Shown piece by piece: positions 1 to 52,872 of a stretch of DNA of 52,872 nucleotides (positions within the stretch are counted from its first letter, which is position 1; every line of letters begins with the position of its first letter). The translations under genes were made by a program, and so were the position numbers. Source of the DNA: Granulicella sp. GTDB lineage: Bacteria > Acidobacteriota > Terriglobia > Terriglobales > Acidobacteriaceae. The stretch lies in assembly GCA_027365345.1 (NCBI GenBank), contig DAHXNO010000112.1, positions 1-52,872 of the forward strand, given 5' to 3'. Below the pieces are notes generated by a model that searched no databases, was not told the origin of the DNA, and saw only the letters and a list, made by a program, of their open reading frames with translations.

Positions 1-51
1 GCGGGCGGTAGCTCCCCAATTTTTAGTCGGCTCATGGGAGCCATTGCGACC

Positions 52-88
52 GGCGGTCCGTTGGGGAAAGACGGACCGCCTTTGGTTT
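52..88 (+). terminator. Hairpin terminator of an upstream gene
   Basis: GGCGGTCCGT at 52-61 pairs perfectly with ACGGACCGCC at 71-80 around a 9-base loop. TTTGGTTT follows at once. The 10-bp GC-rich stem and T-rich tail fit a Rho-independent terminator for a + strand gene that lies left of the window. Confidence 0.6.
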
Positions 89-174
89 GACGCAGCGACG
101 CCTATCTGCTCTCTGGAAGCAATCTCCGCGCAACATTCGCAGGGATTCGGGATTTGTAGAGAAAGAGGTGTCTT

Positions 175-975
175 ATGCGTCCCTTCTTCGTACTCTTCAC
201 ACTTACCGGCTTGACCCTCTGCGCAGCAAGCTCTGGTGCCTTTGCGCAGAGCAACTATACAGGGTCGCCATACGGCTCCTACGCCGCTCCACAGAGCGGC
301 TACTACGCTCAGTCTCCGCAGGCTCCTGTACAACCGGGCAGCCTGGGACCAGGCTATGCAGCCCAATACGGCCAGTCCTATCCGGGTGCCTCCCAAGCGT
401 ATGCCAATCAGGCTGTCGCAGGACAGGTCTATGCAAATCAGGCTGAGCCGCAGGATACGTACGACAACGAGGCCGAGGATGGTGGGCAGCCGGCCCAGGC
501 CGAGATGGGCGATGCAGCGTACTACCAGGTTCCCTATGGGTATGGATACGCTTATCCAGCCGTTGGGTATGGCTATTGCTACTACGGCTACGCCTGCGGT
601 TATCCCTACTACGGGTACGGATATGGGTACCCGTGGCTGGGCGTTGGTTACTGGGGTGGCTGGGGCTGGGGCTGGGGTGGAGGCTGGGGCTGGGGCCGCG
701 GCTGGGGCGGCTATGGTGGCTGGGGTCGTGGTGGCTGGGGCGGATACGGCGGTTGGGGTGGCTATGGTAGGGCAGGATATGGTTACGGCGGCTATGGCAA
801 TCGTGGCGGATACGGCGGTGGGTACGGCAACCGTGGTGGCTACGGAGGCGGATACGGCGGCGGCAACCGTGGCGGTGGTGGAGGGTTCCACGGAGGAGGT
901 TTTGGCGGTGGGGGTGGCGGCTTCCACGGCGGAGGCGGCGGAGGGTTCCACGGCGGAGGTGGTGGACGCCGCTGA
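175..975 (+). CDS. Secreted Gly/Tyr/Trp-rich low-complexity protein
   Basis: The 266-residue product starts with a signal peptide (Arg-Pro, then a hydrophobic stretch ending in SGAFAQS near residue 26), so it should be exported. Residues 27-120 are rich in Gln, Ala, Tyr and Ser. From about residue 120 the chain is nearly all Gly with Tyr and Trp (GYGYPW, GWGWGWGGGWGWG), then repeats of the GGYGNRGGYG type, and ends in GGGGFHGGGG blocks closing with Arg-Arg. A GAGGTG ribosome binding site lies just before the ATG. No enzymatic domain is visible. Such proteins are found as cell-surface or envelope structural proteins, but the role here is unknown. Low complexity creates several shadow frames on both strands; the signal peptide and RBS identify this frame. 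Confidence 0.8.
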   Translation: MRPFFVLFTLTGLTLCAASSGAFAQSNYTGSPYGSYAAPQSGYYAQSPQAPVQPGSLGPGYAAQYGQSYPGASQAYANQAVAGQVYANQAEPQDTYDNEAEDGGQPAQAEMGDAAYYQVPYGYGYAYPAVGYGYCYYGYACGYPYYGYGYGYPWLGVGYWGGWGWGWGGGWGWGRGWGGYGGWGRGGWGGYGGWGGYGRAGYGYGGYGNRGGYGGGYGNRGGYGGGYGGGNRGGGGGFHGGGFGGGGGGFHGGGGGGFHGGGGGRR

Positions 976-1213
976 GGTAGCGCGCCGCATGCCGCTGCAG
1001 GCAAGGCGATGTTAGCCTGGCCGGAAGATCTGGCCACCCGCTTGGGTGGTGGGAAAGAGGCGCCGTAGAATTTGGTTGTTTGAAGAAACGATGGGACGGG
1101 CGAGCAATGGAGGATTGATCGCTGGTCCTAAGCCGCTCCTCGTCGGTAGCTTTTCTGCATCGCTTGTTTTCTCCTTGCCTGGACCGAGGCGAGTCTGGCG
1201 ACACAGGATGGCT
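976..1213. other. Intergenic stretch before the nadD repeat
   Basis: No gene is seen. A short hairpin, CCACCC at 1034-1039 with GGGTGG at 1044-1049, has no T tract and cannot be called a terminator with confidence. Confidence 0.4.
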
Positions 1214-1329
1214 TAGAGCATTTTTCCCGTAGGTGTAGTCCGGCAGATTGAGATTGATGGGCGTTTTCCCCAATGAAAACGCCACTGCACAATCGCTTTC
1301 GGATACCCATCAGCGGGGAAGATGCTCTA
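1214..1329 (+). repeat. Dispersed palindromic element, copy 1
   Basis: The ends are imperfect inverted repeats (TAGAGCATTTTTCCCG at 1214, CGGGGAAGATGCTCTA ending at 1329). The middle holds a perfect 8-bp hairpin, GGCGTTTT at 1260-1267 with AAAACGCC at 1276-1283. The whole 116-bp unit is found again in reverse orientation at 39558-39677 and, degenerate on its left side, at 3508-3623. It ends 12 bases before the nadD start codon, so it must lie in or next to the nadD leader. No protein is encoded. It is of MITE or large REP type. Confidence 0.8.
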
Positions 1330-1341
1330 GAATCAGCCATC

Positions 1342-2010
1342 ATGCGGATTGGCTTCTTCGGCGGCAGCTTTGATCCGCCCCATCTGGGGCATCTGGCGGT
1401 TGCCGGAGCTGCGGCCAAAGCCTTCCATCTGGATCGGGTGCTGTTTGCCCCCACGGGTAGACAGCCGCTGAAACCCGTAGGGGCTTCCGCCAGCTTTGCA
1501 GACCGTTTGGCGATGGTGGCGCTGCTGTGCGCGTCCGAGAGTTCTGCCGCCCGTCACGCGCCGGAATCAGAGTCTGCCGAGAACAAGAACGGGACGGTAT
1601 TTGAGCCCTGCGCACTGGATGCTCCGCTGCTGGATGGTTCACCGAACTACACCGTGGATACGCTTGCGAGACTGCGCCAGGGGCGCCAGCCAGAGGACCG
1701 GATCCTGGTGATCGTCGGCGCGGATGCCTTTCTAGACCTTCGCCGCTGGAAGGCGCCGGATACTCTTTTAGAGCTCGCCGAGTGGATCGTCGTGAGCCGG
1801 CCCGGCTTCTCGCTGCGGCAACTGGACTCTTTGGGTTTGAGCAGGGCGCAGAGAGAGCGCGTGCATCTGCTGGAGGGGGTCCATGAGACGGCGAGTGCAA
1901 CGGATATTCGAGCGCTGCTTCGCCAGGCGGCCCATGAACAGAGCGCGGAACCATTGCTGCCGACATCTGTTTTGGAGTACATCCACACCCATCGCCTGTA
2001 CGGCGTGTGA
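1342..2010 (+). CDS. nadD: Nicotinate-nucleotide adenylyltransferase
   Basis: NadD adenylates nicotinate mononucleotide with ATP to give deamido-NAD, a late step of NAD synthesis in the cytoplasm. The start is the ATG at 1342, because the family begins directly with the strand and loop seen here, MRIGFFGGSFDPPHLGHL, with the nucleotidyltransferase HxGH motif at residues 14-17. Further family marks are VGADAFLDLRRWK and, near the C-terminus, the SxTxIR phosphate-binding motif (SATDIR). The 222 residues are normal for the family. An upstream in-frame ATG at 1273 lies inside the palindromic repeat and is rejected. rsfS follows 120 bp downstream, a common nadD-rsfS-rlmH order in bacteria. Confidence 0.95.
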   Translation: MRIGFFGGSFDPPHLGHLAVAGAAAKAFHLDRVLFAPTGRQPLKPVGASASFADRLAMVALLCASESSAARHAPESESAENKNGTVFEPCALDAPLLDGSPNYTVDTLARLRQGRQPEDRILVIVGADAFLDLRRWKAPDTLLELAEWIVVSRPGFSLRQLDSLGLSRAQRERVHLLEGVHETASATDIRALLRQAAHEQSAEPLLPTSVLEYIHTHRLYGV

Positions 2011-2129
2011 TCCGGGATGGGCGTGGCCGCTCCGCAGCGGTGCTGTTGGGAGAAGCCGTGCGGGATGCAGGGGCGGGCGTGTCACTGGCCGGGAGATTGC
2101 TCTACCATGGAGGAAACAGAAGGAGTTGC

Positions 2130-2771
2130 ATGGATAGCAAGAAAGAAACCGATCTGCGAAGACTGCTCTCGGCTGCTGTGGCGGCCAGCGAAGATAAAAA
2201 GGCTGAAGACATACGAATTCTGCGGTTGGATCCGTCCGAGAGCGGCCTGACCGATTACTTCCTGATCTGCACCGGGCAGAGCGATCGGCAGAACCTGGCT
2301 ATTACCGATGAGATTGAACTTCGTCTGAAGCGAGAGTTCGGCGTTGCGCCAAGCTCGGTGGAGGGACGGCGCCAGGGTGAGTGGATTCTGATGGACTACG
2401 TGGACTTTATTGTCCACGTCTTTTCGGCTGAGAAGCGCGCGTTTTATGGGCTGGAGAGGCTGCGCAAGTCTGCCACGGTGCTCAGCGTCGCCGAGCTGAA
2501 CGCGAAGATCAAAGAGGCCATTGCCTCCGGGCGGAGGAAGGCTCCTGCAGCGGTTCCAAGGAGGGGGGCGGGGAAGAAGGCGTCTACGCCTGCGAAGAAG
2601 GCCGTAGCGAAGAAGGCGGCGGCGAAACGGGCTCCGGCGAAGAAAGCTCCGGCCACGAAGGCGGTCGCCAAGAAGACCGCGGCGAAGAAGGCCACAACGG
2701 CAAAGGCTGCCGCAAAGAGATCCGAACCAAAATCAGCAGCGAAGAGGGCCGCGCTGCGAGGTGCGAAGTAG
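2130..2771 (+). CDS. rsfS: Ribosomal silencing factor RsfS with histone H1-like tail
   Basis: RsfS (RsfA/Iojap family) binds ribosomal protein uL14 on the 50S subunit and blocks subunit joining, lowering translation in poor conditions. The ATG at 2130 is preceded by AAGGAG and starts the family domain. Residues about 1-130 show the conserved pattern: LDPSESGLTDYFLICTG, SDRQNLAITDEIE, SSVEGRRQGEWILMDYVDFIVHVF, AFYGLERL. After about residue 135 comes a long extra tail of Lys/Ala/Pro repeats (AKKAVAKKAAAKRAPAKKAP and similar), like the C-terminal domain of histone H1 or bacterial Hc1-type proteins. Usual RsfS proteins have about 105-130 residues; this one has 213. The tail is probably disordered and strongly positive, so it may bind rRNA or DNA. 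Confidence 0.93.
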   Translation: MDSKKETDLRRLLSAAVAASEDKKAEDIRILRLDPSESGLTDYFLICTGQSDRQNLAITDEIELRLKREFGVAPSSVEGRRQGEWILMDYVDFIVHVFSAEKRAFYGLERLRKSATVLSVAELNAKIKEAIASGRRKAPAAVPRRGAGKKASTPAKKAVAKKAAAKRAPAKKAPATKAVAKKTAAKKATTAKAAAKRSEPKSAAKRAALRGAK

Positions 2772-2895
2772 GTTCGCCACTCCGCCGAATGCGGCGTCTA
2801 TGCACTGCTGGGAACGGCGGCCTGGATGCCTGGAGGCTGGCGGGAGTTGGAGGCACTGCTCCGCCGGATGGTGATACGTTGAGGCGCACACTGCC

Positions 2896-3360
2896 ATGAA
2901 CCTGACGCTGATGCTGATCTCGTCCCGCCGGTCCGGCCGAGGGTCCGGGCCGGGCGGCCCGGCGGGGGAGTTGGTGCATCTCTATCTGAGCCGGGCTGCG
3001 CGCTATGCGCCCTGCACGCTTCGGTTGTTCCCTACGGAGGCCGCGGCGCTGGAGTTTGCCGAGGGACTCAAGGGGCGCACCCGCCCGGCGCTGCTGCTGG
3101 CCGACAGCCGCGGTGAGGCTCTTAGCTCAGAGGAGTTTGCTGCAGCGGTGGGATCTTTGCAGGATGCAGGGATCCAACAGGTGTTGGTGGGGATTGGCCC
3201 GGCGGATGGATGGTCGGCTGCGGCGCGCGGACGGGCCGACCAGATGATCGCCTTTGGGCGGATGACGCTGCCCCATGAGCTGGCGGCTGCGGTGGCGGCC
3301 GAACAGATCTATCGCGCGCTGACGATCCGTGCCGGGCATCCGTATCATGATGGGCACTGA
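2896..3360 (+). CDS. rlmH: 23S rRNA pseudouridine-1915 N3-methyltransferase
   Basis: RlmH is a SPOUT-fold enzyme that methylates pseudouridine 1915 in helix 69 of 23S rRNA, using S-adenosylmethionine on the assembled 70S ribosome. The 154 residues match the family in length and order: LLLADSRGEALSSEEFA in the middle (family LDERGxxxSSxxFA), a glycine-rich SAM loop around VLVGIGPADGW (usually IGGxxG), and the C-terminal knot MTLPHELAAAVAAEQIYRA followed by GHPYHDGH. The SAM loop departs somewhat from the usual GGPYG, so activity is likely but not certain. It follows rsfS by 124 bp, the usual neighbour order. Confidence 0.93.
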   Translation: MNLTLMLISSRRSGRGSGPGGPAGELVHLYLSRAARYAPCTLRLFPTEAAALEFAEGLKGRTRPALLLADSRGEALSSEEFAAAVGSLQDAGIQQVLVGIGPADGWSAAARGRADQMIAFGRMTLPHELAAAVAAEQIYRALTIRAGHPYHDGH

Positions 3361-3507
3361 TCTGTGAGCCGCGGCGATGGTTGAGCTGCCGTGTGCGGAG
3401 CGTCGAGGTTGGCGTTGGGGGTGAGGTTACGAGGCCGCAGTATTTGAACGGGCTCTCCCTTGGTAGGGACGGGGCCCGCGGTTGAGCGAGCAGCGTTGTG
3501 CAATGGA

Positions 3508-3623
3508 ATGGAACTCTCTCGCCGCAGGCGCCGCTCGGGGCCGAGCCCTATCGGCGTTTCTCCCAAGAGGAACGCCACTGCAGAAGTGCTTTTGGATGCC
3601 CATCTGGGGAAGAAATGCTCTAG
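3508..3623 (+). repeat. Dispersed palindromic element, copy 2 (degenerate left half)
   Basis: The right half matches copy 1 closely: the inner hairpin (GGCGTTTC, AACGCC), then ACGCCACTGCA, GGATGCCCATC, and the terminal GGGGAAGAAATGCTCTAG. The left half is only loosely similar (CCGCAGGCGCCGCTCGG against CCGTAGGTGTAGTCCGG) and the left end cannot be placed exactly. The element ends 10 bases before the cobO start codon, almost the same spacing as copy 1 before nadD. Confidence 0.65.
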
Positions 3624-3633
3624 GCTTAGGTGT

Positions 3634-4197
3634 ATGACGCAGGAAGCTGTTGAGGGCTCACGAAAGGGTCTGCTCCTGATCCATACCGGCGCGGGGAAGG
3701 GTAAGACCACGGCAGCGCTGGGAACGGCGCTGCGCGCCGCAGGGAATGGAATGCGGGTGCTGGTGCTACAGTTTCTCAAGGGCTCCTGGCACTATGGAGA
3801 GGCGGAGGCCGCCGCGGCGCTGAACGCTTTGCCGGGCTTCAGCTTTGAGTTGCGCAAACTGGGACGTGGGTTTGTGAAGGTGGGTGGAGCGGAGGCCGAT
3901 CCCGAAGATCTGCGCATGGTAGAGGAAGGGTGGGCGCAGGCAGAAGAGGAGATTCTGCGCGGGGATTGGGATCTTATTGTCCTCGACGAGATCCTTTACG
4001 TGATCAGCTACAAGATGCTGGATCCGGAACGAGTGGCTGAGGTAATGCGGCGCAAACCGGAGATGCTGCACCTGATTCTGACTGGGCGGAACGCTCATCC
4101 GCTGCTGATGGAACTGGCCGACACGGTGACCGAGATGCGCGAGGTGAAGCACGCCTACCAGAAGGGAATTCTGGCGCAACGCGGAATCGAATACTAA
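3634..4197 (+). CDS. cobO: Cob(I)yrinic acid a,c-diamide adenosyltransferase
   Basis: CobO/BtuR transfers the adenosyl group of ATP to reduced corrinoid, making the adenosylated cobamide precursor in B12 synthesis or salvage. The product has 187 residues. The P-loop is near the N-terminus (HTGAGKGKTTAAL, residues 17-29), followed by MRVLVLQFLKG, the Walker B-like DLIVLDEILYVISY, the LTGRNAHPLLMELAD segment and the family C-terminus VKHAYQKGILAQRGIEY. The ATG at 3634 gives the usual start just before the P-loop; longer frames would run through the repeat. No other cob gene is in the window, so B12 genes are dispersed here or only salvage occurs. Confidence 0.93.
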   Translation: MTQEAVEGSRKGLLLIHTGAGKGKTTAALGTALRAAGNGMRVLVLQFLKGSWHYGEAEAAAALNALPGFSFELRKLGRGFVKVGGAEADPEDLRMVEEGWAQAEEEILRGDWDLIVLDEILYVISYKMLDPERVAEVMRRKPEMLHLILTGRNAHPLLMELADTVTEMREVKHAYQKGILAQRGIEY

Positions 4198-4356
4198 GGC
4201 CTATGGCCTGCGGGCCGAATGCGAGGCCTCAGCATTGATGAGCGTTCTGCCCCGATGGGCCGGAGGGAAATCGAAACGCCGTCACACGCCTCTCCCCGAC
4301 ACCAAAGAACCAGCAGTTCTAACTGAAGGAACCCGCTGAGGAGCCCTGGGGCGGGA

Positions 4357-4542
4357 TCAGGTTGGGAGAGCATGTCCTTGCACCACGGCCCGACAAATTT
4401 CCTCCATGATTTCTCGGGGAATCTTAATCAGGTTTGAAGTGGCCTGATAATGAACCCAATCCTAAAGCTCTGGAACTTGATCAATTGGATAATAATTACC
4501 GTTGGCAGTAATGAGCACATTTGCGTCGAGGAGGTAGAGCAT
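4357..4542 (-). pseudogene. Remnant of a DUF4411 (PIN-like) toxin gene
   Basis: Reading leftward from the ATG at 4540-4542 gives MLYLLDANVLITANGNYYPI, then DQVPEL, a TAG stop at codon 27, and in the same frame DWVHYQATSNLIKIPREIMEEI. This is the N-terminus of the DUF4411 PIN-like family (LLDANxxIxAxxxYY, PEFWDWL), with TTC-TGG of the expected PEFWDW now CTT-TAG. The similarity fades after about codon 50 and the frame closes at 4357; the rest of the roughly 160-residue domain, with the later acidic residues, is gone. It lies directly after the XRE/ImmA remnant, the usual antitoxin-toxin order. The locus cannot make an active PIN nuclease. Confidence 0.7.
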
Positions 4543-4574
4543 TTATTGGCTACCCCGCATTCCGGCCATGTGGA

Positions 4575-5204
4575 TCAAGGGGTCCACGTTGCGGGGCTTG
4601 ACTCCGAGTACCCGGCCGAGATCTGCTCCTCGGTCATCTGGTAGAGCGGCAGGTCCACGTTGCGGGGCTTGACTCCGAGTACCCGGCCCGCCCTCGTGTG
4701 TGTCAGAAATCCCTCAACCAGCGAATTCTTCACGAGCCCCAGAAGCGCGGGTCCAAGCCGACGCCGCTTCACAGTGTAGTAGCTGGGGCCGCCTTCGTTC
4801 TTATCCTTTGTAGCCGACCGCTCTTGCGCCGCACGCCATTCGTCTTCGTAGCGCCTGTTCAGCTCTTCCCGTTGGGCGAGAGTGATGATTTTCACGCGCC
4901 GGAGTTTGTACGCAACCATAGCGCGGCTGATGTTGCGCTCGCCAGCGAATCGAGCGATTTCTCTAACAATGTCCTGAAGACGAGCCCGGCTCAAATCAAA
5001 GACCAACAAAGAGCGGTGATATATCCGGGCCATGTTTAGTAATACGCTTCGCGACGGATCCTCTTCTCCGGCTTCCATGGCCCGCAGTCGCTCTTCTGCA
5101 GTGCGCTCGCGGGTATTCTTGAACCCGAGCATATGCGCAGCCTCCTCAACTGAAAGACCTGCCGTATTGCGTGCCCAAATGAGAATTTGAGGATTGAGCG
5201 CCAT
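4575..5204 (-). pseudogene. XRE-ImmA/IrrE antitoxin gene with the peptidase core deleted
   Basis: The ATG at 5204 starts MALNPQILIWARNTAGLSVE, an XRE helix-turn-helix start, with EEAAHMLGF and the N-domain end RIYHRSLLVFDLS. In intact family members an ImmA/IrrE zinc peptidase domain with HExxH follows. Here the reading goes straight to its last part (IVREIARFAGERNISRAMV, then LAQREELNRRYEDEWRAAQE) and the C-terminal segment SYYTVKRRRLGPALLGLV with AGRVLGVKPRNVD. No HExxH is present, so an internal stretch is missing. The end is also altered: a 37-bp direct repeat shifts the frame, and the tail reads AGYSESSPATWTP. Undoing the repeat gives a tail ending in TAA directly before the ATG of the DUF4411 remnant. 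The 209-codon frame may still be translated, but is best seen as decayed. Confidence 0.65.
4581..4688. repeat. 37-bp direct repeat in the antitoxin remnant
   Basis: Positions 4581-4617 and 4652-4688 are identical over 37 bases (GGTCCACGTTGCGGGG to CCCGGCC), offset by 71 bases. Since 71 is not a multiple of three, the two copies are read in different frames by the - strand gene: first as GRVLGVKPRNVD, then as AGYSESSPATWT. This fits a duplication or a recombination between two related loci. Confidence 0.85.
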
Positions 5205-5842
5205 CGCTTTTGATCCTAGCTCCTCGCGCAAGTGAGGGCGGCGAAATGGTCCAGCCAGAGTCGAAGAGCCCACCCCCCGGGTTCCGTCCGTATCAGTTTC
5301 CGTCCGCCTTGCAAACTGCTGATCGTGCAGTAGTTGCGGGTAGACCACTGGATAAATCGACGGAGACGCGTTTCTTGTCAGATGGGATCTCGATGAGTGC
5401 CATCGCTGATGCGCTCCTCGGTTGTGATGGCGACAGCCAGCGTAGTCACATCCTCCGGTCAGCGGCCTTTGCCGAACAAGGGCGGAGGCCAAGTGTTGTG
5501 ACGGAAGTTGCTTTGGGAAGAGGGCCTAAACCCGGTTCCAGGTCATTGAGAGGTGGGATTTGCCTATCCGGGGGCCTTTGGGTGGCTGACAATATCCGTC
5601 CGGGGCGCCAAGCGCTATTTTGGACGGCAGTGGCCGGCGGCCTCTGCCGGCCGATCGGCCTCCCATGCATCGTCGCGGACGCTTTTATCCGCAGGGCGCC
5701 GGCGATGCGGCGCTAGGGATTTGCGTTAGAGGCTAATCTCCAGTGGAAAGGAGACGGAGAGGGGCGCAGAGAGATGACGTGTCTCACTGCTCCCGTCTGC
5801 AGAGGATGAGAAGGCATCGAGCAGAACGCACGGAAGATTTGT
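5205..5842. other. Long intergenic region, no gene recognised
   Basis: Several open frames cross this region, but none shows a family pattern, a signal peptide or a good ribosome binding site. Given the decayed toxin-antitoxin pair next to it, it may hold further eroded DNA. No tRNA or riboswitch was seen. Confidence 0.5.
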
Positions 5843-5881
5843 CGCGCAAAAAACAGGGCGCACTCTGTGAGAGGTGCGCCC
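5843..5881 (-). terminator. Terminator of the PEP-CTERM gene
   Basis: On the - strand GGGCGCAC (5881-5874) pairs with GTGCGCCC (5863-5856) around a 10-base loop, followed by TGTTTTTTGCG. It lies about 50 bases after the PEP-CTERM stop codon. This is a good Rho-independent terminator. Confidence 0.75.
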
Positions 5882-5932
5882 CGGGATCCGTTTGCGTCGC
5901 CATGCCGCAGGTTGCGGGCCAAGATGCAGGAT

Positions 5933-6571
5933 CTACCCGCGAAGCGAGCCAGAGATGAGCCGACGGCGGAGCGTACCGGCTACACCTAGAAGACCGGTGC
6001 CAAGCAGCAGGAGGGAGGATGGCTCCGGCGTCAGAGAAACGTTAGGAGTGCCGAGGCCGGCCTCGCCTGTTTTGCCGTCGCTGTTCATAATGTCCGCAGC
6101 GAAGTAGTACCCAGAGGTGTTGGCCACCAGATCCTGGGGCGAAAGATCGGAGGAGGAAGTGATGTTAAAGACTATGGGGCCGGAATCCTTGCCGCTGCCG
6201 CCCCGGTCGGGGTTGTCAAAGTAATATCCGAACGTGCCGAATGACGGGCCTTTCGTCGTGGCGTCGGTGTCGAGTGCTTCTCCCGACCAAAGCGAGCCTG
6301 CGGGGAAGCTGATGGAGACGCCGCTCAACCCGGATGCCAAGTTGAAGGCAAAGCCGGGGTGGATGCTACCACTCCCCGTGTTCACGAAATACTCCGCGCC
6401 GCCGGCCAGGTTGACTTGCAGTTGGATCGTGTTGTCGTTGATCTGCGTTGCGTCAACGTTGAAGCAGCAGTAACCGCTCTGCGAGGTAGGAAAGGTAATA
6501 GTCGATGCCTTCGCCCCTATGGCGATAAACATGAGTCCGAGAAAGCAGGTTGTGGCTAGTTTCTTAGGCAT
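5933..6571 (-). CDS. PEP-CTERM sorting-domain protein
   Basis: The 212-residue protein starts at the ATG at 6571 (GAGGA lies just upstream) with a signal peptide, MPKKLATTCFLGLMFIAIGAKA. The body is a Ser/Gly/Asn-rich beta-type domain with no known catalytic motif. The C-terminus is a classic PEP-CTERM signal: the PEP triplet in LTPEPSSLLLLG, a hydrophobic helix (LLLLGTGLLGVAG), then the basic end TLRRRL. Proteins of this class are exported and then cut and processed at the membrane by an exosortase, usually ending in exopolysaccharide-associated surface layers. No exosortase gene is in the window, so it must be encoded elsewhere. A terminator follows downstream. The exact role is unknown. 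Confidence 0.88.
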   Translation of the reverse strand: MPKKLATTCFLGLMFIAIGAKASTITFPTSQSGYCCFNVDATQINDNTIQLQVNLAGGAEYFVNTGSGSIHPGFAFNLASGLSGVSISFPAGSLWSGEALDTDATTKGPSFGTFGYYFDNPDRGGSGKDSGPIVFNITSSSDLSPQDLVANTSGYYFAADIMNSDGKTGEAGLGTPNVSLTPEPSSLLLLGTGLLGVAGTLRRRLISGSLRG

Positions 6572-7376
6572 GAGGATCCTCGTGATGCAACAGATGGTCG
6601 ATATGGAGCACGTTGGTTGCCAAACTCCGAGATTCTGTTGGCGCCAGGCCCGGTGGGCGGAGAAGGGACCGAATTGGCAGCCTTTTGGGCGGAAAGGTGA
6701 AGAGTCGGCCAAGAGTGGAGGAACGCGGATGGGCTGCGCCGAACTCTGGAACGGCCCTGCCGCCGAAGATTTTCCATTTGAGAATGCAATTTCTTGCATA
6801 GAGCCATTGAGGCGGCCTGAAATCAGGGTCTGGGCAGATCAAAGGCCGCGACCCCGGCTCCGTGCGGCGGGGCGGGGCCAGACTGTTGGCCGCGCTGGAC
6901 GCCAGGGCTGGAAGGATTATCGGCCAGAATCAGCAGCGCCGTTGCCGCCGTAGGTTCCGCAAGTTCCGCAACGCCGTCGAGAATGACATTCCGGAAGAGC
7001 GGGACGTTCCCCTCATCCTGGACGATTCCGGAACGTGCGGGAGGAAGCCGATGCAGAGCCGGCCGGCGAGATGTGCCGGCTTCCATGTCTAGTCGACGCT
7101 CCGCTCAGCGAGTTGGCAGAACCTTGTGGAACGCTGATTCGCCCTGCGCACAGAAGGCCAGCTTCGACGCAGCGTTCACGGTTCGGCCAAAGAACGGAGA
7201 TCTGCGATCCGCGACTGCATCGAACGCCGGAATCGCGGTCCGCGACCCTTCCTCTGGCGCCATTGCGCAGACCGGATTCTCGATTCCGCCGCCTGATTTG
7301 GAGAGGAAATCTAGCCTCAGACCACGAGGCCGATCTCACAGTCTACAGGACGCCGGCGCAGATCTTCCGTTCCACG
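6572..7376. other. Long region without a convincing gene
   Basis: The - strand part next to 6572 should contain the PEP-CTERM promoter, though no clear boxes were found. Towards 7150-7330 two + strand frames look partly coding in composition, so the broken gene that is visible from 7377 may have begun further left and decayed. No family could be recognised. Confidence 0.4.
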
Positions 7377-8026
7377 ATGGGAGCGCAGGAGATCGTTCCT
7401 GGAGGTGAGGTTAAGGGTCTGGCCGCCTTGGGAATTGCGCAGTTCGACGCAGGTCTGCGGATCCATCCTGCTGCCGGTTCTACGGACTATCTGACGCTGA
7501 ACTCAACATGCACTGGGTGGGCGGCGCCACCGGCGGTGAACGAAGAAACAGGCGGATTGGAATACCATGCGTACCTTACTCCGGGAGCGGCGGCGACGCC
7601 CTGCGCCTCACGCCCTGCGCCTCTGTGGTTGCGCTGGAAAATCCGCAACAACCAAACGTGCCCATCCTGGCTATGTATTTTCCCCAGACGGATCCGGTGA
7701 ACGCGCAGCAGGTAACTGAAACGGATGTTACCAGCGGCAACAGCGTCAGCCTGGACAGACGAGTTTCTACGCACCCCTCCTGTATGGGAGTGACGGTGTA
7801 TACGAACCGGTCGCTCCCGAACAGGACGTTGAATGGCATCGCATTCGATCATCAGTTCGCGGAACTTGTGCCGGTGGTTCGGATCAGTGGATTGTCGGCT
7901 CCGAACCGTGCGGGTCCGAATATAGACGAAAGCGTGCGTGGGGATGTGTTTGTTCTGATCGGCTCGGCCGCGCAGGTGCTTACCGCGCTTCTGGCGATGA
8001 ACCAGAGCCAGGGGTGGGACTGGTAG
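7377..8026 (+). pseudogene. Unknown gene split by a 14-bp tandem duplication
   Basis: From the ATG at 7377 one frame reads MGAQEIVPGGEVKGLAALG, GLRIHPAAGSTDYLTLN and GLEYHAYLTPGAAATPCAS. At 7596-7623 a 14-base unit stands twice in tandem. Removing one copy joins TPCAS exactly to VVALENPQQPNVPILAMYF in the second frame, which then runs to TALLAMNQSQGWDW and a stop at 8026. The restored protein would have about 210 residues from 7377. The ATG has no strong ribosome binding site, and the true start may lie further left. The family was not recognised; the later part (ISGLSAPNRAGPNIDE, GDVFVLIGS) looks like a small globular protein. Confidence 0.6.
7596..7623 (+). repeat. 14-bp perfect tandem duplication
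   Basis: ACGCCCTGCGCCTC stands at 7596-7609 and again at 7610-7623. Its length, 14, shifts the frame by two and breaks the gene around it. The lack of differences between the copies suggests a recent event. Confidence 0.9.
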
Positions 8027-8044
8027 TGGTTCTGTTGGAGCCGT

Positions 8045-8392
8045 GTGGATGCCGCTGTGAAGAGGGAGCCGGAAGGAAGAACGCTTAAGCTCGGCGGCTC
8101 TGCATTCCTCGACGCCACGGAAGAGGAGCTTGCCTCGGAATTGTCCTGGGGCGGAAAAGAGATTGACCGAAGCGAGGATGCCCTTGTTGGCGAAGGCCTT
8201 TCGCTCCGGCAGCGGAGGTATGCAGCCGAGTGCGTGGCGGAGTGGGCCCGGAAGTCAGGAAAGTTGCGCGAACAGTCGTCCTTGTCCAAGCGCGGCAAGT
8301 ACGCCCTTGGAGAATTTATCCTTTGGAAGGCGGCGCGAGCTATGAGAAGCGGAGCGGCGAGCGTATCCGGCGGTGAAGCGGGGCAACGGTAG
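8045..8392 (+). CDS. Hypothetical small protein before birA
   Basis: A 115-residue frame starts with GTG at 8045 and ends 9 bases before birA. The sequence is charged and mostly helical in look (RQRRYAAECVAEWARKSGKL, KRGKYALGEFILWKAARAM). No family is recognised. Codon use resembles neighbouring genes, and the tight spacing to birA fits an operon, but the ribosome binding site is weak and it could be a chance frame or a gene fragment. Confidence 0.4.
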   Translation: MDAAVKREPEGRTLKLGGSAFLDATEEELASELSWGGKEIDRSEDALVGEGLSLRQRRYAAECVAEWARKSGKLREQSSLSKRGKYALGEFILWKAARAMRSGAASVSGGEAGQR

Positions 8393-8401
8393 GATGGAAG
8401 C

Positions 8402-9247
8402 ATGAGTTCGGTGGAACCATTGGATCCTGGGGCGCTGCGCGCCGGGTTGGACGGTACGCGCTATCCGGCGCGTCTGCATCATTTCGCTACCGCGGAGTCC
8501 ACCAACGCCCTGCTGCTGGAGGCAGCGGCCAACGGAGCGCCGGAGGGTACGCTGTATCTGGCCGACGCGCAGACGCAGGGGCGCGGCCGCGGCGGCAACG
8601 CCTGGCACTCCGCCCCGGGCGACGGACTTTACTTGAGCGTGCTGACGCGAATTCCGTTGCCGCTGCGCCGCGCGCTTTGGATCTCCCTGGCAACGGGGTT
8701 GGCCGTCAAGAGCGGCATCGCCATCAGCACTGGTCTCGATGCGGACATTCGCTGGCCGAACGACCTGATGCTTTCGGTAGCCGGGGGTTCTCCAGGCTTT
8801 GGCCGCGCTGAAGAGGGCCCCGCCAAAAAGGTTGGCGGGATTCTGGTGGAGGCTGCCGTGAATCCGGGTCCGGACGCCCTGCTGCGCTATGCAGTGATCG
8901 GCATTGGGCTGAACATCAACCATGAGAGGTTTCCTGCGGAGTTGGAGCCGGTGGCCACCTCGCTGGCGATTGCCAGCGGAGAGCCGCAGAGCCGGAACGC
9001 GCTGCTGATTGGCATTCTGCGCGCCCTGGACCAGGAACTTACGCAACTGGCCAACGGCGAGCCGGATCTGCTGCGGCGGTTCACGGGAAGCTCTACCTGG
9101 GTGCGCGGTAAGCGGGTGCAGGTTAGCGAGCAGGGAGGGTATAGGGGCGTGACCGCAGGCCTGAACTCCGATGGGTACCTGCTGGTTGCGGCCGAGGATG
9201 GCACGGAGCGTACGGTGATCTCCGGCGGCGTGCGTGAACTGCCCTGA
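8402..9247 (+). CDS. birA: Biotin--[acetyl-CoA-carboxylase] ligase (BirA, no HTH domain)
   Basis: The enzyme makes biotinoyl-5'-AMP and attaches biotin to the BCCP subunit of acetyl-CoA carboxylase. The 281 residues show the catalytic domain from the N-terminus: STNALLLEAA, the adenylate-binding ADAQTQGRGRGGNAWHS loop, GLYLSVLTR, the WPND motif (DIRWPNDLM), the lysine of KKVGGILVEA, and VIGIGLNIN. The C-terminal SH3-like domain includes RGKRVQV, YRGVTAGLNSDGYLLV and the final VISGGVREL. There is no N-terminal winged helix, so it is a monofunctional ligase and not the biotin operon repressor. coaX follows, a frequent birA-coaX pairing. Confidence 0.94.
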   Translation: MSSVEPLDPGALRAGLDGTRYPARLHHFATAESTNALLLEAAANGAPEGTLYLADAQTQGRGRGGNAWHSAPGDGLYLSVLTRIPLPLRRALWISLATGLAVKSGIAISTGLDADIRWPNDLMLSVAGGSPGFGRAEEGPAKKVGGILVEAAVNPGPDALLRYAVIGIGLNINHERFPAELEPVATSLAIASGEPQSRNALLIGILRALDQELTQLANGEPDLLRRFTGSSTWVRGKRVQVSEQGGYRGVTAGLNSDGYLLVAAEDGTERTVISGGVRELP

Positions 9248-9412
9248 CCCTGCGGCCCGCTGCATCCGCTGCTTCTACGGCTTGCTTGAGCCGCCTGCAA
9301 AGCACCGTGGCCGGCGAGAATGGCTGGGTGCGTTGCCTGGCGAAGTTGCCTGGAGAGGGCTGGCCGGCGAAGGCGGCTGGTAAGATATGGCTCTGATACG
9401 GAAAAGCGTTCT

Positions 9413-10219
9413 ATGCTTCTGGCTCTTGATGTAGGCAACTCCAATACCGTCTTTTGTCTGTTTGCGCCTGCGAATGGCGCTGAGCCGGCCCGCATGGTTG
9501 CGGACTGGCGCGTGACTACGCCGCACAAGCAGACCGCCGACGAGTTGGGCGTGCTCTTCCACTCGCTCTTCAGCATGCGCGGCCTGCAGCCGGAGATTGT
9601 AACCGGGGTTGCGGTGTCTTCGGTGGTCCCGCCGCTGGACTCAGCCATTCGCGCGCTGTGCGAGACGTACTTCCATCTGCGGCCGCTGTTCGTCGAGCCT
9701 GGGGTGAAGACTGGCATGCCCGTGCTCACGGATAATCCGAGCGAGGTGGGCGCGGACCGCATTGTGAACTGCGTGGCTGCGTATGAACGGCTGGGTGGAC
9801 CGACGATTGTTGTCGATTTGGGCACGGCCACGACGTTTGATGTGGTCTCCGCCAAGGGCGAGTTCCTGGGCGGGGCCATTGCGCCGGGTATCGGCATCTC
9901 TGCCGACGCGCTGTTCGCCCGCGCCGCTCGGCTGACCCGCGTGGAGATTAAGAAGCCCGCCAAGATCATCGGCACGTCCACGACCGATAACATCCAGATT
10001 GGCCTTTACTACGGCGCCGTGGGCCAGATTGACGCGATTCTTGAGCGCATGATCGCCGAGCTGGGGCCGGAGACAAAGACGATCGCCACGGGAGGACTCT
10101 CCCGCCTGATTGCCGCCGAGTCCCGCTTTCTTCAACAGGTGGATGAAAACCTGACGCTGAACGGCGTGCGCCTGATCTGGGAGCGCAATCAAGATCGCCA
10201 ACGGCGCAGAGAGAGATGA
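9413..10219 (+). CDS. coaX: Type III pantothenate kinase
   Basis: CoaX phosphorylates pantothenate, the first committed step of coenzyme A synthesis. The ATG at 9413 is chosen because the family starts with the phosphate-1 motif seen here, MLLALDVGNSNTVFCLF. Other ASKHA-fold marks are VSSVVPPLDSAIRALCE, VGADRIVNCVAAYE, the phosphate-2 motif VVDLGTATTFDVVSAKG with EFLGGAIAPGI, and IATGGLSRLI near the C-terminus. Length is 268 residues, normal for the family. The enzyme acts as a dimer and needs a monovalent cation. A longer frame starting at 9320 has no family similarity before the chosen ATG. Confidence 0.95.
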   Translation: MLLALDVGNSNTVFCLFAPANGAEPARMVADWRVTTPHKQTADELGVLFHSLFSMRGLQPEIVTGVAVSSVVPPLDSAIRALCETYFHLRPLFVEPGVKTGMPVLTDNPSEVGADRIVNCVAAYERLGGPTIVVDLGTATTFDVVSAKGEFLGGAIAPGIGISADALFARAARLTRVEIKKPAKIIGTSTTDNIQIGLYYGAVGQIDAILERMIAELGPETKTIATGGLSRLIAAESRFLQQVDENLTLNGVRLIWERNQDRQRRRER

Positions 10220-10328
10220 GCCGCGCAAGGAGAGATGAGCAGCGCGGGGCCAGGTAAGCGGCGCAGACCGGCGCTGATCCACGCCAGCGCGTTTTTTGTG
10301 CCGCTGCTCTCTCCGCCCCCCCTCCTTT

Positions 10329-11054
10329 ATGAACTACTTTGAGTACTTCTCCGAGATCGAGCAGCGATTCAGCCAGCGGCGTGGCTCCATTCTTCTGCTG
10401 AGCACCCTGGACTGGGCCCTGATCGAAACCTGGCGCGAGGCGGGGATTCCGCTGGAGGCGGTTCTGCGCGGCATTGATGCCGCGTTTGAGAAGTATGAGC
10501 AACGCTCCCGCAAAGCCCGTGGACGGCTGCGCAAGGTGAATGGCCTGGCCTGGTGCGCCCAGGCCGTGATGCGCGCCGCAGAGGAGATGGTGGAAGCAAG
10601 CACGGGCCTGGCTCCCAACACCAGCCGGCAGCCAGCCGAGACCGGCTTTGAGCCGGAACGTGTGGCCGCGTTTCTGGAAGGCAACGCAGGGGCGATTGAG
10701 ATGGCCGCGGCCGCAGCGGTAGACGGGCAGGGTTGGACTGCCGTTGGCTCCAGCACGGCCTTGCGGCTGCGAGAGCTGGCGCAGACTCTGCGTGGCTCCG
10801 ATCCTCCAGCGCTTGACGAGCTGGATCGCACGCTGACCGTGCTGGAAGAGAAGCTGCTGGCGCAGATCCAGGCCTCCGCATCCGAAGCGGAGCTGGTGGA
10901 GTTGAAGGCGCAGGCGGACAATGAGCTGGCCCCCTACCGTGGCCGGATGGGGGCGGTACAACTGCGCCAGGTGCAACAGCAGTTCCTGCACAAGCGGCTG
11001 CTGGAGATCTGCCGCCTGCCGCGCCTGAGCCTGTTTTATATGAGCCATGGGTGA
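10329..11054 (+). CDS. Hypothetical helical protein between coaX and the RNA methyltransferase
   Basis: The 241-residue frame starts MNYFEYFSEIEQRFSQRRG at 10329, 109 bp after coaX. It is rich in helices: WREAGIPLEAVLRGIDAAFE, a basic middle part (RSRKARGRLRKVN), and a C-terminal region ending LLEICRLPRLSLFYMSHG. No catalytic motif or known fold is visible. The pattern of a start such as WREAGIP with IDAAFE suggests a conserved protein of acidobacterial genomes, but I cannot name a function. The leader before the ATG is a pyrimidine run (CCGCCCCCCCTCCTTT) with no normal ribosome binding site, so either translation is weak or leaderless, or the true start is different. Confidence 0.72.
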   Translation: MNYFEYFSEIEQRFSQRRGSILLLSTLDWALIETWREAGIPLEAVLRGIDAAFEKYEQRSRKARGRLRKVNGLAWCAQAVMRAAEEMVEASTGLAPNTSRQPAETGFEPERVAAFLEGNAGAIEMAAAAAVDGQGWTAVGSSTALRLRELAQTLRGSDPPALDELDRTLTVLEEKLLAQIQASASEAELVELKAQADNELAPYRGRMGAVQLRQVQQQFLHKRLLEICRLPRLSLFYMSHG

Positions 11055-11181
11055 GGGCGATCCATGCACTAAGCTGGAACAGGAGCCAAGCTTCAGGATG
11101 GAACGTGGTAAAAGCCCGGCGCTGGAGGACGGTGTCCAGATATCGAAGAGCTATGCCTGAAGCATCACCCAAGCGCCAGCG

Positions 11182-12567
11182 ATGAGCGAGACCCTTAGCA
11201 TCGACCAGGTTCTTTACAGCGGGACCGGCCTGGCCCACACGCCAGCGCGCGGCGCTGTACTGGTTCCGTTTACGCTGCCGGGTGAGGTGGTGGAGGTTGC
11301 TCTGCCGCCGTCTGGGCATCAAGCCCAGCTTCTGTGCGTGCTGACGCCCTCGTTGGATCGCGTGCCGCCAGAGTGCCCGCATTTTGGCGAGTGTGGGGGC
11401 TGCCACTACCAGATGGCCAATTACCCGGCGCAGCTTGAGCTGAAGGAGACGATTCTGAAAGGAGTTTTGCGCAGCGCCGGGATTGACTCCGCGCCGGAGC
11501 CGCAGCTTCACGCCGCCGAGCCGTGGGGCTACCGCAACCGCATCCGTCTCCGAGTGGCGCGTTCGGGCGGATGGGAGGCCGGCGGCGAGGATGAGAGCGG
11601 CGGGCGGGCGGAGGAGCCGCCCGGGGATGGGGCTCTGCGGCTGGGCTACAACCGTCACGGCGGCACGGAGTTTCTTGCCATTAGCACCTGCCTGATTGCA
11701 GCCCCGGTTCTGTGGTCCACGGCCAAGAGCCTGCTGGCCGCCGCAGCCGAGGACCGCGATGCCGCCTACTGGCTGAACGCCGCCCTGGAGGTGGAGCTGT
11801 TCTGCGACCACACCATGAAGCGGGTGCAGATTACGCTCTTCTGTTTGCCGCGAACCAAGCCCATCTTCGGGAGCTTCGATCGCCTGCACATCGCCTTGCA
11901 GGCCTATGCTCCGCAGAACGTGCTGATTACCGCAACGGCCGCGGCCGCGTTTGACCCCCGCACCGGTCCTACTGGACGCATGCTGGCCGAGGCTGGCGCG
12001 CCCGGCCTGAACTACCGCGTTCTGGAAGAGTCCTACTGGATAAGCCGGGGAGGGTTTTTTCAGGTGAACCGCTTCCTGCTGGAGACGCTGGTGCAACTGG
12101 TGTTGAACGGAGACGACCAGCCCCGCGCCGGTGGGTTGGCCTGGGATCTGTTTGCCGGGGTGGGGCTCTTCTCGCGCGTGCTGGTGCGCACCTTCCAGCG
12201 GGTTACGGCCGTGGAGGCCAACCCCTCCGCCGCTGCCGACCTTCGCTCTGCGCTGCCCAAGCGAGAGCCCGCCATTACTGTCCATGAGTGCACGACGCTG
12301 GAGTTTCTTCGCCGCGCGGTCCTTGATCGCGACCGCCCGGAGCTGATTGTGCTGGACCCTCCGCGCGCAGGCGCCGGGGAGGAGGCGTGCGGGCTGCTGG
12401 GGCGGATCCAGGCGCGGACGGTGGTCTACGTCTCTTGCGACCCCACCACGCTGGCGCGCGACCTGGCTGTGCTTTTGCCGCAGTACAGGCTGCGCGCGCT
12501 GCATCTGGTGGATTTGTTTCCCCAGACCTTCCATCTGGAGACGGTCGCCATCCTGGAAGTGCGGTGA
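11182..12567 (+). CDS. rlmD: RlmD/TrmA-family uracil-5 RNA methyltransferase
   Basis: The family uses S-adenosylmethionine to methylate carbon 5 of a uridine in rRNA or tRNA. The 461-residue protein has an N-terminal TRAM-like domain (GTGLAHTPARGAVLVPFTLPGEVVE), the Fe-S cluster motif ECPHFGECGGCHYQ, and a C-terminal Rossmann domain with LAWDLFAGVGLFSRVL. The substrate and catalytic motifs are LDPPRAGAGEEACG and VYVSCDPTTLARDL, whose cysteine attacks C6 of the uracil. The end HLVDLFPQTFHLETVAIL is typical, with the glutamate base. An acidic Gly/Glu-rich insert (residues about 132-152) is not part of the fold. Target position (U1939, U747 or tRNA U54) cannot be set from sequence alone, so the symbol is the best guess. 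Confidence 0.85.
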   Translation: MSETLSIDQVLYSGTGLAHTPARGAVLVPFTLPGEVVEVALPPSGHQAQLLCVLTPSLDRVPPECPHFGECGGCHYQMANYPAQLELKETILKGVLRSAGIDSAPEPQLHAAEPWGYRNRIRLRVARSGGWEAGGEDESGGRAEEPPGDGALRLGYNRHGGTEFLAISTCLIAAPVLWSTAKSLLAAAAEDRDAAYWLNAALEVELFCDHTMKRVQITLFCLPRTKPIFGSFDRLHIALQAYAPQNVLITATAAAAFDPRTGPTGRMLAEAGAPGLNYRVLEESYWISRGGFFQVNRFLLETLVQLVLNGDDQPRAGGLAWDLFAGVGLFSRVLVRTFQRVTAVEANPSAAADLRSALPKREPAITVHECTTLEFLRRAVLDRDRPELIVLDPPRAGAGEEACGLLGRIQARTVVYVSCDPTTLARDLAVLLPQYRLRALHLVDLFPQTFHLETVAILEVR

Positions 12568-12846
12568 GATGGTCCTGCCGCGCCTTGTCGCCCGTTGGGG
12601 TCACTCTCTGAGGGCGGGCCGCGTCTGTGAAACACTAAAGGTCATGATGAATCTCTAAGGCAAAAGCCGCTTCGATTGAATGGTTCGCAGACTGTGGGCA
12701 CTCCGTCCTTTGCGCGTCTGGCGGCGCGAAGGTGAGGAGGCCGCATGGGCCTGCGGGAACTGGGAACGCTCAAGTCGAAGAGGCTCTAGCTGAAGCGATT
12801 CATCCGCGGTCTCCTCTGCGCACTCCCGCTGAAGGTAGCGCTTCTC

Positions 12847-15576
12847 ATGCCGTTTGTTGGTGCTGCCAAATCCTGGCTATTCGGTTCCCCCGTGGTTGAG
12901 CCGCTGCGGCTGCGGCGGACGCCGCTTCTGGCTGCCTTTGCCTGCTTCGCCGTGGGCGACTGGATTGCTCTCCGCTGGCAACCGACTGTTCTATTGGCGG
13001 CGAGCGCCGTTGTGCTGCTGGCGCTCGCGTTGGCGGCGCTGCGCCATTCGCTGCGTCTGGCTATCCTGCCGGTGTATGCTCTGTGGGTTGTGGTGGGCTG
13101 CTGGTGCACGCAGATAGAGCCTCCGGTTCCGCAGCAACAAAGGCTGCAACAGTTTGCCGATGGCCTGACCCGCAGCGTGCTGGGAACAGTGATTCGGGTG
13201 CGCACGCTTCCGGCTCCGCCGCGAAACCTTCCGCAGAGAGAGTACGATCCCGGCGCCTGGGAGGGTGATAGCGCTCCGGGCACGCAGTCGATCGACCTGG
13301 CGGTGCAATCGGTGGAGTATCTGACGCCGGATATCTCCAGGATGCAGCCGACCTCGGGCGGCATTCGCGTGACGCTGGAGGGCCCGCCGCGCTCCCTGCA
13401 CTGCGGCGACCTGATTGAGATGGACGTGCGCCTGCGCACTGCGGATGTATATCGGGATCCGGGGGCCTGGTCGTACAAGGATTACCTGCTGAGCCAGGGC
13501 ATGGGCGCCACTGGCAGCTTGCGCTCCTCCGGCGTGCGAGTGCTGCGTGAGGGATCCTCCAACGGCGTTCACCCCACGCTGCGTTGCCGGGTGTTTGCGG
13601 CGCAGGCGTGGGCTTCCAGCCGTCTGCAAGCCTTTGTGGACTCCCGCGCCAGCCGCAGGCTTCCGCAGGAGCTGCGGCTGAGCGGCGAAGACGCCGCCAT
13701 GCTGAACGCGATGCTGTTTGGCGACCGCACGCATTTGACCCACGCGCTGCGCAACGCCTTTGAACGCACCGGAACCTTCCATCTGTTTGTGGTCTCCGGG
13801 TTGCATGTGGCGCTGCTGGCTGCGGGAGTCTTCTGGTTCCTGCGCCGCATGCGCGTGGCGGAGGCTCCGGCGGTGCTGCTGACGATTCTGTGCGCCGCAG
13901 CATACGCGGAGCTTACCGGCTTTGGCGTGCCCGCGCAGCGCGCCCTGCTGATGACGGCGATCTATCTGATGGCGCGCTGGCTGAACCGGGAGGTCAACGC
14001 GCTGAATGCGCTGGGAGCGGCCGCGCTCGCGGTGCTGGTGCTGGATCCTCGCGCCCTGCTGGAGGCTAGCTTCCAGATGACGTTTCTGGTGATTGTGGCC
14101 ATTGCCGGCTTGGCCATTCCGCTGACCGGGCGGCTGATACATCCGCATCTGCGTGCTCTGGATCGTCTGGAGTCGGCCGCGGTGGATGCGCAGACTCCTC
14201 CTCGCCTGGCCCAGTTCCGCATTCGCGTCCGCATGGCTGCCGAGTTGTGTGCGGACCTGCTGGGAGAGCGGATGCGCCATCTTCCTGTCTGGATTCTGCG
14301 CGCGGTGTTGTGGACGATGGAGGCTCTGCTGGTCTCGTTGATCGCGGAACTTTGCATGGTGCTTCCCATGGCCATCTACTTCCACCGTGCGACGTTGCTG
14401 GCGCTGCCGCTTAACTTTATGGACATTCCGCTGCTCTCTGTGCTGCTGTGCGTGGCGATTGTGACCTTCTTCGCGTCGCTGCTGAACCCGTGGATCGCCC
14501 TGCTTCCGGCAGGCTGCACCGCGCTACTGCTGCATTTTATGCGCTTCACGGTGGAGAGCGCGCAGAACCTGCCGCTGGCGAACCTGCGCACGCCCGGCCC
14601 CGCGCCACAGGCGCTGGCTGTGGCCGTGGCGGCCATCCTGTTCTGCTGCTTTGCCCTGCGCTCGCAGCGCCGCCGGCTGTTCGGCGCCGGTGTTGTGGCC
14701 GCGTTGCTTATCCCGCTGGCGGTTCTCTATCCGACGCATCCCGAGCTGCACCTGGGCAAGCTGGAGGTGACGGCGATCGACGTGGGTCAGGGGGACTCGA
14801 TCCTGGTGGTGAGTCCGAGCGGCGAAACCATGCTGGTGGATGCGGGCGGTCCCAGCGGCTACACGGAGAACGCCGCGGCATCCTCGTGGGATGTAGGGGA
14901 AGAGGTGGTGGCTCCGTATCTCTGGTCGCGCCGGATCCGCCGTCTTGACGTGGTAGTGCTGACGCACGCGCACTCTGATCACATGGGAGGCATGCCGGCG
15001 ATTCTGCGCGACTTCCATCCGCGCGAGTTGTGGGTGAGCATCGATCCCGGCGACTCTCCTCTGTTCTACGCTTTGCTGGCGCAGGCGCGCGGGCAACACA
15101 TGGTGATTCGCCACCTTCACGCCGGCGAAGGCTTCGCGTGGTCTGATCTACAGGCCAGCGTGCTGGCCCCGGAGGGCTCCTACCGCAACCCCGGCCGGCC
15201 GGTGAACGACGACTCGCTGGTGCTGCGTCTGGCCTGGCAGCGGGCGAGCGTGCTTCTGGAAGGGGATGCCGAAGCTCCCAGCGAAGAGGCGATGCTGGCG
15301 CAGCATCGAGTGCAGCACGCTACGCTGCTGAAGGTAGGTCATCACGGCAGTGAGACATCTACTACTCCGGCCTTCCTCGCGGCGGTCTCTCCCGCGGATG
15401 CGGTGATCAGCGATGGACGGCACAACAACTTCGGCCATCCGAGCCCGATCACTCTGGAGCACCTGGAAGACGCCCACGTTCGCACCTACCGCACCGATCG
15501 CGTGGGCGCCGAGACTTTTCTGCTCTCCTCCAGCGGAGGCATCACGGCGGAGTCTGCCACGACGAATGGGCCTTAG
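12847..15576 (+). CDS. comEC: ComEC/Rec2 DNA-uptake channel protein
   Basis: ComEC forms the inner-membrane channel that carries single-stranded DNA into the cytoplasm during natural transformation. The 909 residues have all three parts. The N-terminal region (to about residue 220) has hydrophobic helices and an OB-like DUF4131 part. The Competence domain starts near LPQELRLSGEDAAMLNAMLFGDRTHL and FHLFVVSGLHVALLAAG, with many membrane segments. From about residue 635 there is a metallo-beta-lactamase-like domain: AIDVGQGDSILVVSPSG, LVDAGG, LTHAHSDHMGGMP (HxHxDH), KVGHHGSETSTTPAFL and NNFGHPSP. The metal-binding motifs look intact, consistent with a nuclease role for the other strand. Confidence 0.93.
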   Translation: MPFVGAAKSWLFGSPVVEPLRLRRTPLLAAFACFAVGDWIALRWQPTVLLAASAVVLLALALAALRHSLRLAILPVYALWVVVGCWCTQIEPPVPQQQRLQQFADGLTRSVLGTVIRVRTLPAPPRNLPQREYDPGAWEGDSAPGTQSIDLAVQSVEYLTPDISRMQPTSGGIRVTLEGPPRSLHCGDLIEMDVRLRTADVYRDPGAWSYKDYLLSQGMGATGSLRSSGVRVLREGSSNGVHPTLRCRVFAAQAWASSRLQAFVDSRASRRLPQELRLSGEDAAMLNAMLFGDRTHLTHALRNAFERTGTFHLFVVSGLHVALLAAGVFWFLRRMRVAEAPAVLLTILCAAAYAELTGFGVPAQRALLMTAIYLMARWLNREVNALNALGAAALAVLVLDPRALLEASFQMTFLVIVAIAGLAIPLTGRLIHPHLRALDRLESAAVDAQTPPRLAQFRIRVRMAAELCADLLGERMRHLPVWILRAVLWTMEALLVSLIAELCMVLPMAIYFHRATLLALPLNFMDIPLLSVLLCVAIVTFFASLLNPWIALLPAGCTALLLHFMRFTVESAQNLPLANLRTPGPAPQALAVAVAAILFCCFALRSQRRRLFGAGVVAALLIPLAVLYPTHPELHLGKLEVTAIDVGQGDSILVVSPSGETMLVDAGGPSGYTENAAASSWDVGEEVVAPYLWSRRIRRLDVVVLTHAHSDHMGGMPAILRDFHPRELWVSIDPGDSPLFYALLAQARGQHMVIRHLHAGEGFAWSDLQASVLAPEGSYRNPGRPVNDDSLVLRLAWQRASVLLEGDAEAPSEEAMLAQHRVQHATLLKVGHHGSETSTTPAFLAAVSPADAVISDGRHNNFGHPSPITLEHLEDAHVRTYRTDRVGAETFLLSSSGGITAESATTNGP

Positions 15577-15788
15577 AAGATTTTCCCTCGCGCTGGATGG
15601 CGGCACGGCCAGGTGCGGTTGGTGCGGCTGACGCCGAGCTGCAAAGCGCCGGCTGGCGCGCTACCTTGTGGGTTGGGTGACCGAGGCGCTGACGATTGAG
15701 GTAGCCAAGACAGCGCCCGCGCAGGCCGTTACGGGGTTGGATCCGTAGCGGCGATGATTTATGTTGAGTTCAGGAATCGGGAGAGTCA

Positions 15789-17510
15789 ATGCGGAAGCAG
15801 GAGCATGCTGTAGCCACGGAACCAGGTTGGTCGAAGCGCAGATGTATCGCTTTCTCCGTTCTGGTTCGATCCTTGCGGCTTCTCCGAGCCTGTCTGCCGC
15901 TGTGGTGTCTGGGTTGCAGTTTGGCAATTTTGAAGGCGCAGGCGCCTGCTCCAGAAGCGAGCCCAGCGTTGATGGCGCAGTTGCACGAAGCCATCCGGAC
16001 CGCCGAGCATGGTGACGAAGGCAGCGCATTGGCTCTCACGCAGGAACTCCTTGATCAACACCCCAGGTTCGAGCCGGCGCTGAAGTTCCAGGGTGCGTTG
16101 CTGGAAGACCTGGGCCGCGCGCCGGAAGCCGCCGCCTCATTCCAGGCAGCGCTGAAGCTTGCGCCAACCGATCCGGATCTTCTCTTCAAGGTGGGTTTCT
16201 ATCAACTGGAGGCCGGCCACAACGCCGACGCTATCAGTCTGTTGGTTCGCGCGCTCAAGTATGAACCTGGCGACCGCGACACGCTTTACTATCTTGCCCA
16301 GGCCTACCACTTCCATGGGGATAACACACTCGCCTTGAAGACCATTCAGGAGTGCCTGAAGGTCGATCCCAACGACGCCGCTGTCTGGCAGAAGTATGGG
16401 GAACTGCTCTGCAGCTCCGGCGATAACGAGTCCGCGATCCACTGGCTGCTGAAGGCGCAGCAATCGGATCCCACCCTCGCACGGATTGACTTTGACCTTG
16501 GGGTAGCGAACTACAAGAATATGGATCTGGACCAGGCGTTGGCATACTCCACCAAAGCCGCCGAACGAAATCCGAACGACCTCACCGTGCAGGCTCTACT
16601 TGCAGCCATTGATGTAAAGCTAGGCAAGTGCGAGGACGCTGAACCCGTCTTCCGTTCTATTCTCCAAGTGAAGAGCGATGATGTAGCGTCCTTGCTTGGA
16701 CTGGGCCACTGCGAACTGGAACTGAACCACTATCAGCAGGCGGCGGATTTGCTTGAACAGGTCTTAAAACAGGATCCGACGCAGGTGCTGGCGCACTTCT
16801 ATCTCTCCAGAGCCTATGCGGCCCTGGGTAGAACCGCGGATGCTCAGTATGAAGCCGACCTGCACCGCCAGATGCTGGAGCAGCTCTCAGGTACGGGATT
16901 GCAAACGGATACTGACCATGAGAAGAAGGTCTGGAGCCAGGCACGGGAGCTCCTGACGCAGAACAAGGAAGACGATGCGCTCAAGCTGTTCCGCGACCAA
17001 CCGAACGACCCCTTAGCTACGCCTGCCGGAGCCTACGTTTCGGTGGGAATGCTCTATATCTTTGTGAATAGGCCGAGCGATGCCGAGCGATGCTTACAGA
17101 AGGCCTTAACGCTTGATCCCAACGTTCGCGGCGCCCACCTCTCGCTGGGACTGCTGGCGCTCCAACAGGCTGATCTGGATAAAGCAGAAGGCGAGTTCAA
17201 AGCTGAGTTGGCAGCTCATCCAAACGATCCGGCGGCTGAGGCTGAGTTGGGTGAAGTCTGTTATCACCAGGGCAAATGGTCAGAAGCGGCAGATCTACTG
17301 GCGAAATCAAAGACCACCGTGCCCACGCTGCTGTACATGCTTTGCGATGCAGACTTCCATCTGAACAAAGTGAAAGATGCGGATCTGAATGCGGAACTGC
17401 TGGTGGCCTATGCAAAGCACCAGCCGCAGATAAGGCAGGCCACCATCGATCTACTCCATCGCAATCAACAGGCTGAGCTTGCGGAACGGCTGCAGAAGCA
17501 GCCCTTCTAA
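15789..17510 (+). CDS. Exported tetratricopeptide repeat protein
   Basis: The 573-residue product has an N-terminal membrane or signal segment (LRACLPLWCLGCSLAILKAQA) followed by TPR repeats along nearly the whole length. Examples are LALTQELLDQHPRFEPALKF, AAASFQAALKLAPTDPDLLF, LLVRALKYEPGDRDTLYYL, ALAYSTKAAERNPNDLTVQA and AERCLQKALTLDPNVRGAHL. TPR arrays bind other proteins; no enzymatic domain is seen. It meets the - strand ASPIC gene tail to tail with only 16 bases between the stops. Proteins of this kind are often neighbours of CRTAC1/ASPIC proteins in Acidobacteria, so the two may work together, but this is inference. Confidence 0.85.
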   Translation: MRKQEHAVATEPGWSKRRCIAFSVLVRSLRLLRACLPLWCLGCSLAILKAQAPAPEASPALMAQLHEAIRTAEHGDEGSALALTQELLDQHPRFEPALKFQGALLEDLGRAPEAAASFQAALKLAPTDPDLLFKVGFYQLEAGHNADAISLLVRALKYEPGDRDTLYYLAQAYHFHGDNTLALKTIQECLKVDPNDAAVWQKYGELLCSSGDNESAIHWLLKAQQSDPTLARIDFDLGVANYKNMDLDQALAYSTKAAERNPNDLTVQALLAAIDVKLGKCEDAEPVFRSILQVKSDDVASLLGLGHCELELNHYQQAADLLEQVLKQDPTQVLAHFYLSRAYAALGRTADAQYEADLHRQMLEQLSGTGLQTDTDHEKKVWSQARELLTQNKEDDALKLFRDQPNDPLATPAGAYVSVGMLYIFVNRPSDAERCLQKALTLDPNVRGAHLSLGLLALQQADLDKAEGEFKAELAAHPNDPAAEAELGEVCYHQGKWSEAADLLAKSKTTVPTLLYMLCDADFHLNKVKDADLNAELLVAYAKHQPQIRQATIDLLHRNQQAELAERLQKQPF

Positions 17511-17526
17511 CCACCTTTCGAGGCGT

Positions 17527-19347
17527 TTACTTCGCCTTTGCCGCGGCTTCTTTGATTGTCAGGACTTGGTCGGCCTTGACGTTGGTAAGTACCTGCTTCA
17601 CCCCAGTTGGCCAGGACAGGTCAATCCGTTGGATCACGGTGTCCTCTCCCAGGCCAAAGTGGACGCGCTTGTCGCTGGAGGAGTTATAGCCGACGGTCGT
17701 GGTTGCCTGGTTGTACTGACTGCCATGCGCCGTAGTGATCTTCACCTTGGTTCCAAGGCCATCGCGATTATCCGCCACGCCAACCAGCTTCAGCAGGATC
17801 CAGTGGTTGTGATTTGCAGTACGGTTCATCAGAATCTGTGGCGGACCATTCAAGACCGTCACGACAGCGTCGATCTTTCCATCGTTATTCAAGTCGCCGA
17901 ACGCGGCCCCGCGATGAGCTGCGGGCATGTTAAAGCTCGCGCCAGCCGTGCTACTCACATCCTTGAAGCGAAAGTTGCCCAGGTTTCGAAAGATGCTATC
18001 CGGAAGCTCAAAGGGCCGGTGCTCCACCGCCATGGAGTTGTCCAGGATGGCAGCGTCGGCTGTGAAAAGATCCTTTAGCCCATCATTGTCAAAGTCATAC
18101 GCTCCTAAACCCCATGCCGTCAGGTTGCTGGTTGCTGCCGTCAGTCCGGATGCGTCCGTAGCGTCGTCAAACTGTCCGCCGCCAAGATTTCGGTAGATAG
18201 GAAAGGAGTCGCCGAACATAGCTGTGTGGAAGATGTCAGGAAGTCCATCATTGTTGAGATCGCGGAAGTCCGCCCCCATGCCGGCAACGGTTTTCCCCAT
18301 ATCGTTGTACGCCACGCCGGCGCTCATGGCCTCATCGGTAAATGTGCCATCGCCATTGTTGTGCAACAGAAAGTTGGGAAAGGTATCGTTGGAGATAAAG
18401 ATATCCGTGAATCCATCTCCATCGTAGTCAGCAAACGCAACACCCATCCCTTTGCCCACATATTGCGCAATGTGGGATGAAGCCGATACATCGGTGAATG
18501 TGCCATCCCCGTTATTACGGTAAAGAATGTTGGGCAAACCCTGATAATCATTGGGCGAGCAGTAAGTAGGAAGTCCCTGCACCTTGCAGACCGTGGCAGT
18601 CTTCACGTTGTAATTCAGATAGTTGACAACCAGCAGATCGAGTAACCCGTCATTGTTGTAATCGAACCAGCCCGCAGTCACAGCCCATGCCTTGCCGATT
18701 CCGGGAATCACCCCACTGACGCCCGCATGGGCGGTCACATCGGTGAACGTGCCATCTCCGTTGTTATGGAAGAGTTGATTATGATTCACGCCCGTTACGT
18801 AGAGATCCACATAACCGTCGTTATCATAGTCTCCAGCGGCTACACCCATGGAGTAGCCGATGCCCTCCAGGCCAGCCTTGTCTGTAACATCGGTAAAGGT
18901 TCCATCGCCATTGTTATGGAACAGGCGGTTGGAGTAACTAGCGTCCGACTTATCCAAGGATGGAATCGCTGCGCCGTTGGTGAAGAAGATATCAAGAAGA
19001 CCATCATTGTCATAGTCAAACAACGCCACTCCGCCGGTCATGGTCTCGATCGAGTAGCGGTTGGGACTCACGCTGTTTTTGAGTTTGAAGGTAATCTTCG
19101 ACTGTTTGAGGATATTGTCAAAGACGATCGGCGCGGCGGCGGCGGCTCCCGTCTGGGCATGGTCTGGTATTGCCGCGGTCTGAGATTGCATCGACATGCT
19201 GTTGCCCCAGCAGAGGCAGCAGGCGATGAAGACTACAAGGGCGGGGCGATAGGTTGCGTTCGCCCAGGGTAAGATCAGGGATTTCCGGATCTGTGTGCAC
19301 CTCGGTAGCGTATGAAGACCACACAACCGGTTACGATACAGCACCAT
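17527..19347 (-). CDS. CRTAC1-family FG-GAP/VCBS and ASPIC/UnbV protein
   Basis: The start at 19347 (ATG-GTG-CTG) is preceded by GGAGCTTGAGG and leads to a hydrophobic export segment (ALVVFIACCLCWG). The body is a beta-propeller of repeats of the type LFHNNGDGTFTDVT, with calcium-binding loops such as DYDNDGLLDIFF, DYDNDGYVDLYV, DYDGDGFTDIFI and DLNNDGKIDAVV. The last 90 residues are an ASPIC/UnbV domain: HWILLKLVGVADNRDGLGTKV, YNSSSDKRVHFGLG and IDLSWPTGVKQVL. Such proteins are secreted or surface-bound in Acidobacteria and Planctomycetes; a binding role for cell-surface sugars or proteins is assumed, not shown. It reads in the same direction as the GH30 gene, 318 bases upstream. Confidence 0.9.
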   Translation of the reverse strand: MVLYRNRLCGLHTLPRCTQIRKSLILPWANATYRPALVVFIACCLCWGNSMSMQSQTAAIPDHAQTGAAAAAPIVFDNILKQSKITFKLKNSVSPNRYSIETMTGGVALFDYDNDGLLDIFFTNGAAIPSLDKSDASYSNRLFHNNGDGTFTDVTDKAGLEGIGYSMGVAAGDYDNDGYVDLYVTGVNHNQLFHNNGDGTFTDVTAHAGVSGVIPGIGKAWAVTAGWFDYNNDGLLDLLVVNYLNYNVKTATVCKVQGLPTYCSPNDYQGLPNILYRNNGDGTFTDVSASSHIAQYVGKGMGVAFADYDGDGFTDIFISNDTFPNFLLHNNGDGTFTDEAMSAGVAYNDMGKTVAGMGADFRDLNNDGLPDIFHTAMFGDSFPIYRNLGGGQFDDATDASGLTAATSNLTAWGLGAYDFDNDGLKDLFTADAAILDNSMAVEHRPFELPDSIFRNLGNFRFKDVSSTAGASFNMPAAHRGAAFGDLNNDGKIDAVVTVLNGPPQILMNRTANHNHWILLKLVGVADNRDGLGTKVKITTAHGSQYNQATTTVGYNSSSDKRVHFGLGEDTVIQRIDLSWPTGVKQVLTNVKADQVLTIKEAAAKAK

Positions 19348-19665
19348 CCTCAAGCTCCATTGGGTTGCACACAGTTCCCACCGAACCGATCCTTCCAAAG
19401 TATACCAACCCTCCGATCGCTAATGCCCTTGATCCAAGCCTGTAGGTGCGGCGATCCCGTGGCGAGAGGAGGAGCCAATCGATTGGGAACAGGGCATGGC
19501 AACTCCGTTCTAATCTCCCCGACGCCGGTCCGCAGGATCTCTTTGACACCTGAGGATGGAGTGGAACGCGTTGTCTGGTCTTGCTTCGCCTTGTCTCTAC
19601 GCAGATGTTCAAGAGGAAGTATCCAAATGATTTGCAGTTTCACCTTCTCTTGCGGTGGACTTAGT

Positions 19666-21939
19666 TCAGTTCACGGTAAGGGAGACCGTAGTGGATGCGG
19701 TCAAGCTGCCGCTGGCGCCCGTCACCGTGACCACATACGTCCCGGTGGTGGTTCCCCCAGAGGGGGTGGTTGTTGTGGACGAGCCGCCACTGTTGCAACC
19801 CATCATCATGCTTCCAATGGAAAGCAAGAGCAGCAGGACAATGGTTCTATTCCAGCGCCGCGAGCGAAGCGGGATGCCGAACAGCAACAGCGCCGCAACC
19901 ACCACCCGGCCGACTTGCAAGCCTTGGAAATGCGGGTGGTCCGGACGTTCGAACTTGAAGCTCTTTGCCGTTTGCGCCGTTGTGTTTACGGTGAGAGTTG
20001 CTTCTGCTGACGAGGCGCCACTGATGGAAACTGGCGTGGTGACCGAACAAGTGGGTAGATCGCTTGCCCCTGCCGGGCTGGAAGTGAGCGCACAGGTGAG
20101 GGCCACGGAACCGTTGAATCCGCCTGCCGGAGTAACGGTGACCGTGGATGTTCCGGCGGCTCCCTGCGTGGCAATCGTGATCGCTGTTGCGCTCAACGAG
20201 AAATTCGGGCTCGTAGTCGCGGTGGTGGCGCTAGCCTGGTTGGAGGGAGCGCTGGTCGCGGAGGAACTGACAGCTTCGACAAGATAGTAGTACGTTGTTC
20301 CGGAGGAGAGCCCGGTGTTGGAGTAGGTAGTCCCACTGAGTCCACTTGTGAGCAGGTTGCTGGAGGATGGAGTGAAGCCGCTGGTGGTGCTGCTGTAGAT
20401 GCTGTACGTAGCGCCGGGGGTGCTGCTAGCCGTCCATGCCAGGTTGATTTGACTGCTGGAGACGGCGGTAGCCGTGAGATTGGTTGGCGCGCTTGTGCCG
20501 GCTGAAGCGGCAGGGTTCCAAGAGAAGGTGGCGGCCGACTGGGCAGGCAGGGTGTAGGTAAAATTCGCATTGTTGGGCGCCCAGTTCACATCGAATGTGG
20601 TGGCTGCGCTTCCGTCGTTGTATACGATCAGCACCATGGATCCATTGGGATTCTGGAAAGCAACATCCTCAACGCCGCCGGCGCCGATGGCCGCCGAGTT
20701 GGATTGGACGCGGTATGCTCCTGGAACCACGCCATTCGCCTGCCCATAGAGGTAATAGGAGGTGGTGGGGATAACGGTGGCCGGGGTCACGCTGGTGTTG
20801 ATAGTGACGAATCCGTAACAGTCGGTGCATCCGCCGTTGGTGGGCCCGGAGTTCTGATCGAGCGCTATATTCCACTCGCTGACGCTCTTCGCATAGTTTC
20901 GCGTGGCCCCGATGATCAGGTTTTCCATGCCCCATCCGAGATCGCCATTGAAGGTTCCGGTGGTCTCTCCGGAGCACTCGGTGAACCACGCTCCGAAGTT
21001 CGGGTAGGCCGCTTCCACCTCGGATTGCGCTGAGACGTTGCCGGCATAGCAATGCCATGAGATTCCTGCGACAAGGGAGCCTGCATTGGCCAAGATCGTC
21101 TCTGGGTAGCTGGTGTCGTCCCAGTTGTGCTCATATCCGAAGATCCTGGGCGTGAGACCGGCATTTGCCAGCGCGGGACCGAGATCGTTGACGATGAAGG
21201 TGGACTCTTCGCTGGCGGAGAAGGATTCGGTAGGGTAGCTGGTGCTGGAATTGAGTGGCTCATTCTGGGCAGCGATTGCATAGACGGGAATGCCTTGCGC
21301 CTGATACGCCTGGATGGTCTTAACGAAATATTGAGCGAGCGAGGGCATGTAGGTATCGTTGAAATCGCCTCCGTTCATGGTTCCGGAGAGCTTCATCCAT
21401 GCCGGCGGGCTCCATGGCAACATCTCGACTTTGATGTTCGGGTTGATTGCAAACGCCTGCTTTAGAACTGGGATGGTGTAGGTGAGATCTTTGGCGATGG
21501 AGAAATTTGCGAGGGGAACATCGGTCTCTCCTGCCGGCATATCGTCGTAACTGAAGTCGCCCTGAGCAGAAAAATCGGTAGCGCCCATCGGCTGCCTCAG
21601 CATGGTCAAACCGATGCCTTGCGTGGAGCTGAACAAACTCCGCATCAGGGCAGTCTGCTGAGCTGGGGTGAGGTAGTTATAGATCAGGTAGGCAGAAGAA
21701 CCGGTCATTGCAGCGCCGAAACCATCCATCTGCTGATACTGTGTGGTGGGATTGATGGTGATGGTGTAGGCGCCTGCTGGCTCCGCGCCAAACGACACGG
21801 ATGGTTCTTGAGCCAGAAGGGCAGACTGAGTTCCCGTGGTCTCAACGACGTTGACGGTCTGTGCGCCTATGCCTCGGATTGCTCCAGAGGCGACGGCCAC
21901 GACACTCAGAAACAGACACACCCATCTCTTCTTGCACAC
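19666..21939 (-). CDS. GH30-family glycoside hydrolase with FN3 and Ig-like tail
   Basis: The GTG at 21939 has GGAGG six bases upstream and begins a clean signal peptide (CKKRWVCLFLSVVAVASG); a TTG at 22026 would put 29 extra residues before it. The catalytic domain (to about residue 485) matches GH30 glucosylceramidase/beta-1,6-glucanase enzymes: QQMDGFGAAMTGSSAYLI, LRQPMGATDFS, the acid/base Glu227 in AAQNEPLN, and the nucleophile Glu321 in WFTECSGE. A fibronectin type III domain follows (APTNLTATAVSSSQINLAWT). The C-terminal part has an Ig-like stretch (VTVTPAGGFNGSVALTC), two hydrophobic segments, a cysteine in MMMGCNSGGSS, and the final GTYVVTVTGASG beta module. Likely substrate is a beta-glucan or glucosyl glycan outside the cell. 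Confidence 0.9.
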   Translation of the reverse strand: MCKKRWVCLFLSVVAVASGAIRGIGAQTVNVVETTGTQSALLAQEPSVSFGAEPAGAYTITINPTTQYQQMDGFGAAMTGSSAYLIYNYLTPAQQTALMRSLFSSTQGIGLTMLRQPMGATDFSAQGDFSYDDMPAGETDVPLANFSIAKDLTYTIPVLKQAFAINPNIKVEMLPWSPPAWMKLSGTMNGGDFNDTYMPSLAQYFVKTIQAYQAQGIPVYAIAAQNEPLNSSTSYPTESFSASEESTFIVNDLGPALANAGLTPRIFGYEHNWDDTSYPETILANAGSLVAGISWHCYAGNVSAQSEVEAAYPNFGAWFTECSGETTGTFNGDLGWGMENLIIGATRNYAKSVSEWNIALDQNSGPTNGGCTDCYGFVTINTSVTPATVIPTTSYYLYGQANGVVPGAYRVQSNSAAIGAGGVEDVAFQNPNGSMVLIVYNDGSAATTFDVNWAPNNANFTYTLPAQSAATFSWNPAASAGTSAPTNLTATAVSSSQINLAWTASSTPGATYSIYSSTTSGFTPSSSNLLTSGLSGTTYSNTGLSSGTTYYYLVEAVSSSATSAPSNQASATTATTSPNFSLSATAITIATQGAAGTSTVTVTPAGGFNGSVALTCALTSSPAGASDLPTCSVTTPVSISGASSAEATLTVNTTAQTAKSFKFERPDHPHFQGLQVGRVVVAALLLFGIPLRSRRWNRTIVLLLLLSIGSMMMGCNSGGSSTTTTPSGGTTTGTYVVTVTGASGSLTASTTVSLTVN

Positions 21940-22340
21940 GGGAAGCCTCCGGTTCGACACGCCAGGATGCGCGATCGAGTGGATTTGAGTCCAGGCGAAC
22001 GGTCCATATCCGGCGGGAAGAAACAAACGATTGTTTTCAACGGCCAGGTTAAGGTAAAGAAATCGTCACGGACCATTGAAAGCACAATTGGCGAGATTGT
22101 CAATAACAAAATGACAGACAATCGATTGGATCGGTGCTTTCAGGGGAGAAATTGATTCCTACAACTGCTCCGGGACTTGAGATCCGGGCATGCGGAATCC
22201 GGCACGGAGGGGCAAGCGCATGGGGACATCCTGATGCCGGCGGCTGCTGCGCGCAACGACAAGCAGGTCATCTGCCAGAGGTGGAAGACGTCCGGCACTT
22301 TGCGCGGCGTGAGCGCGGGGAAAGGCGCAACGCGCTCCGC
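21940..22340. other. Spacer holding the GH30 promoter
   Basis: The half next to the GH30 start carries the promoter described separately and a 10-bp palindrome, CAATCGATTG at 22119-22128, that could be an operator upstream of the -35 box. The other half, behind the MetE-like stop, has GC-rich inverted bits but no clear terminator. Confidence 0.5.
22075..22103 (-). promoter_or_regulatory. Promoter of the GH30 gene
   Basis: On the - strand a perfect -35 box TTGACA (22103-22098) is followed, after exactly 17 bases, by TTCAAT (22080-22075), a fair -10 box. Transcription would start near 22068, giving a leader of roughly 130 bases to the GTG at 21939. Confidence 0.6.
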
Positions 22341-23405
22341 TTAGGCTCCCAGTTCGCGAGCGGCCATCGCTGTTCCTTCCACTCTTGCCTGGATCTTGCT
22401 GAAGGCTATCTCTCGTGCGGTGGAAGTATCGTCTGCAAAGGGCGCAAAGCCGCAATCATCCGTCGTTCCGAGTTGTTCGATAGGCAAGAAGGAAGCAGCC
22501 TCCAGCACTCGATCCCGGACTTGGGCGGGTGTCTCCACGTCCGGACGGATGGGATCGATCACACCGATGAAGGCCATGCGATTCCGCCCCAGAAGCCGGC
22601 TCACGCTGCGTAGCACACGCTTCCTGTCCGGTTCGCTGGCCATCTGCAGATAGAACCGGCCCGCGTTCATCTGAAACAGATCCGGGAGCAGGTCTTCGTA
22701 ATCGACATCGGCGCTGTGCGTGGAATCGAGGTCGCCTCCGGGGCAGACATGAACGCCAATCCGCGCGCGTTCGTCTGGACTGAAGCGGTCAAGAACCTGA
22801 TTATTGAGTGCAACGAAACTGCGCAGCAGGGTGCGCGTGGGATCGAGCTTGAGCGACAACCTGGCTTCAGTGAAATCAATCTGGACGCTGTCTGCACCCC
22901 CATTCAGCGCACCCCGGATGTCCGCCTCGGCCTCATCGATAAGATCTGCCAGGAACGCCTCGCGTGGATAGCCGGCGATGGCGACGGATGGATAGAGCAA
23001 GCTCAAGGCAGACGCTGAGATCACCGCCTGCTTCACGCGGGCCTGGGTATAGCGGCGCGCGGCTAGCAGATAGCTGGCGGCATGTATCCCGTAGCGGAAC
23101 GGGGCTCTGGTCAGGCGGGGCAGCCGCCGCACATGTCCGTCTGCAAAGGGAATGGTGACGCCATCCGGCGCCAGGTTGTCCAGCCCGGTGAGAGGGTACG
23201 TAGCGAAGCTCGGCTTTGTCTGCTCGCCGTCGCTGATCACAGGCGATCCGGTGCGCTCGAAGCGCTGGATGGTGTCGCGCAGCGCGTTGCTATACGCCTC
23301 TTCGAGGCTCTCACGGCTCACTTGCCCGGCTTGAAAGGCAGCAATGGCTTGAATCAACGAGGCCGGACGAGGAATGCTTCCAATAGGTTCGGTTGGCATG
23401 GCCAT
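22341..23405 (-). CDS. Core MetE-like methionine synthase / methyltransferase
   Basis: The 354-residue protein matches the C-terminal catalytic half of cobalamin-independent methionine synthase: PIGSIPRPASLIQA at the start, VISDGEQTKPSFATYPL, DSVQIDFTEARLSLK, the zinc-site GVHVCPGG (His and Cys) and TTDDCGFAPF (second Cys) near the end. It lacks the N-terminal half of E. coli MetE, so it belongs to the short core-MetE group, which transfers a methyl group to homocysteine or a related thiol from a donor that may be methylcobalamin or a methylated folate. It is 70 bp behind the nickel/cobalt permease gene on the same strand, likely one transcript. True methyl donor unknown. A second ATG two codons in is also possible as start. 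Confidence 0.83.
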   Translation of the reverse strand: MAMPTEPIGSIPRPASLIQAIAAFQAGQVSRESLEEAYSNALRDTIQRFERTGSPVISDGEQTKPSFATYPLTGLDNLAPDGVTIPFADGHVRRLPRLTRAPFRYGIHAASYLLAARRYTQARVKQAVISASALSLLYPSVAIAGYPREAFLADLIDEAEADIRGALNGGADSVQIDFTEARLSLKLDPTRTLLRSFVALNNQVLDRFSPDERARIGVHVCPGGDLDSTHSADVDYEDLLPDLFQMNAGRFYLQMASEPDRKRVLRSVSRLLGRNRMAFIGVIDPIRPDVETPAQVRDRVLEAASFLPIEQLGTTDDCGFAPFADDTSTAREIAFSKIQARVEGTAMAARELGA

Positions 23406-23475
23406 GCCGGTGAGTGTACCTTAGCTCGCTCCAGAAGGGCCTCCACCGAAAGATGGACTGCCGCAACGATCGTGC

Positions 23476-24585
23476 CTATGGCCGCCGCCGGGAGCCATCG
23501 ATCGCTCCATCAGGACAGGCGGCCTGCAGAGGAACGGCGTCCTCCAACTGGTCCAGGCGCCGCCAACGGTAGATGGCCAGCGAGAGGAGCCAGCTCAGCG
23601 CAAAGAGAGCGATGATGGCGTAGCCCAGGTCTCCAAAGTTGTTGTTCAGGCTGCCTACCAGCCACCAGAACCGTCCCCCCAGGTGGAACTGGGATCCGAT
23701 AAGGCCGAGGCTTTCCACGCCACCCACCACTACGGCTACCACGACGGAGATGGAGGTGATGGTGAGGTTGTAGTAGAGCTTGCGCATCGGCTTGACAAAG
23801 GCCCAGCCGTAGGCTGCCAGCATGAGGATGTTGTCTGTCGTGTCGATGAGCGACATGCCGGCGGCAAACAGCGTAGGGAACACCAGGATGGACCACAGCG
23901 AAAGTCCCTTGGAAGCCTCTGCGGCTGCGATGCCCAGCAGGCCAATCTCCGTGGCCGTGTCAAAGCCCAGGCCAAAGAGTACGCCCAGCGGATACATATG
24001 CCAGCTACGGCGGATCATGCGGAACAAGGGACGAAACAGACGGGAGAGCAGGCCTCGGTTGGCGAGCAGCAGATCAAAGTCTTCCTCCAGGTAGGGTTCG
24101 CCCCGGCGCACGGAGCGGAAGGTGCGGTAGATGGAGCGCAGGATGACCAGGTTGATCGCAGCAATGGCGAAAAGAAACAGCGTTGAGACCAGCGTGCCCA
24201 CCATCCCGCCGACCTCGCGGAAGCTCAGCAGGTGGTGCTGCAGCGCCAGCGCGGTGGCGGCGATGGCCAGGGATCCGAACACCACGATGGTCGAGTGGCC
24301 CAGGGAGAACATCAAGCCGACCGCGACCGGACGCTTGCCCTCCTGCATCAGCTTGCGGGTCACGTTGTCGATGGCCGCGATGTGGTCGGCGTCCACGGCG
24401 TGACGCAGTCCAAAGCTGTAGGCGAGTAAGGCCGTGCCCAGCAGGAGCGGGAAGCGATGGAAGGCAAAGCCCGCCCAGATCCATGCGCCCAGGTTGAAGG
24501 CGGCCAACAGAGCGTAGATGGCCACAACCTTGCTGCGGGTATTGCCGGGTTGGTCGTTCAAGACGGTCCGAAGTACAGAGGCCAT
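23476..24585 (-). CDS. HoxN/NixA-type nickel/cobalt permease (NiCoT)
   Basis: NiCoT proteins are eight-helix inner-membrane secondary transporters for Ni2+ or Co2+. The ATG at 24585 gives 369 residues and starts shortly before the first helix (VVAIYALLAAFNLGAWIWAG). The signature in helix II, GLRHAVDADHIAAIDNVTR (residues about 59-77), with the metal-binding HxxxxDH, is intact. Other family marks are LMFSLGHSTIVVFGS, LFGLGFDTATEIGLL and FAAGMSLIDTTDNILM. A longer frame up to 24798 has no family similarity. Ni or Co preference cannot be told. The neighbouring core-MetE gene and cobO elsewhere in the window make cobalt plausible; no cobalamin or NiCo riboswitch was recognised upstream. Confidence 0.93.
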   Translation of the reverse strand: MASVLRTVLNDQPGNTRSKVVAIYALLAAFNLGAWIWAGFAFHRFPLLLGTALLAYSFGLRHAVDADHIAAIDNVTRKLMQEGKRPVAVGLMFSLGHSTIVVFGSLAIAATALALQHHLLSFREVGGMVGTLVSTLFLFAIAAINLVILRSIYRTFRSVRRGEPYLEEDFDLLLANRGLLSRLFRPLFRMIRRSWHMYPLGVLFGLGFDTATEIGLLGIAAAEASKGLSLWSILVFPTLFAAGMSLIDTTDNILMLAAYGWAFVKPMRKLYYNLTITSISVVVAVVVGGVESLGLIGSQFHLGGRFWWLVGSLNNNFGDLGYAIIALFALSWLLSLAIYRWRRLDQLEDAVPLQAACPDGAIDGSRRRP

Positions 24586-25089
24586 GGTGTTGTTTCGCCT
24601 GGCAGCGGTCTCTGCGGGGCGCGTCCCTTCGTTTGACACTACTGCAAGGATTGTAATATCGCTCGCGCGCTCTTCCCCAAGGCTCGTTCCCACGCCGGGC
24701 GCCATGCCGCCGATCCGTTGCATACCGTAGGGGGATATGGTAGAAAGAAGGAGGCGCGGATTTGACTGCGCCGGAGACCGAGAAATACCCATGAGCATAG
24801 AAGCTGCACAAGAACCTCCAAGTTGGAGGCTTTTCCTGTGCTGTGGAAGGCGCTCTGAAGATCGCCCGTAGCGCAGCGGCCGGCGATCGCTCAGCGCTCT
24901 TCACAGCATGTGACCTGTGATTTGAGCGCGTGAGATGGCGGTTCGTACGCCCTGGTCTCACACCTCCCCAATTGATGATCCACGGCGCTTCTGTGGTCCT
25001 GCGCTTCTGTGGCCCTGTGTCCTCAATGGTCCCGGAGCTTTCGTGCGCAGGCCAATTGGCGGTTGAGCGGATCCCGCATGGAGGCAACC

Positions 25090-25269
25090 ATGAACAAGAC
25101 AACTCTGACGCCACAAACCATGAAATCACTGGTCTGCGTGTGGCGAGCCACAAGGAAGCCGAAGGCGGGGCTTGTCTGCAACTGGATACAGATTGTCCTG
25201 TTGCCGGCGAGGCCAGACGGCAGCGAAGATCCCGCTGTGGAGAGCGGAGAGGAGCGATTATGCGCTTGA
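25090..25269 (+). CDS. Possible 59-residue protein
   Basis: An ATG at 25090 has GGAGG five bases upstream. The frame gives MNKTTLTPQTMKSLVCVWRA, then KPKAGLVCNWIQIVLLPARP and an acidic end. No family is recognised. A strong + strand terminator 73 bases after the stop suggests that a transcript ends there, which supports either this small gene or a small RNA. The composition is not clearly coding. Confidence 0.3.
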   Translation: MNKTTLTPQTMKSLVCVWRATRKPKAGLVCNWIQIVLLPARPDGSEDPAVESGEERLCA

Positions 25270-25341
25270 CCAGGCGGAGGGCTGATAGCAACTCGCCGGC
25301 GTCAACGGGAATGCTCTTCCGCGGCCTATGGCCGAGCCACA

Positions 25342-25387
25342 ATTCGAGCCTACCGACAGAGTTCCGGTCAGGCTCGAATGTGTTTTC
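25342..25387 (+). terminator. Hairpin terminator in the porin upstream region
   Basis: ATTCGAGCCT at 25342-25351 pairs perfectly with AGGCTCGAAT at 25370-25379, followed by GTGTTTTCT. The inner part ACCG/CGGT can pair further. The T tract exists only on the + strand. No well-supported gene lies directly before it. Confidence 0.6.
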
Positions 25388-25807
25388 TCTACCGCCGATG
25401 ATCCGTCAGGCGGATGATCGGCAGTCGAGAACCCACCGCCGAACGAGAGCCATGGTTAATGTGACGAAATTGTCATCTATGGTCTCCATGGGAGCTGATG
25501 CAGCGATGCAGTGCGGAACAAGTGAATTCATTTGTTCACGAATTGTGATGAGTGAGGCGTCTAAGGGAGAGAGGAAAGGTGCTGCGATCGGCCTTATGTG
25601 CTTCATTCTTCGATGGAGCGGGAGAGCGGAGGCACACAGGCGAGCGCAGAAACAACTTCTGGAGGATGCATGGCAGGCGCGGCTTGCTGTGGATGACACG
25701 GCGAGAAGAAGCCGCTATCTCCGGTGGTTAGCACTTTGCATGCCGCACCTCTCTTGATTTTTTACAAAGTGATTGTGATCCGGACCATAGAATACTCAGA
25801 GTCAGGT

Positions 25808-27589
25808 ATGCGTTTCTTCCTTGCCCTTGCAGTCGTTGCGCCATGGTGCGTGGCCTTATTCGCACAACAGCCGGACGCTCCTGCGCCACAGGTGTTCGAG
25901 GCGCCGCAGACGAGTTGCCGGCACGGCGACGGCCAACACCAGCCGCTCTATGCGGAGGGCGCGATGCTGCAGCCGTCCCAGAGCGACGTTCCATTTCAAG
26001 ACCCAGGTGGCTTCCGTTTGATGGGACGGAGTGAGCGCGCCTGCGGTTCCAACTGTGGCTCAGCTTGCAGCCTGCTGCGTGACGACGCAGGAGGTGTTGA
26101 ACCATGGATCGGCAAGAAGGCAGAGATGGCTGCGATCGCCGAGCCAGCGCCGGAGGGCGCGCCACAAACGCAGACGACAGCGGCGTCAGGGCTGACGGCC
26201 GTTCCACCGAAGAGTGAGGCTCCTCCGGAAAAATACAACCTCCACTATCAATACACGCTCACTGGTATGGGATATCCCTCCTTCTCCGCGAGGTACACGA
26301 ATCCTGCTTACCTGGTCTTCGGAACGGGAAGCAGCCTGCCGACGCAGGGGCAGGCGCGTGAGACGCAATCCACCGATCTGTATTTTGGATATCGATTGGG
26401 CTTCAACACCGAGTTCCACATTGACACCTTATTCTGGCAAGGATTCGGCCTGAACAACACCTACGGGATCGACGACTTCCCCGACGGCGAGGCGTTCAAG
26501 GTGGGGGTACGCTACCCTCACTTCTCCATCGCGCGGTTCTTTCTGCGCAAGACGATCAATCTGGGCGGCGGCAAGAACGAGGAGCCGGTGGAGGACGATG
26601 AACTGACCCTCCGCGGCCAGCAGGATACGGATCACATCACCATCACCATTGGCAGATACAGCGTCAAGGACATCTTTGACAACAACCAGTATGCCAATGA
26701 CCCACGCACGCAGTTCATGAACTGGTCCCTGATGGCCAACGCCATCTATGACTACCCAGCCGACGCCCTGGGCTTTACCACTGGAGTGGCTATCGAGTGG
26801 AACACTTCAAACTGGACGCTCCGCTATGGATGGAATCAGATGTCCAAGTACAGGAACCAGATGACCGCCGAGGACCTGTACCTCACCGTTCCTCCTGAAG
26901 CCAATTCAGGTGATGGCAAGATCTTTCAGGACTGGAGCATGGTTACGGAGCTGGAGCATCGTCACCGCCTGCGGAGCCATCCCGGGGCTGTTCGGCTGCT
27001 GGTGTTTGATGACCGCACCAACATGGGCAGCTATAAAGCGGCGGTAGCGCTGGCCAACGCACCGGCTACGCTGGCCGTCTGGGGCACGCCGGCGAAGTTC
27101 CTCGCCAGCGCCAACGGCATCACCGGAGGGATTGACGATACGCACGCACTGCGCAACACGTGGGGCGTTGGTTTGAACGTTGACCAGGAGCTAACCAAGA
27201 ACATCGGCGTCTTCTCTCGCATCGGTTGGAACTGCGGCCAGAATGAGTCATTCGAGTTCACGGACTCAAACTGGACGGCAAGCTTTGGCACGAGCATCCA
27301 GGGTGAGCGGTGGAGATTGCCGGCGGATGTTCTGGGCGCCGCGTTCATCACCAGCGGCGCGTCCAAGGCGAACCAGGCGTATCTGGCGGCAGGCGGAATC
27401 GGCATCCTCACAGGCGACGGCGCGCTGAGCTACAGTCCGGAAAAAGTTGTCGAGACCTATTACGACCACCAGTTCAGCAGCCACATCCACGCCACCCTGG
27501 ATTACCAGTTCGTAGATGATCCCGCCTTCAATCGAGCTCGCGGCCCGGTGAACGCGATCTTCGGCTTTCGCTTTCATTACGAGTGGTAA
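25808..27589 (+). CDS. OprB-like carbohydrate porin
   Basis: The ATG at 25808 starts a signal peptide (MRFFLALAVVAPWCVALFAQ). The mature N-terminal stretch to about residue 140 is odd, with six cysteines (SCRHGDG; ACGSNCGSACSLL) and a Pro/Ala/Gln-rich linker. Then comes the outer-membrane barrel: NLHYQYTLTGMGYPSFSARY, QSTDLYFGYRLGFNTEFHID, TITIGRYSVKDIFDNNQYAND, FMNWSLMANAIYDYPADALG, and the last strand INAIFGFRFHYEW-type ending in Trp. These fit carbohydrate-selective porins (OprB family), which let sugars diffuse across the outer membrane. The 593 residues are longer than usual OprB because of the N-terminal extension. It is a single gene with its own upstream region. Confidence 0.85.
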   Translation: MRFFLALAVVAPWCVALFAQQPDAPAPQVFEAPQTSCRHGDGQHQPLYAEGAMLQPSQSDVPFQDPGGFRLMGRSERACGSNCGSACSLLRDDAGGVEPWIGKKAEMAAIAEPAPEGAPQTQTTAASGLTAVPPKSEAPPEKYNLHYQYTLTGMGYPSFSARYTNPAYLVFGTGSSLPTQGQARETQSTDLYFGYRLGFNTEFHIDTLFWQGFGLNNTYGIDDFPDGEAFKVGVRYPHFSIARFFLRKTINLGGGKNEEPVEDDELTLRGQQDTDHITITIGRYSVKDIFDNNQYANDPRTQFMNWSLMANAIYDYPADALGFTTGVAIEWNTSNWTLRYGWNQMSKYRNQMTAEDLYLTVPPEANSGDGKIFQDWSMVTELEHRHRLRSHPGAVRLLVFDDRTNMGSYKAAVALANAPATLAVWGTPAKFLASANGITGGIDDTHALRNTWGVGLNVDQELTKNIGVFSRIGWNCGQNESFEFTDSNWTASFGTSIQGERWRLPADVLGAAFITSGASKANQAYLAAGGIGILTGDGALSYSPEKVVETYYDHQFSSHIHATLDYQFVDDPAFNRARGPVNAIFGFRFHYEW

Positions 27590-28087
27590 TCCGGGTGAGC
27601 AGTGCACGGGGCGAGATCTTGCCGGCAGTGGAGATTTAAAACGGAGGGCGCCTTTGTCTGGGAGAGACTCCTGTGTACACGCGCGCTCCGCAGCGTTCAT
27701 CCGGCTCCCATCCGAAGGATGGCCCGGTTCAGTGCTTTGCCCAGGGCCGGGAGATCTGCTCCAGGGGGACGGCATTGACCCATCCATAGATATTGGAAAC
27801 GTAGAGGGTTCCTTCCCCGAGTGCAGAAGGCAGGGTCTGCCCGCCGGCGCTATTGGTATTCCCCGCGTCCTGGGTGGTGGAGGCGTGGGGCTGGAGGCCA
27901 GGGCAAACAGCACCCCAGCCGCTTGATGGAATGGAGCGCGGAGAGATTGGGATGGGGACAGGAGAAGTTCCCTGAAGGATTTTGACGGGAAGAGAGAACC
28001 TCGCTTGCCGCGGCAGCATACTTTGCCGGCTGATAGGACGTGAGTCGCCGCCGCGGCTATTCAAGGTTTCGCGATGAGCCTTGTTGC
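27590..28087. other. Intergenic region between porin and bamD-like gene
   Basis: The two genes converge here. No clear terminator was found. A - strand frame with GTLYVSNIYGWV looks slightly protein-like, perhaps an eroded gene end, but nothing can be supported. Confidence 0.4.
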
Positions 28088-30073
28088 CTAAAAAGGATTC
28101 AGCTTATCGAGGCCATGCTTCGGCTTCTTCTTGCTGGAACTCTCATCATTCTTGTCCACCCTGGCGGGTTTGACTTTCTTCTTCTTCTTGCCATGGGCGC
28201 TGGCAGCAGGAGTCTGCTGAGCCATGGGTGTGGCCTGCCCTTCAACGTCATTGACCTGATTCGGGGCCTCGGTAGGCTTCTCAATCGGTGGCAGGGCTTT
28301 GGCGGCCGGCTTAGGCATGGGCAGACCGTAGTTCGGGTCCTGAGCTCCTGTGGCAGCCGGAAGGCTGCTGGCAGGGGTACCGGTGGAGGTTGTGCCTGCG
28401 TCTGAGCCAGGAGTGATCACATCGACACCCAGGCCGGTTCCGGAACCGCCGGAGGAGTTGTTGGCGGGCTCGACGACGGTGACGGTCTTATCCGAGTCCA
28501 TCGCGGCGGCAGAGCCTTCGGTCGGGATGCTCTCCAAGGTGGGCGGCGCGGTAGAGGCGGGAGGTGGCGGAGTTGCCGCCTTTCCGCTGGACGTCGTGAA
28601 CGCCTCGCTATCCTTCAACTCGGGATGGGCTTTGGCCAAATTGGGGTTGATTGCGTCGCGGTAGTCCGCCATCAACTGCTTGACGACGGTGGGGGCCAAG
28701 ACAGGGGGAGGGTCTTCCAGGGGTGGGAGCCCGATGCGGGCTGTGGTGACCGTGTTGGGCGACTGCAGGAAGAGCACTTCGATGCGCTTCTGCAGCGTAT
28801 ATTGCGCACGGCTGTTTTCGAGTTCGTCGCTCAACGCCGCCTCTTCTTTGGTGGGCGTGGGGATGGGAAGGTTCATGCCCGTGAGGCGCTCTTTGGCATC
28901 TTCTACGTGAGGCGCCGCGGAGTGGTAGAGCACCACGGCGCGATACTCCTGGGCAGCCTTGTTGTCATAGTCCTCGAGCAGGCGGGCCTTGACGGCCTCT
29001 GGCAGGCAGCGGGTTCCGCGGGGTGTGTTTGCGGCGCAGGCGGGATTTGCTCGAACCGCTGCCGCCTCCGCTTCATAGGCGTCTCCGATGCCGATCAACA
29101 CATCGTCCATGTGGCTGTAGAGAGGATAGGTTTCGGCGACAGTCTCATAACGCGCAATGGCGGCGGGATAGTTGCCCTGGGAGGCATAGAAGTCGCCGAT
29201 CTGGGCCTCGCGATCAGCCAGGATCTCCTGCACTTCGCGCAGCTTTTGGCGAGCATCGTCCAGGATAGGCTTGGGTGCATCCGGATACTGGGTGAGCATG
29301 GTGCGGTACTCGCTTTCGGCTTGTTTGGCTTTGGAGTAGTCGCGGCCGGGAACATCCATCTGCTTGAAGTCGATGTCGCCGATGCGCAACTGGGCTTCGG
29401 CTGCCTCTGGAACGTTGGGGAAGAAGGTAATGAAGTCGCGGTATTCCTGCTCCGCCTCCGTATAGGCTGCGCTGCCACCCTCTTTGTACCAGGCATCGGC
29501 GATAGCCAGCTTGGCGCGCATCATGTACTGCGAGTCGGGGTAGGTATCCAGCAGGGCTTGCATGTCAAGACGCCCGATATCGTAGTGGCCGCTGGCGATC
29601 TGGGCCATGGCCTTGTCGTAAAGTTGCTTATCCGGCAGTTGCGAGTCCTTGCCGATGAGGGGGTTATATTTGGCCTCTTTCTTCAGTTCGACCTTGGTGG
29701 CCTTGGTCTCCTGAACTCGCTCATCCTTAGCGACCTTGACGTGTTCGTGAGACTTCTTCTTTTTCTCTTCGGCCGACTTGGCCTGCGCGGAGGCAGACTG
29801 CGACTTGGAGGTCTCGTTGATGGGTTCCAGGCGTTGCGCTTTGAAGATCCCCCCGAGGAAGTGGTGTTTCTTCTCTTGCGGTTGGGTCTGGTTACTCGCG
29901 GCAGGCGCAGCCTGAGCAGGGGTGGCCGAAGCAGCAGGCGCGTTCTGGGCTGCGGCGGCGGCTTGGCCGTGGAGCGCGGGAGCTCCGGCGAGGAGGCTGA
30001 AGAAGATTGCAGCCGGGGTGACGCCAGCGAGGCTGAGGGCCGGGTGAGAAGAAAGAAAACTCCGAATCTTCAT
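28088..30073 (-). CDS. BamD-like TPR protein, outer membrane assembly
   Basis: The 661-residue protein starts with a signal peptide (region LAGVTPAAIFFSLLAGAPALHGQ) followed by an Ala/Gln/Pro-rich linker and a Lys-rich segment (AEEKKKKSHEHVKV). The central part, about residues 135-390, has BamD-type repeats: DKQLYDKAMAQIASGHYDIG, LLDTYPDSQYMMRAKLAIAD, YTEAEQEYRDFITFFPNVPE and YPAAIARYETVAETYPLYSH. BamD helps BamA insert beta-barrel proteins in the outer membrane. The C-terminal third is low complexity with many Pro, Ser and Thr and ends in a basic block (KKKKKVKPARVDK). No lipobox cysteine is seen at the signal peptide end, unlike classical BamD lipoproteins. A GGTGGAG/CTCCACC hairpin lies in the leader. 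Confidence 0.78.
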   Translation of the reverse strand: MKIRSFLSSHPALSLAGVTPAAIFFSLLAGAPALHGQAAAAAQNAPAASATPAQAAPAASNQTQPQEKKHHFLGGIFKAQRLEPINETSKSQSASAQAKSAEEKKKKSHEHVKVAKDERVQETKATKVELKKEAKYNPLIGKDSQLPDKQLYDKAMAQIASGHYDIGRLDMQALLDTYPDSQYMMRAKLAIADAWYKEGGSAAYTEAEQEYRDFITFFPNVPEAAEAQLRIGDIDFKQMDVPGRDYSKAKQAESEYRTMLTQYPDAPKPILDDARQKLREVQEILADREAQIGDFYASQGNYPAAIARYETVAETYPLYSHMDDVLIGIGDAYEAEAAAVRANPACAANTPRGTRCLPEAVKARLLEDYDNKAAQEYRAVVLYHSAAPHVEDAKERLTGMNLPIPTPTKEEAALSDELENSRAQYTLQKRIEVLFLQSPNTVTTARIGLPPLEDPPPVLAPTVVKQLMADYRDAINPNLAKAHPELKDSEAFTTSSGKAATPPPPASTAPPTLESIPTEGSAAAMDSDKTVTVVEPANNSSGGSGTGLGVDVITPGSDAGTTSTGTPASSLPAATGAQDPNYGLPMPKPAAKALPPIEKPTEAPNQVNDVEGQATPMAQQTPAASAHGKKKKKVKPARVDKNDESSSKKKPKHGLDKLNPF

Positions 30074-30275
30074 ACTTGTTGATACTCCGAACTGCTGAGG
30101 CTTGTGCCAGGCAGTGAATCCTTTACGGGGTGGAGGGAAACTCCACCTGTCGTGCTGATGGGCCCACTGGCATCTTCCTGCTTGTTGTCAAGAGCCGCTT
30201 TTATTCTATCTGGCCGGGAACGATCTGGCGAAGCCGGCAAGCGTACCCGTGGGGCTATTTTGAAAGCGTTTCGCA

Positions 30276-30962
30276 TCACACGGCGGCGGCGCGGGCCAGG
30301 CGCAGGAATTCGCGGGCGTTCTCCTCTGTATTTCCTTGCCCCTCGGGCTGATGGAGCGGGGCAAAGATTGCGGACCCTGCGACCAGCATCTCCGCTCCAG
30401 ATTCGACGACGGAGGCTACGGTGTCGTTAGCGATGCCTCCATCCACCTCAATGCGGAAGTTGAGGCCGAATTCCTGGCGCAGGCGGCGGAGTTGGGCGAT
30501 ACGCTCCACCGAGCGGGGCAGGAACTTCTGGCCGCCAAAGCCGGGGTTGACGCTCATGACCAGCACATGATGGACCATCGATAGGACCTCGGAGAGCGCC
30601 TCAATGGGGGTGGCGGGGTTGACGACTACGCCGGGCAGCATGCCGTGATCGCGGATGAGCTGCAGCGTGCGGTTGAGGTGACGGCAGGCTTCGACGTGAA
30701 CGGAGACCATATCGGCTCCGGCCTCGGCAAAGGCGGCAATGTACTCGTCCGGGTTCTCAATCATCAGGTGGCAATCCAGCGGGAGGCTGGTGACGGGACG
30801 GAGAGCGGCGACGACCGGAGGGCCGAAGGTGATGTTGGGGACGAAGTGGCCGTCCATGACGTCCACGTGGACTATGGTGCCCCCACCGGCGGTAGCCCGG
30901 GCAATCTCGTCGGCCAGATGGGTGAAGTCTGCGGCGAGGATGGAAAAGGCGAGTTCAATCAT
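30276..30962 (-). CDS. rpe: Ribulose-phosphate 3-epimerase
   Basis: Rpe interconverts ribulose 5-phosphate and xylulose 5-phosphate in the pentose phosphate pathway. The ATG at 30962 is chosen since GGGAG lies eight bases upstream; an ATG 18 bases earlier is less well placed. The TIM-barrel motifs are all seen: FSILAADFTHLADEI, VHVDVMDGHFVPNITFGPPV (metal-binding His and Asp), DCHLMIENPDEYI, VLVMSVNPGFGGQKFL and FRIEVDGGIANDTV with the catalytic second Asp. Length is 228 residues, normal. It is the last gene of a run with tldD, pmbA and the UvrC-like gene, 33 bp after the latter. Confidence 0.95.
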   Translation of the reverse strand: MIELAFSILAADFTHLADEIARATAGGGTIVHVDVMDGHFVPNITFGPPVVAALRPVTSLPLDCHLMIENPDEYIAAFAEAGADMVSVHVEACRHLNRTLQLIRDHGMLPGVVVNPATPIEALSEVLSMVHHVLVMSVNPGFGGQKFLPRSVERIAQLRRLRQEFGLNFRIEVDGGIANDTVASVVESGAEMLVAGSAIFAPLHQPEGQGNTEENAREFLRLARAAAV

Positions 30963-30995
30963 GGTGCTGCTCCCGGACATTCAGATACCTTAAGT

Positions 30996-32252
30996 CTAGC
31001 AGCGGGGAGCGGAGAGCAGGCGTGAGGCGGCGTTGCGGATGCGGCGGATGGGCCAGGCTCCGTCCGGGTTGGGGAGGAATGGCTCCCCGGAGCGATGCTT
31101 CTGTGAGCGGTAGTACCAGCGGCGAAGCAGGGCCAGAGCGTCAGCGACGGTGGAGAGTTCGGCGGGAGGGTGGGCGAGGGGGCTGTCGGCCGCTGTTTGG
31201 TGTTCCTGAGTGGAGGGGTGGTCTGGGGTTGAGAGCAGGTCTGGAGTGGAGAGGGGTTGGGGTCCGGTCCAACGGCCGTTGGCGAAGAGGAAGACGGCGG
31301 CATGGGTGGAGGGTTGGGAGTCTTGGGGCGGCTTGGACTCGCCGGAGTCGCGCTGGTCTATGACGTCCACCTGCGGAGGCAGGGCTTGCTGGAGGACGAG
31401 CAGGCGAAGCTGGTCGATGGGGCCGACCAAGGGATCAGCGAGCAGAGCGACGGAGCGCACCTTCTCCCATTGCTTATGCAGGGCGGCGGCGGCCTCAAAG
31501 TCCATGGCTTGACTGGCGGCGTCGCGGAGAGCCGCGAGTTCGCTCAGCAGCGAGCCGCCGTGGGTGGCGAAGAAGGCGAAGACGCGCTGGGCCTCCTGTG
31601 CGTACTGTTGCGGGGTGCAGGCGGAGGGATGGCCCTGCTTGCAAGGCATGAGGCACTTGCCCATCTCCCCGTAGACGCATCCGGGGTGATCGGGATAGGG
31701 TTGGAGGTCTTCCGTGCAACGGCGAAGCTGAAAGAGATCGAGCACGGCATCGCCGTAGCGTTCTGCGGCAGCGCGCGAGGGGAAGGGTCCGAAGAGCTCT
31801 GGCAGAGCCTTGCGGGTGAGACGGTTGGTGGAGTAGACGCGGGGATGGGTTCCGGAGAGGGTGATGCGCAGCATGTAGGGAGGGTGCAGGCGCAGACGGC
31901 GGCGGGCAAGGTCCGGGCCGAAGGCGTGGCGCGCGGCGTGGTAGAGCAGAAGATGGGATTCGAACTCCGATCCGGTGGGTGTCCACTGGATGAAGCGAAC
32001 GCGGGAGCGGAGGTTCAGGCGCCGGGAGGGCGAGGGCTGACCGTCCGCAGCGAGGGAGTCGGCAGGCGCGAGCAGGCGGCGAAGGCGGCGGCGAAGGTCA
32101 GTGGCATGGCTGAGATAGGGCTGTGCGGCGGGGTCCTGACCGGACAGGGCGAAGATGCCGGGAGCTGAGGGGATGGTGGACAGAAGATCCTGGGATCGGT
32201 CGGGAAGGAACTCGGCGAGATGCTGGAAGGAAAAGGGCGCAGCCACAGGCAA
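30996..32252 (-). CDS. UvrC-like protein lacking the C-terminal nuclease half
   Basis: The 418-residue protein resembles the N-terminal half of excinuclease subunit UvrC. The GIY-YIG-like part is at the start (PSAPGIFALSGQ, then AQPYLSHATDLRRRLRRL), where the usual GxxYIGKA is altered. Then come VRFIQWTPTGSEFESHLLLY, ELFGPFPSRAAAERYGDAVLDLFQLRRC, the Cys motif GCVYGEMGKCLMPC and a UvrB-binding UVR segment (AALRDAASQAMDFEAAAALHKQWEKV). The RNase H-like endonuclease and HhH domains of true UvrC are absent. It may be a Cho-like repair nuclease or a regulator. The first codon is TTG at 32252; GTG at 32246 is also possible. It lies 36 bp behind pmbA, probably in one operon. Confidence 0.72.
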   Translation of the reverse strand: MPVAAPFSFQHLAEFLPDRSQDLLSTIPSAPGIFALSGQDPAAQPYLSHATDLRRRLRRLLAPADSLAADGQPSPSRRLNLRSRVRFIQWTPTGSEFESHLLLYHAARHAFGPDLARRRLRLHPPYMLRITLSGTHPRVYSTNRLTRKALPELFGPFPSRAAAERYGDAVLDLFQLRRCTEDLQPYPDHPGCVYGEMGKCLMPCKQGHPSACTPQQYAQEAQRVFAFFATHGGSLLSELAALRDAASQAMDFEAAAALHKQWEKVRSVALLADPLVGPIDQLRLLVLQQALPPQVDVIDQRDSGESKPPQDSQPSTHAAVFLFANGRWTGPQPLSTPDLLSTPDHPSTQEHQTAADSPLAHPPAELSTVADALALLRRWYYRSQKHRSGEPFLPNPDGAWPIRRIRNAASRLLSAPRC

Positions 32253-32288
32253 ATTGTATTCGGGCGGGAGAGGGAGGGTGGTGACGCT

Positions 32289-33749
32289 TCAGCTTCCGGC
32301 GACGGTCATGCCTTCGACGCGGATGGTAGGAACCGCACCGGCGCTGCGGAACTCGAGGTCATTGCCGATGGCTACGATGTTGCAGAAGATGTCTTTGAGG
32401 TTGCCGGCGATGGTGATCTGTTCGACGGGGAAGGCCAGTTCGCCATTCTCGATCCACAGGCCGCTGGCTCCTACCGAGTAGTCGCCGGTGACCAGGTTGA
32501 CGCCGTGGCCCATGGTCTGGAGGACATAAAGGCCCGAGGGAACGTCGGCGATGATCTGCTCGGGAGTGAGTTCGCCGGGTTGGAGGAAGTAATTGCCTCC
32601 GCCGATGCCGGGAGTTCCGGCGAGACCACGGGAGGCCTTGGCTGTGGAGGACATGGAGAGTTTGCGTGCGGTGTAGGTGTTGAGCATGAGCGAGCGAAGG
32701 ATGCCGCGCTCGACGATGACGGTGCGGCGGGTGGGCAAGCCATCGCCGTCGAAGGGGCTGGCTCCGAAGCCGCCGACGCGCAGGGTAGCTCCGTCCTGGG
32801 TGCGATAGTCGAAGACCATGGCTCCGTCGTCGACCATGGTGATGTTCTCACCGGCTACTTTTTGTCCCAAGCGGTCCGCGAAGATGGAGCTTTTGCGGTA
32901 GATGGCATCGCCGTTGGCGGCGGCCAGCAGGTTGCCCATGAGGCTCCGCGCGACCTCCGGAGCGAAGACGACCGGGCAGCGCTGGGTGGTGACGCGGCGC
33001 GCGCCGAGGCGGCGAAGAGCGCGTTGGGCGGCGATGCGGCCAACCTCTTCCGGGCTTTGCAGCAGCCGGGCGGTGCGGGCTGAGGAGTACCAGAAGTCGC
33101 GCTGCATGGCGCCGTCGGCGTCCTGGGCGATGGGCGTGACGGAGAAGGCGCAGTAGCTGCTGCGGTATTGGGCAGAGAAGCTGCGGGAGTTGATCATGGA
33201 GCGCCAGACGGTGTTGGCGCTGAAGTCGGCTCCGGAGGAGTTCTGGATGCGGGGATCACAGGCCATGGCGACCGCCTCCGCGCGGCGGGCGATGTCGATG
33301 CGATCGGGGGCGGGGATGGCGGGGACGTCGTCGAAGTAAAGAGCGAGAGAGGCGGGGTCGTGGGCGCCAAAGGCCTCGCGCTCCGGCAGGCCGGCGAAGG
33401 GGTCTGGGCCGGTGACGCGGGCCAGTTGCACGGCCGAGTCAATGATGCGGGAGAGGCCCTGGGGTGAGAGATCGCTGGTGGAGGTGCTGGCCGTGCGGCA
33501 GCCAGCCGAGGGGTCAGAAGGATCGGCAGCGAAGAAGACACGCAGGCCCAGAGCCCGCGAGCCGGATTCGGTGAGTTGCTCGACCTGGCCGAGGCGCACG
33601 TTGACGTGGAACTCTTCACTTTGGATGACGACGGCTTCAGCGTCGGTGGCACCGAGGGAGAGAGCACGCTGGACAGAGTCTTCGGCGAGTCGGCAGAGCT
33701 CCGGATGGTGCACGGGGTCGGCGGGATGGACGGTTGCGTGGCTGGACAT
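32289..33749 (-). CDS. pmbA: TldE/PmbA-type metalloprotease partner
   Basis: PmbA (TldE) and TldD form a heterodimeric metalloprotease that degrades unfolded peptides and matures some ribosomal peptides such as microcin B17. The ATG at 33749 gives 486 residues with the family layout: EAVVIQSEEFHVNVRLGQVEQL, SRALGLRVFF, RAEAVAMACDPRIQNSSGAD, PVVFAPEVARSLMGNLLAAA, VAGENITMVDDGAMVFDYRT and the C-terminal ENGELAFPVEQITIAGNLKD. It lacks the HExxxH metal motif, as expected for the TldE half. tldD lies 161 bp upstream on the same strand, so both subunits are likely made together. Confidence 0.9.
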   Translation of the reverse strand: MSSHATVHPADPVHHPELCRLAEDSVQRALSLGATDAEAVVIQSEEFHVNVRLGQVEQLTESGSRALGLRVFFAADPSDPSAGCRTASTSTSDLSPQGLSRIIDSAVQLARVTGPDPFAGLPEREAFGAHDPASLALYFDDVPAIPAPDRIDIARRAEAVAMACDPRIQNSSGADFSANTVWRSMINSRSFSAQYRSSYCAFSVTPIAQDADGAMQRDFWYSSARTARLLQSPEEVGRIAAQRALRRLGARRVTTQRCPVVFAPEVARSLMGNLLAAANGDAIYRKSSIFADRLGQKVAGENITMVDDGAMVFDYRTQDGATLRVGGFGASPFDGDGLPTRRTVIVERGILRSLMLNTYTARKLSMSSTAKASRGLAGTPGIGGGNYFLQPGELTPEQIIADVPSGLYVLQTMGHGVNLVTGDYSVGASGLWIENGELAFPVEQITIAGNLKDIFCNIVAIGNDLEFRSAGAVPTIRVEGMTVAGS

Positions 33750-33910
33750 TGTTTCTTGTGGTGCTCTCCTTAACTTAATAAGGTGTGGCCAATGTGCGGC
33801 CAGCGGTGTGGCCGGGAGCACGTGTGGCTGGGTTCAGTGCGTTTCCAGCTCCGATAGGCGAGCCCAGGTTTGGAGGCACAGACTCGCGGTGCGGAGGGTT
33901 GGGGCGAGGC

Positions 33911-35374
33911 TCAGTGGCTGGTGCCGCCCACGGTCATGCGGTCCAGCCGGATGGTTGGCATGCCGACTCCTACGGGAACGCTTTGGCCGGCTTTGCCACA
34001 GGTGCCGATGCCTTCGTCGAGGGCAAGATCGTTGCCCACCATGGAGACATACTTCAAGGCCTCCGGTCCGTTGCCGATGAGGGTTGCGCCTTTGACGGGA
34101 GCAGTGACTACGCCATCTTCAATGAGATAGGCCTCGCTGGCGGAGAAGACGAACTTGCCGTTGGTGATGTCTACCTGGCCACCACCGAAGTTGACTGCGT
34201 AGAGTCCGCGTTTGACGGAGCGGAGGATGTCGGCGGGGTCATCCTGGCCGCTGAGCATGTAGGTGTTGGTCATGCGGGGCATGGGGATGGCCTGGTAGCT
34301 TTCGCGGCGTCCGCTGCCGGTGTTGGGGATGTTCATGAGGCGTGCGCTGAGTTTGTCTGAGAGGTAGCCGCGCAGGATGCCATCTTCGATGAGGACGGTT
34401 TCCTGGGTAGGATTGCCCTCATCGTCTACGTTGAGGGAACCGCGGCGGCCAGCGAGGCGGCCGTTGTCCACCACGGTGACTTTGGGAGAGGCGACGCGCT
34501 GCCCGATGAGACCGGCGAATGCGGAGGTCTTTTTGCGGTTGAAGTCAGCCTCCAGTCCGTGGCCTACGGCTTCATGGAGGAGAACGCCGGGCCAACCGGG
34601 GCCCAGGACGACCGGCATCTCGCCGGCGGGCGCGGGAATGGCGTCCAGTTGCAGAATGGCGGTGCGAGCGGCTTCGCGGGCGAAGTGCTCCGGTGAGTGG
34701 AGGCCGGTGAAGAACTCAAGGGTGACGCGGCCGCCGCCGCCACTCGATCCAGAGGTGGTGTTGCTGGAGGACGCAGGGTCTTTGGCGATGACTGCTACGT
34801 TGAGGCGGGAGAGTGGCTGGGTATCGGAGGCGTAGGTTCCGTCGGATGCGGCGATGAGGATGCGGCGCAGCTCATCGTTGAAGCCGACGCGGACCTGGGT
34901 GATGCGCGGATCGAAGGAGCGGGCGGCCTGGTTGGCGCGCTCGATGAGCTGCAGTTTGGCTGCGATCTCCGCATCAGCGGTGAAGCCGGCGATGGGGTAA
35001 AGCGAGGGTGACGGGAGCTCGCGCAGGCTCCGCACGCGCTGGGTTTGAGGGCCGTTGGCGATGAGAGCGGCGACCCGGGCGGCCTGGAGAAGACGCTCTG
35101 AGCTGAGATCGTCGGTGTAGGCAAAGCCGGTGCGCTCGCCTGAGAGAACGCGAATGCCGCAGCCTACGCTGATCCCCTGGGATGCCGTCTTGAGGATGCC
35201 CTCATCCATGGCGAGCGAGGTGGAGAGGACAGCTTCAAAGTAAAGGTCGGCAAACTCGCCACCCGCGGAGAGAGCCTCACCGAGGCAGCGCTCCATGAGG
35301 CGCTCGGTGAGACCGAGATGGGTGAGGAAGTAACGCTTGTGATCCGCGGCTTCGGCGGGGGAGTCAGTCACCAT
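33911..35374 (-). CDS. tldD: TldD-type metalloprotease
   Basis: This 487-residue protein is the catalytic half of the TldD/TldE protease. The zinc motif HEAVGHGLEADFNRKK is present at about residue 265, following AGEMPVVLGPGWPGVLLHEA. Other marks are AMDEGILKTASQGISVGCGIR, GRRGSLNVDDEGNPTQETVLIEDG, RRESYQAIPMPRMTNTYML, GLYAVNFGGGQVDITNGKFVF and the metal-ligand region near VGNDLALDEGIGTCGKAGQ. It is followed by pmbA, the UvrC-like gene and rpe on the same strand. Possible peptide substrates are not shown by the neighbourhood. Confidence 0.93.
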   Translation of the reverse strand: MVTDSPAEAADHKRYFLTHLGLTERLMERCLGEALSAGGEFADLYFEAVLSTSLAMDEGILKTASQGISVGCGIRVLSGERTGFAYTDDLSSERLLQAARVAALIANGPQTQRVRSLRELPSPSLYPIAGFTADAEIAAKLQLIERANQAARSFDPRITQVRVGFNDELRRILIAASDGTYASDTQPLSRLNVAVIAKDPASSSNTTSGSSGGGGRVTLEFFTGLHSPEHFAREAARTAILQLDAIPAPAGEMPVVLGPGWPGVLLHEAVGHGLEADFNRKKTSAFAGLIGQRVASPKVTVVDNGRLAGRRGSLNVDDEGNPTQETVLIEDGILRGYLSDKLSARLMNIPNTGSGRRESYQAIPMPRMTNTYMLSGQDDPADILRSVKRGLYAVNFGGGQVDITNGKFVFSASEAYLIEDGVVTAPVKGATLIGNGPEALKYVSMVGNDLALDEGIGTCGKAGQSVPVGVGMPTIRLDRMTVGGTSH

Positions 35375-35434
35375 TCTCCATTCATTGTAGCTGTGAGGCC
35401 TTGCGCGAGCGCTGGGATTGGGAGCGGACGGCGC

Positions 35435-36403
35435 TCAGCGGCCATGGGAGGGATCGGGACTGGAGGCCAGGTCCATGTCCAGAAAGGCTTGGGGAGCTCC
35501 GGGAGCGTAGCAGTTGCCATCGCGGGCGTAGGTAGCGGCGCAGGAACGGGTTAGCTCCGGGCGGCGAGGAGACTGCGCATACTGCCAGGCGAGGAGGTTG
35601 CCACCGGGGTTGAGAACGATCTCTCCACTACTGGCGAGGGGACGAGCCTGGAGGGAGCAGCCGGGGGCGGGTGGGCAGGCGTCCTGTGCGTCAAAGATGG
35701 CGACGGGGTGCAGCCCGCCGGCGACGACGCGGGAGCGGATGTCATCGATGGTGGTGGTCTGGCCGGCTGTGGCCGGGGATCCGACAGGGACGGGGTTTCC
35801 GCTGACGGTGAAGACGGGCTGGCCGCTGGCATAGACGCCGGGCAGGTACTCGCTAGCGGCTACGGTCTGAGTCCAGGCGAGCAGATAGGCGGCCTGCTCG
35901 GTGAGCAGTTCGCCGCCCTCTTCCTGGTCCAGGAAGAGGATGGTGTGAGCGGGGAAGCCTTCCGTGCGAGCGCTGGCGATGGCCGATGCAGCGTCTGAGC
36001 GGGCCAGTGCGGCGGGAGAGGTTCCGCGGCGTTGGGCTTTGAGAATCTCAGCGTCCAGGCGGCCGTTGGAGAGCACGAGAAAGCCCCATCCCTGGCGGAG
36101 AAGAGTCTCCCGCTTGCCTTTCCAGGTATTGCTGGTCTCGCCGGGAGGGTTGCTGAGCCAGTAGCCGGTGAAGGCGAAGGAGCGATGCAGAGCGGCCATG
36201 GTCTGGCCGCCGGGATATTCGTTGCGATCGAAGCCGCGATAGCCGCCTGCGACCGCGCCGGGGATGGGCGTGGAGGGCTGAGCTGGATGCGGAGGCGACG
36301 ATCGGGAGGGTGCCGCGGCGGTTTCCGCTGGTCCGCTGGCGTGTGAGCAGCCAGTGGAGGCGAGGATGATGATGCCGACGCAGATAGCTAAGGTCCTGCC
36401 CAT
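35435..36403 (-). CDS. DUF1906-like (glycoside hydrolase-like) lipoprotein
   Basis: The ATG at 36403 starts a lipoprotein signal (MGRTLAICVGIIILASTGCS), whose cysteine near residue 19 should be lipidated. After a Pro/Ser linker the domain starts at GYRGFDRNEYPGGQTMAALH and continues with FAFTGYWLSNPPGETSNTW, GWGFLVLSNGRLDAEILKA, AHTILFLDQEEGGELL and GNLLAWQYAQSP. This is the pattern of DUF1906 (Rv2525c-like) TIM-barrel proteins related to GH25-type lysozymes; the acidic FLDQEEGG strand and the DMDLA end fit. Action on cell-wall glycan is likely by homology, not proven. It is 322 residues long. A longer frame with an ATG at 36475 adds residues without similarity. Confidence 0.75.
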   Translation of the reverse strand: MGRTLAICVGIIILASTGCSHASGPAETAAAPSRSSPPHPAQPSTPIPGAVAGGYRGFDRNEYPGGQTMAALHRSFAFTGYWLSNPPGETSNTWKGKRETLLRQGWGFLVLSNGRLDAEILKAQRRGTSPAALARSDAASAIASARTEGFPAHTILFLDQEEGGELLTEQAAYLLAWTQTVAASEYLPGVYASGQPVFTVSGNPVPVGSPATAGQTTTIDDIRSRVVAGGLHPVAIFDAQDACPPAPGCSLQARPLASSGEIVLNPGGNLLAWQYAQSPRRPELTRSCAATYARDGNCYAPGAPQAFLDMDLASSPDPSHGR

Positions 36404-36746
36404 AGCCCAAACGTGGCGTTTGTCCTTGCCCGGCCTGGCGGGAAAATTCAGACACGTCAGACTGATTCGCCTCATGGTTGGCTGCCTCCCTCGCCACAGA
36501 TTACATCTCTGCACGGATTTTCTTTCTTTGCTGGCATGGGTGGCTATCGGACGAGGTTCGGATGGTCTTTGGATGAGATCCCTTTTCTGGCGGTGACCTG
36601 TCCGAGGCGGTCGGTGGGGTTCAAACCGGGGCGGAGGGCGCCGCTGGAGGAGCTGGGTTGGGTGGGGAGGGTGGTCAATTGTTGGACACAGTGGTTAGAA
36701 TACGAGGGCTGGGCAGTACATCCCTCGCATCCAAGGACTTTAGCCT
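36404..36746. other. Divergent spacer between DUF1906-like and DinB-like genes
   Basis: Promoters for both flanking genes should be here. A -10-like TAGAAT lies at 36696-36701 for the + strand gene, but no matching -35 box is at the right distance. No further gene is seen. Confidence 0.45.
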
Positions 36747-37277
36747 ATGGCCTCCGTGGTGGACCCGCGTTACCCCATCGGCAGATTTACTATGCCGACA
36801 ACGATTGAGCCGACGGATCGCAAGATTGCCGTCAGCGCGATTGAGAAGATGCCGGAGTTATTGCGTAGCGCTCTGCGCGATCTGGATACGCTGCAACTGA
36901 ACACGCCGTATCGGGAGGGGGGATGGACGATTCGGCAGGTGGTGCATCATGTTGCGGATTCGCATGGGGAGGCGTTCCATCGCGTGCGCCTGGCGCTGAC
37001 TGAGGACTGGCCTACGGTGGCCGTTTACAACGAGAAGGCGTTTGCCAGCCTGGCGGATGCCGTGGCTCCGGCGGAGTGGTCCGTGGAGTTGATTGAAGCG
37101 ATCCATGCGCGTTGGGTGCTGGTGTTGCACTCCCTGACGGAGGCTATGTGGAAGCGTGGTTACAAACATCCGGAGCGCGGGCCGAGCACGGTGGAACAGG
37201 CGACGCTGCTCTACGCGTGGCATGCACGCCATCATCTGGCGCATATTACGCATCTGCGGGCGCGCAAGGGCTGGTAG
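36747..37277 (+). CDS. DinB/YfiT-like putative metal-dependent thiol transferase
   Basis: The 176-residue protein starts ASVVDPRYPIGRFTMP at the ATG at 36747 (AAGGAC upstream) and matches the YfiT/BstA branch of the DinB superfamily: a four-helix bundle with three metal-ligand histidines. They are visible in WTIRQVVHHVADSHGEAFHR and in the C-terminal YAWHARHHLAHITHLR. Members bind Zn or Ni, and some conjugate bacillithiol or other thiols to electrophiles; the family was once annotated as hydrolases. The substrate here is unknown. It stands alone, between a lipoprotein gene on the other strand and the long unknown gene that follows. Confidence 0.87.
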   Translation: MASVVDPRYPIGRFTMPTTIEPTDRKIAVSAIEKMPELLRSALRDLDTLQLNTPYREGGWTIRQVVHHVADSHGEAFHRVRLALTEDWPTVAVYNEKAFASLADAVAPAEWSVELIEAIHARWVLVLHSLTEAMWKRGYKHPERGPSTVEQATLLYAWHARHHLAHITHLRARKGW

Positions 37278-37488
37278 ATTGCGGACGCGGCGGGCCTGAG
37301 GCGAGCGCTGAGAGCAGGCGCGCGTGCTGAAGAGGAAGGCAGGGTAGTTGGGGATAACGCTGCGTTGGCGACTTGCGGGCTGCGCGGTCTGCCGGAGCAG
37401 CATTTGAGCCAGCGCCGGGTGGGAGATTGGGCGCCCGGAAGCTGCGTGGATCTTTTCGCTGGAGCGGGGAAGATGCTACCTTCGATGC

Positions 37489-39456
37489 ATGCCGCCAAGA
37501 GCCTCTTCCGCGGACCTTACGAAAGATCCTTCTGGTGGGCAGGACCGTGGACAGACGGTGGAGCAGATGGCTTTGCGCATCCAGGAGTTCCTGGCCGCGC
37601 ACCCAAAGGCTACCGTGCTGGAAGACGGCAAGGTGATCTTTGATCTGCAGGCCGCCAAGGCCACACTGAGCACGGAGCACGGCCGCTGCACGCTGCACCT
37701 TTGGAGTGAGGAGCGCAACCTGGTGCGGCAGGTGGCCAGCGTGAGTGAGCGGGCGGGAACGCTGCGGCTGGCGACACTGCGCTTTGGCCAGAGACAGACC
37801 AAGTTGCTGGAGCTATGCGGGGAGCGAGAGCGGCGTTCGCAGACCACGCGTGAGACAGCCCGACAGCGTTATGCAAGGACTTTGGAGCGCGTGCTGGAGC
37901 GCCAGTTTGCGCCATGGAAGCCGGAGGGCCTGCGCACGGCGATGGATCTGGAGCGGGGCTTTGGGCCGGCCTACACGCGGGGCATGCTGGTGATGGGTAA
38001 CGCGGCCTGGGCAGTGATTGGGGTGAACGAGCAGGAGAGCGCAGCGACGGTTGATGGGATTCTGGCCCCGGGGATTCTGTGGCTGGACCACTGCCGCGCG
38101 CAGGCCGGCGGGCGGCGGCTGTACCAGGGATTGAAGGTGGTGACGCCGCGGGGAGGGGCGACGCTGACTGGCTCCCGCATGGCGTGGCTGAACAGCGATG
38201 CGGCGAAGTGGGAGCTATGGGAGCTGGATGAGCAGAGTGAAGAGCTGACAGCGCTGGATGTGAGCGACCAGGGAAATGTGCGCACGCGGCTGGTGCATCT
38301 GGCCGATGAGCAGGCGGGGATGGAACGTTTTGCGGCAGGAGTGGAGCAGGTGATGGCGCTGGTTCCGGCAGCGGAGCGAGCGCGGGTGGAGCTGCGCTTG
38401 CGCAATGCAGCCGAACTGGCGTTTCTGCTGCATGGCCTGGAGTTCGCCCGGGTGCGGATGGATCTGGAGGCGAACAGCTTTGCGCGGAGGCTGGAGGTGC
38501 ATGCCGGCGTGGGCGAGCACGAGACGGTGCTGACGGAGGGCAATCGAGAGCGGATCGCCGCGCTGGTGAAGGATCTTTTTGAGCGGCGGCGGGTGACGGA
38601 TGCGAAGGGTGCGCCGGGCGATGCGGAGCGGCGCAGACAGTGGATGGAGCGCGGGATTGGTTCTTCCAGTTCAGCGCCGGCGCATGCCCGGGTTACGGCG
38701 GCGGGGCGGAGCGACGAGCGGAGCCGGATGCGGGATCCGCTGTTCCGGGCTGCGCCTGAGCGCTGGCTGGAGTCTGTGCTGCGCCGGGATCTGACTCTGC
38801 TGACGCGCACGCTGGCTCCGAAGCCGCGGGCTGAAGCCGGCCAAACGAGGGGCGCTGGAGGTATCGGGAGCGAGTTTGCGAACGAGTTGGATCCGGAGAC
38901 GATTGGCAACCGGGCTGAGCCTGAGGCGATGGAGGGCGCGCCGGAGCCGGAGGGCAACCGGTGGCCGGCAGAGACGGCGGAGGGAGTGGAGGGATGGGAG
39001 AGCCAGGTGATTCCTCGTCTGGACCCGCGGCATGTCTACTCGCAGGTTTCCGTGGTTGCGGGAGCGGGTGATCGTGGATTGCTGGACCTGCTGGGCGTGA
39101 CTGCGGACGGGCGGCTGGCGGTGATTGAGCTGAAGGTGGACGACGATCTACAGTTTGCGCTGCAGGGTTTGGATTACTGGGTGAGGGTGCGCCATCACCA
39201 TCGGCAGAGCGCGGATCAGGTGACGGGGATGGGTGAGTTTCAACGCCACGGATACTTTCGGGGTGTGGAGCTTTCACCGCTGGAGCCGCGGCTCTATCTG
39301 GTGGCGCCTTCGTTGCATATCCATCCTGCGACGGAGAAGATTCTGGGGTATTTTTCGCCGCGCGTGGAGTGGAGTCTGCTGGCCTTGGATGAGCGCTGGC
39401 GGCAGCAGATTCGCGTGGTCTGGCGGAAGCAGAGCGGCCGCGCAGGCCGCTTGTGA
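37489..39456 (+). CDS. Unknown protein with a C-terminal PD-(D/E)XK-like nuclease motif
   Basis: The 655-residue protein is not from a family I can name. Residues 1-390 are mixed and helical with no catalytic motif (WSEERNLVRQVASVSERAG; TLERVLERQFAPWKPEGLRT; LNSDAAKWELWELDEQSEEL). Residues about 390-505 are low complexity and acidic. The last 150 residues look like a restriction-endonuclease fold: Asp533 in RGLLDLLGV, then Glu547 and Lys549 in LAVIELKVDDD, and the helix FALQGLDYWVRVRHHH. The D-x13-E-x-K spacing fits PD-(D/E)XK nucleases such as the NucS C-terminal domain. The gene is convergent to the DISARM operon, separated by 320 bp with a palindromic repeat. It could take part in DNA repair or defence; neither is shown. 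Confidence 0.72.
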   Translation: MPPRASSADLTKDPSGGQDRGQTVEQMALRIQEFLAAHPKATVLEDGKVIFDLQAAKATLSTEHGRCTLHLWSEERNLVRQVASVSERAGTLRLATLRFGQRQTKLLELCGERERRSQTTRETARQRYARTLERVLERQFAPWKPEGLRTAMDLERGFGPAYTRGMLVMGNAAWAVIGVNEQESAATVDGILAPGILWLDHCRAQAGGRRLYQGLKVVTPRGGATLTGSRMAWLNSDAAKWELWELDEQSEELTALDVSDQGNVRTRLVHLADEQAGMERFAAGVEQVMALVPAAERARVELRLRNAAELAFLLHGLEFARVRMDLEANSFARRLEVHAGVGEHETVLTEGNRERIAALVKDLFERRRVTDAKGAPGDAERRRQWMERGIGSSSSAPAHARVTAAGRSDERSRMRDPLFRAAPERWLESVLRRDLTLLTRTLAPKPRAEAGQTRGAGGIGSEFANELDPETIGNRAEPEAMEGAPEPEGNRWPAETAEGVEGWESQVIPRLDPRHVYSQVSVVAGAGDRGLLDLLGVTADGRLAVIELKVDDDLQFALQGLDYWVRVRHHHRQSADQVTGMGEFQRHGYFRGVELSPLEPRLYLVAPSLHIHPATEKILGYFSPRVEWSLLALDERWRQQIRVVWRKQSGRAGRL

Positions 39457-39557
39457 GGGATGGTCTGCGAAGGCCGCTGCGCAGCGTCAGCGGCGGATGG
39501 CTTGTCTATGAGGAACCACAGCGACGGCGCTCGGTGAAGGGCCGGTGGTGCGCGGTC

Positions 39558-39677
39558 CAGAGCATTTTCCCCGTTGATGGGTATCCAAGGGCGATTGTGC
39601 GGTGGTGTTTTCCTTGGGGAAAACGCCCATCCATCCATCTGAATCTGCAGGGCTACACCTGCGGGGAAAATGCTCTG
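39558..39677 (-). repeat. Dispersed palindromic element, copy 3 (inverted)
   Basis: The ends are perfect 16-bp inverted repeats (CAGAGCATTTTCCCCG at 39558-39573, CGGGGAAAATGCTCTG at 39662-39677). The inside has the hairpin GTTTTCC-TTGG-GGAAAAC. The 120-bp unit is the reverse complement of copy 1 at 1214-1329, including GATGGGTATCC, CGATTGTGC and GGGCTACACCT-like stretches. It lies in the spacer between the unknown putative nuclease gene and the drmC stump. The rest of the spacer, 39457-39557 and 39678-39776, holds no gene that I can see. Confidence 0.85.
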
Positions 39678-39776
39678 TCGCGATCTCTGGGCCCTGGACG
39701 CCATCCTCAATCCCTCTGCGACCGCCTGCCAAAAGACGGCGTAGTAACATCAACCTAGCCGCCGCTCAACTTTCAA

Positions 39777-39881
39777 CTACGCGCGGGACATCCTCGGCCT
39801 CCCTGCTCGGATGGCTGCAGCTAGACTTCGCAGATCATTCTCTCTTAGTTGGGCGAGTGCTTCTCCGGCTTTCAGTGTCAT
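39777..39881 (-). pseudogene. drmC: Probable 5' stump of drmC (DISARM phospholipase D-like gene)
   Basis: An ATG at 39881-39879 overlaps the drmB stop by ATGA, exactly as the other DISARM gene junction drmA-drmB and drmMI-drmA. The frame codes for 34 residues (MTLKAGEALAQLRENDLRSL, then AAAIRAGRPRMSRA) and ends in TAG. In class 1 DISARM the gene after drmB is drmC, whose N-terminus is a helical segment of this type (LxxLxxxDLxxLAxAIRxGR). I therefore read this as a drmC cut off after about 34 codons; the HKD phospholipase D motifs are absent from the 320 bp beyond. It could also be a tiny intact gene, but the position argues for a stump. Confidence 0.5.
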
Positions 39882-41713
39882 AGCTCCATGAAAAACTCTG
39901 CTTGCTGTCCCTGTGCTGTCCTCACTACAAGGGACCTGTCAAGCAGATCGTTCTGTTGTTCACAACTTGTCTCCGCAACGAGAAGGCATCCGTGGCAAGC
40001 AGCGCCTAGTAGAAAGCGTCTCTCATGTGGGCTCTCCGGGAGATGTTGCGAACATACTGGATCGTTCGAGCAAAGGGTACCAAGGTCAATCGCACTGCGA
40101 ATCGTGCTCGCGATTCGACGCCCTACCTCAATCATTCCTCCAAGAGTTCCTTCGGAATCCGAACTGCCGGTATAGAGCAATATACCGTATCCAATATTTT
40201 GGAGCGCATAAATGCGTTCTCTGATTGAACTCGCGGGGTAACCGCATTCGAGCGCAATGGTTGTGATGAGCAAGTGCGCGAATGAATGAAGCATGATGTA
40301 GGCGGGGCCAGCAAACTGCCTGCTAGAGGAGCTGTGTTCCGCTTTCCATGCATCAAATCCACGCCTAAGCTGAACAGCTCTTTGCGCCACGGCAGGGCGT
40401 TGGAGCCACGCCTCAATAGATTGACGGCTGAATTGAATAAAAATGCCTTCGCCACGATTTTCAATGGAGGGGACCCAAGTCACGTCACGGGCCAATTCAG
40501 CGCGACGCACTCCCATATCGAGCTCGCCTTCGGTATCTGGTGCTGCGGCTTCAAATCGTGTAAATCCGACCAAGGCCATGACTTCTCGAAGTCTTTGTAT
40601 CAATATGACCTTTTCAATTCCGTTCATCCACGGCTGGTTCCATTCCGTTCTCGGAAGAGCTCGGGCGTAAAAAATTCCCTCTGGGCGGTCATCTCCGATT
40701 TCTTCGGAGACGGAGATTAAGGTTTCTAGTTCTGCAGATTTTACAGATTTGTCTTGGACCTGTTGAGGATTGCGGCGAGCTTGAATGCCGGCCCAAACCT
40801 CCGCGTCCGTGATGCCGCTGAGGGCCTCGCGTACCTTCGTTTTCTTACGCTCTTTGGCTACATCCGCTTCATCTTCTGCAGTCTCCAAGAAATCCCATAC
40901 CGCGGATACTGCATTCCGCACGGATTCTGACCGTTCGGGCAGCGAAATGACGCTCATGCTTTGCGGGAAATAGGCATTGGATGCGGTGCGGACCAGTAGC
41001 CTATTCATCTCCTGACATGACTCTTTCATCGCGGGACCCAACCACGGACGGGCTCCATCACAGCGTCCGAACACCTCAGCCTTTTGGATCGCAATCTGTG
41101 CCATGCTTCGCTCAGCTTTGCCACAGGAGCATCGAATCCAAATTTCCGATAGATCACCACTCGTCCCCCGTTCATCCATAAAGAGGGGTCTGCCTTGATT
41201 GCGGCAAGTGTTGTCGTTTTCGTGGAGAAAGAAATACCAGTCTATGTCGCCTATATGTCCGTATCGACACGCCCTGACGAACCGGACGGGGACGACCTTG
41301 AGCTTCTTTCTCGTTTCAGGGTCTTCAAAAACATTGCCTCTTGAGAGCGCTCGCACATTGATTAGATATCTACTCCGTCGAGACTCGTCTTGGCTGTTTC
41401 CTGGAGGATCTTGCGTCACGAACCACTCCGGGAACCGATACACACGTACCCCGGTGACCCGCGGGTCATTTATATCTCCATCTCCGGCCGAAGGTGGGGT
41501 TTCGAGTCGAACCGATGGGACGTGCAACAGGTTCGCAATTTTAGCGCTGAGGCGAGGTTCACTGATAAGGTCGCGATCACCAACCCACTCATCAAGGCCT
41601 GCAATCAGAACCGACCTTTCCGGTAGATCGGTCATTGCGCCAGGACCAAAGGTCGTGATGAGTTGCCCTTGCCGAAGCTGCCCTTGCGGTCTCTTCCTCT
41701 TTTGTGTCGTCAT
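39878..41713 (-). CDS. drmB: DISARM protein DrmB (DUF1998)
   Basis: DrmB is the DUF1998 partner of the DrmA helicase in DISARM anti-phage defence; the two form the DrmAB complex that recognises foreign DNA. The 611 residues show an N-terminal segment (QGQLITTFGPGAMTDLPERS), RFPEWFVTQDPP, a possible zinc-binding part with RACRYGHIGDIDWYFFLH, NTCRNQ and IRCSCG, and the C-terminal DUF1998 domain: YIMLHSFAHLLITTIALECG, GYGILLYTGSSDSEGTLGGM, and CSNDPVCSQH with GAACHGCLLVAETSCEQ. Its ATG overlaps the drmA stop by 4 bp, so translation is coupled. Downstream of it an intact drmC is missing. Confidence 0.9.
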   Translation of the reverse strand: MTTQKRKRPQGQLRQGQLITTFGPGAMTDLPERSVLIAGLDEWVGDRDLISEPRLSAKIANLLHVPSVRLETPPSAGDGDINDPRVTGVRVYRFPEWFVTQDPPGNSQDESRRSRYLINVRALSRGNVFEDPETRKKLKVVPVRFVRACRYGHIGDIDWYFFLHENDNTCRNQGRPLFMDERGTSGDLSEIWIRCSCGKAERSMAQIAIQKAEVFGRCDGARPWLGPAMKESCQEMNRLLVRTASNAYFPQSMSVISLPERSESVRNAVSAVWDFLETAEDEADVAKERKKTKVREALSGITDAEVWAGIQARRNPQQVQDKSVKSAELETLISVSEEIGDDRPEGIFYARALPRTEWNQPWMNGIEKVILIQRLREVMALVGFTRFEAAAPDTEGELDMGVRRAELARDVTWVPSIENRGEGIFIQFSRQSIEAWLQRPAVAQRAVQLRRGFDAWKAEHSSSSRQFAGPAYIMLHSFAHLLITTIALECGYPASSIRERIYALQNIGYGILLYTGSSDSEGTLGGMIEVGRRIASTIRSAIDLGTLCSNDPVCSQHLPESPHERRFLLGAACHGCLLVAETSCEQQNDLLDRSLVVRTAQGQQAEFFMEL

Positions 41714-44700
41714 TGATCCTCATCCAGATCGAAGCCTTCTAGGCTCCGTACCCACATATTTACGTTCGGTTCGACATTGCGCAGCGAGCGATTTGCCCTG
41801 AACTTCATCTTCCAGTGACCACCTGGAAGATTCTTTAGTGCTGGATCGAGAAAATCCTGTAGGAGTGGCGCACCGGAACCGTGCTCGTGCGGGTTGTACT
41901 GCAAACCTGCGCCAACTTGCCTCTGGTCGTGCACGACTCGCGCCCATTCATCCAGCAGATCGGAGCAGCGCTGCCTAACCCTCTGGCGAAGGCGTTCTCT
42001 CTCGGCTGTATCGAGTTTGTTGTGATTGAATGCGCGGTCCCCAAAATGTTCAACTACGGACTCCAAAGCATTTCTTTGGTTCGTAATCTCCATCGCGCCG
42101 AGAGGCTGCGTCATTGATTCCTGCCCTAGCCGCGCCAGCGCAACCAGCGATGCAGCGAGTCCTCGGTCGAGTGCGCGTGGCGAGAACGGTGTTACGCTGG
42201 TTGCTTCGACGCTGCGGTAGAAGCTCTCGTGGTATGCACAGAATCGTTCGTAGTGCGAACGGTCGCGCGGCTTGTGAACATTGAGGATTGTCACCACCAG
42301 GCCGGGACGCTCAGGATCTCGGCCAACTCGGCTCGTTGCCTGAATATATTCGGCGGACGCCTTTGGCTGTCCAAAGACAACCATGAGGCCGAGGCGCGTA
42401 ATGTCGAGTCCCACTGAAATCATGTTGGTTGCAATCGCAACATCAGCATGATCCTTTTCCGAGAGCAGGCGCCCTAATTTCCTCTTCGCAATTGAGACTT
42501 TCGACGTGTCTACGCGACTTGTCAGTTCAACTGGCTCGTAAGCAATCTCTCGGTCCGCGAAAAGCCCAACTGCTTCGCCTACCCGCTTTCGTGAAGCATA
42601 TCGCTCCAATCGGTTGCGAACTTCGTCTTCGATCAGCCGTCTGGCACCGCCCAGTTCGCGAAGAGCATTGAAGTAGCCCACCAGCGTCATATATGGATCG
42701 GCAGGATTTGGCGAAGTCTTCTTCAACTGGTCATAGGACAACTGCCCCGCGCCAAGCAACGCTAGGTACACCCTTAGCATTGCCACTTTCGGACTGCGCC
42801 CCTGAGCAGCAATGCCGACGTATAACCGTGGATTTGTCTGCGGATCGCCTTCTTCCGGGATGAGAGTATGAGCAAAGAAGGAATCACGCCTATTGGGTCC
42901 GGGGGGTGGAAAGATGTCAACCTGGTCCCGGTTGAAAAGTGCTTGAATCTGGCTATCTGCTCTGCGGACCGTCGCCGTCGATGCAACAATCTTGGGTCGG
43001 ACACTTCCTCGAACGGCGAGTTTTTCAAGCGCAGTTTCGTAGAGGCCGACCATCGTGCCCAGCGGTCCTGAGATGAGATGAAGTTCATCCTGAATGATCA
43101 GGTCGGGCGGAAGGAGGTTCCCGCCGGGTAGCATGGAGCCTTTTCCCGGTTCCATTGGCCCGTAAAATCCAGCACGATCATACCGCTGTACGCGGCCAAA
43201 GAACCCGGCAATCTTTCCGGTCCATGGCATCCCGGCGAATTTGTCTACGGTCGCAATCAAGAAACATGGAAGCCGGCGATACATAGGCTCATCGACCGCT
43301 ACAATCGGAAGCGTTCTGGCTCGGTTGAAATCGCAGTCGCGGTTGATGCAGGCAATGAGCAATTCATCCGGGTAATCCCTGTTTGCCCGTCCGTTCGCTG
43401 TCAGGCGGAATGATTCGCGCTGGAACTTCGTGCCGCACCACGGACACTCCTCCAGCGGGATGGGAGAAGGTTTGCTGCTGTCATTCCAGAACGTAATCGT
43501 GCGGCGGCGTGCAGTTTCCGGATGATCGCGGTCCTTGCTGCCCATCTCGTTCGGCGTAGCGGCGCGTCCGACCCATAGACCGATTTCGAACGGCCAAGTT
43601 CCAAGCGCTTCATCGTTCTCGCGCATCAATTCCAGGGCGCACATCAGCGTCGCGGCACGACTCAACTGGTCAAGCGTTAGCAGGCGTAGGGTATAGCGCA
43701 TCAAGACGCTGAGGCCCGCGCCCGTTACTCCAGGATTGCGGAGCCGTCGCAGGATCAGCGTAAAAGCGGCCAACCCAAGATACGCCTCGGTCTTGCCGCC
43801 GCCTGTTGGGAAGAAGAGCAAATCGACAACCTCCCGGTCATCACCATTCGGCTCGGCAATTCCCGGTAGGTTCATCAATAAAAACGCGAGCTGGAAGGGC
43901 CGCCACGCTGGCGGTTTCACTGACTCCACCGTCTTCTGTTGCATCGGGCCGAAGCGGCGGCGGGCGGCGGTTGCCATTGCCTGATTTGCGACGCAAAAGG
44001 CTTTCAGGCAATCGGGCTGATTGAGGAGCTTGATGCCGTTCTCGATCCGGTTCGCCGCAACCTTGGCGCGATCCAGCAAAGCCTGCGCTGTCTGAGTTCT
44101 TTTCAGGGGAGAAGCAGGAATCGTGGCTCGCTGCGCCTCAATCCATTCCCGATAGTGCTCAACCAGCGGCATCAACTTCCGAGCTGCATCTGCGCCGTCG
44201 GCAAGCGTGCCCAGTACATCCATGCCCAGCGTTATACCTTCGATCTTGGCAGGTGCAACACGTTCCACCTGCGCGCGAGGAATCCAGTAGGTGCGAATCT
44301 CACGGGCATCCCCGTATGCCGAAACGTTGTGGCCAACTGCGTACTCGCCCACGTCTCGGTATTGAAGGTCGGCAACATTCTCGTCCCAATCGTCCGACAT
44401 CAGCCCAACGGTATTCGGTCGCGGCAGGAAGGGGCCGTCCGCGGTCAAGACCAATTCAGCCTGAAAGGCAAAGGACTCATCCTTGTACTCATCGGCCTTG
44501 GGGGTGCGACGGTTCACGAGGAAGACGGAAATGGTCCGCGCGTCCGGCGGCAATCCTCCATCCTCTACGATCCGGCCGACAGGCTGCACCATGAGTGCAA
44601 CACGAAGTCCATTGCTATGTGGAACCTTGTGTTCCGTGGGCTGGTCCAGCCTTTCGGGTATTTCCAGTGTCAGCGTCTCTTCGCGCTGCTCTCGGGGCCA

Positions 44701-45108
44701 TTGTTCTGCTGCTCCGCCGTCACTCTTTCGGCGATAGTCGCCCCAGCGAACATGAACCTTGAGAGCCTTTGCTTCCTTCGGAAGCAGAACACTGATGCCG
44801 ATCGAACTGGGCAGATACTTCTCGCGCGCGGCGGCGGCGCGTTCGGGCTCTGCGTCATCCTCCACCCCGGCTTCGCCGCTGGAATCCAAATCGTCATCGG
44901 CCTCAACGTCGGCGCGTTGTTCCGCAGGCGCGTCGAGCGGGGCAAGAAAGCCGGTAAGATACCAGCGCGACGGTGACTGTGGCAGAATCTCGGCGGGATC
45001 ACCCAAGACCGAATCCGGTTCAACTTCCGGGCCTACCAGATCGAGTCGCAGCGCCTCGACGAGTTTGTTGCGTACCTTTGCGGATGTAACAGCCATGCTT
45101 GTCCTCAA
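41710..45108 (-). CDS. drmA: DISARM helicase DrmA
   Basis: DrmA is the large SF2-type helicase core of DISARM. The 1132-residue protein has an N-terminal region of about 400 residues (VRNKLVEALRLDLVGPEVEP; RWYLTGFLAPLDAPAEQ), a Walker A at about residue 430 (VVDLLFFPTGGGKTEAYLGL), the DExH-like box in LIIQDELHLISGPLGTMVGL near residue 670, VASTATVRRADSQI, and the helicase C part ATNMISVGLDITRLGLMVVF, ATSRVGRDPERPGLVV. The C-terminus includes HDQRQVGAGLQYN. It overlaps drmMI by ATGA upstream and drmB by ATGA downstream, so the three are co-translated. Confidence 0.92.
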   Translation of the reverse strand: MRTSMAVTSAKVRNKLVEALRLDLVGPEVEPDSVLGDPAEILPQSPSRWYLTGFLAPLDAPAEQRADVEADDDLDSSGEAGVEDDAEPERAAAAREKYLPSSIGISVLLPKEAKALKVHVRWGDYRRKSDGGAAEQWPREQREETLTLEIPERLDQPTEHKVPHSNGLRVALMVQPVGRIVEDGGLPPDARTISVFLVNRRTPKADEYKDESFAFQAELVLTADGPFLPRPNTVGLMSDDWDENVADLQYRDVGEYAVGHNVSAYGDAREIRTYWIPRAQVERVAPAKIEGITLGMDVLGTLADGADAARKLMPLVEHYREWIEAQRATIPASPLKRTQTAQALLDRAKVAANRIENGIKLLNQPDCLKAFCVANQAMATAARRRFGPMQQKTVESVKPPAWRPFQLAFLLMNLPGIAEPNGDDREVVDLLFFPTGGGKTEAYLGLAAFTLILRRLRNPGVTGAGLSVLMRYTLRLLTLDQLSRAATLMCALELMRENDEALGTWPFEIGLWVGRAATPNEMGSKDRDHPETARRRTITFWNDSSKPSPIPLEECPWCGTKFQRESFRLTANGRANRDYPDELLIACINRDCDFNRARTLPIVAVDEPMYRRLPCFLIATVDKFAGMPWTGKIAGFFGRVQRYDRAGFYGPMEPGKGSMLPGGNLLPPDLIIQDELHLISGPLGTMVGLYETALEKLAVRGSVRPKIVASTATVRRADSQIQALFNRDQVDIFPPPGPNRRDSFFAHTLIPEEGDPQTNPRLYVGIAAQGRSPKVAMLRVYLALLGAGQLSYDQLKKTSPNPADPYMTLVGYFNALRELGGARRLIEDEVRNRLERYASRKRVGEAVGLFADREIAYEPVELTSRVDTSKVSIAKRKLGRLLSEKDHADVAIATNMISVGLDITRLGLMVVFGQPKASAEYIQATSRVGRDPERPGLVVTILNVHKPRDRSHYERFCAYHESFYRSVEATSVTPFSPRALDRGLAASLVALARLGQESMTQPLGAMEITNQRNALESVVEHFGDRAFNHNKLDTAERERLRQRVRQRCSDLLDEWARVVHDQRQVGAGLQYNPHEHGSGAPLLQDFLDPALKNLPGGHWKMKFRANRSLRNVEPNVNMWVRSLEGFDLDEDQ

Positions 45109-48100
45109 AAGAGCTTGGGCTCAGTTTCTGCCTTGGATTTCCTTTTCACTTTAGCCTTGGAGGGCCGTTCAGGGGTGATCTCCTGCGGCGCCGCTTGCAA
45201 GGCGGCGCGCTCGCGATTCAGCGCCAGCAACCGCGCCAACACCTCATCGTGAATCTCCTCGGTCCAGCGGTAGCGATATTTCTTCTGCTTTGCGCGGCCT
45301 GAACCAGAGTCATCGTCCTCTTCTTCTTCGTCGAACTCGGGGAAGAATTCACAAACAGGATGCAAGTCGGTCCAGCCGTAGGCATCCAGCACCGCACGAT
45401 CCATCGCGTCATGCAACTCGCGGAGCCGGATGATGTCTGGCGACTTTTCATCGGGGCGATGAAACCGATTGTAGGTCTTGGTGAGACCTTCGTTGTTCCT
45501 TACCATCAGAGCCGCGCGAAATTCGTAGTATTCCTTGCCCGCCTGCTCCAATGCCTCGTTTGCATCATAACCATCCGGAAATGCGAAGGTCTCAAAACAA
45601 TCACTCGGCGTGTAGCGTAGATCGTCTTTCATTGACGACGCCATGAACCGTGCCCAGACCTCGTGTGGACGCGACTGAAGCGCTGCAAACATTCCGAAGG
45701 ATTCGTCGGCCACCACTACAGCGCTATCCGCGAAAATGAATTGAGATGTTGTCCGAGTAAATGTGTGCCAAGGATTTACGCGAGATGTGCAGAGCGCCGC
45801 TGTAACTCTTCTTAATGCGCGGGTTAGTCCGGGTCGCTTTTCGGCGTATTGCCACCAGCGCTCTCTGAGTGCATCTCGATTCTGCCCATCACGTTCCGGC
45901 TTTACTCTCTCTTCAACAATTGCTAATAAATCAGGCCAATCGGAGGCAACGGGATGAGGGTAGTCTGGCGCGACGATTCCGTCGCGCAATTGCTCTCGCT
46001 GAATCTGCTCGGTTAAGCGAAACCAGCTGTGACCAGATTCCTTGCGTTTCAGTGGAAAGTCCTCGAAATTGATCACAAATCGGTGGTGTGCATGAACTGG
46101 GCTATTGTTGACTTCCTCTCCGCCGAGATATGGGAAGATTCGCTCCGCGTTCTGCGGGTTCGTCGCGACGAGAGCGTGCATGTGAGCCAGCGAAGACGCC
46201 GCTCCCTTCGTATCTGTATCGTCGAAGGTGAAGCCCATTCCAAGCACAATGCTACCTTGAAAGCTCTTACCCGCATTGTCCTCCAATATCGCTGGATCTT
46301 CGTTTCCACCGGCATGAAACAGGAATGCGGTAACTCGATCTACCATGCGACTACCCAGCAGAAACGGCCCCGGCATTGCGCCCTTGGCCACATGCACGAT
46401 GCTCACGATAACCGCGGCTTCGCCCGGCCACTTGTAGCGTTTGTTCGCTCGGTAAATTGTTCCGCCGTGGTTGCAAATCCAGCGCAGCCCGCTCGAACGG
46501 GTGTCGCCTTGAGCAATCGTATTCGTAGCAATCAATCCAAAGCAGCCATTGGGCCGCAGAGCATCAAAGGCGCGGCGGAAGAAGTGCGCGACCAGATCTG
46601 CATTGCCGTGCGACTCAGCATGGATCGTCTTCAGCCAGTCGATATAGCCTTCCGGCGAGCCATCGATAATGGTGTTCTTCCCCGCAAACGGCGGGTTGCC
46701 GACGATCACATCGAAGCCGCCTTGCGGCCTCAGCGTCTGATCTAAAGCGAAGACTTCCGGGAACTCCAGCTCCCAGTGAAACGGAACAATCGGCTTTTCG
46801 AGATGTCGCTGTTCGTGCGCAAGTTCCTCCAGCGCGACTCCAACGGGGATGTCCGGCGGATTGCCGAAGTTCGCACGGACATCCTCCTGACGCAGTAACA
46901 AGACATTGCGCCGGGACTTGCGATTCTCACCGGCAAAAAATGCTCCCGCTAGCACATCTCCCACATTGCGGATGAGCGCCAACTGCCCTTCTGCCTTTGC
47001 GAGTTGCTGGGCCGACTGCAGGTAAGGCGTATCTTCCCGTGCCTCCAGAAGTGTCTTGCGTGCCGCCGTAGCGGAGGTAATACGGCTACGTAGTTCCTTC
47101 TCGATGTACAGCTCCTGAGCCTTTGGATTGGGTTCCCAATCCAGGGCGGCAATCTGCCGCGCAGAAAGTCCAACCAGCGAGTCGCCATGGCGCAAGGAGT
47201 GGTCGAGAAAGGTGAACTCGTGATCGCGGGCCAGCGTCGCCAGCCACAGCGAGAGCTTGGCCAGATCGACGGCCATGGGATTCTTGTCCACCCCATAGAG
47301 GCAACGCTGCGCCACCAGCCGGCGCGCATGGAGAAGCTCATCTTCGTCGGGCGGCAGCGCGGGCGTCTGGTCAGGATGGTGCCACGCCTGCACCAGGGCG
47401 TCACCAAGTTGACGGCAAGCCTCCACCAGAAAGGCTCCAGAGCCCATGGCTGGATCACACACCTTGAGCGCGAGAATCTGTTCCGGCGTTGGATTGTCGC
47501 CAAGGTTCTTAAGAATGGGTGCGAGAGCCGCTTCGACAATCGGCTGCGTAAGCGACCGCGGCGTGTAATGCGATCCGCTCCGGCGCCTTTCTGCCGAGGG
47601 CTGGAAGATCATGGAGCCAGCAGGCACCGGAGCCGGTGTCACGTTCTTGGCAATGCGCTTGTCCAGTGCAGCGATCAGCCCGTCGATGGCATCGGCTTCT
47701 TTGAGTGCGCGCTCGGCCTGACCGGTCAACTTCTGGTCAGCCGCTTTGCCAAGCCACTCATTTCGCTTGGCAGCGGGTACGGCAAGGAGTTCAACGAGGT
47801 TGATGGTAATGGGTGCGCCGTTACGTTTCTTGGACCTGAGCGCAATCGACGGTCCCTTGGCAACGTGAAGCTCGAAGCCCATCATGGCCTCGTAAACACT
47901 GCCGATTTGCTCTACGTCGAGGTTGCGGTAGCTGAGGCGTTCGCCGTCGAGGATGAGCAGCTTGGTCAACACCCGGTAAAGAACGCCATCCGGTACGCGA
48001 GGGATGAGAACTTGCGCTGCGTCGGAGCTGGTTCGCCCCTCCAAAAAAGGATAGCGGTCTGGATCGAAAAGGTATCCCTTGCGGCCGGGAATGCGCAGCT

Positions 48101-49130
48101 CGCCATGGCGAGCGCCCTGATAGATGAGGCGGAAAAGAACGAGGAGCCGTGCCCATGCGCCGTAACGCTGGTCCATGGTGTCGGGATGCTGCGCCTGATC
48201 TTCGCGCAGGCGCTCAAATAGATCGCCAACTGAGTAGTTCTTTTCGAAGATCTCATGGGAGGAGATCAGGCCCCGGTCCTCGGCATACAGAATGAAGACC
48301 AGGCGCAACAAGACCGTAAGCAGGCCGGCATAGACCTGGTTTGGATCGTCTCGGAGCACCTCGGCCAGAACGCTGGTCTGGTTGTGTGCTTCCTGGAAGC
48401 CGCGCAGAAGATCGAAAAGTGCTTCCATCACCTGGCTGGCGAGCTTGTTTGAAACCAGGTTTTGATACTTCCGACTGGCCGCGAGCAACGCTGGCAGCCG
48501 TTGCTCATCTGCGAGTGTGAATAACCGCTCGGCTGAAAGAAGCATGTGCAAGGCGGCGAGGATAGGACGGCCAGCCACCTGAACCATTTCGCTGACTTTG
48601 AACGTGATGTGGCCGCTGGACTCGCCTTTGGGGGCGTATACGAGGCGGATTGCATCTGGACTGACGAGCAGGCCCGCTGGAATCGAGGTCTCGCGCAAGA
48701 GCCGCTCAAAACGAGCCTGTGGCGAAGCGTGCCATCGCCGCGGTTCCGGTGCCGGTTGGGTATCAAAGTCGCCAGCCACTTTGCTGATAAGAAGAAGCGG
48801 ATTGTCGCCGTCCTTGACGACGTAGTCAGGGCAGATCACTTCGTCATAGCCCGGAACTGAGATGGTCAGCGCTTCATCCGGCACTGCGAGGTCGTCTGGC
48901 CGCCACTTAAGAACTTCAGTTGCGAAGCGCGGGAAGTCCGTGAGCCTGGGAACGGCGTTGCCTTCACCATCTTGCGGAAGCACGGCGAGAAATTCTCGGT
49001 GCAAAGGCACGGAGTTGCGGTTGATTGCGGCACCAGCCTCCAGCAATGCCGGAGTGGAGACGACAACACCAACCGGCTGGACATAACCAATCCATTCCTG
49101 ATGAGACAACGCTGTCGGATCGTAGGCCAT
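45105..49130 (-). CDS. drmMI: DISARM class 1 adenine methyltransferase DrmMI
   Basis: DrmMI is the N6-adenine DNA methylase of class 1 DISARM, marking self DNA. The 1341-residue protein resembles Eco57I-type enzymes. The N-terminal part (residues about 60-170) looks like a decayed nuclease domain, with ICPDYVV and LLLISKVAGDF where an active ExK would be expected. The central methylase core starts at GSHYTPRSLTQPIVEAALAP, with the SAM motif VCDPAMGSGAFLVEACRQLG at about residue 555 and catalytic NPPF in FDVIVGNPPFAGKNT near residue 810. The C-terminal part is a target-recognition region. It starts two bases after the drmD stop and overlaps drmA by 4 bp. Confidence 0.9.
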   Translation of the reverse strand: MAYDPTALSHQEWIGYVQPVGVVVSTPALLEAGAAINRNSVPLHREFLAVLPQDGEGNAVPRLTDFPRFATEVLKWRPDDLAVPDEALTISVPGYDEVICPDYVVKDGDNPLLLISKVAGDFDTQPAPEPRRWHASPQARFERLLRETSIPAGLLVSPDAIRLVYAPKGESSGHITFKVSEMVQVAGRPILAALHMLLSAERLFTLADEQRLPALLAASRKYQNLVSNKLASQVMEALFDLLRGFQEAHNQTSVLAEVLRDDPNQVYAGLLTVLLRLVFILYAEDRGLISSHEIFEKNYSVGDLFERLREDQAQHPDTMDQRYGAWARLLVLFRLIYQGARHGELRIPGRKGYLFDPDRYPFLEGRTSSDAAQVLIPRVPDGVLYRVLTKLLILDGERLSYRNLDVEQIGSVYEAMMGFELHVAKGPSIALRSKKRNGAPITINLVELLAVPAAKRNEWLGKAADQKLTGQAERALKEADAIDGLIAALDKRIAKNVTPAPVPAGSMIFQPSAERRRSGSHYTPRSLTQPIVEAALAPILKNLGDNPTPEQILALKVCDPAMGSGAFLVEACRQLGDALVQAWHHPDQTPALPPDEDELLHARRLVAQRCLYGVDKNPMAVDLAKLSLWLATLARDHEFTFLDHSLRHGDSLVGLSARQIAALDWEPNPKAQELYIEKELRSRITSATAARKTLLEAREDTPYLQSAQQLAKAEGQLALIRNVGDVLAGAFFAGENRKSRRNVLLLRQEDVRANFGNPPDIPVGVALEELAHEQRHLEKPIVPFHWELEFPEVFALDQTLRPQGGFDVIVGNPPFAGKNTIIDGSPEGYIDWLKTIHAESHGNADLVAHFFRRAFDALRPNGCFGLIATNTIAQGDTRSSGLRWICNHGGTIYRANKRYKWPGEAAVIVSIVHVAKGAMPGPFLLGSRMVDRVTAFLFHAGGNEDPAILEDNAGKSFQGSIVLGMGFTFDDTDTKGAASSLAHMHALVATNPQNAERIFPYLGGEEVNNSPVHAHHRFVINFEDFPLKRKESGHSWFRLTEQIQREQLRDGIVAPDYPHPVASDWPDLLAIVEERVKPERDGQNRDALRERWWQYAEKRPGLTRALRRVTAALCTSRVNPWHTFTRTTSQFIFADSAVVVADESFGMFAALQSRPHEVWARFMASSMKDDLRYTPSDCFETFAFPDGYDANEALEQAGKEYYEFRAALMVRNNEGLTKTYNRFHRPDEKSPDIIRLRELHDAMDRAVLDAYGWTDLHPVCEFFPEFDEEEEDDDSGSGRAKQKKYRYRWTEEIHDEVLARLLALNRERAALQAAPQEITPERPSKAKVKRKSKAETEPKLF

Positions 49131-49132
49131 TG

Positions 49133-52100
49133 CTACCTACCTCCTTCCGACATGGGCCACAGATAGACAATCCCAACCGGCTCAATGCGCTTTGCTCGAA
49201 TGGCATAGATGTCGCGAATTCTGGCTGGCTCTGTAGTCAACTCGATCTCAAGTTCATCCAGCCGCCGATTCCAATGACGGCGATCCGCATTGAGCTGGCG
49301 CAATTCCTCGTCCCGGAAGGGCAGTATCCTCTGGCTGTCCTCCAGCTTCTTTTCAAGAATGTGTTTCCTCTGGGATTCGAGCAATACGCGCATCTGGTTG
49401 GATTCATCCTGTCCGCGCTTTGAGAGCATTTGCGTGGCGATTGTCGCGTACTCTTCACCGCGCTGTTGCAAGTGGGAAAGCAGTTCTTCAATATCGCGGC
49501 CTACGGAGGCGCGCAGAGTCTCTTGGATGGTTTCGTTCGTGGTGCCGCCAAGCAGGAGAGCCTGGTCAAGCAAATCGAGTGTCTTCAGCTCCGCCTCTCG
49601 GGCATATGGCTGCAAAGGAGACTTGCGAATCGCGGGATCAATCCAGCGGGCTGTGATCGTGATGATCTCTTCATGGAGACGGGCCGCTCCCTGGCCATAC
49701 AAAGCTAAGCGGCCGAGGAGCACCACACGAGGAATGGAATCGCGGGTCTGAGCAAGGCAGGCACGGGAGAGATCGTGATGCACGAAACCTTGGGAGAGAA
49801 AACGACCAAGGAGTCGCTGGACAACCCTTTGCTCCAAATGGAGTTGAACGACTTCATCGGTGACAATGCCTGGGTCTTCAAATACAACCGGTCGAATGGG
49901 CGATGTCCTGCGCCATTCAAATAAACGCTGGTCGTTTGGCTTAGGTACACGCAAGCTGTCCATTGTCTCTGCCCAGGATGCCTGAATGTCGTCCAGCTTG
50001 GGGAGGGCGAATTCTCCATTGCCGGTTGTTTTCAATGGCGGCCCATTCAGCAGTTCAAGAGCACAGGAGATCGCAGCGCTGAAATGTTCCTTGTCGAGCC
50101 CTACTTCCTTTCGTGAGCGCTCCATCATTGATCGGAGTTCGTCTATCGATTCTCGCAAGTCATTCTGCCGTTTACGATCAGACTCCAGTTCTTCTTGGAT
50201 TGCCGACTGCTTTTCTTCGTCGAGCTGCGCGTCTTCGATGTCCCTCTGGATGCGTTCAATTTCTCGGCGACGAATGCCATGGATGAGAAGGTCGTCCAGC
50301 TCGTCATCGATTACTTTCGAAAGGCTTCCAAGCTCATCTCGAATTGTCTTTGTTTTCCTGATAATGGTTTCTAATATCCGATCTTCTGGACGGTCCAGAT
50401 AGACGAAGTAGTAGCAGAAGACCTTTGGCGCAGGTTGCAGCTTTCGGTCGATGCGACCGTTACGCTGCTCCATGCGGCTCGGATTCCACGGCACATCAAA
50501 ATGAAATAAGTGGTTGCAATGCGCTTGGAGATTGAGCCCCTCACGGGCGGCGTCGGTGGCAATCAGGATGCGAAGCGGATTCTTGTCTGGGTCTGCGTTG
50601 AACGCATTCTTGATCTGCTCGCGCTCATCTTTCGGTGTGGAACCGCGAAAGATGTTGATGCGGTCGAGAGCGCCATCAGAATCAGCGATCGACGCTCTTA
50701 GCATCTTCTCCAGGTAGCGAAGAGTATCTTCGTACTCGGTGAATATGATGATTCGAGTCTGATTCCAATGCCCGCCGGGGAGCATGTTCTCGTGAATCCA
50801 CTCAGATATTGCTTGGACACGCGCATCTGGCTCGTAGCGATTTGCCTCTGCAACGTCTGCCATTTCTTTAAGTAGTTGCTGTTCCCGGGATTCATCTACG
50901 GGTGGTGCCACAGCAGCAGTCGCGGTTGCAAACTGTAATTCTTCTTCCGCGGCTAGTTCGGTGTCGCTGACGTTCGCGCGATCGTCGTCGCTGCTCACCC
51001 CTCCTTGGAGGAGATTCAATTCAGATTTTGTGGGTTCCGATACAGTGACGAGACTCCTCCGTTGCTTCTCGACTGTCTTCAGATGAACCTTCAGCGTTCG
51101 CGCAAAGGCTTCAATTGAAGAAAAGAGCCTTTGCTGGAGGCCGCAGATCAACAAGCCAGATGCCGCCTGCGCCTTCTTGGAAGCCCCTTCTAGTCGGGCT
51201 TCGCGGACTTCTTGATATTCGGCGAGCAGCGTTGCTAGTCGGAGTTCCGGCGTCTCAGGTGGCAAGTCGCGCAAAGTGATGCATTCCACGATTCGCTGAG
51301 GGAAGCCTCCTTGAATCTTGCGAAGATCCTCCTTAATCCTCCGAACCATCACATCTTCGCGGCTCTGCTTGGTAACTTTTACTCCGCGACAGAATCTTTG
51401 GGGGTCGAGGATTTCCAAGAGTGCGGAAAAGCTATTTGAATGCCCGTTGTGTGGCGTGGCGGACAGAAACAGGCGGTGCTCGAATCGAGGCGCAAGGGAT
51501 CTGACAGCATGGGTCGTTTGAGAATCAATAGCGTATCGTTGCCCACCTGCTGGAGCCGCATGGTGCGCTTCATCAAGAATGAGGAGTGTTCCCGGCCGAA
51601 AATCTCCGAGCCAGTCTCGAAGACTGCCTGAGTACGCTTCGTCTATGAGAAGGCGGTGTGAAATGAGGAATCGCGAGTGAGTAGACCATGGATTAACGCT
51701 GAATCCACGTTCACGTCTCACACGTTGAACATAATCCTTATCAAGAATCTCGAACTGCAGGCCAAACCTCGCGGACAGTTCCTCTTGCCACTGCAACAGC
51801 ATGGAGGGAGGGCAACTAACCACGATTTCCTTGATCTTTTTCCGGAGCAGGAGTTCGCGAGCAATGAGGCCTGCTTCAATTGTCTTTCCCAGGCCGACAT
51901 CATCAGCGATGAAGAGGTTAACCCTCGGAAGGCGCAAAGCTTTACGCAGAGGTTCAAGCTGGTAAGGGTCGAGGCGAATCCCGGCCCGAAATGGCGATTG
52001 CAGTAGCCGTGGGTCCGTCGAGGTGACGCAGTTCCAGCGAAGTGTATTGAGATATGCCGCGAATTGTTTGGCAGGGTCGAATCCACGCTGTGCTATCAAT

Positions 52101-52327
52101 TGCCAATTCTCGCCGTTTCGAATCTCGGCGTCGAGCTCATTCTCCCAGAGGACCTCCAGCGTTTGTCCTTGGGCATCATCATCGACGCAAGAAAGACGAA
52201 CTAAGGTCATTTCTGCGGTTTTTGGCGCAGGGGCGACTTGTTCGACAAGATAAAGACGTTGACGGACATGAACAACTGTCCCGACGTCTGGCAATGCAGT
52301 GTTGTGAATGGATTGTGCGGTTGTCAC
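49133..52327 (-). CDS. drmD: DISARM class 1 SNF2-like helicase DrmD
   Basis: DrmD is the SNF2-family ATPase of class 1 DISARM. The 1064 residues carry the helicase motifs in order: Walker A in FIADDVGLGKTIEAGLIARE at about residue 140, motif Ia in SCPPSMLLQWQEEL, the DEAH box LLILDEAHHAAPAGG near residue 247, motif III LFLSATPHNGHSNSF, then RIIIFTEYEDTLRYLEKML, ILIATDAAREGLNLQAHCNH, and motif VI PSRMEQRNGRIDR near residue 620. A long coiled-coil rich part follows. The start is a GTG at 52327 without a strong RBS, so the exact start is not sure. It is the first DISARM gene; a short ORF and a Fic gene lie upstream on the same strand. Confidence 0.91.
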   Translation of the reverse strand: MTTAQSIHNTALPDVGTVVHVRQRLYLVEQVAPAPKTAEMTLVRLSCVDDDAQGQTLEVLWENELDAEIRNGENWQLIAQRGFDPAKQFAAYLNTLRWNCVTSTDPRLLQSPFRAGIRLDPYQLEPLRKALRLPRVNLFIADDVGLGKTIEAGLIARELLLRKKIKEIVVSCPPSMLLQWQEELSARFGLQFEILDKDYVQRVRRERGFSVNPWSTHSRFLISHRLLIDEAYSGSLRDWLGDFRPGTLLILDEAHHAAPAGGQRYAIDSQTTHAVRSLAPRFEHRLFLSATPHNGHSNSFSALLEILDPQRFCRGVKVTKQSREDVMVRRIKEDLRKIQGGFPQRIVECITLRDLPPETPELRLATLLAEYQEVREARLEGASKKAQAASGLLICGLQQRLFSSIEAFARTLKVHLKTVEKQRRSLVTVSEPTKSELNLLQGGVSSDDDRANVSDTELAAEEELQFATATAAVAPPVDESREQQLLKEMADVAEANRYEPDARVQAISEWIHENMLPGGHWNQTRIIIFTEYEDTLRYLEKMLRASIADSDGALDRINIFRGSTPKDEREQIKNAFNADPDKNPLRILIATDAAREGLNLQAHCNHLFHFDVPWNPSRMEQRNGRIDRKLQPAPKVFCYYFVYLDRPEDRILETIIRKTKTIRDELGSLSKVIDDELDDLLIHGIRRREIERIQRDIEDAQLDEEKQSAIQEELESDRKRQNDLRESIDELRSMMERSRKEVGLDKEHFSAAISCALELLNGPPLKTTGNGEFALPKLDDIQASWAETMDSLRVPKPNDQRLFEWRRTSPIRPVVFEDPGIVTDEVVQLHLEQRVVQRLLGRFLSQGFVHHDLSRACLAQTRDSIPRVVLLGRLALYGQGAARLHEEIITITARWIDPAIRKSPLQPYAREAELKTLDLLDQALLLGGTTNETIQETLRASVGRDIEELLSHLQQRGEEYATIATQMLSKRGQDESNQMRVLLESQRKHILEKKLEDSQRILPFRDEELRQLNADRRHWNRRLDELEIELTTEPARIRDIYAIRAKRIEPVGIVYLWPMSEGGR

Positions 52328-52404
52328 AGTAGACCCAAGAGTTAACTTTGCATTCGAAGATCTGTTTGAAACGGGTGGCTCTGCTTGCTTAATCGCTTGT
52401 GAAC

Positions 52405-52428
52405 CACTGTAGATAAGGGATTACAGTG
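52405..52428. promoter_or_regulatory. Inverted repeat upstream of drmD
   Basis: CACTGTA at 52405-52411 and TACAGTG at 52422-52428 form a perfect 7-bp inverted repeat with a 10-base spacer, about 80 bases before the drmD start. The form fits the binding site of a dimeric regulator. It could instead be chance, and the promoter boxes around it are not clear. Confidence 0.35.
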
Positions 52429-52444
52429 ATGCTTGTTGGTCACT

Positions 52445-52588
52445 TCAGCGCATGCCGTGACCTCTTTCTGTTTCCGAAGCCGGCGGGGCCCAGATTTCGA
52501 TGAGACTGAGAAAGTGTTCTTTGAGTCCGTTGCGGATGGCGCCGTTCCGCTGGTTCGGGCCGACATCGTTATGTGATGGAATGAGCAA
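52445..52588 (-). CDS. Small ORF with strong RBS between fic and drmD
   Basis: A TTG at 52588 has a perfect AAGGAGG (52601-52595) six bases upstream, directly after the Fic stop codon. The 47-residue product reads LIPSHNDVGPNQRNGAIRN, then GLKEHFLSLIEIWAPP and a charged end. No family is recognised. The strong ribosome binding site and place suggest a translated small protein, possibly coupled to the Fic gene, or the broken start of a once longer gene. Confidence 0.4.
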   Translation of the reverse strand: MLIPSHNDVGPNQRNGAIRNGLKEHFLSLIEIWAPPASETERGHGMR

Positions 52589-52604
52589 GTGTTCCCTCCT
52601 TGTT

Positions 52605-52872
52605 TTACCGCAACGGCTCCGTTCCTTCATTCAAAATGTCCAGATAGCGACGGTAGACGAAGAGGCGATGCCGCTCGCGGCCGGTGGTCTCTTCGAGGAT
52701 GCCGAGATCGATCATGTGGCCCAGGGACTTCGCGACCGTTGGAGCGGAGATGCCAATCCGCTTTGCCGTCGATGGTATTGCGATGATCGGGTTTCGTTGC
52801 ATGTGCTGGAAGACACGCAGCACGGATGCAGCCGGTCTGCCGAGTGTCTCGATTTGTTTCCGGTCGCGGTTG
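52605..52872 (-). CDS. C-terminal end of a Fic-family protein (cut by the window)
   Basis: The frame is open to the right edge, so only the last 88 residues are seen: RDRKQIETLGRPAASVLRVF, QHMQRNPIIAIPSTAKRIGI, SAPTVAKSLGHMIDLGILEE and RHRLFVYRRYLDILNEGTEP. This is the winged-helix tail typical of Fic/DOC proteins, ending in the common YLDILNEGTEPL. Fic domains move AMP or similar groups onto proteins; the catalytic HPFxxGNGR motif would lie outside the window, so activity cannot be judged. It precedes the DISARM operon on the same strand, with 277 bases between it and drmD. Confidence 0.8.
   Translation of the reverse strand, partial: NRDRKQIETLGRPAASVLRVFQHMQRNPIIAIPSTAKRIGISAPTVAKSLGHMIDLGILEETTGRERHRLFVYRRYLDILNEGTEPLR

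Follow-up and report, generated by a model that had tools for sequence, protein, structure and literature searches.

The question raised by this locus is what the short open reading frame behind drmB of a DISARM operon represents, how the gene to which it belonged was cut short, and whether the genes left beside it can still serve in defence. The window, by which the whole stretch of 52,872 nucleotides is meant, had been predicted from its letters and reading frames to carry a class 1 DISARM operon, and this was borne out by NCBIfam and PADLOC profiles, which identified four genes on the minus strand. The gene drmD (49133..52327) encodes a SNF2-like helicase of 1064 amino acids (NF038317, 1116.8 bits with a cut-off of 610; PADLOC DrmD), and drmMI (45105..49130) an adenine methyltransferase of 1341 amino acids, residues 7 to 1336 of which align with positions 7 to 1339 of the 1347 positions in the PADLOC DrmMI profile. 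Next to them, drmA (41710..45108) encodes a helicase of 1132 amino acids (NF038325, 1159.2 bits, cut-off 950) and drmB (39878..41713) a DUF1998-type protein of 611 amino acids (NF038324, 579.9 bits, cut-off 240). All four genes are of full length and free of internal stops; they fill the stretch 39878-52327, and the start of drmD lies 545 bases away from the end of the contig. Compared to their counterparts in G024, a genome of the same genus, the four proteins are 72–83% identical and align over practically their whole lengths, and the closest DrmB with a named source belongs to Terriglobus roseus (83%). Type I DISARM requires all five genes according to a passage of the PADLOC paper (PMC9252829). 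Measured by this rule, drmD, drmMI, drmA and drmB are present and drmC is reduced to 28 N-terminal codons, with no copy found elsewhere in the genome, so that the locus is a derivative of a type I system, not a type I system. The rule also calls for drmE to be absent, and the stretch 39878-52327 is taken up by the four genes.

The open reading frame downstream of drmB (39777..39881, minus strand) comprises 34 codons and is translated as MTLKAGEALAQLRENDLRSLAAAIRAGRPRMSRA. Its ATG overlaps the drmB stop codon as ATGA. The same coupling had been claimed for the two other gene junctions, which is exact for drmA/drmB (ATGA) and only approximate for drmMI/drmA, where the overlap is TTGA if translation does begin at this TTG; there is no overlap between drmD and drmMI. 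Of the 28 relatives with a full-length drmC, 17 have a start codon that shares NTGA with the drmB stop, which makes the ATG of the stump the usual drmC start. When the stump was aligned with 29 N-termini of DrmC proteins from class 1 systems, neither the observed mean nor the maximum score was matched in any of 2000 shuffles, and a profile built on these N-termini scored the stump at 27.9 bits. The best match lay within the first eight residues of DrmC in 26 of the 29 proteins and elsewhere (residues 115–127) in the three others (L071, L072 and L073). In the profile alignment, the homology to DrmC ends at residue 28. The 34 residues taken alone were not matched by any PADLOC or NCBIfam model.

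Judged by these alignments, the frame is the start of drmC in its first 28 residues. The original prediction of a drmC reduced to a 34-codon stump therefore stood as far as the gene start is concerned, but only 28 of the 34 codons belong to drmC (39796..39881, minus strand, 28 codons plus two bases), the remainder being the end of an IS256-family insertion sequence. As for the features of DrmC (NF038319), the N-terminus directly after drmB is present and the PLD domain with its HKD motif is absent, the stump ending before this domain. Neither an HKD motif, the absence of which had been noted before, nor the remainder of DrmC was found downstream of the stump in any frame, and a frameshift or stop codon in an otherwise present drmC was ruled out on this ground. 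Most DISARM PLD nucleases possess an N-terminal four-helix bundle resembling Cas11, as stated in a passage of Bell et al. (2025, PMC12458937); the stump would retain only the beginning of such a bundle.

The sequence replacing the lost part of drmC was traced by searching positions 39457-39800 against 28 genomes of the genus, whereby approximately 39675-39796 turned out to be a dispersed repeat. Among the matches listed, copies in the same genome were found on contigs C66 and C75 (98% identity), C114 (94%), C115 (93%) and C113 (91%) and at a second site on C75 (86%), besides matches in three other genomes (G295, G127 and G169), all copy numbers of this end being at least those given. When the window was aligned with 11 copies, all similarity set in at one point, the sequences before it being unrelated; in the window, this point is position 39795. 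At other sites, both in this genome and in the genus, the end of about 120 bp likewise stands next to unrelated sequence. The insertion sequence begins inside codon 29 of the stump, and everything from the third base of this codon onward, including the TAG stop, is IS sequence. Two complete copies were found (C113 and C114; 1519 and 1517 bp), which are bounded by imperfect terminal inverted repeats. In the copy on C113, a Mutator/IS256-type transposase is spread over two reading frames that overlap, with PF00872 above the cut-off in both pieces. What is left in the window is the outer ~118 bp of the right end (39678..39795, plus strand), without transposase, identical to the C66 copy at 119 of 121 positions and to one of the C75 copies at 118 of 121. 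Members of the IS256 family produce a target duplication of 8–9 bp. Neither of the two complete copies showed such a duplication, and in the window a single IS end survives, which counts somewhat against the history proposed below.

At its far side, the remnant is fused at 39678/39677 to a palindromic dispersed repeat of 120 bp (39558..39677) with perfect inverted arms of 16 bp. The arm has 51 matches in the genome at up to two mismatches, compared to none for the reversed control. A further copy of this repeat (~116–120 bp) lies at 1214-1329 of the window, with arms like CAGAGCATTTTCCCCG, and related sequences occur in other genomes of the genus; the repeat looks like a small mobile or REP-type element. 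Among the loci compared, the junction string occurs only in those covering this site. Approximately 1.4 kb of the insertion sequence and roughly 235 drmC codons are missing at the scar, taking the 264-amino-acid DrmC of T. roseus as reference. The palindromic repeat as the direct cause of the break was ruled out, since it starts about 120 bp past the break and the IS end fills the gap. Further downstream, a convergent gene encoding a protein of 655 amino acids without a Pfam family (37489..39456, plus strand) marks the border of the locus. It is found in 24 of the 28 genomes of the genus, and in at least 11 of the 19 loci examined another conserved gene comes after it. The comparison with empty sites covers this border, the contig ending soon after drmD on the other side. 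No RNA families or tRNA were found in the window.

An insertion with a later deletion very probably explains the truncated drmC. Starting from an ordinary class 1 operon (drmD-drmMI-drmA-drmB-drmC), an IS256-family element would have inserted into drmC between 39796 and 39795, just past codon 28. The element, except for its outer ~118 bp, would then have been lost in a deletion together with about 235 codons of drmC and the intervening DNA, the deletion ending at the palindromic repeat (39677). We infer this order of events as part of the simplest history, an insertion and then a deletion up to the palindromic repeat. Translation would start by coupling to drmB, enter the IS end and halt at its TAG after 34 codons, so that no PLD nuclease would be produced from this gene and the remaining system would presumably consist of DrmD, DrmMI and DrmAB only. 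Because the remnant is identical to other copies in the genome at 118–119 of 121 positions, the loss of drmC appears to be recent.

No intact drmC, the presence of which would have undermined the original prediction, was found elsewhere, neither in trans nor as part of a split locus. In the whole genome (208 contigs), the best score with NF038319 was 18.4 bits against a cut-off of 133, the best E value with the DrmC of T. roseus was 0.4, and searches with these two and with PF13091 gave nothing above the DrmC cut-off. The PF13091 matches in the genome are helicase-fused proteins on contigs C176 and C182. The first (L100, 6121-9237) is a protein of 1038 amino acids with PLD, helicase and DUF3427 parts and is closest to the PADLOC models of type IV restriction enzymes. 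The second (L101, 2369-7248) is a PLD-helicase of 1051 amino acids located directly behind an HmaB-like methylase of 575 amino acids, with which it probably forms a further defence pair. A proposal that DrmAB may recruit other PLD nucleases is found in a passage of Bravo et al. (2022, PMC9142583); to regard the proteins on C176 and C182 as candidates for such recruitment is speculation. The two closest relatives of the locus, in G024 and in T. roseus, carry a full drmC at the same place.

The frequency of such losses was determined for 66 loci with a DrmB match, which were counted if DrmB reached an identity of 43% and 900 bp or more were available downstream. This applied to 48 loci, 42 with drmC and six without. 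After accounting for two duplicate pairs and removing L161, a plasmid locus added for its missing drmC, drmC follows drmB in 40 of 45 comparable loci. The five without it are the window, a locus of G097, the locus L084 and two loci of G564. Of the 18 loci dropped, 13 had a DrmB below 43% identity; DrmC was detected by profile in four of these (L010, L011, L019 and L149) and not in the others (L012-L018, L083 and L147), where a distant DrmC could be missed. The other five had less than 900 bp downstream, four of them (L060, L061, L077 and L080) without a visible DrmC and one (L140) with it. The DrmC profile drew on 28 of the loci counted, which match it by construction. Among plasmid records with a DrmB at least 45% identical, DrmC adjoins in nine of ten; in the tenth, from Thiodictyon, drmA and drmB are followed by genes on the opposite strand.

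The drmC-less loci differ in what they have kept. In G097, only residues 808–1063 of DrmD are left and no DrmC above the cut-off is encoded in the whole genome; its drmMI and drmA are fused in frame (L098, 10302-14756), joining the first 614 residues of DrmMI to residues 279–1131 of DrmA in a single open reading frame of 1484 amino acids. With its cut drmD and this fusion, G097 is a wreck and was rejected as a second working class 1 system without drmC. L084 contains drmD and drmB sequence, drmMI and drmA being absent in 11.5 kb. In G564, a genome consisting of one contig, full-length drmD (L153, 4716-19106), drmMI, drmA and drmB are found without drmC. The gene after drmB in this locus encodes a DUF4365 protein matching the PADLOC candidate models PDC-M02A. 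The second locus of G564 (L152, 8797-14260) is 97.7% identical over 5406 bp to a locus of G704 (L154, 8706-14945). In the latter drmC is intact, whereas in G564 it matches over an N-terminal stretch only; neither drmD nor drmMI was found beside drmA-drmB in the stretch covered at either locus. In G619, the open reading frame after drmB (L155, 1-807) runs off the contig; it contains a NACHT domain and does not match DrmC.

The loss of drmC with all other genes intact had been regarded as an in-nature test of dispensability, drmC being reportedly dispensable in the Bacillus class 2 system that was examined by experiment. This expectation was not supported, as the insertion sequence still is 118–119 of 121 positions identical to its copies and no relative with the same drmC loss was found that would allow selection on the other genes to be estimated. 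Since the loss looks recent, the intactness of the four genes says little in favour of a dispensable DrmC. There is about an even chance that the operon stands at the start of decay, the loss of drmC having either disabled the system or followed its disuse. The wrecked class 1-like operons without drmC in G097 and L084 are in line with this, and the apparent recency accounts for the other genes being still open; drmD, drmMI, drmA and drmB, however, do not carry any disabling mutation.

It is almost as plausible, if short of an even chance, that the four genes still work and that the loss of drmC is tolerated, with DrmAB either blocking or unwinding phage DNA alone or borrowing another PLD nuclease. 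The full length of all four genes agrees with this, as do the two PLD-helicase proteins on C176 and C182, the G564 locus that retains full-length drmD, drmMI, drmA and drmB without drmC, and the frequent absence of drmC stated by Bravo et al. (2022, PMC9142583). Against it stand the apparently recent scar, given which intactness needs no selection, the presence of drmC in 40 of 45 comparable loci and the wrecked state of two other loci without it. The dN/dS ratios between G564 (drmC cut) and G704 (drmC intact), approximately 0.50 for drmB and 0.29 for drmA, are not decisive between function and decay. Between the window and G024, pN is 0.10–0.11 and pS is saturated for drmA and drmB, which reflects old purifying selection and is silent on the time since the loss. 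Taken together, ongoing decay is slightly more likely than continued function. A broader reading, according to which class 1 DISARM sheds drmC repeatedly and the four-gene form works as a nuclease-free, DNA-blocking defence or with borrowed PLD proteins, is tentative and rather unlikely; it is suggested by the IS scar in the window, the cut drmC of G564 beside the 97.7% identical copy of G704, and the four-gene set of G564.

Far less probable is an assembly artefact, in which drmC would be split by a complete insertion sequence, or remain whole in some members of the population, and the IS end would be misjoined to the palindromic repeat. The join brings together two dispersed repeats, the draft consists of 208 contigs, and C66 and C75 both break off about 140 bp into this same IS end, showing that the element breaks the assembly elsewhere. 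On the other hand, the remainder of drmC was found on none of the 208 contigs, the two repeats have hardly any sequence in common where they meet and the contig is continuous without N; even if the join were false, drmC would still be interrupted by the insertion sequence. That the 34 residues form a functional product of their own, such as a small peptide binding to DrmAB, can practically be dismissed in spite of the intact start and coupling and the 28 residues that are still DrmC-like, as the C-terminal end is chance IS sequence, little of the N-terminal domain remains, and the preservation is explained by recency. At the DNA level, 40 of 78 bases are identical to the drmC start of G024.

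With truncation by an insertion sequence and a subsequent deletion as the preferred history, the window carries a class 1 operon with a naturally knocked-out drmC, and the cause of the knockout is visible. Among the DISARM papers listed in a literature search, no title or abstract opening reports an IS scar in drmC. DISARM without drmC was already known, and the case is a real, modestly interesting one in which the cause of the truncation is explained. By itself, it neither settles the need for DrmC nor demonstrates continued defence by the other four genes. Annotation rules demanding all five genes will miss such loci, and under the PADLOC rule this one would go unreported. The near-identical drmA-drmB loci of G704 and G564, with and without drmC, may be the better natural pair for a test of DrmC.

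Compared to known systems, the remnant shares with IS256-family insertion sequences what its complete copies show, namely the PF00872 transposase, a length of about 1.52 kb and imperfect terminal inverted repeats; it differs from complete elements in that only the outer ~118 bp are left, and a target duplication was not seen. The operon has the same four genes in the same order and the same drmB/drmC start region as the class 1 (type I) DISARM of T. roseus (L052) and G024, in contrast to which its drmC stops after 28 codons in the IS256-family end and yields no PLD nuclease. The locus L153 of G564, from the same phylum, likewise has the full four genes without drmC, but there a DUF4365 protein is encoded next. 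In L152 of the same genome, drmC is cut after an N-terminal stretch similar to that of the window, but drmD and drmMI were not found beside drmA-drmB in the stretch covered. With the drmC-less operons mentioned in a passage of Bravo et al. (2022, PMC9142583), the locus shares DISARM genes without drmC; that passage gives no cause for the absence, whereas here both the cause and the remnant of the gene are visible.
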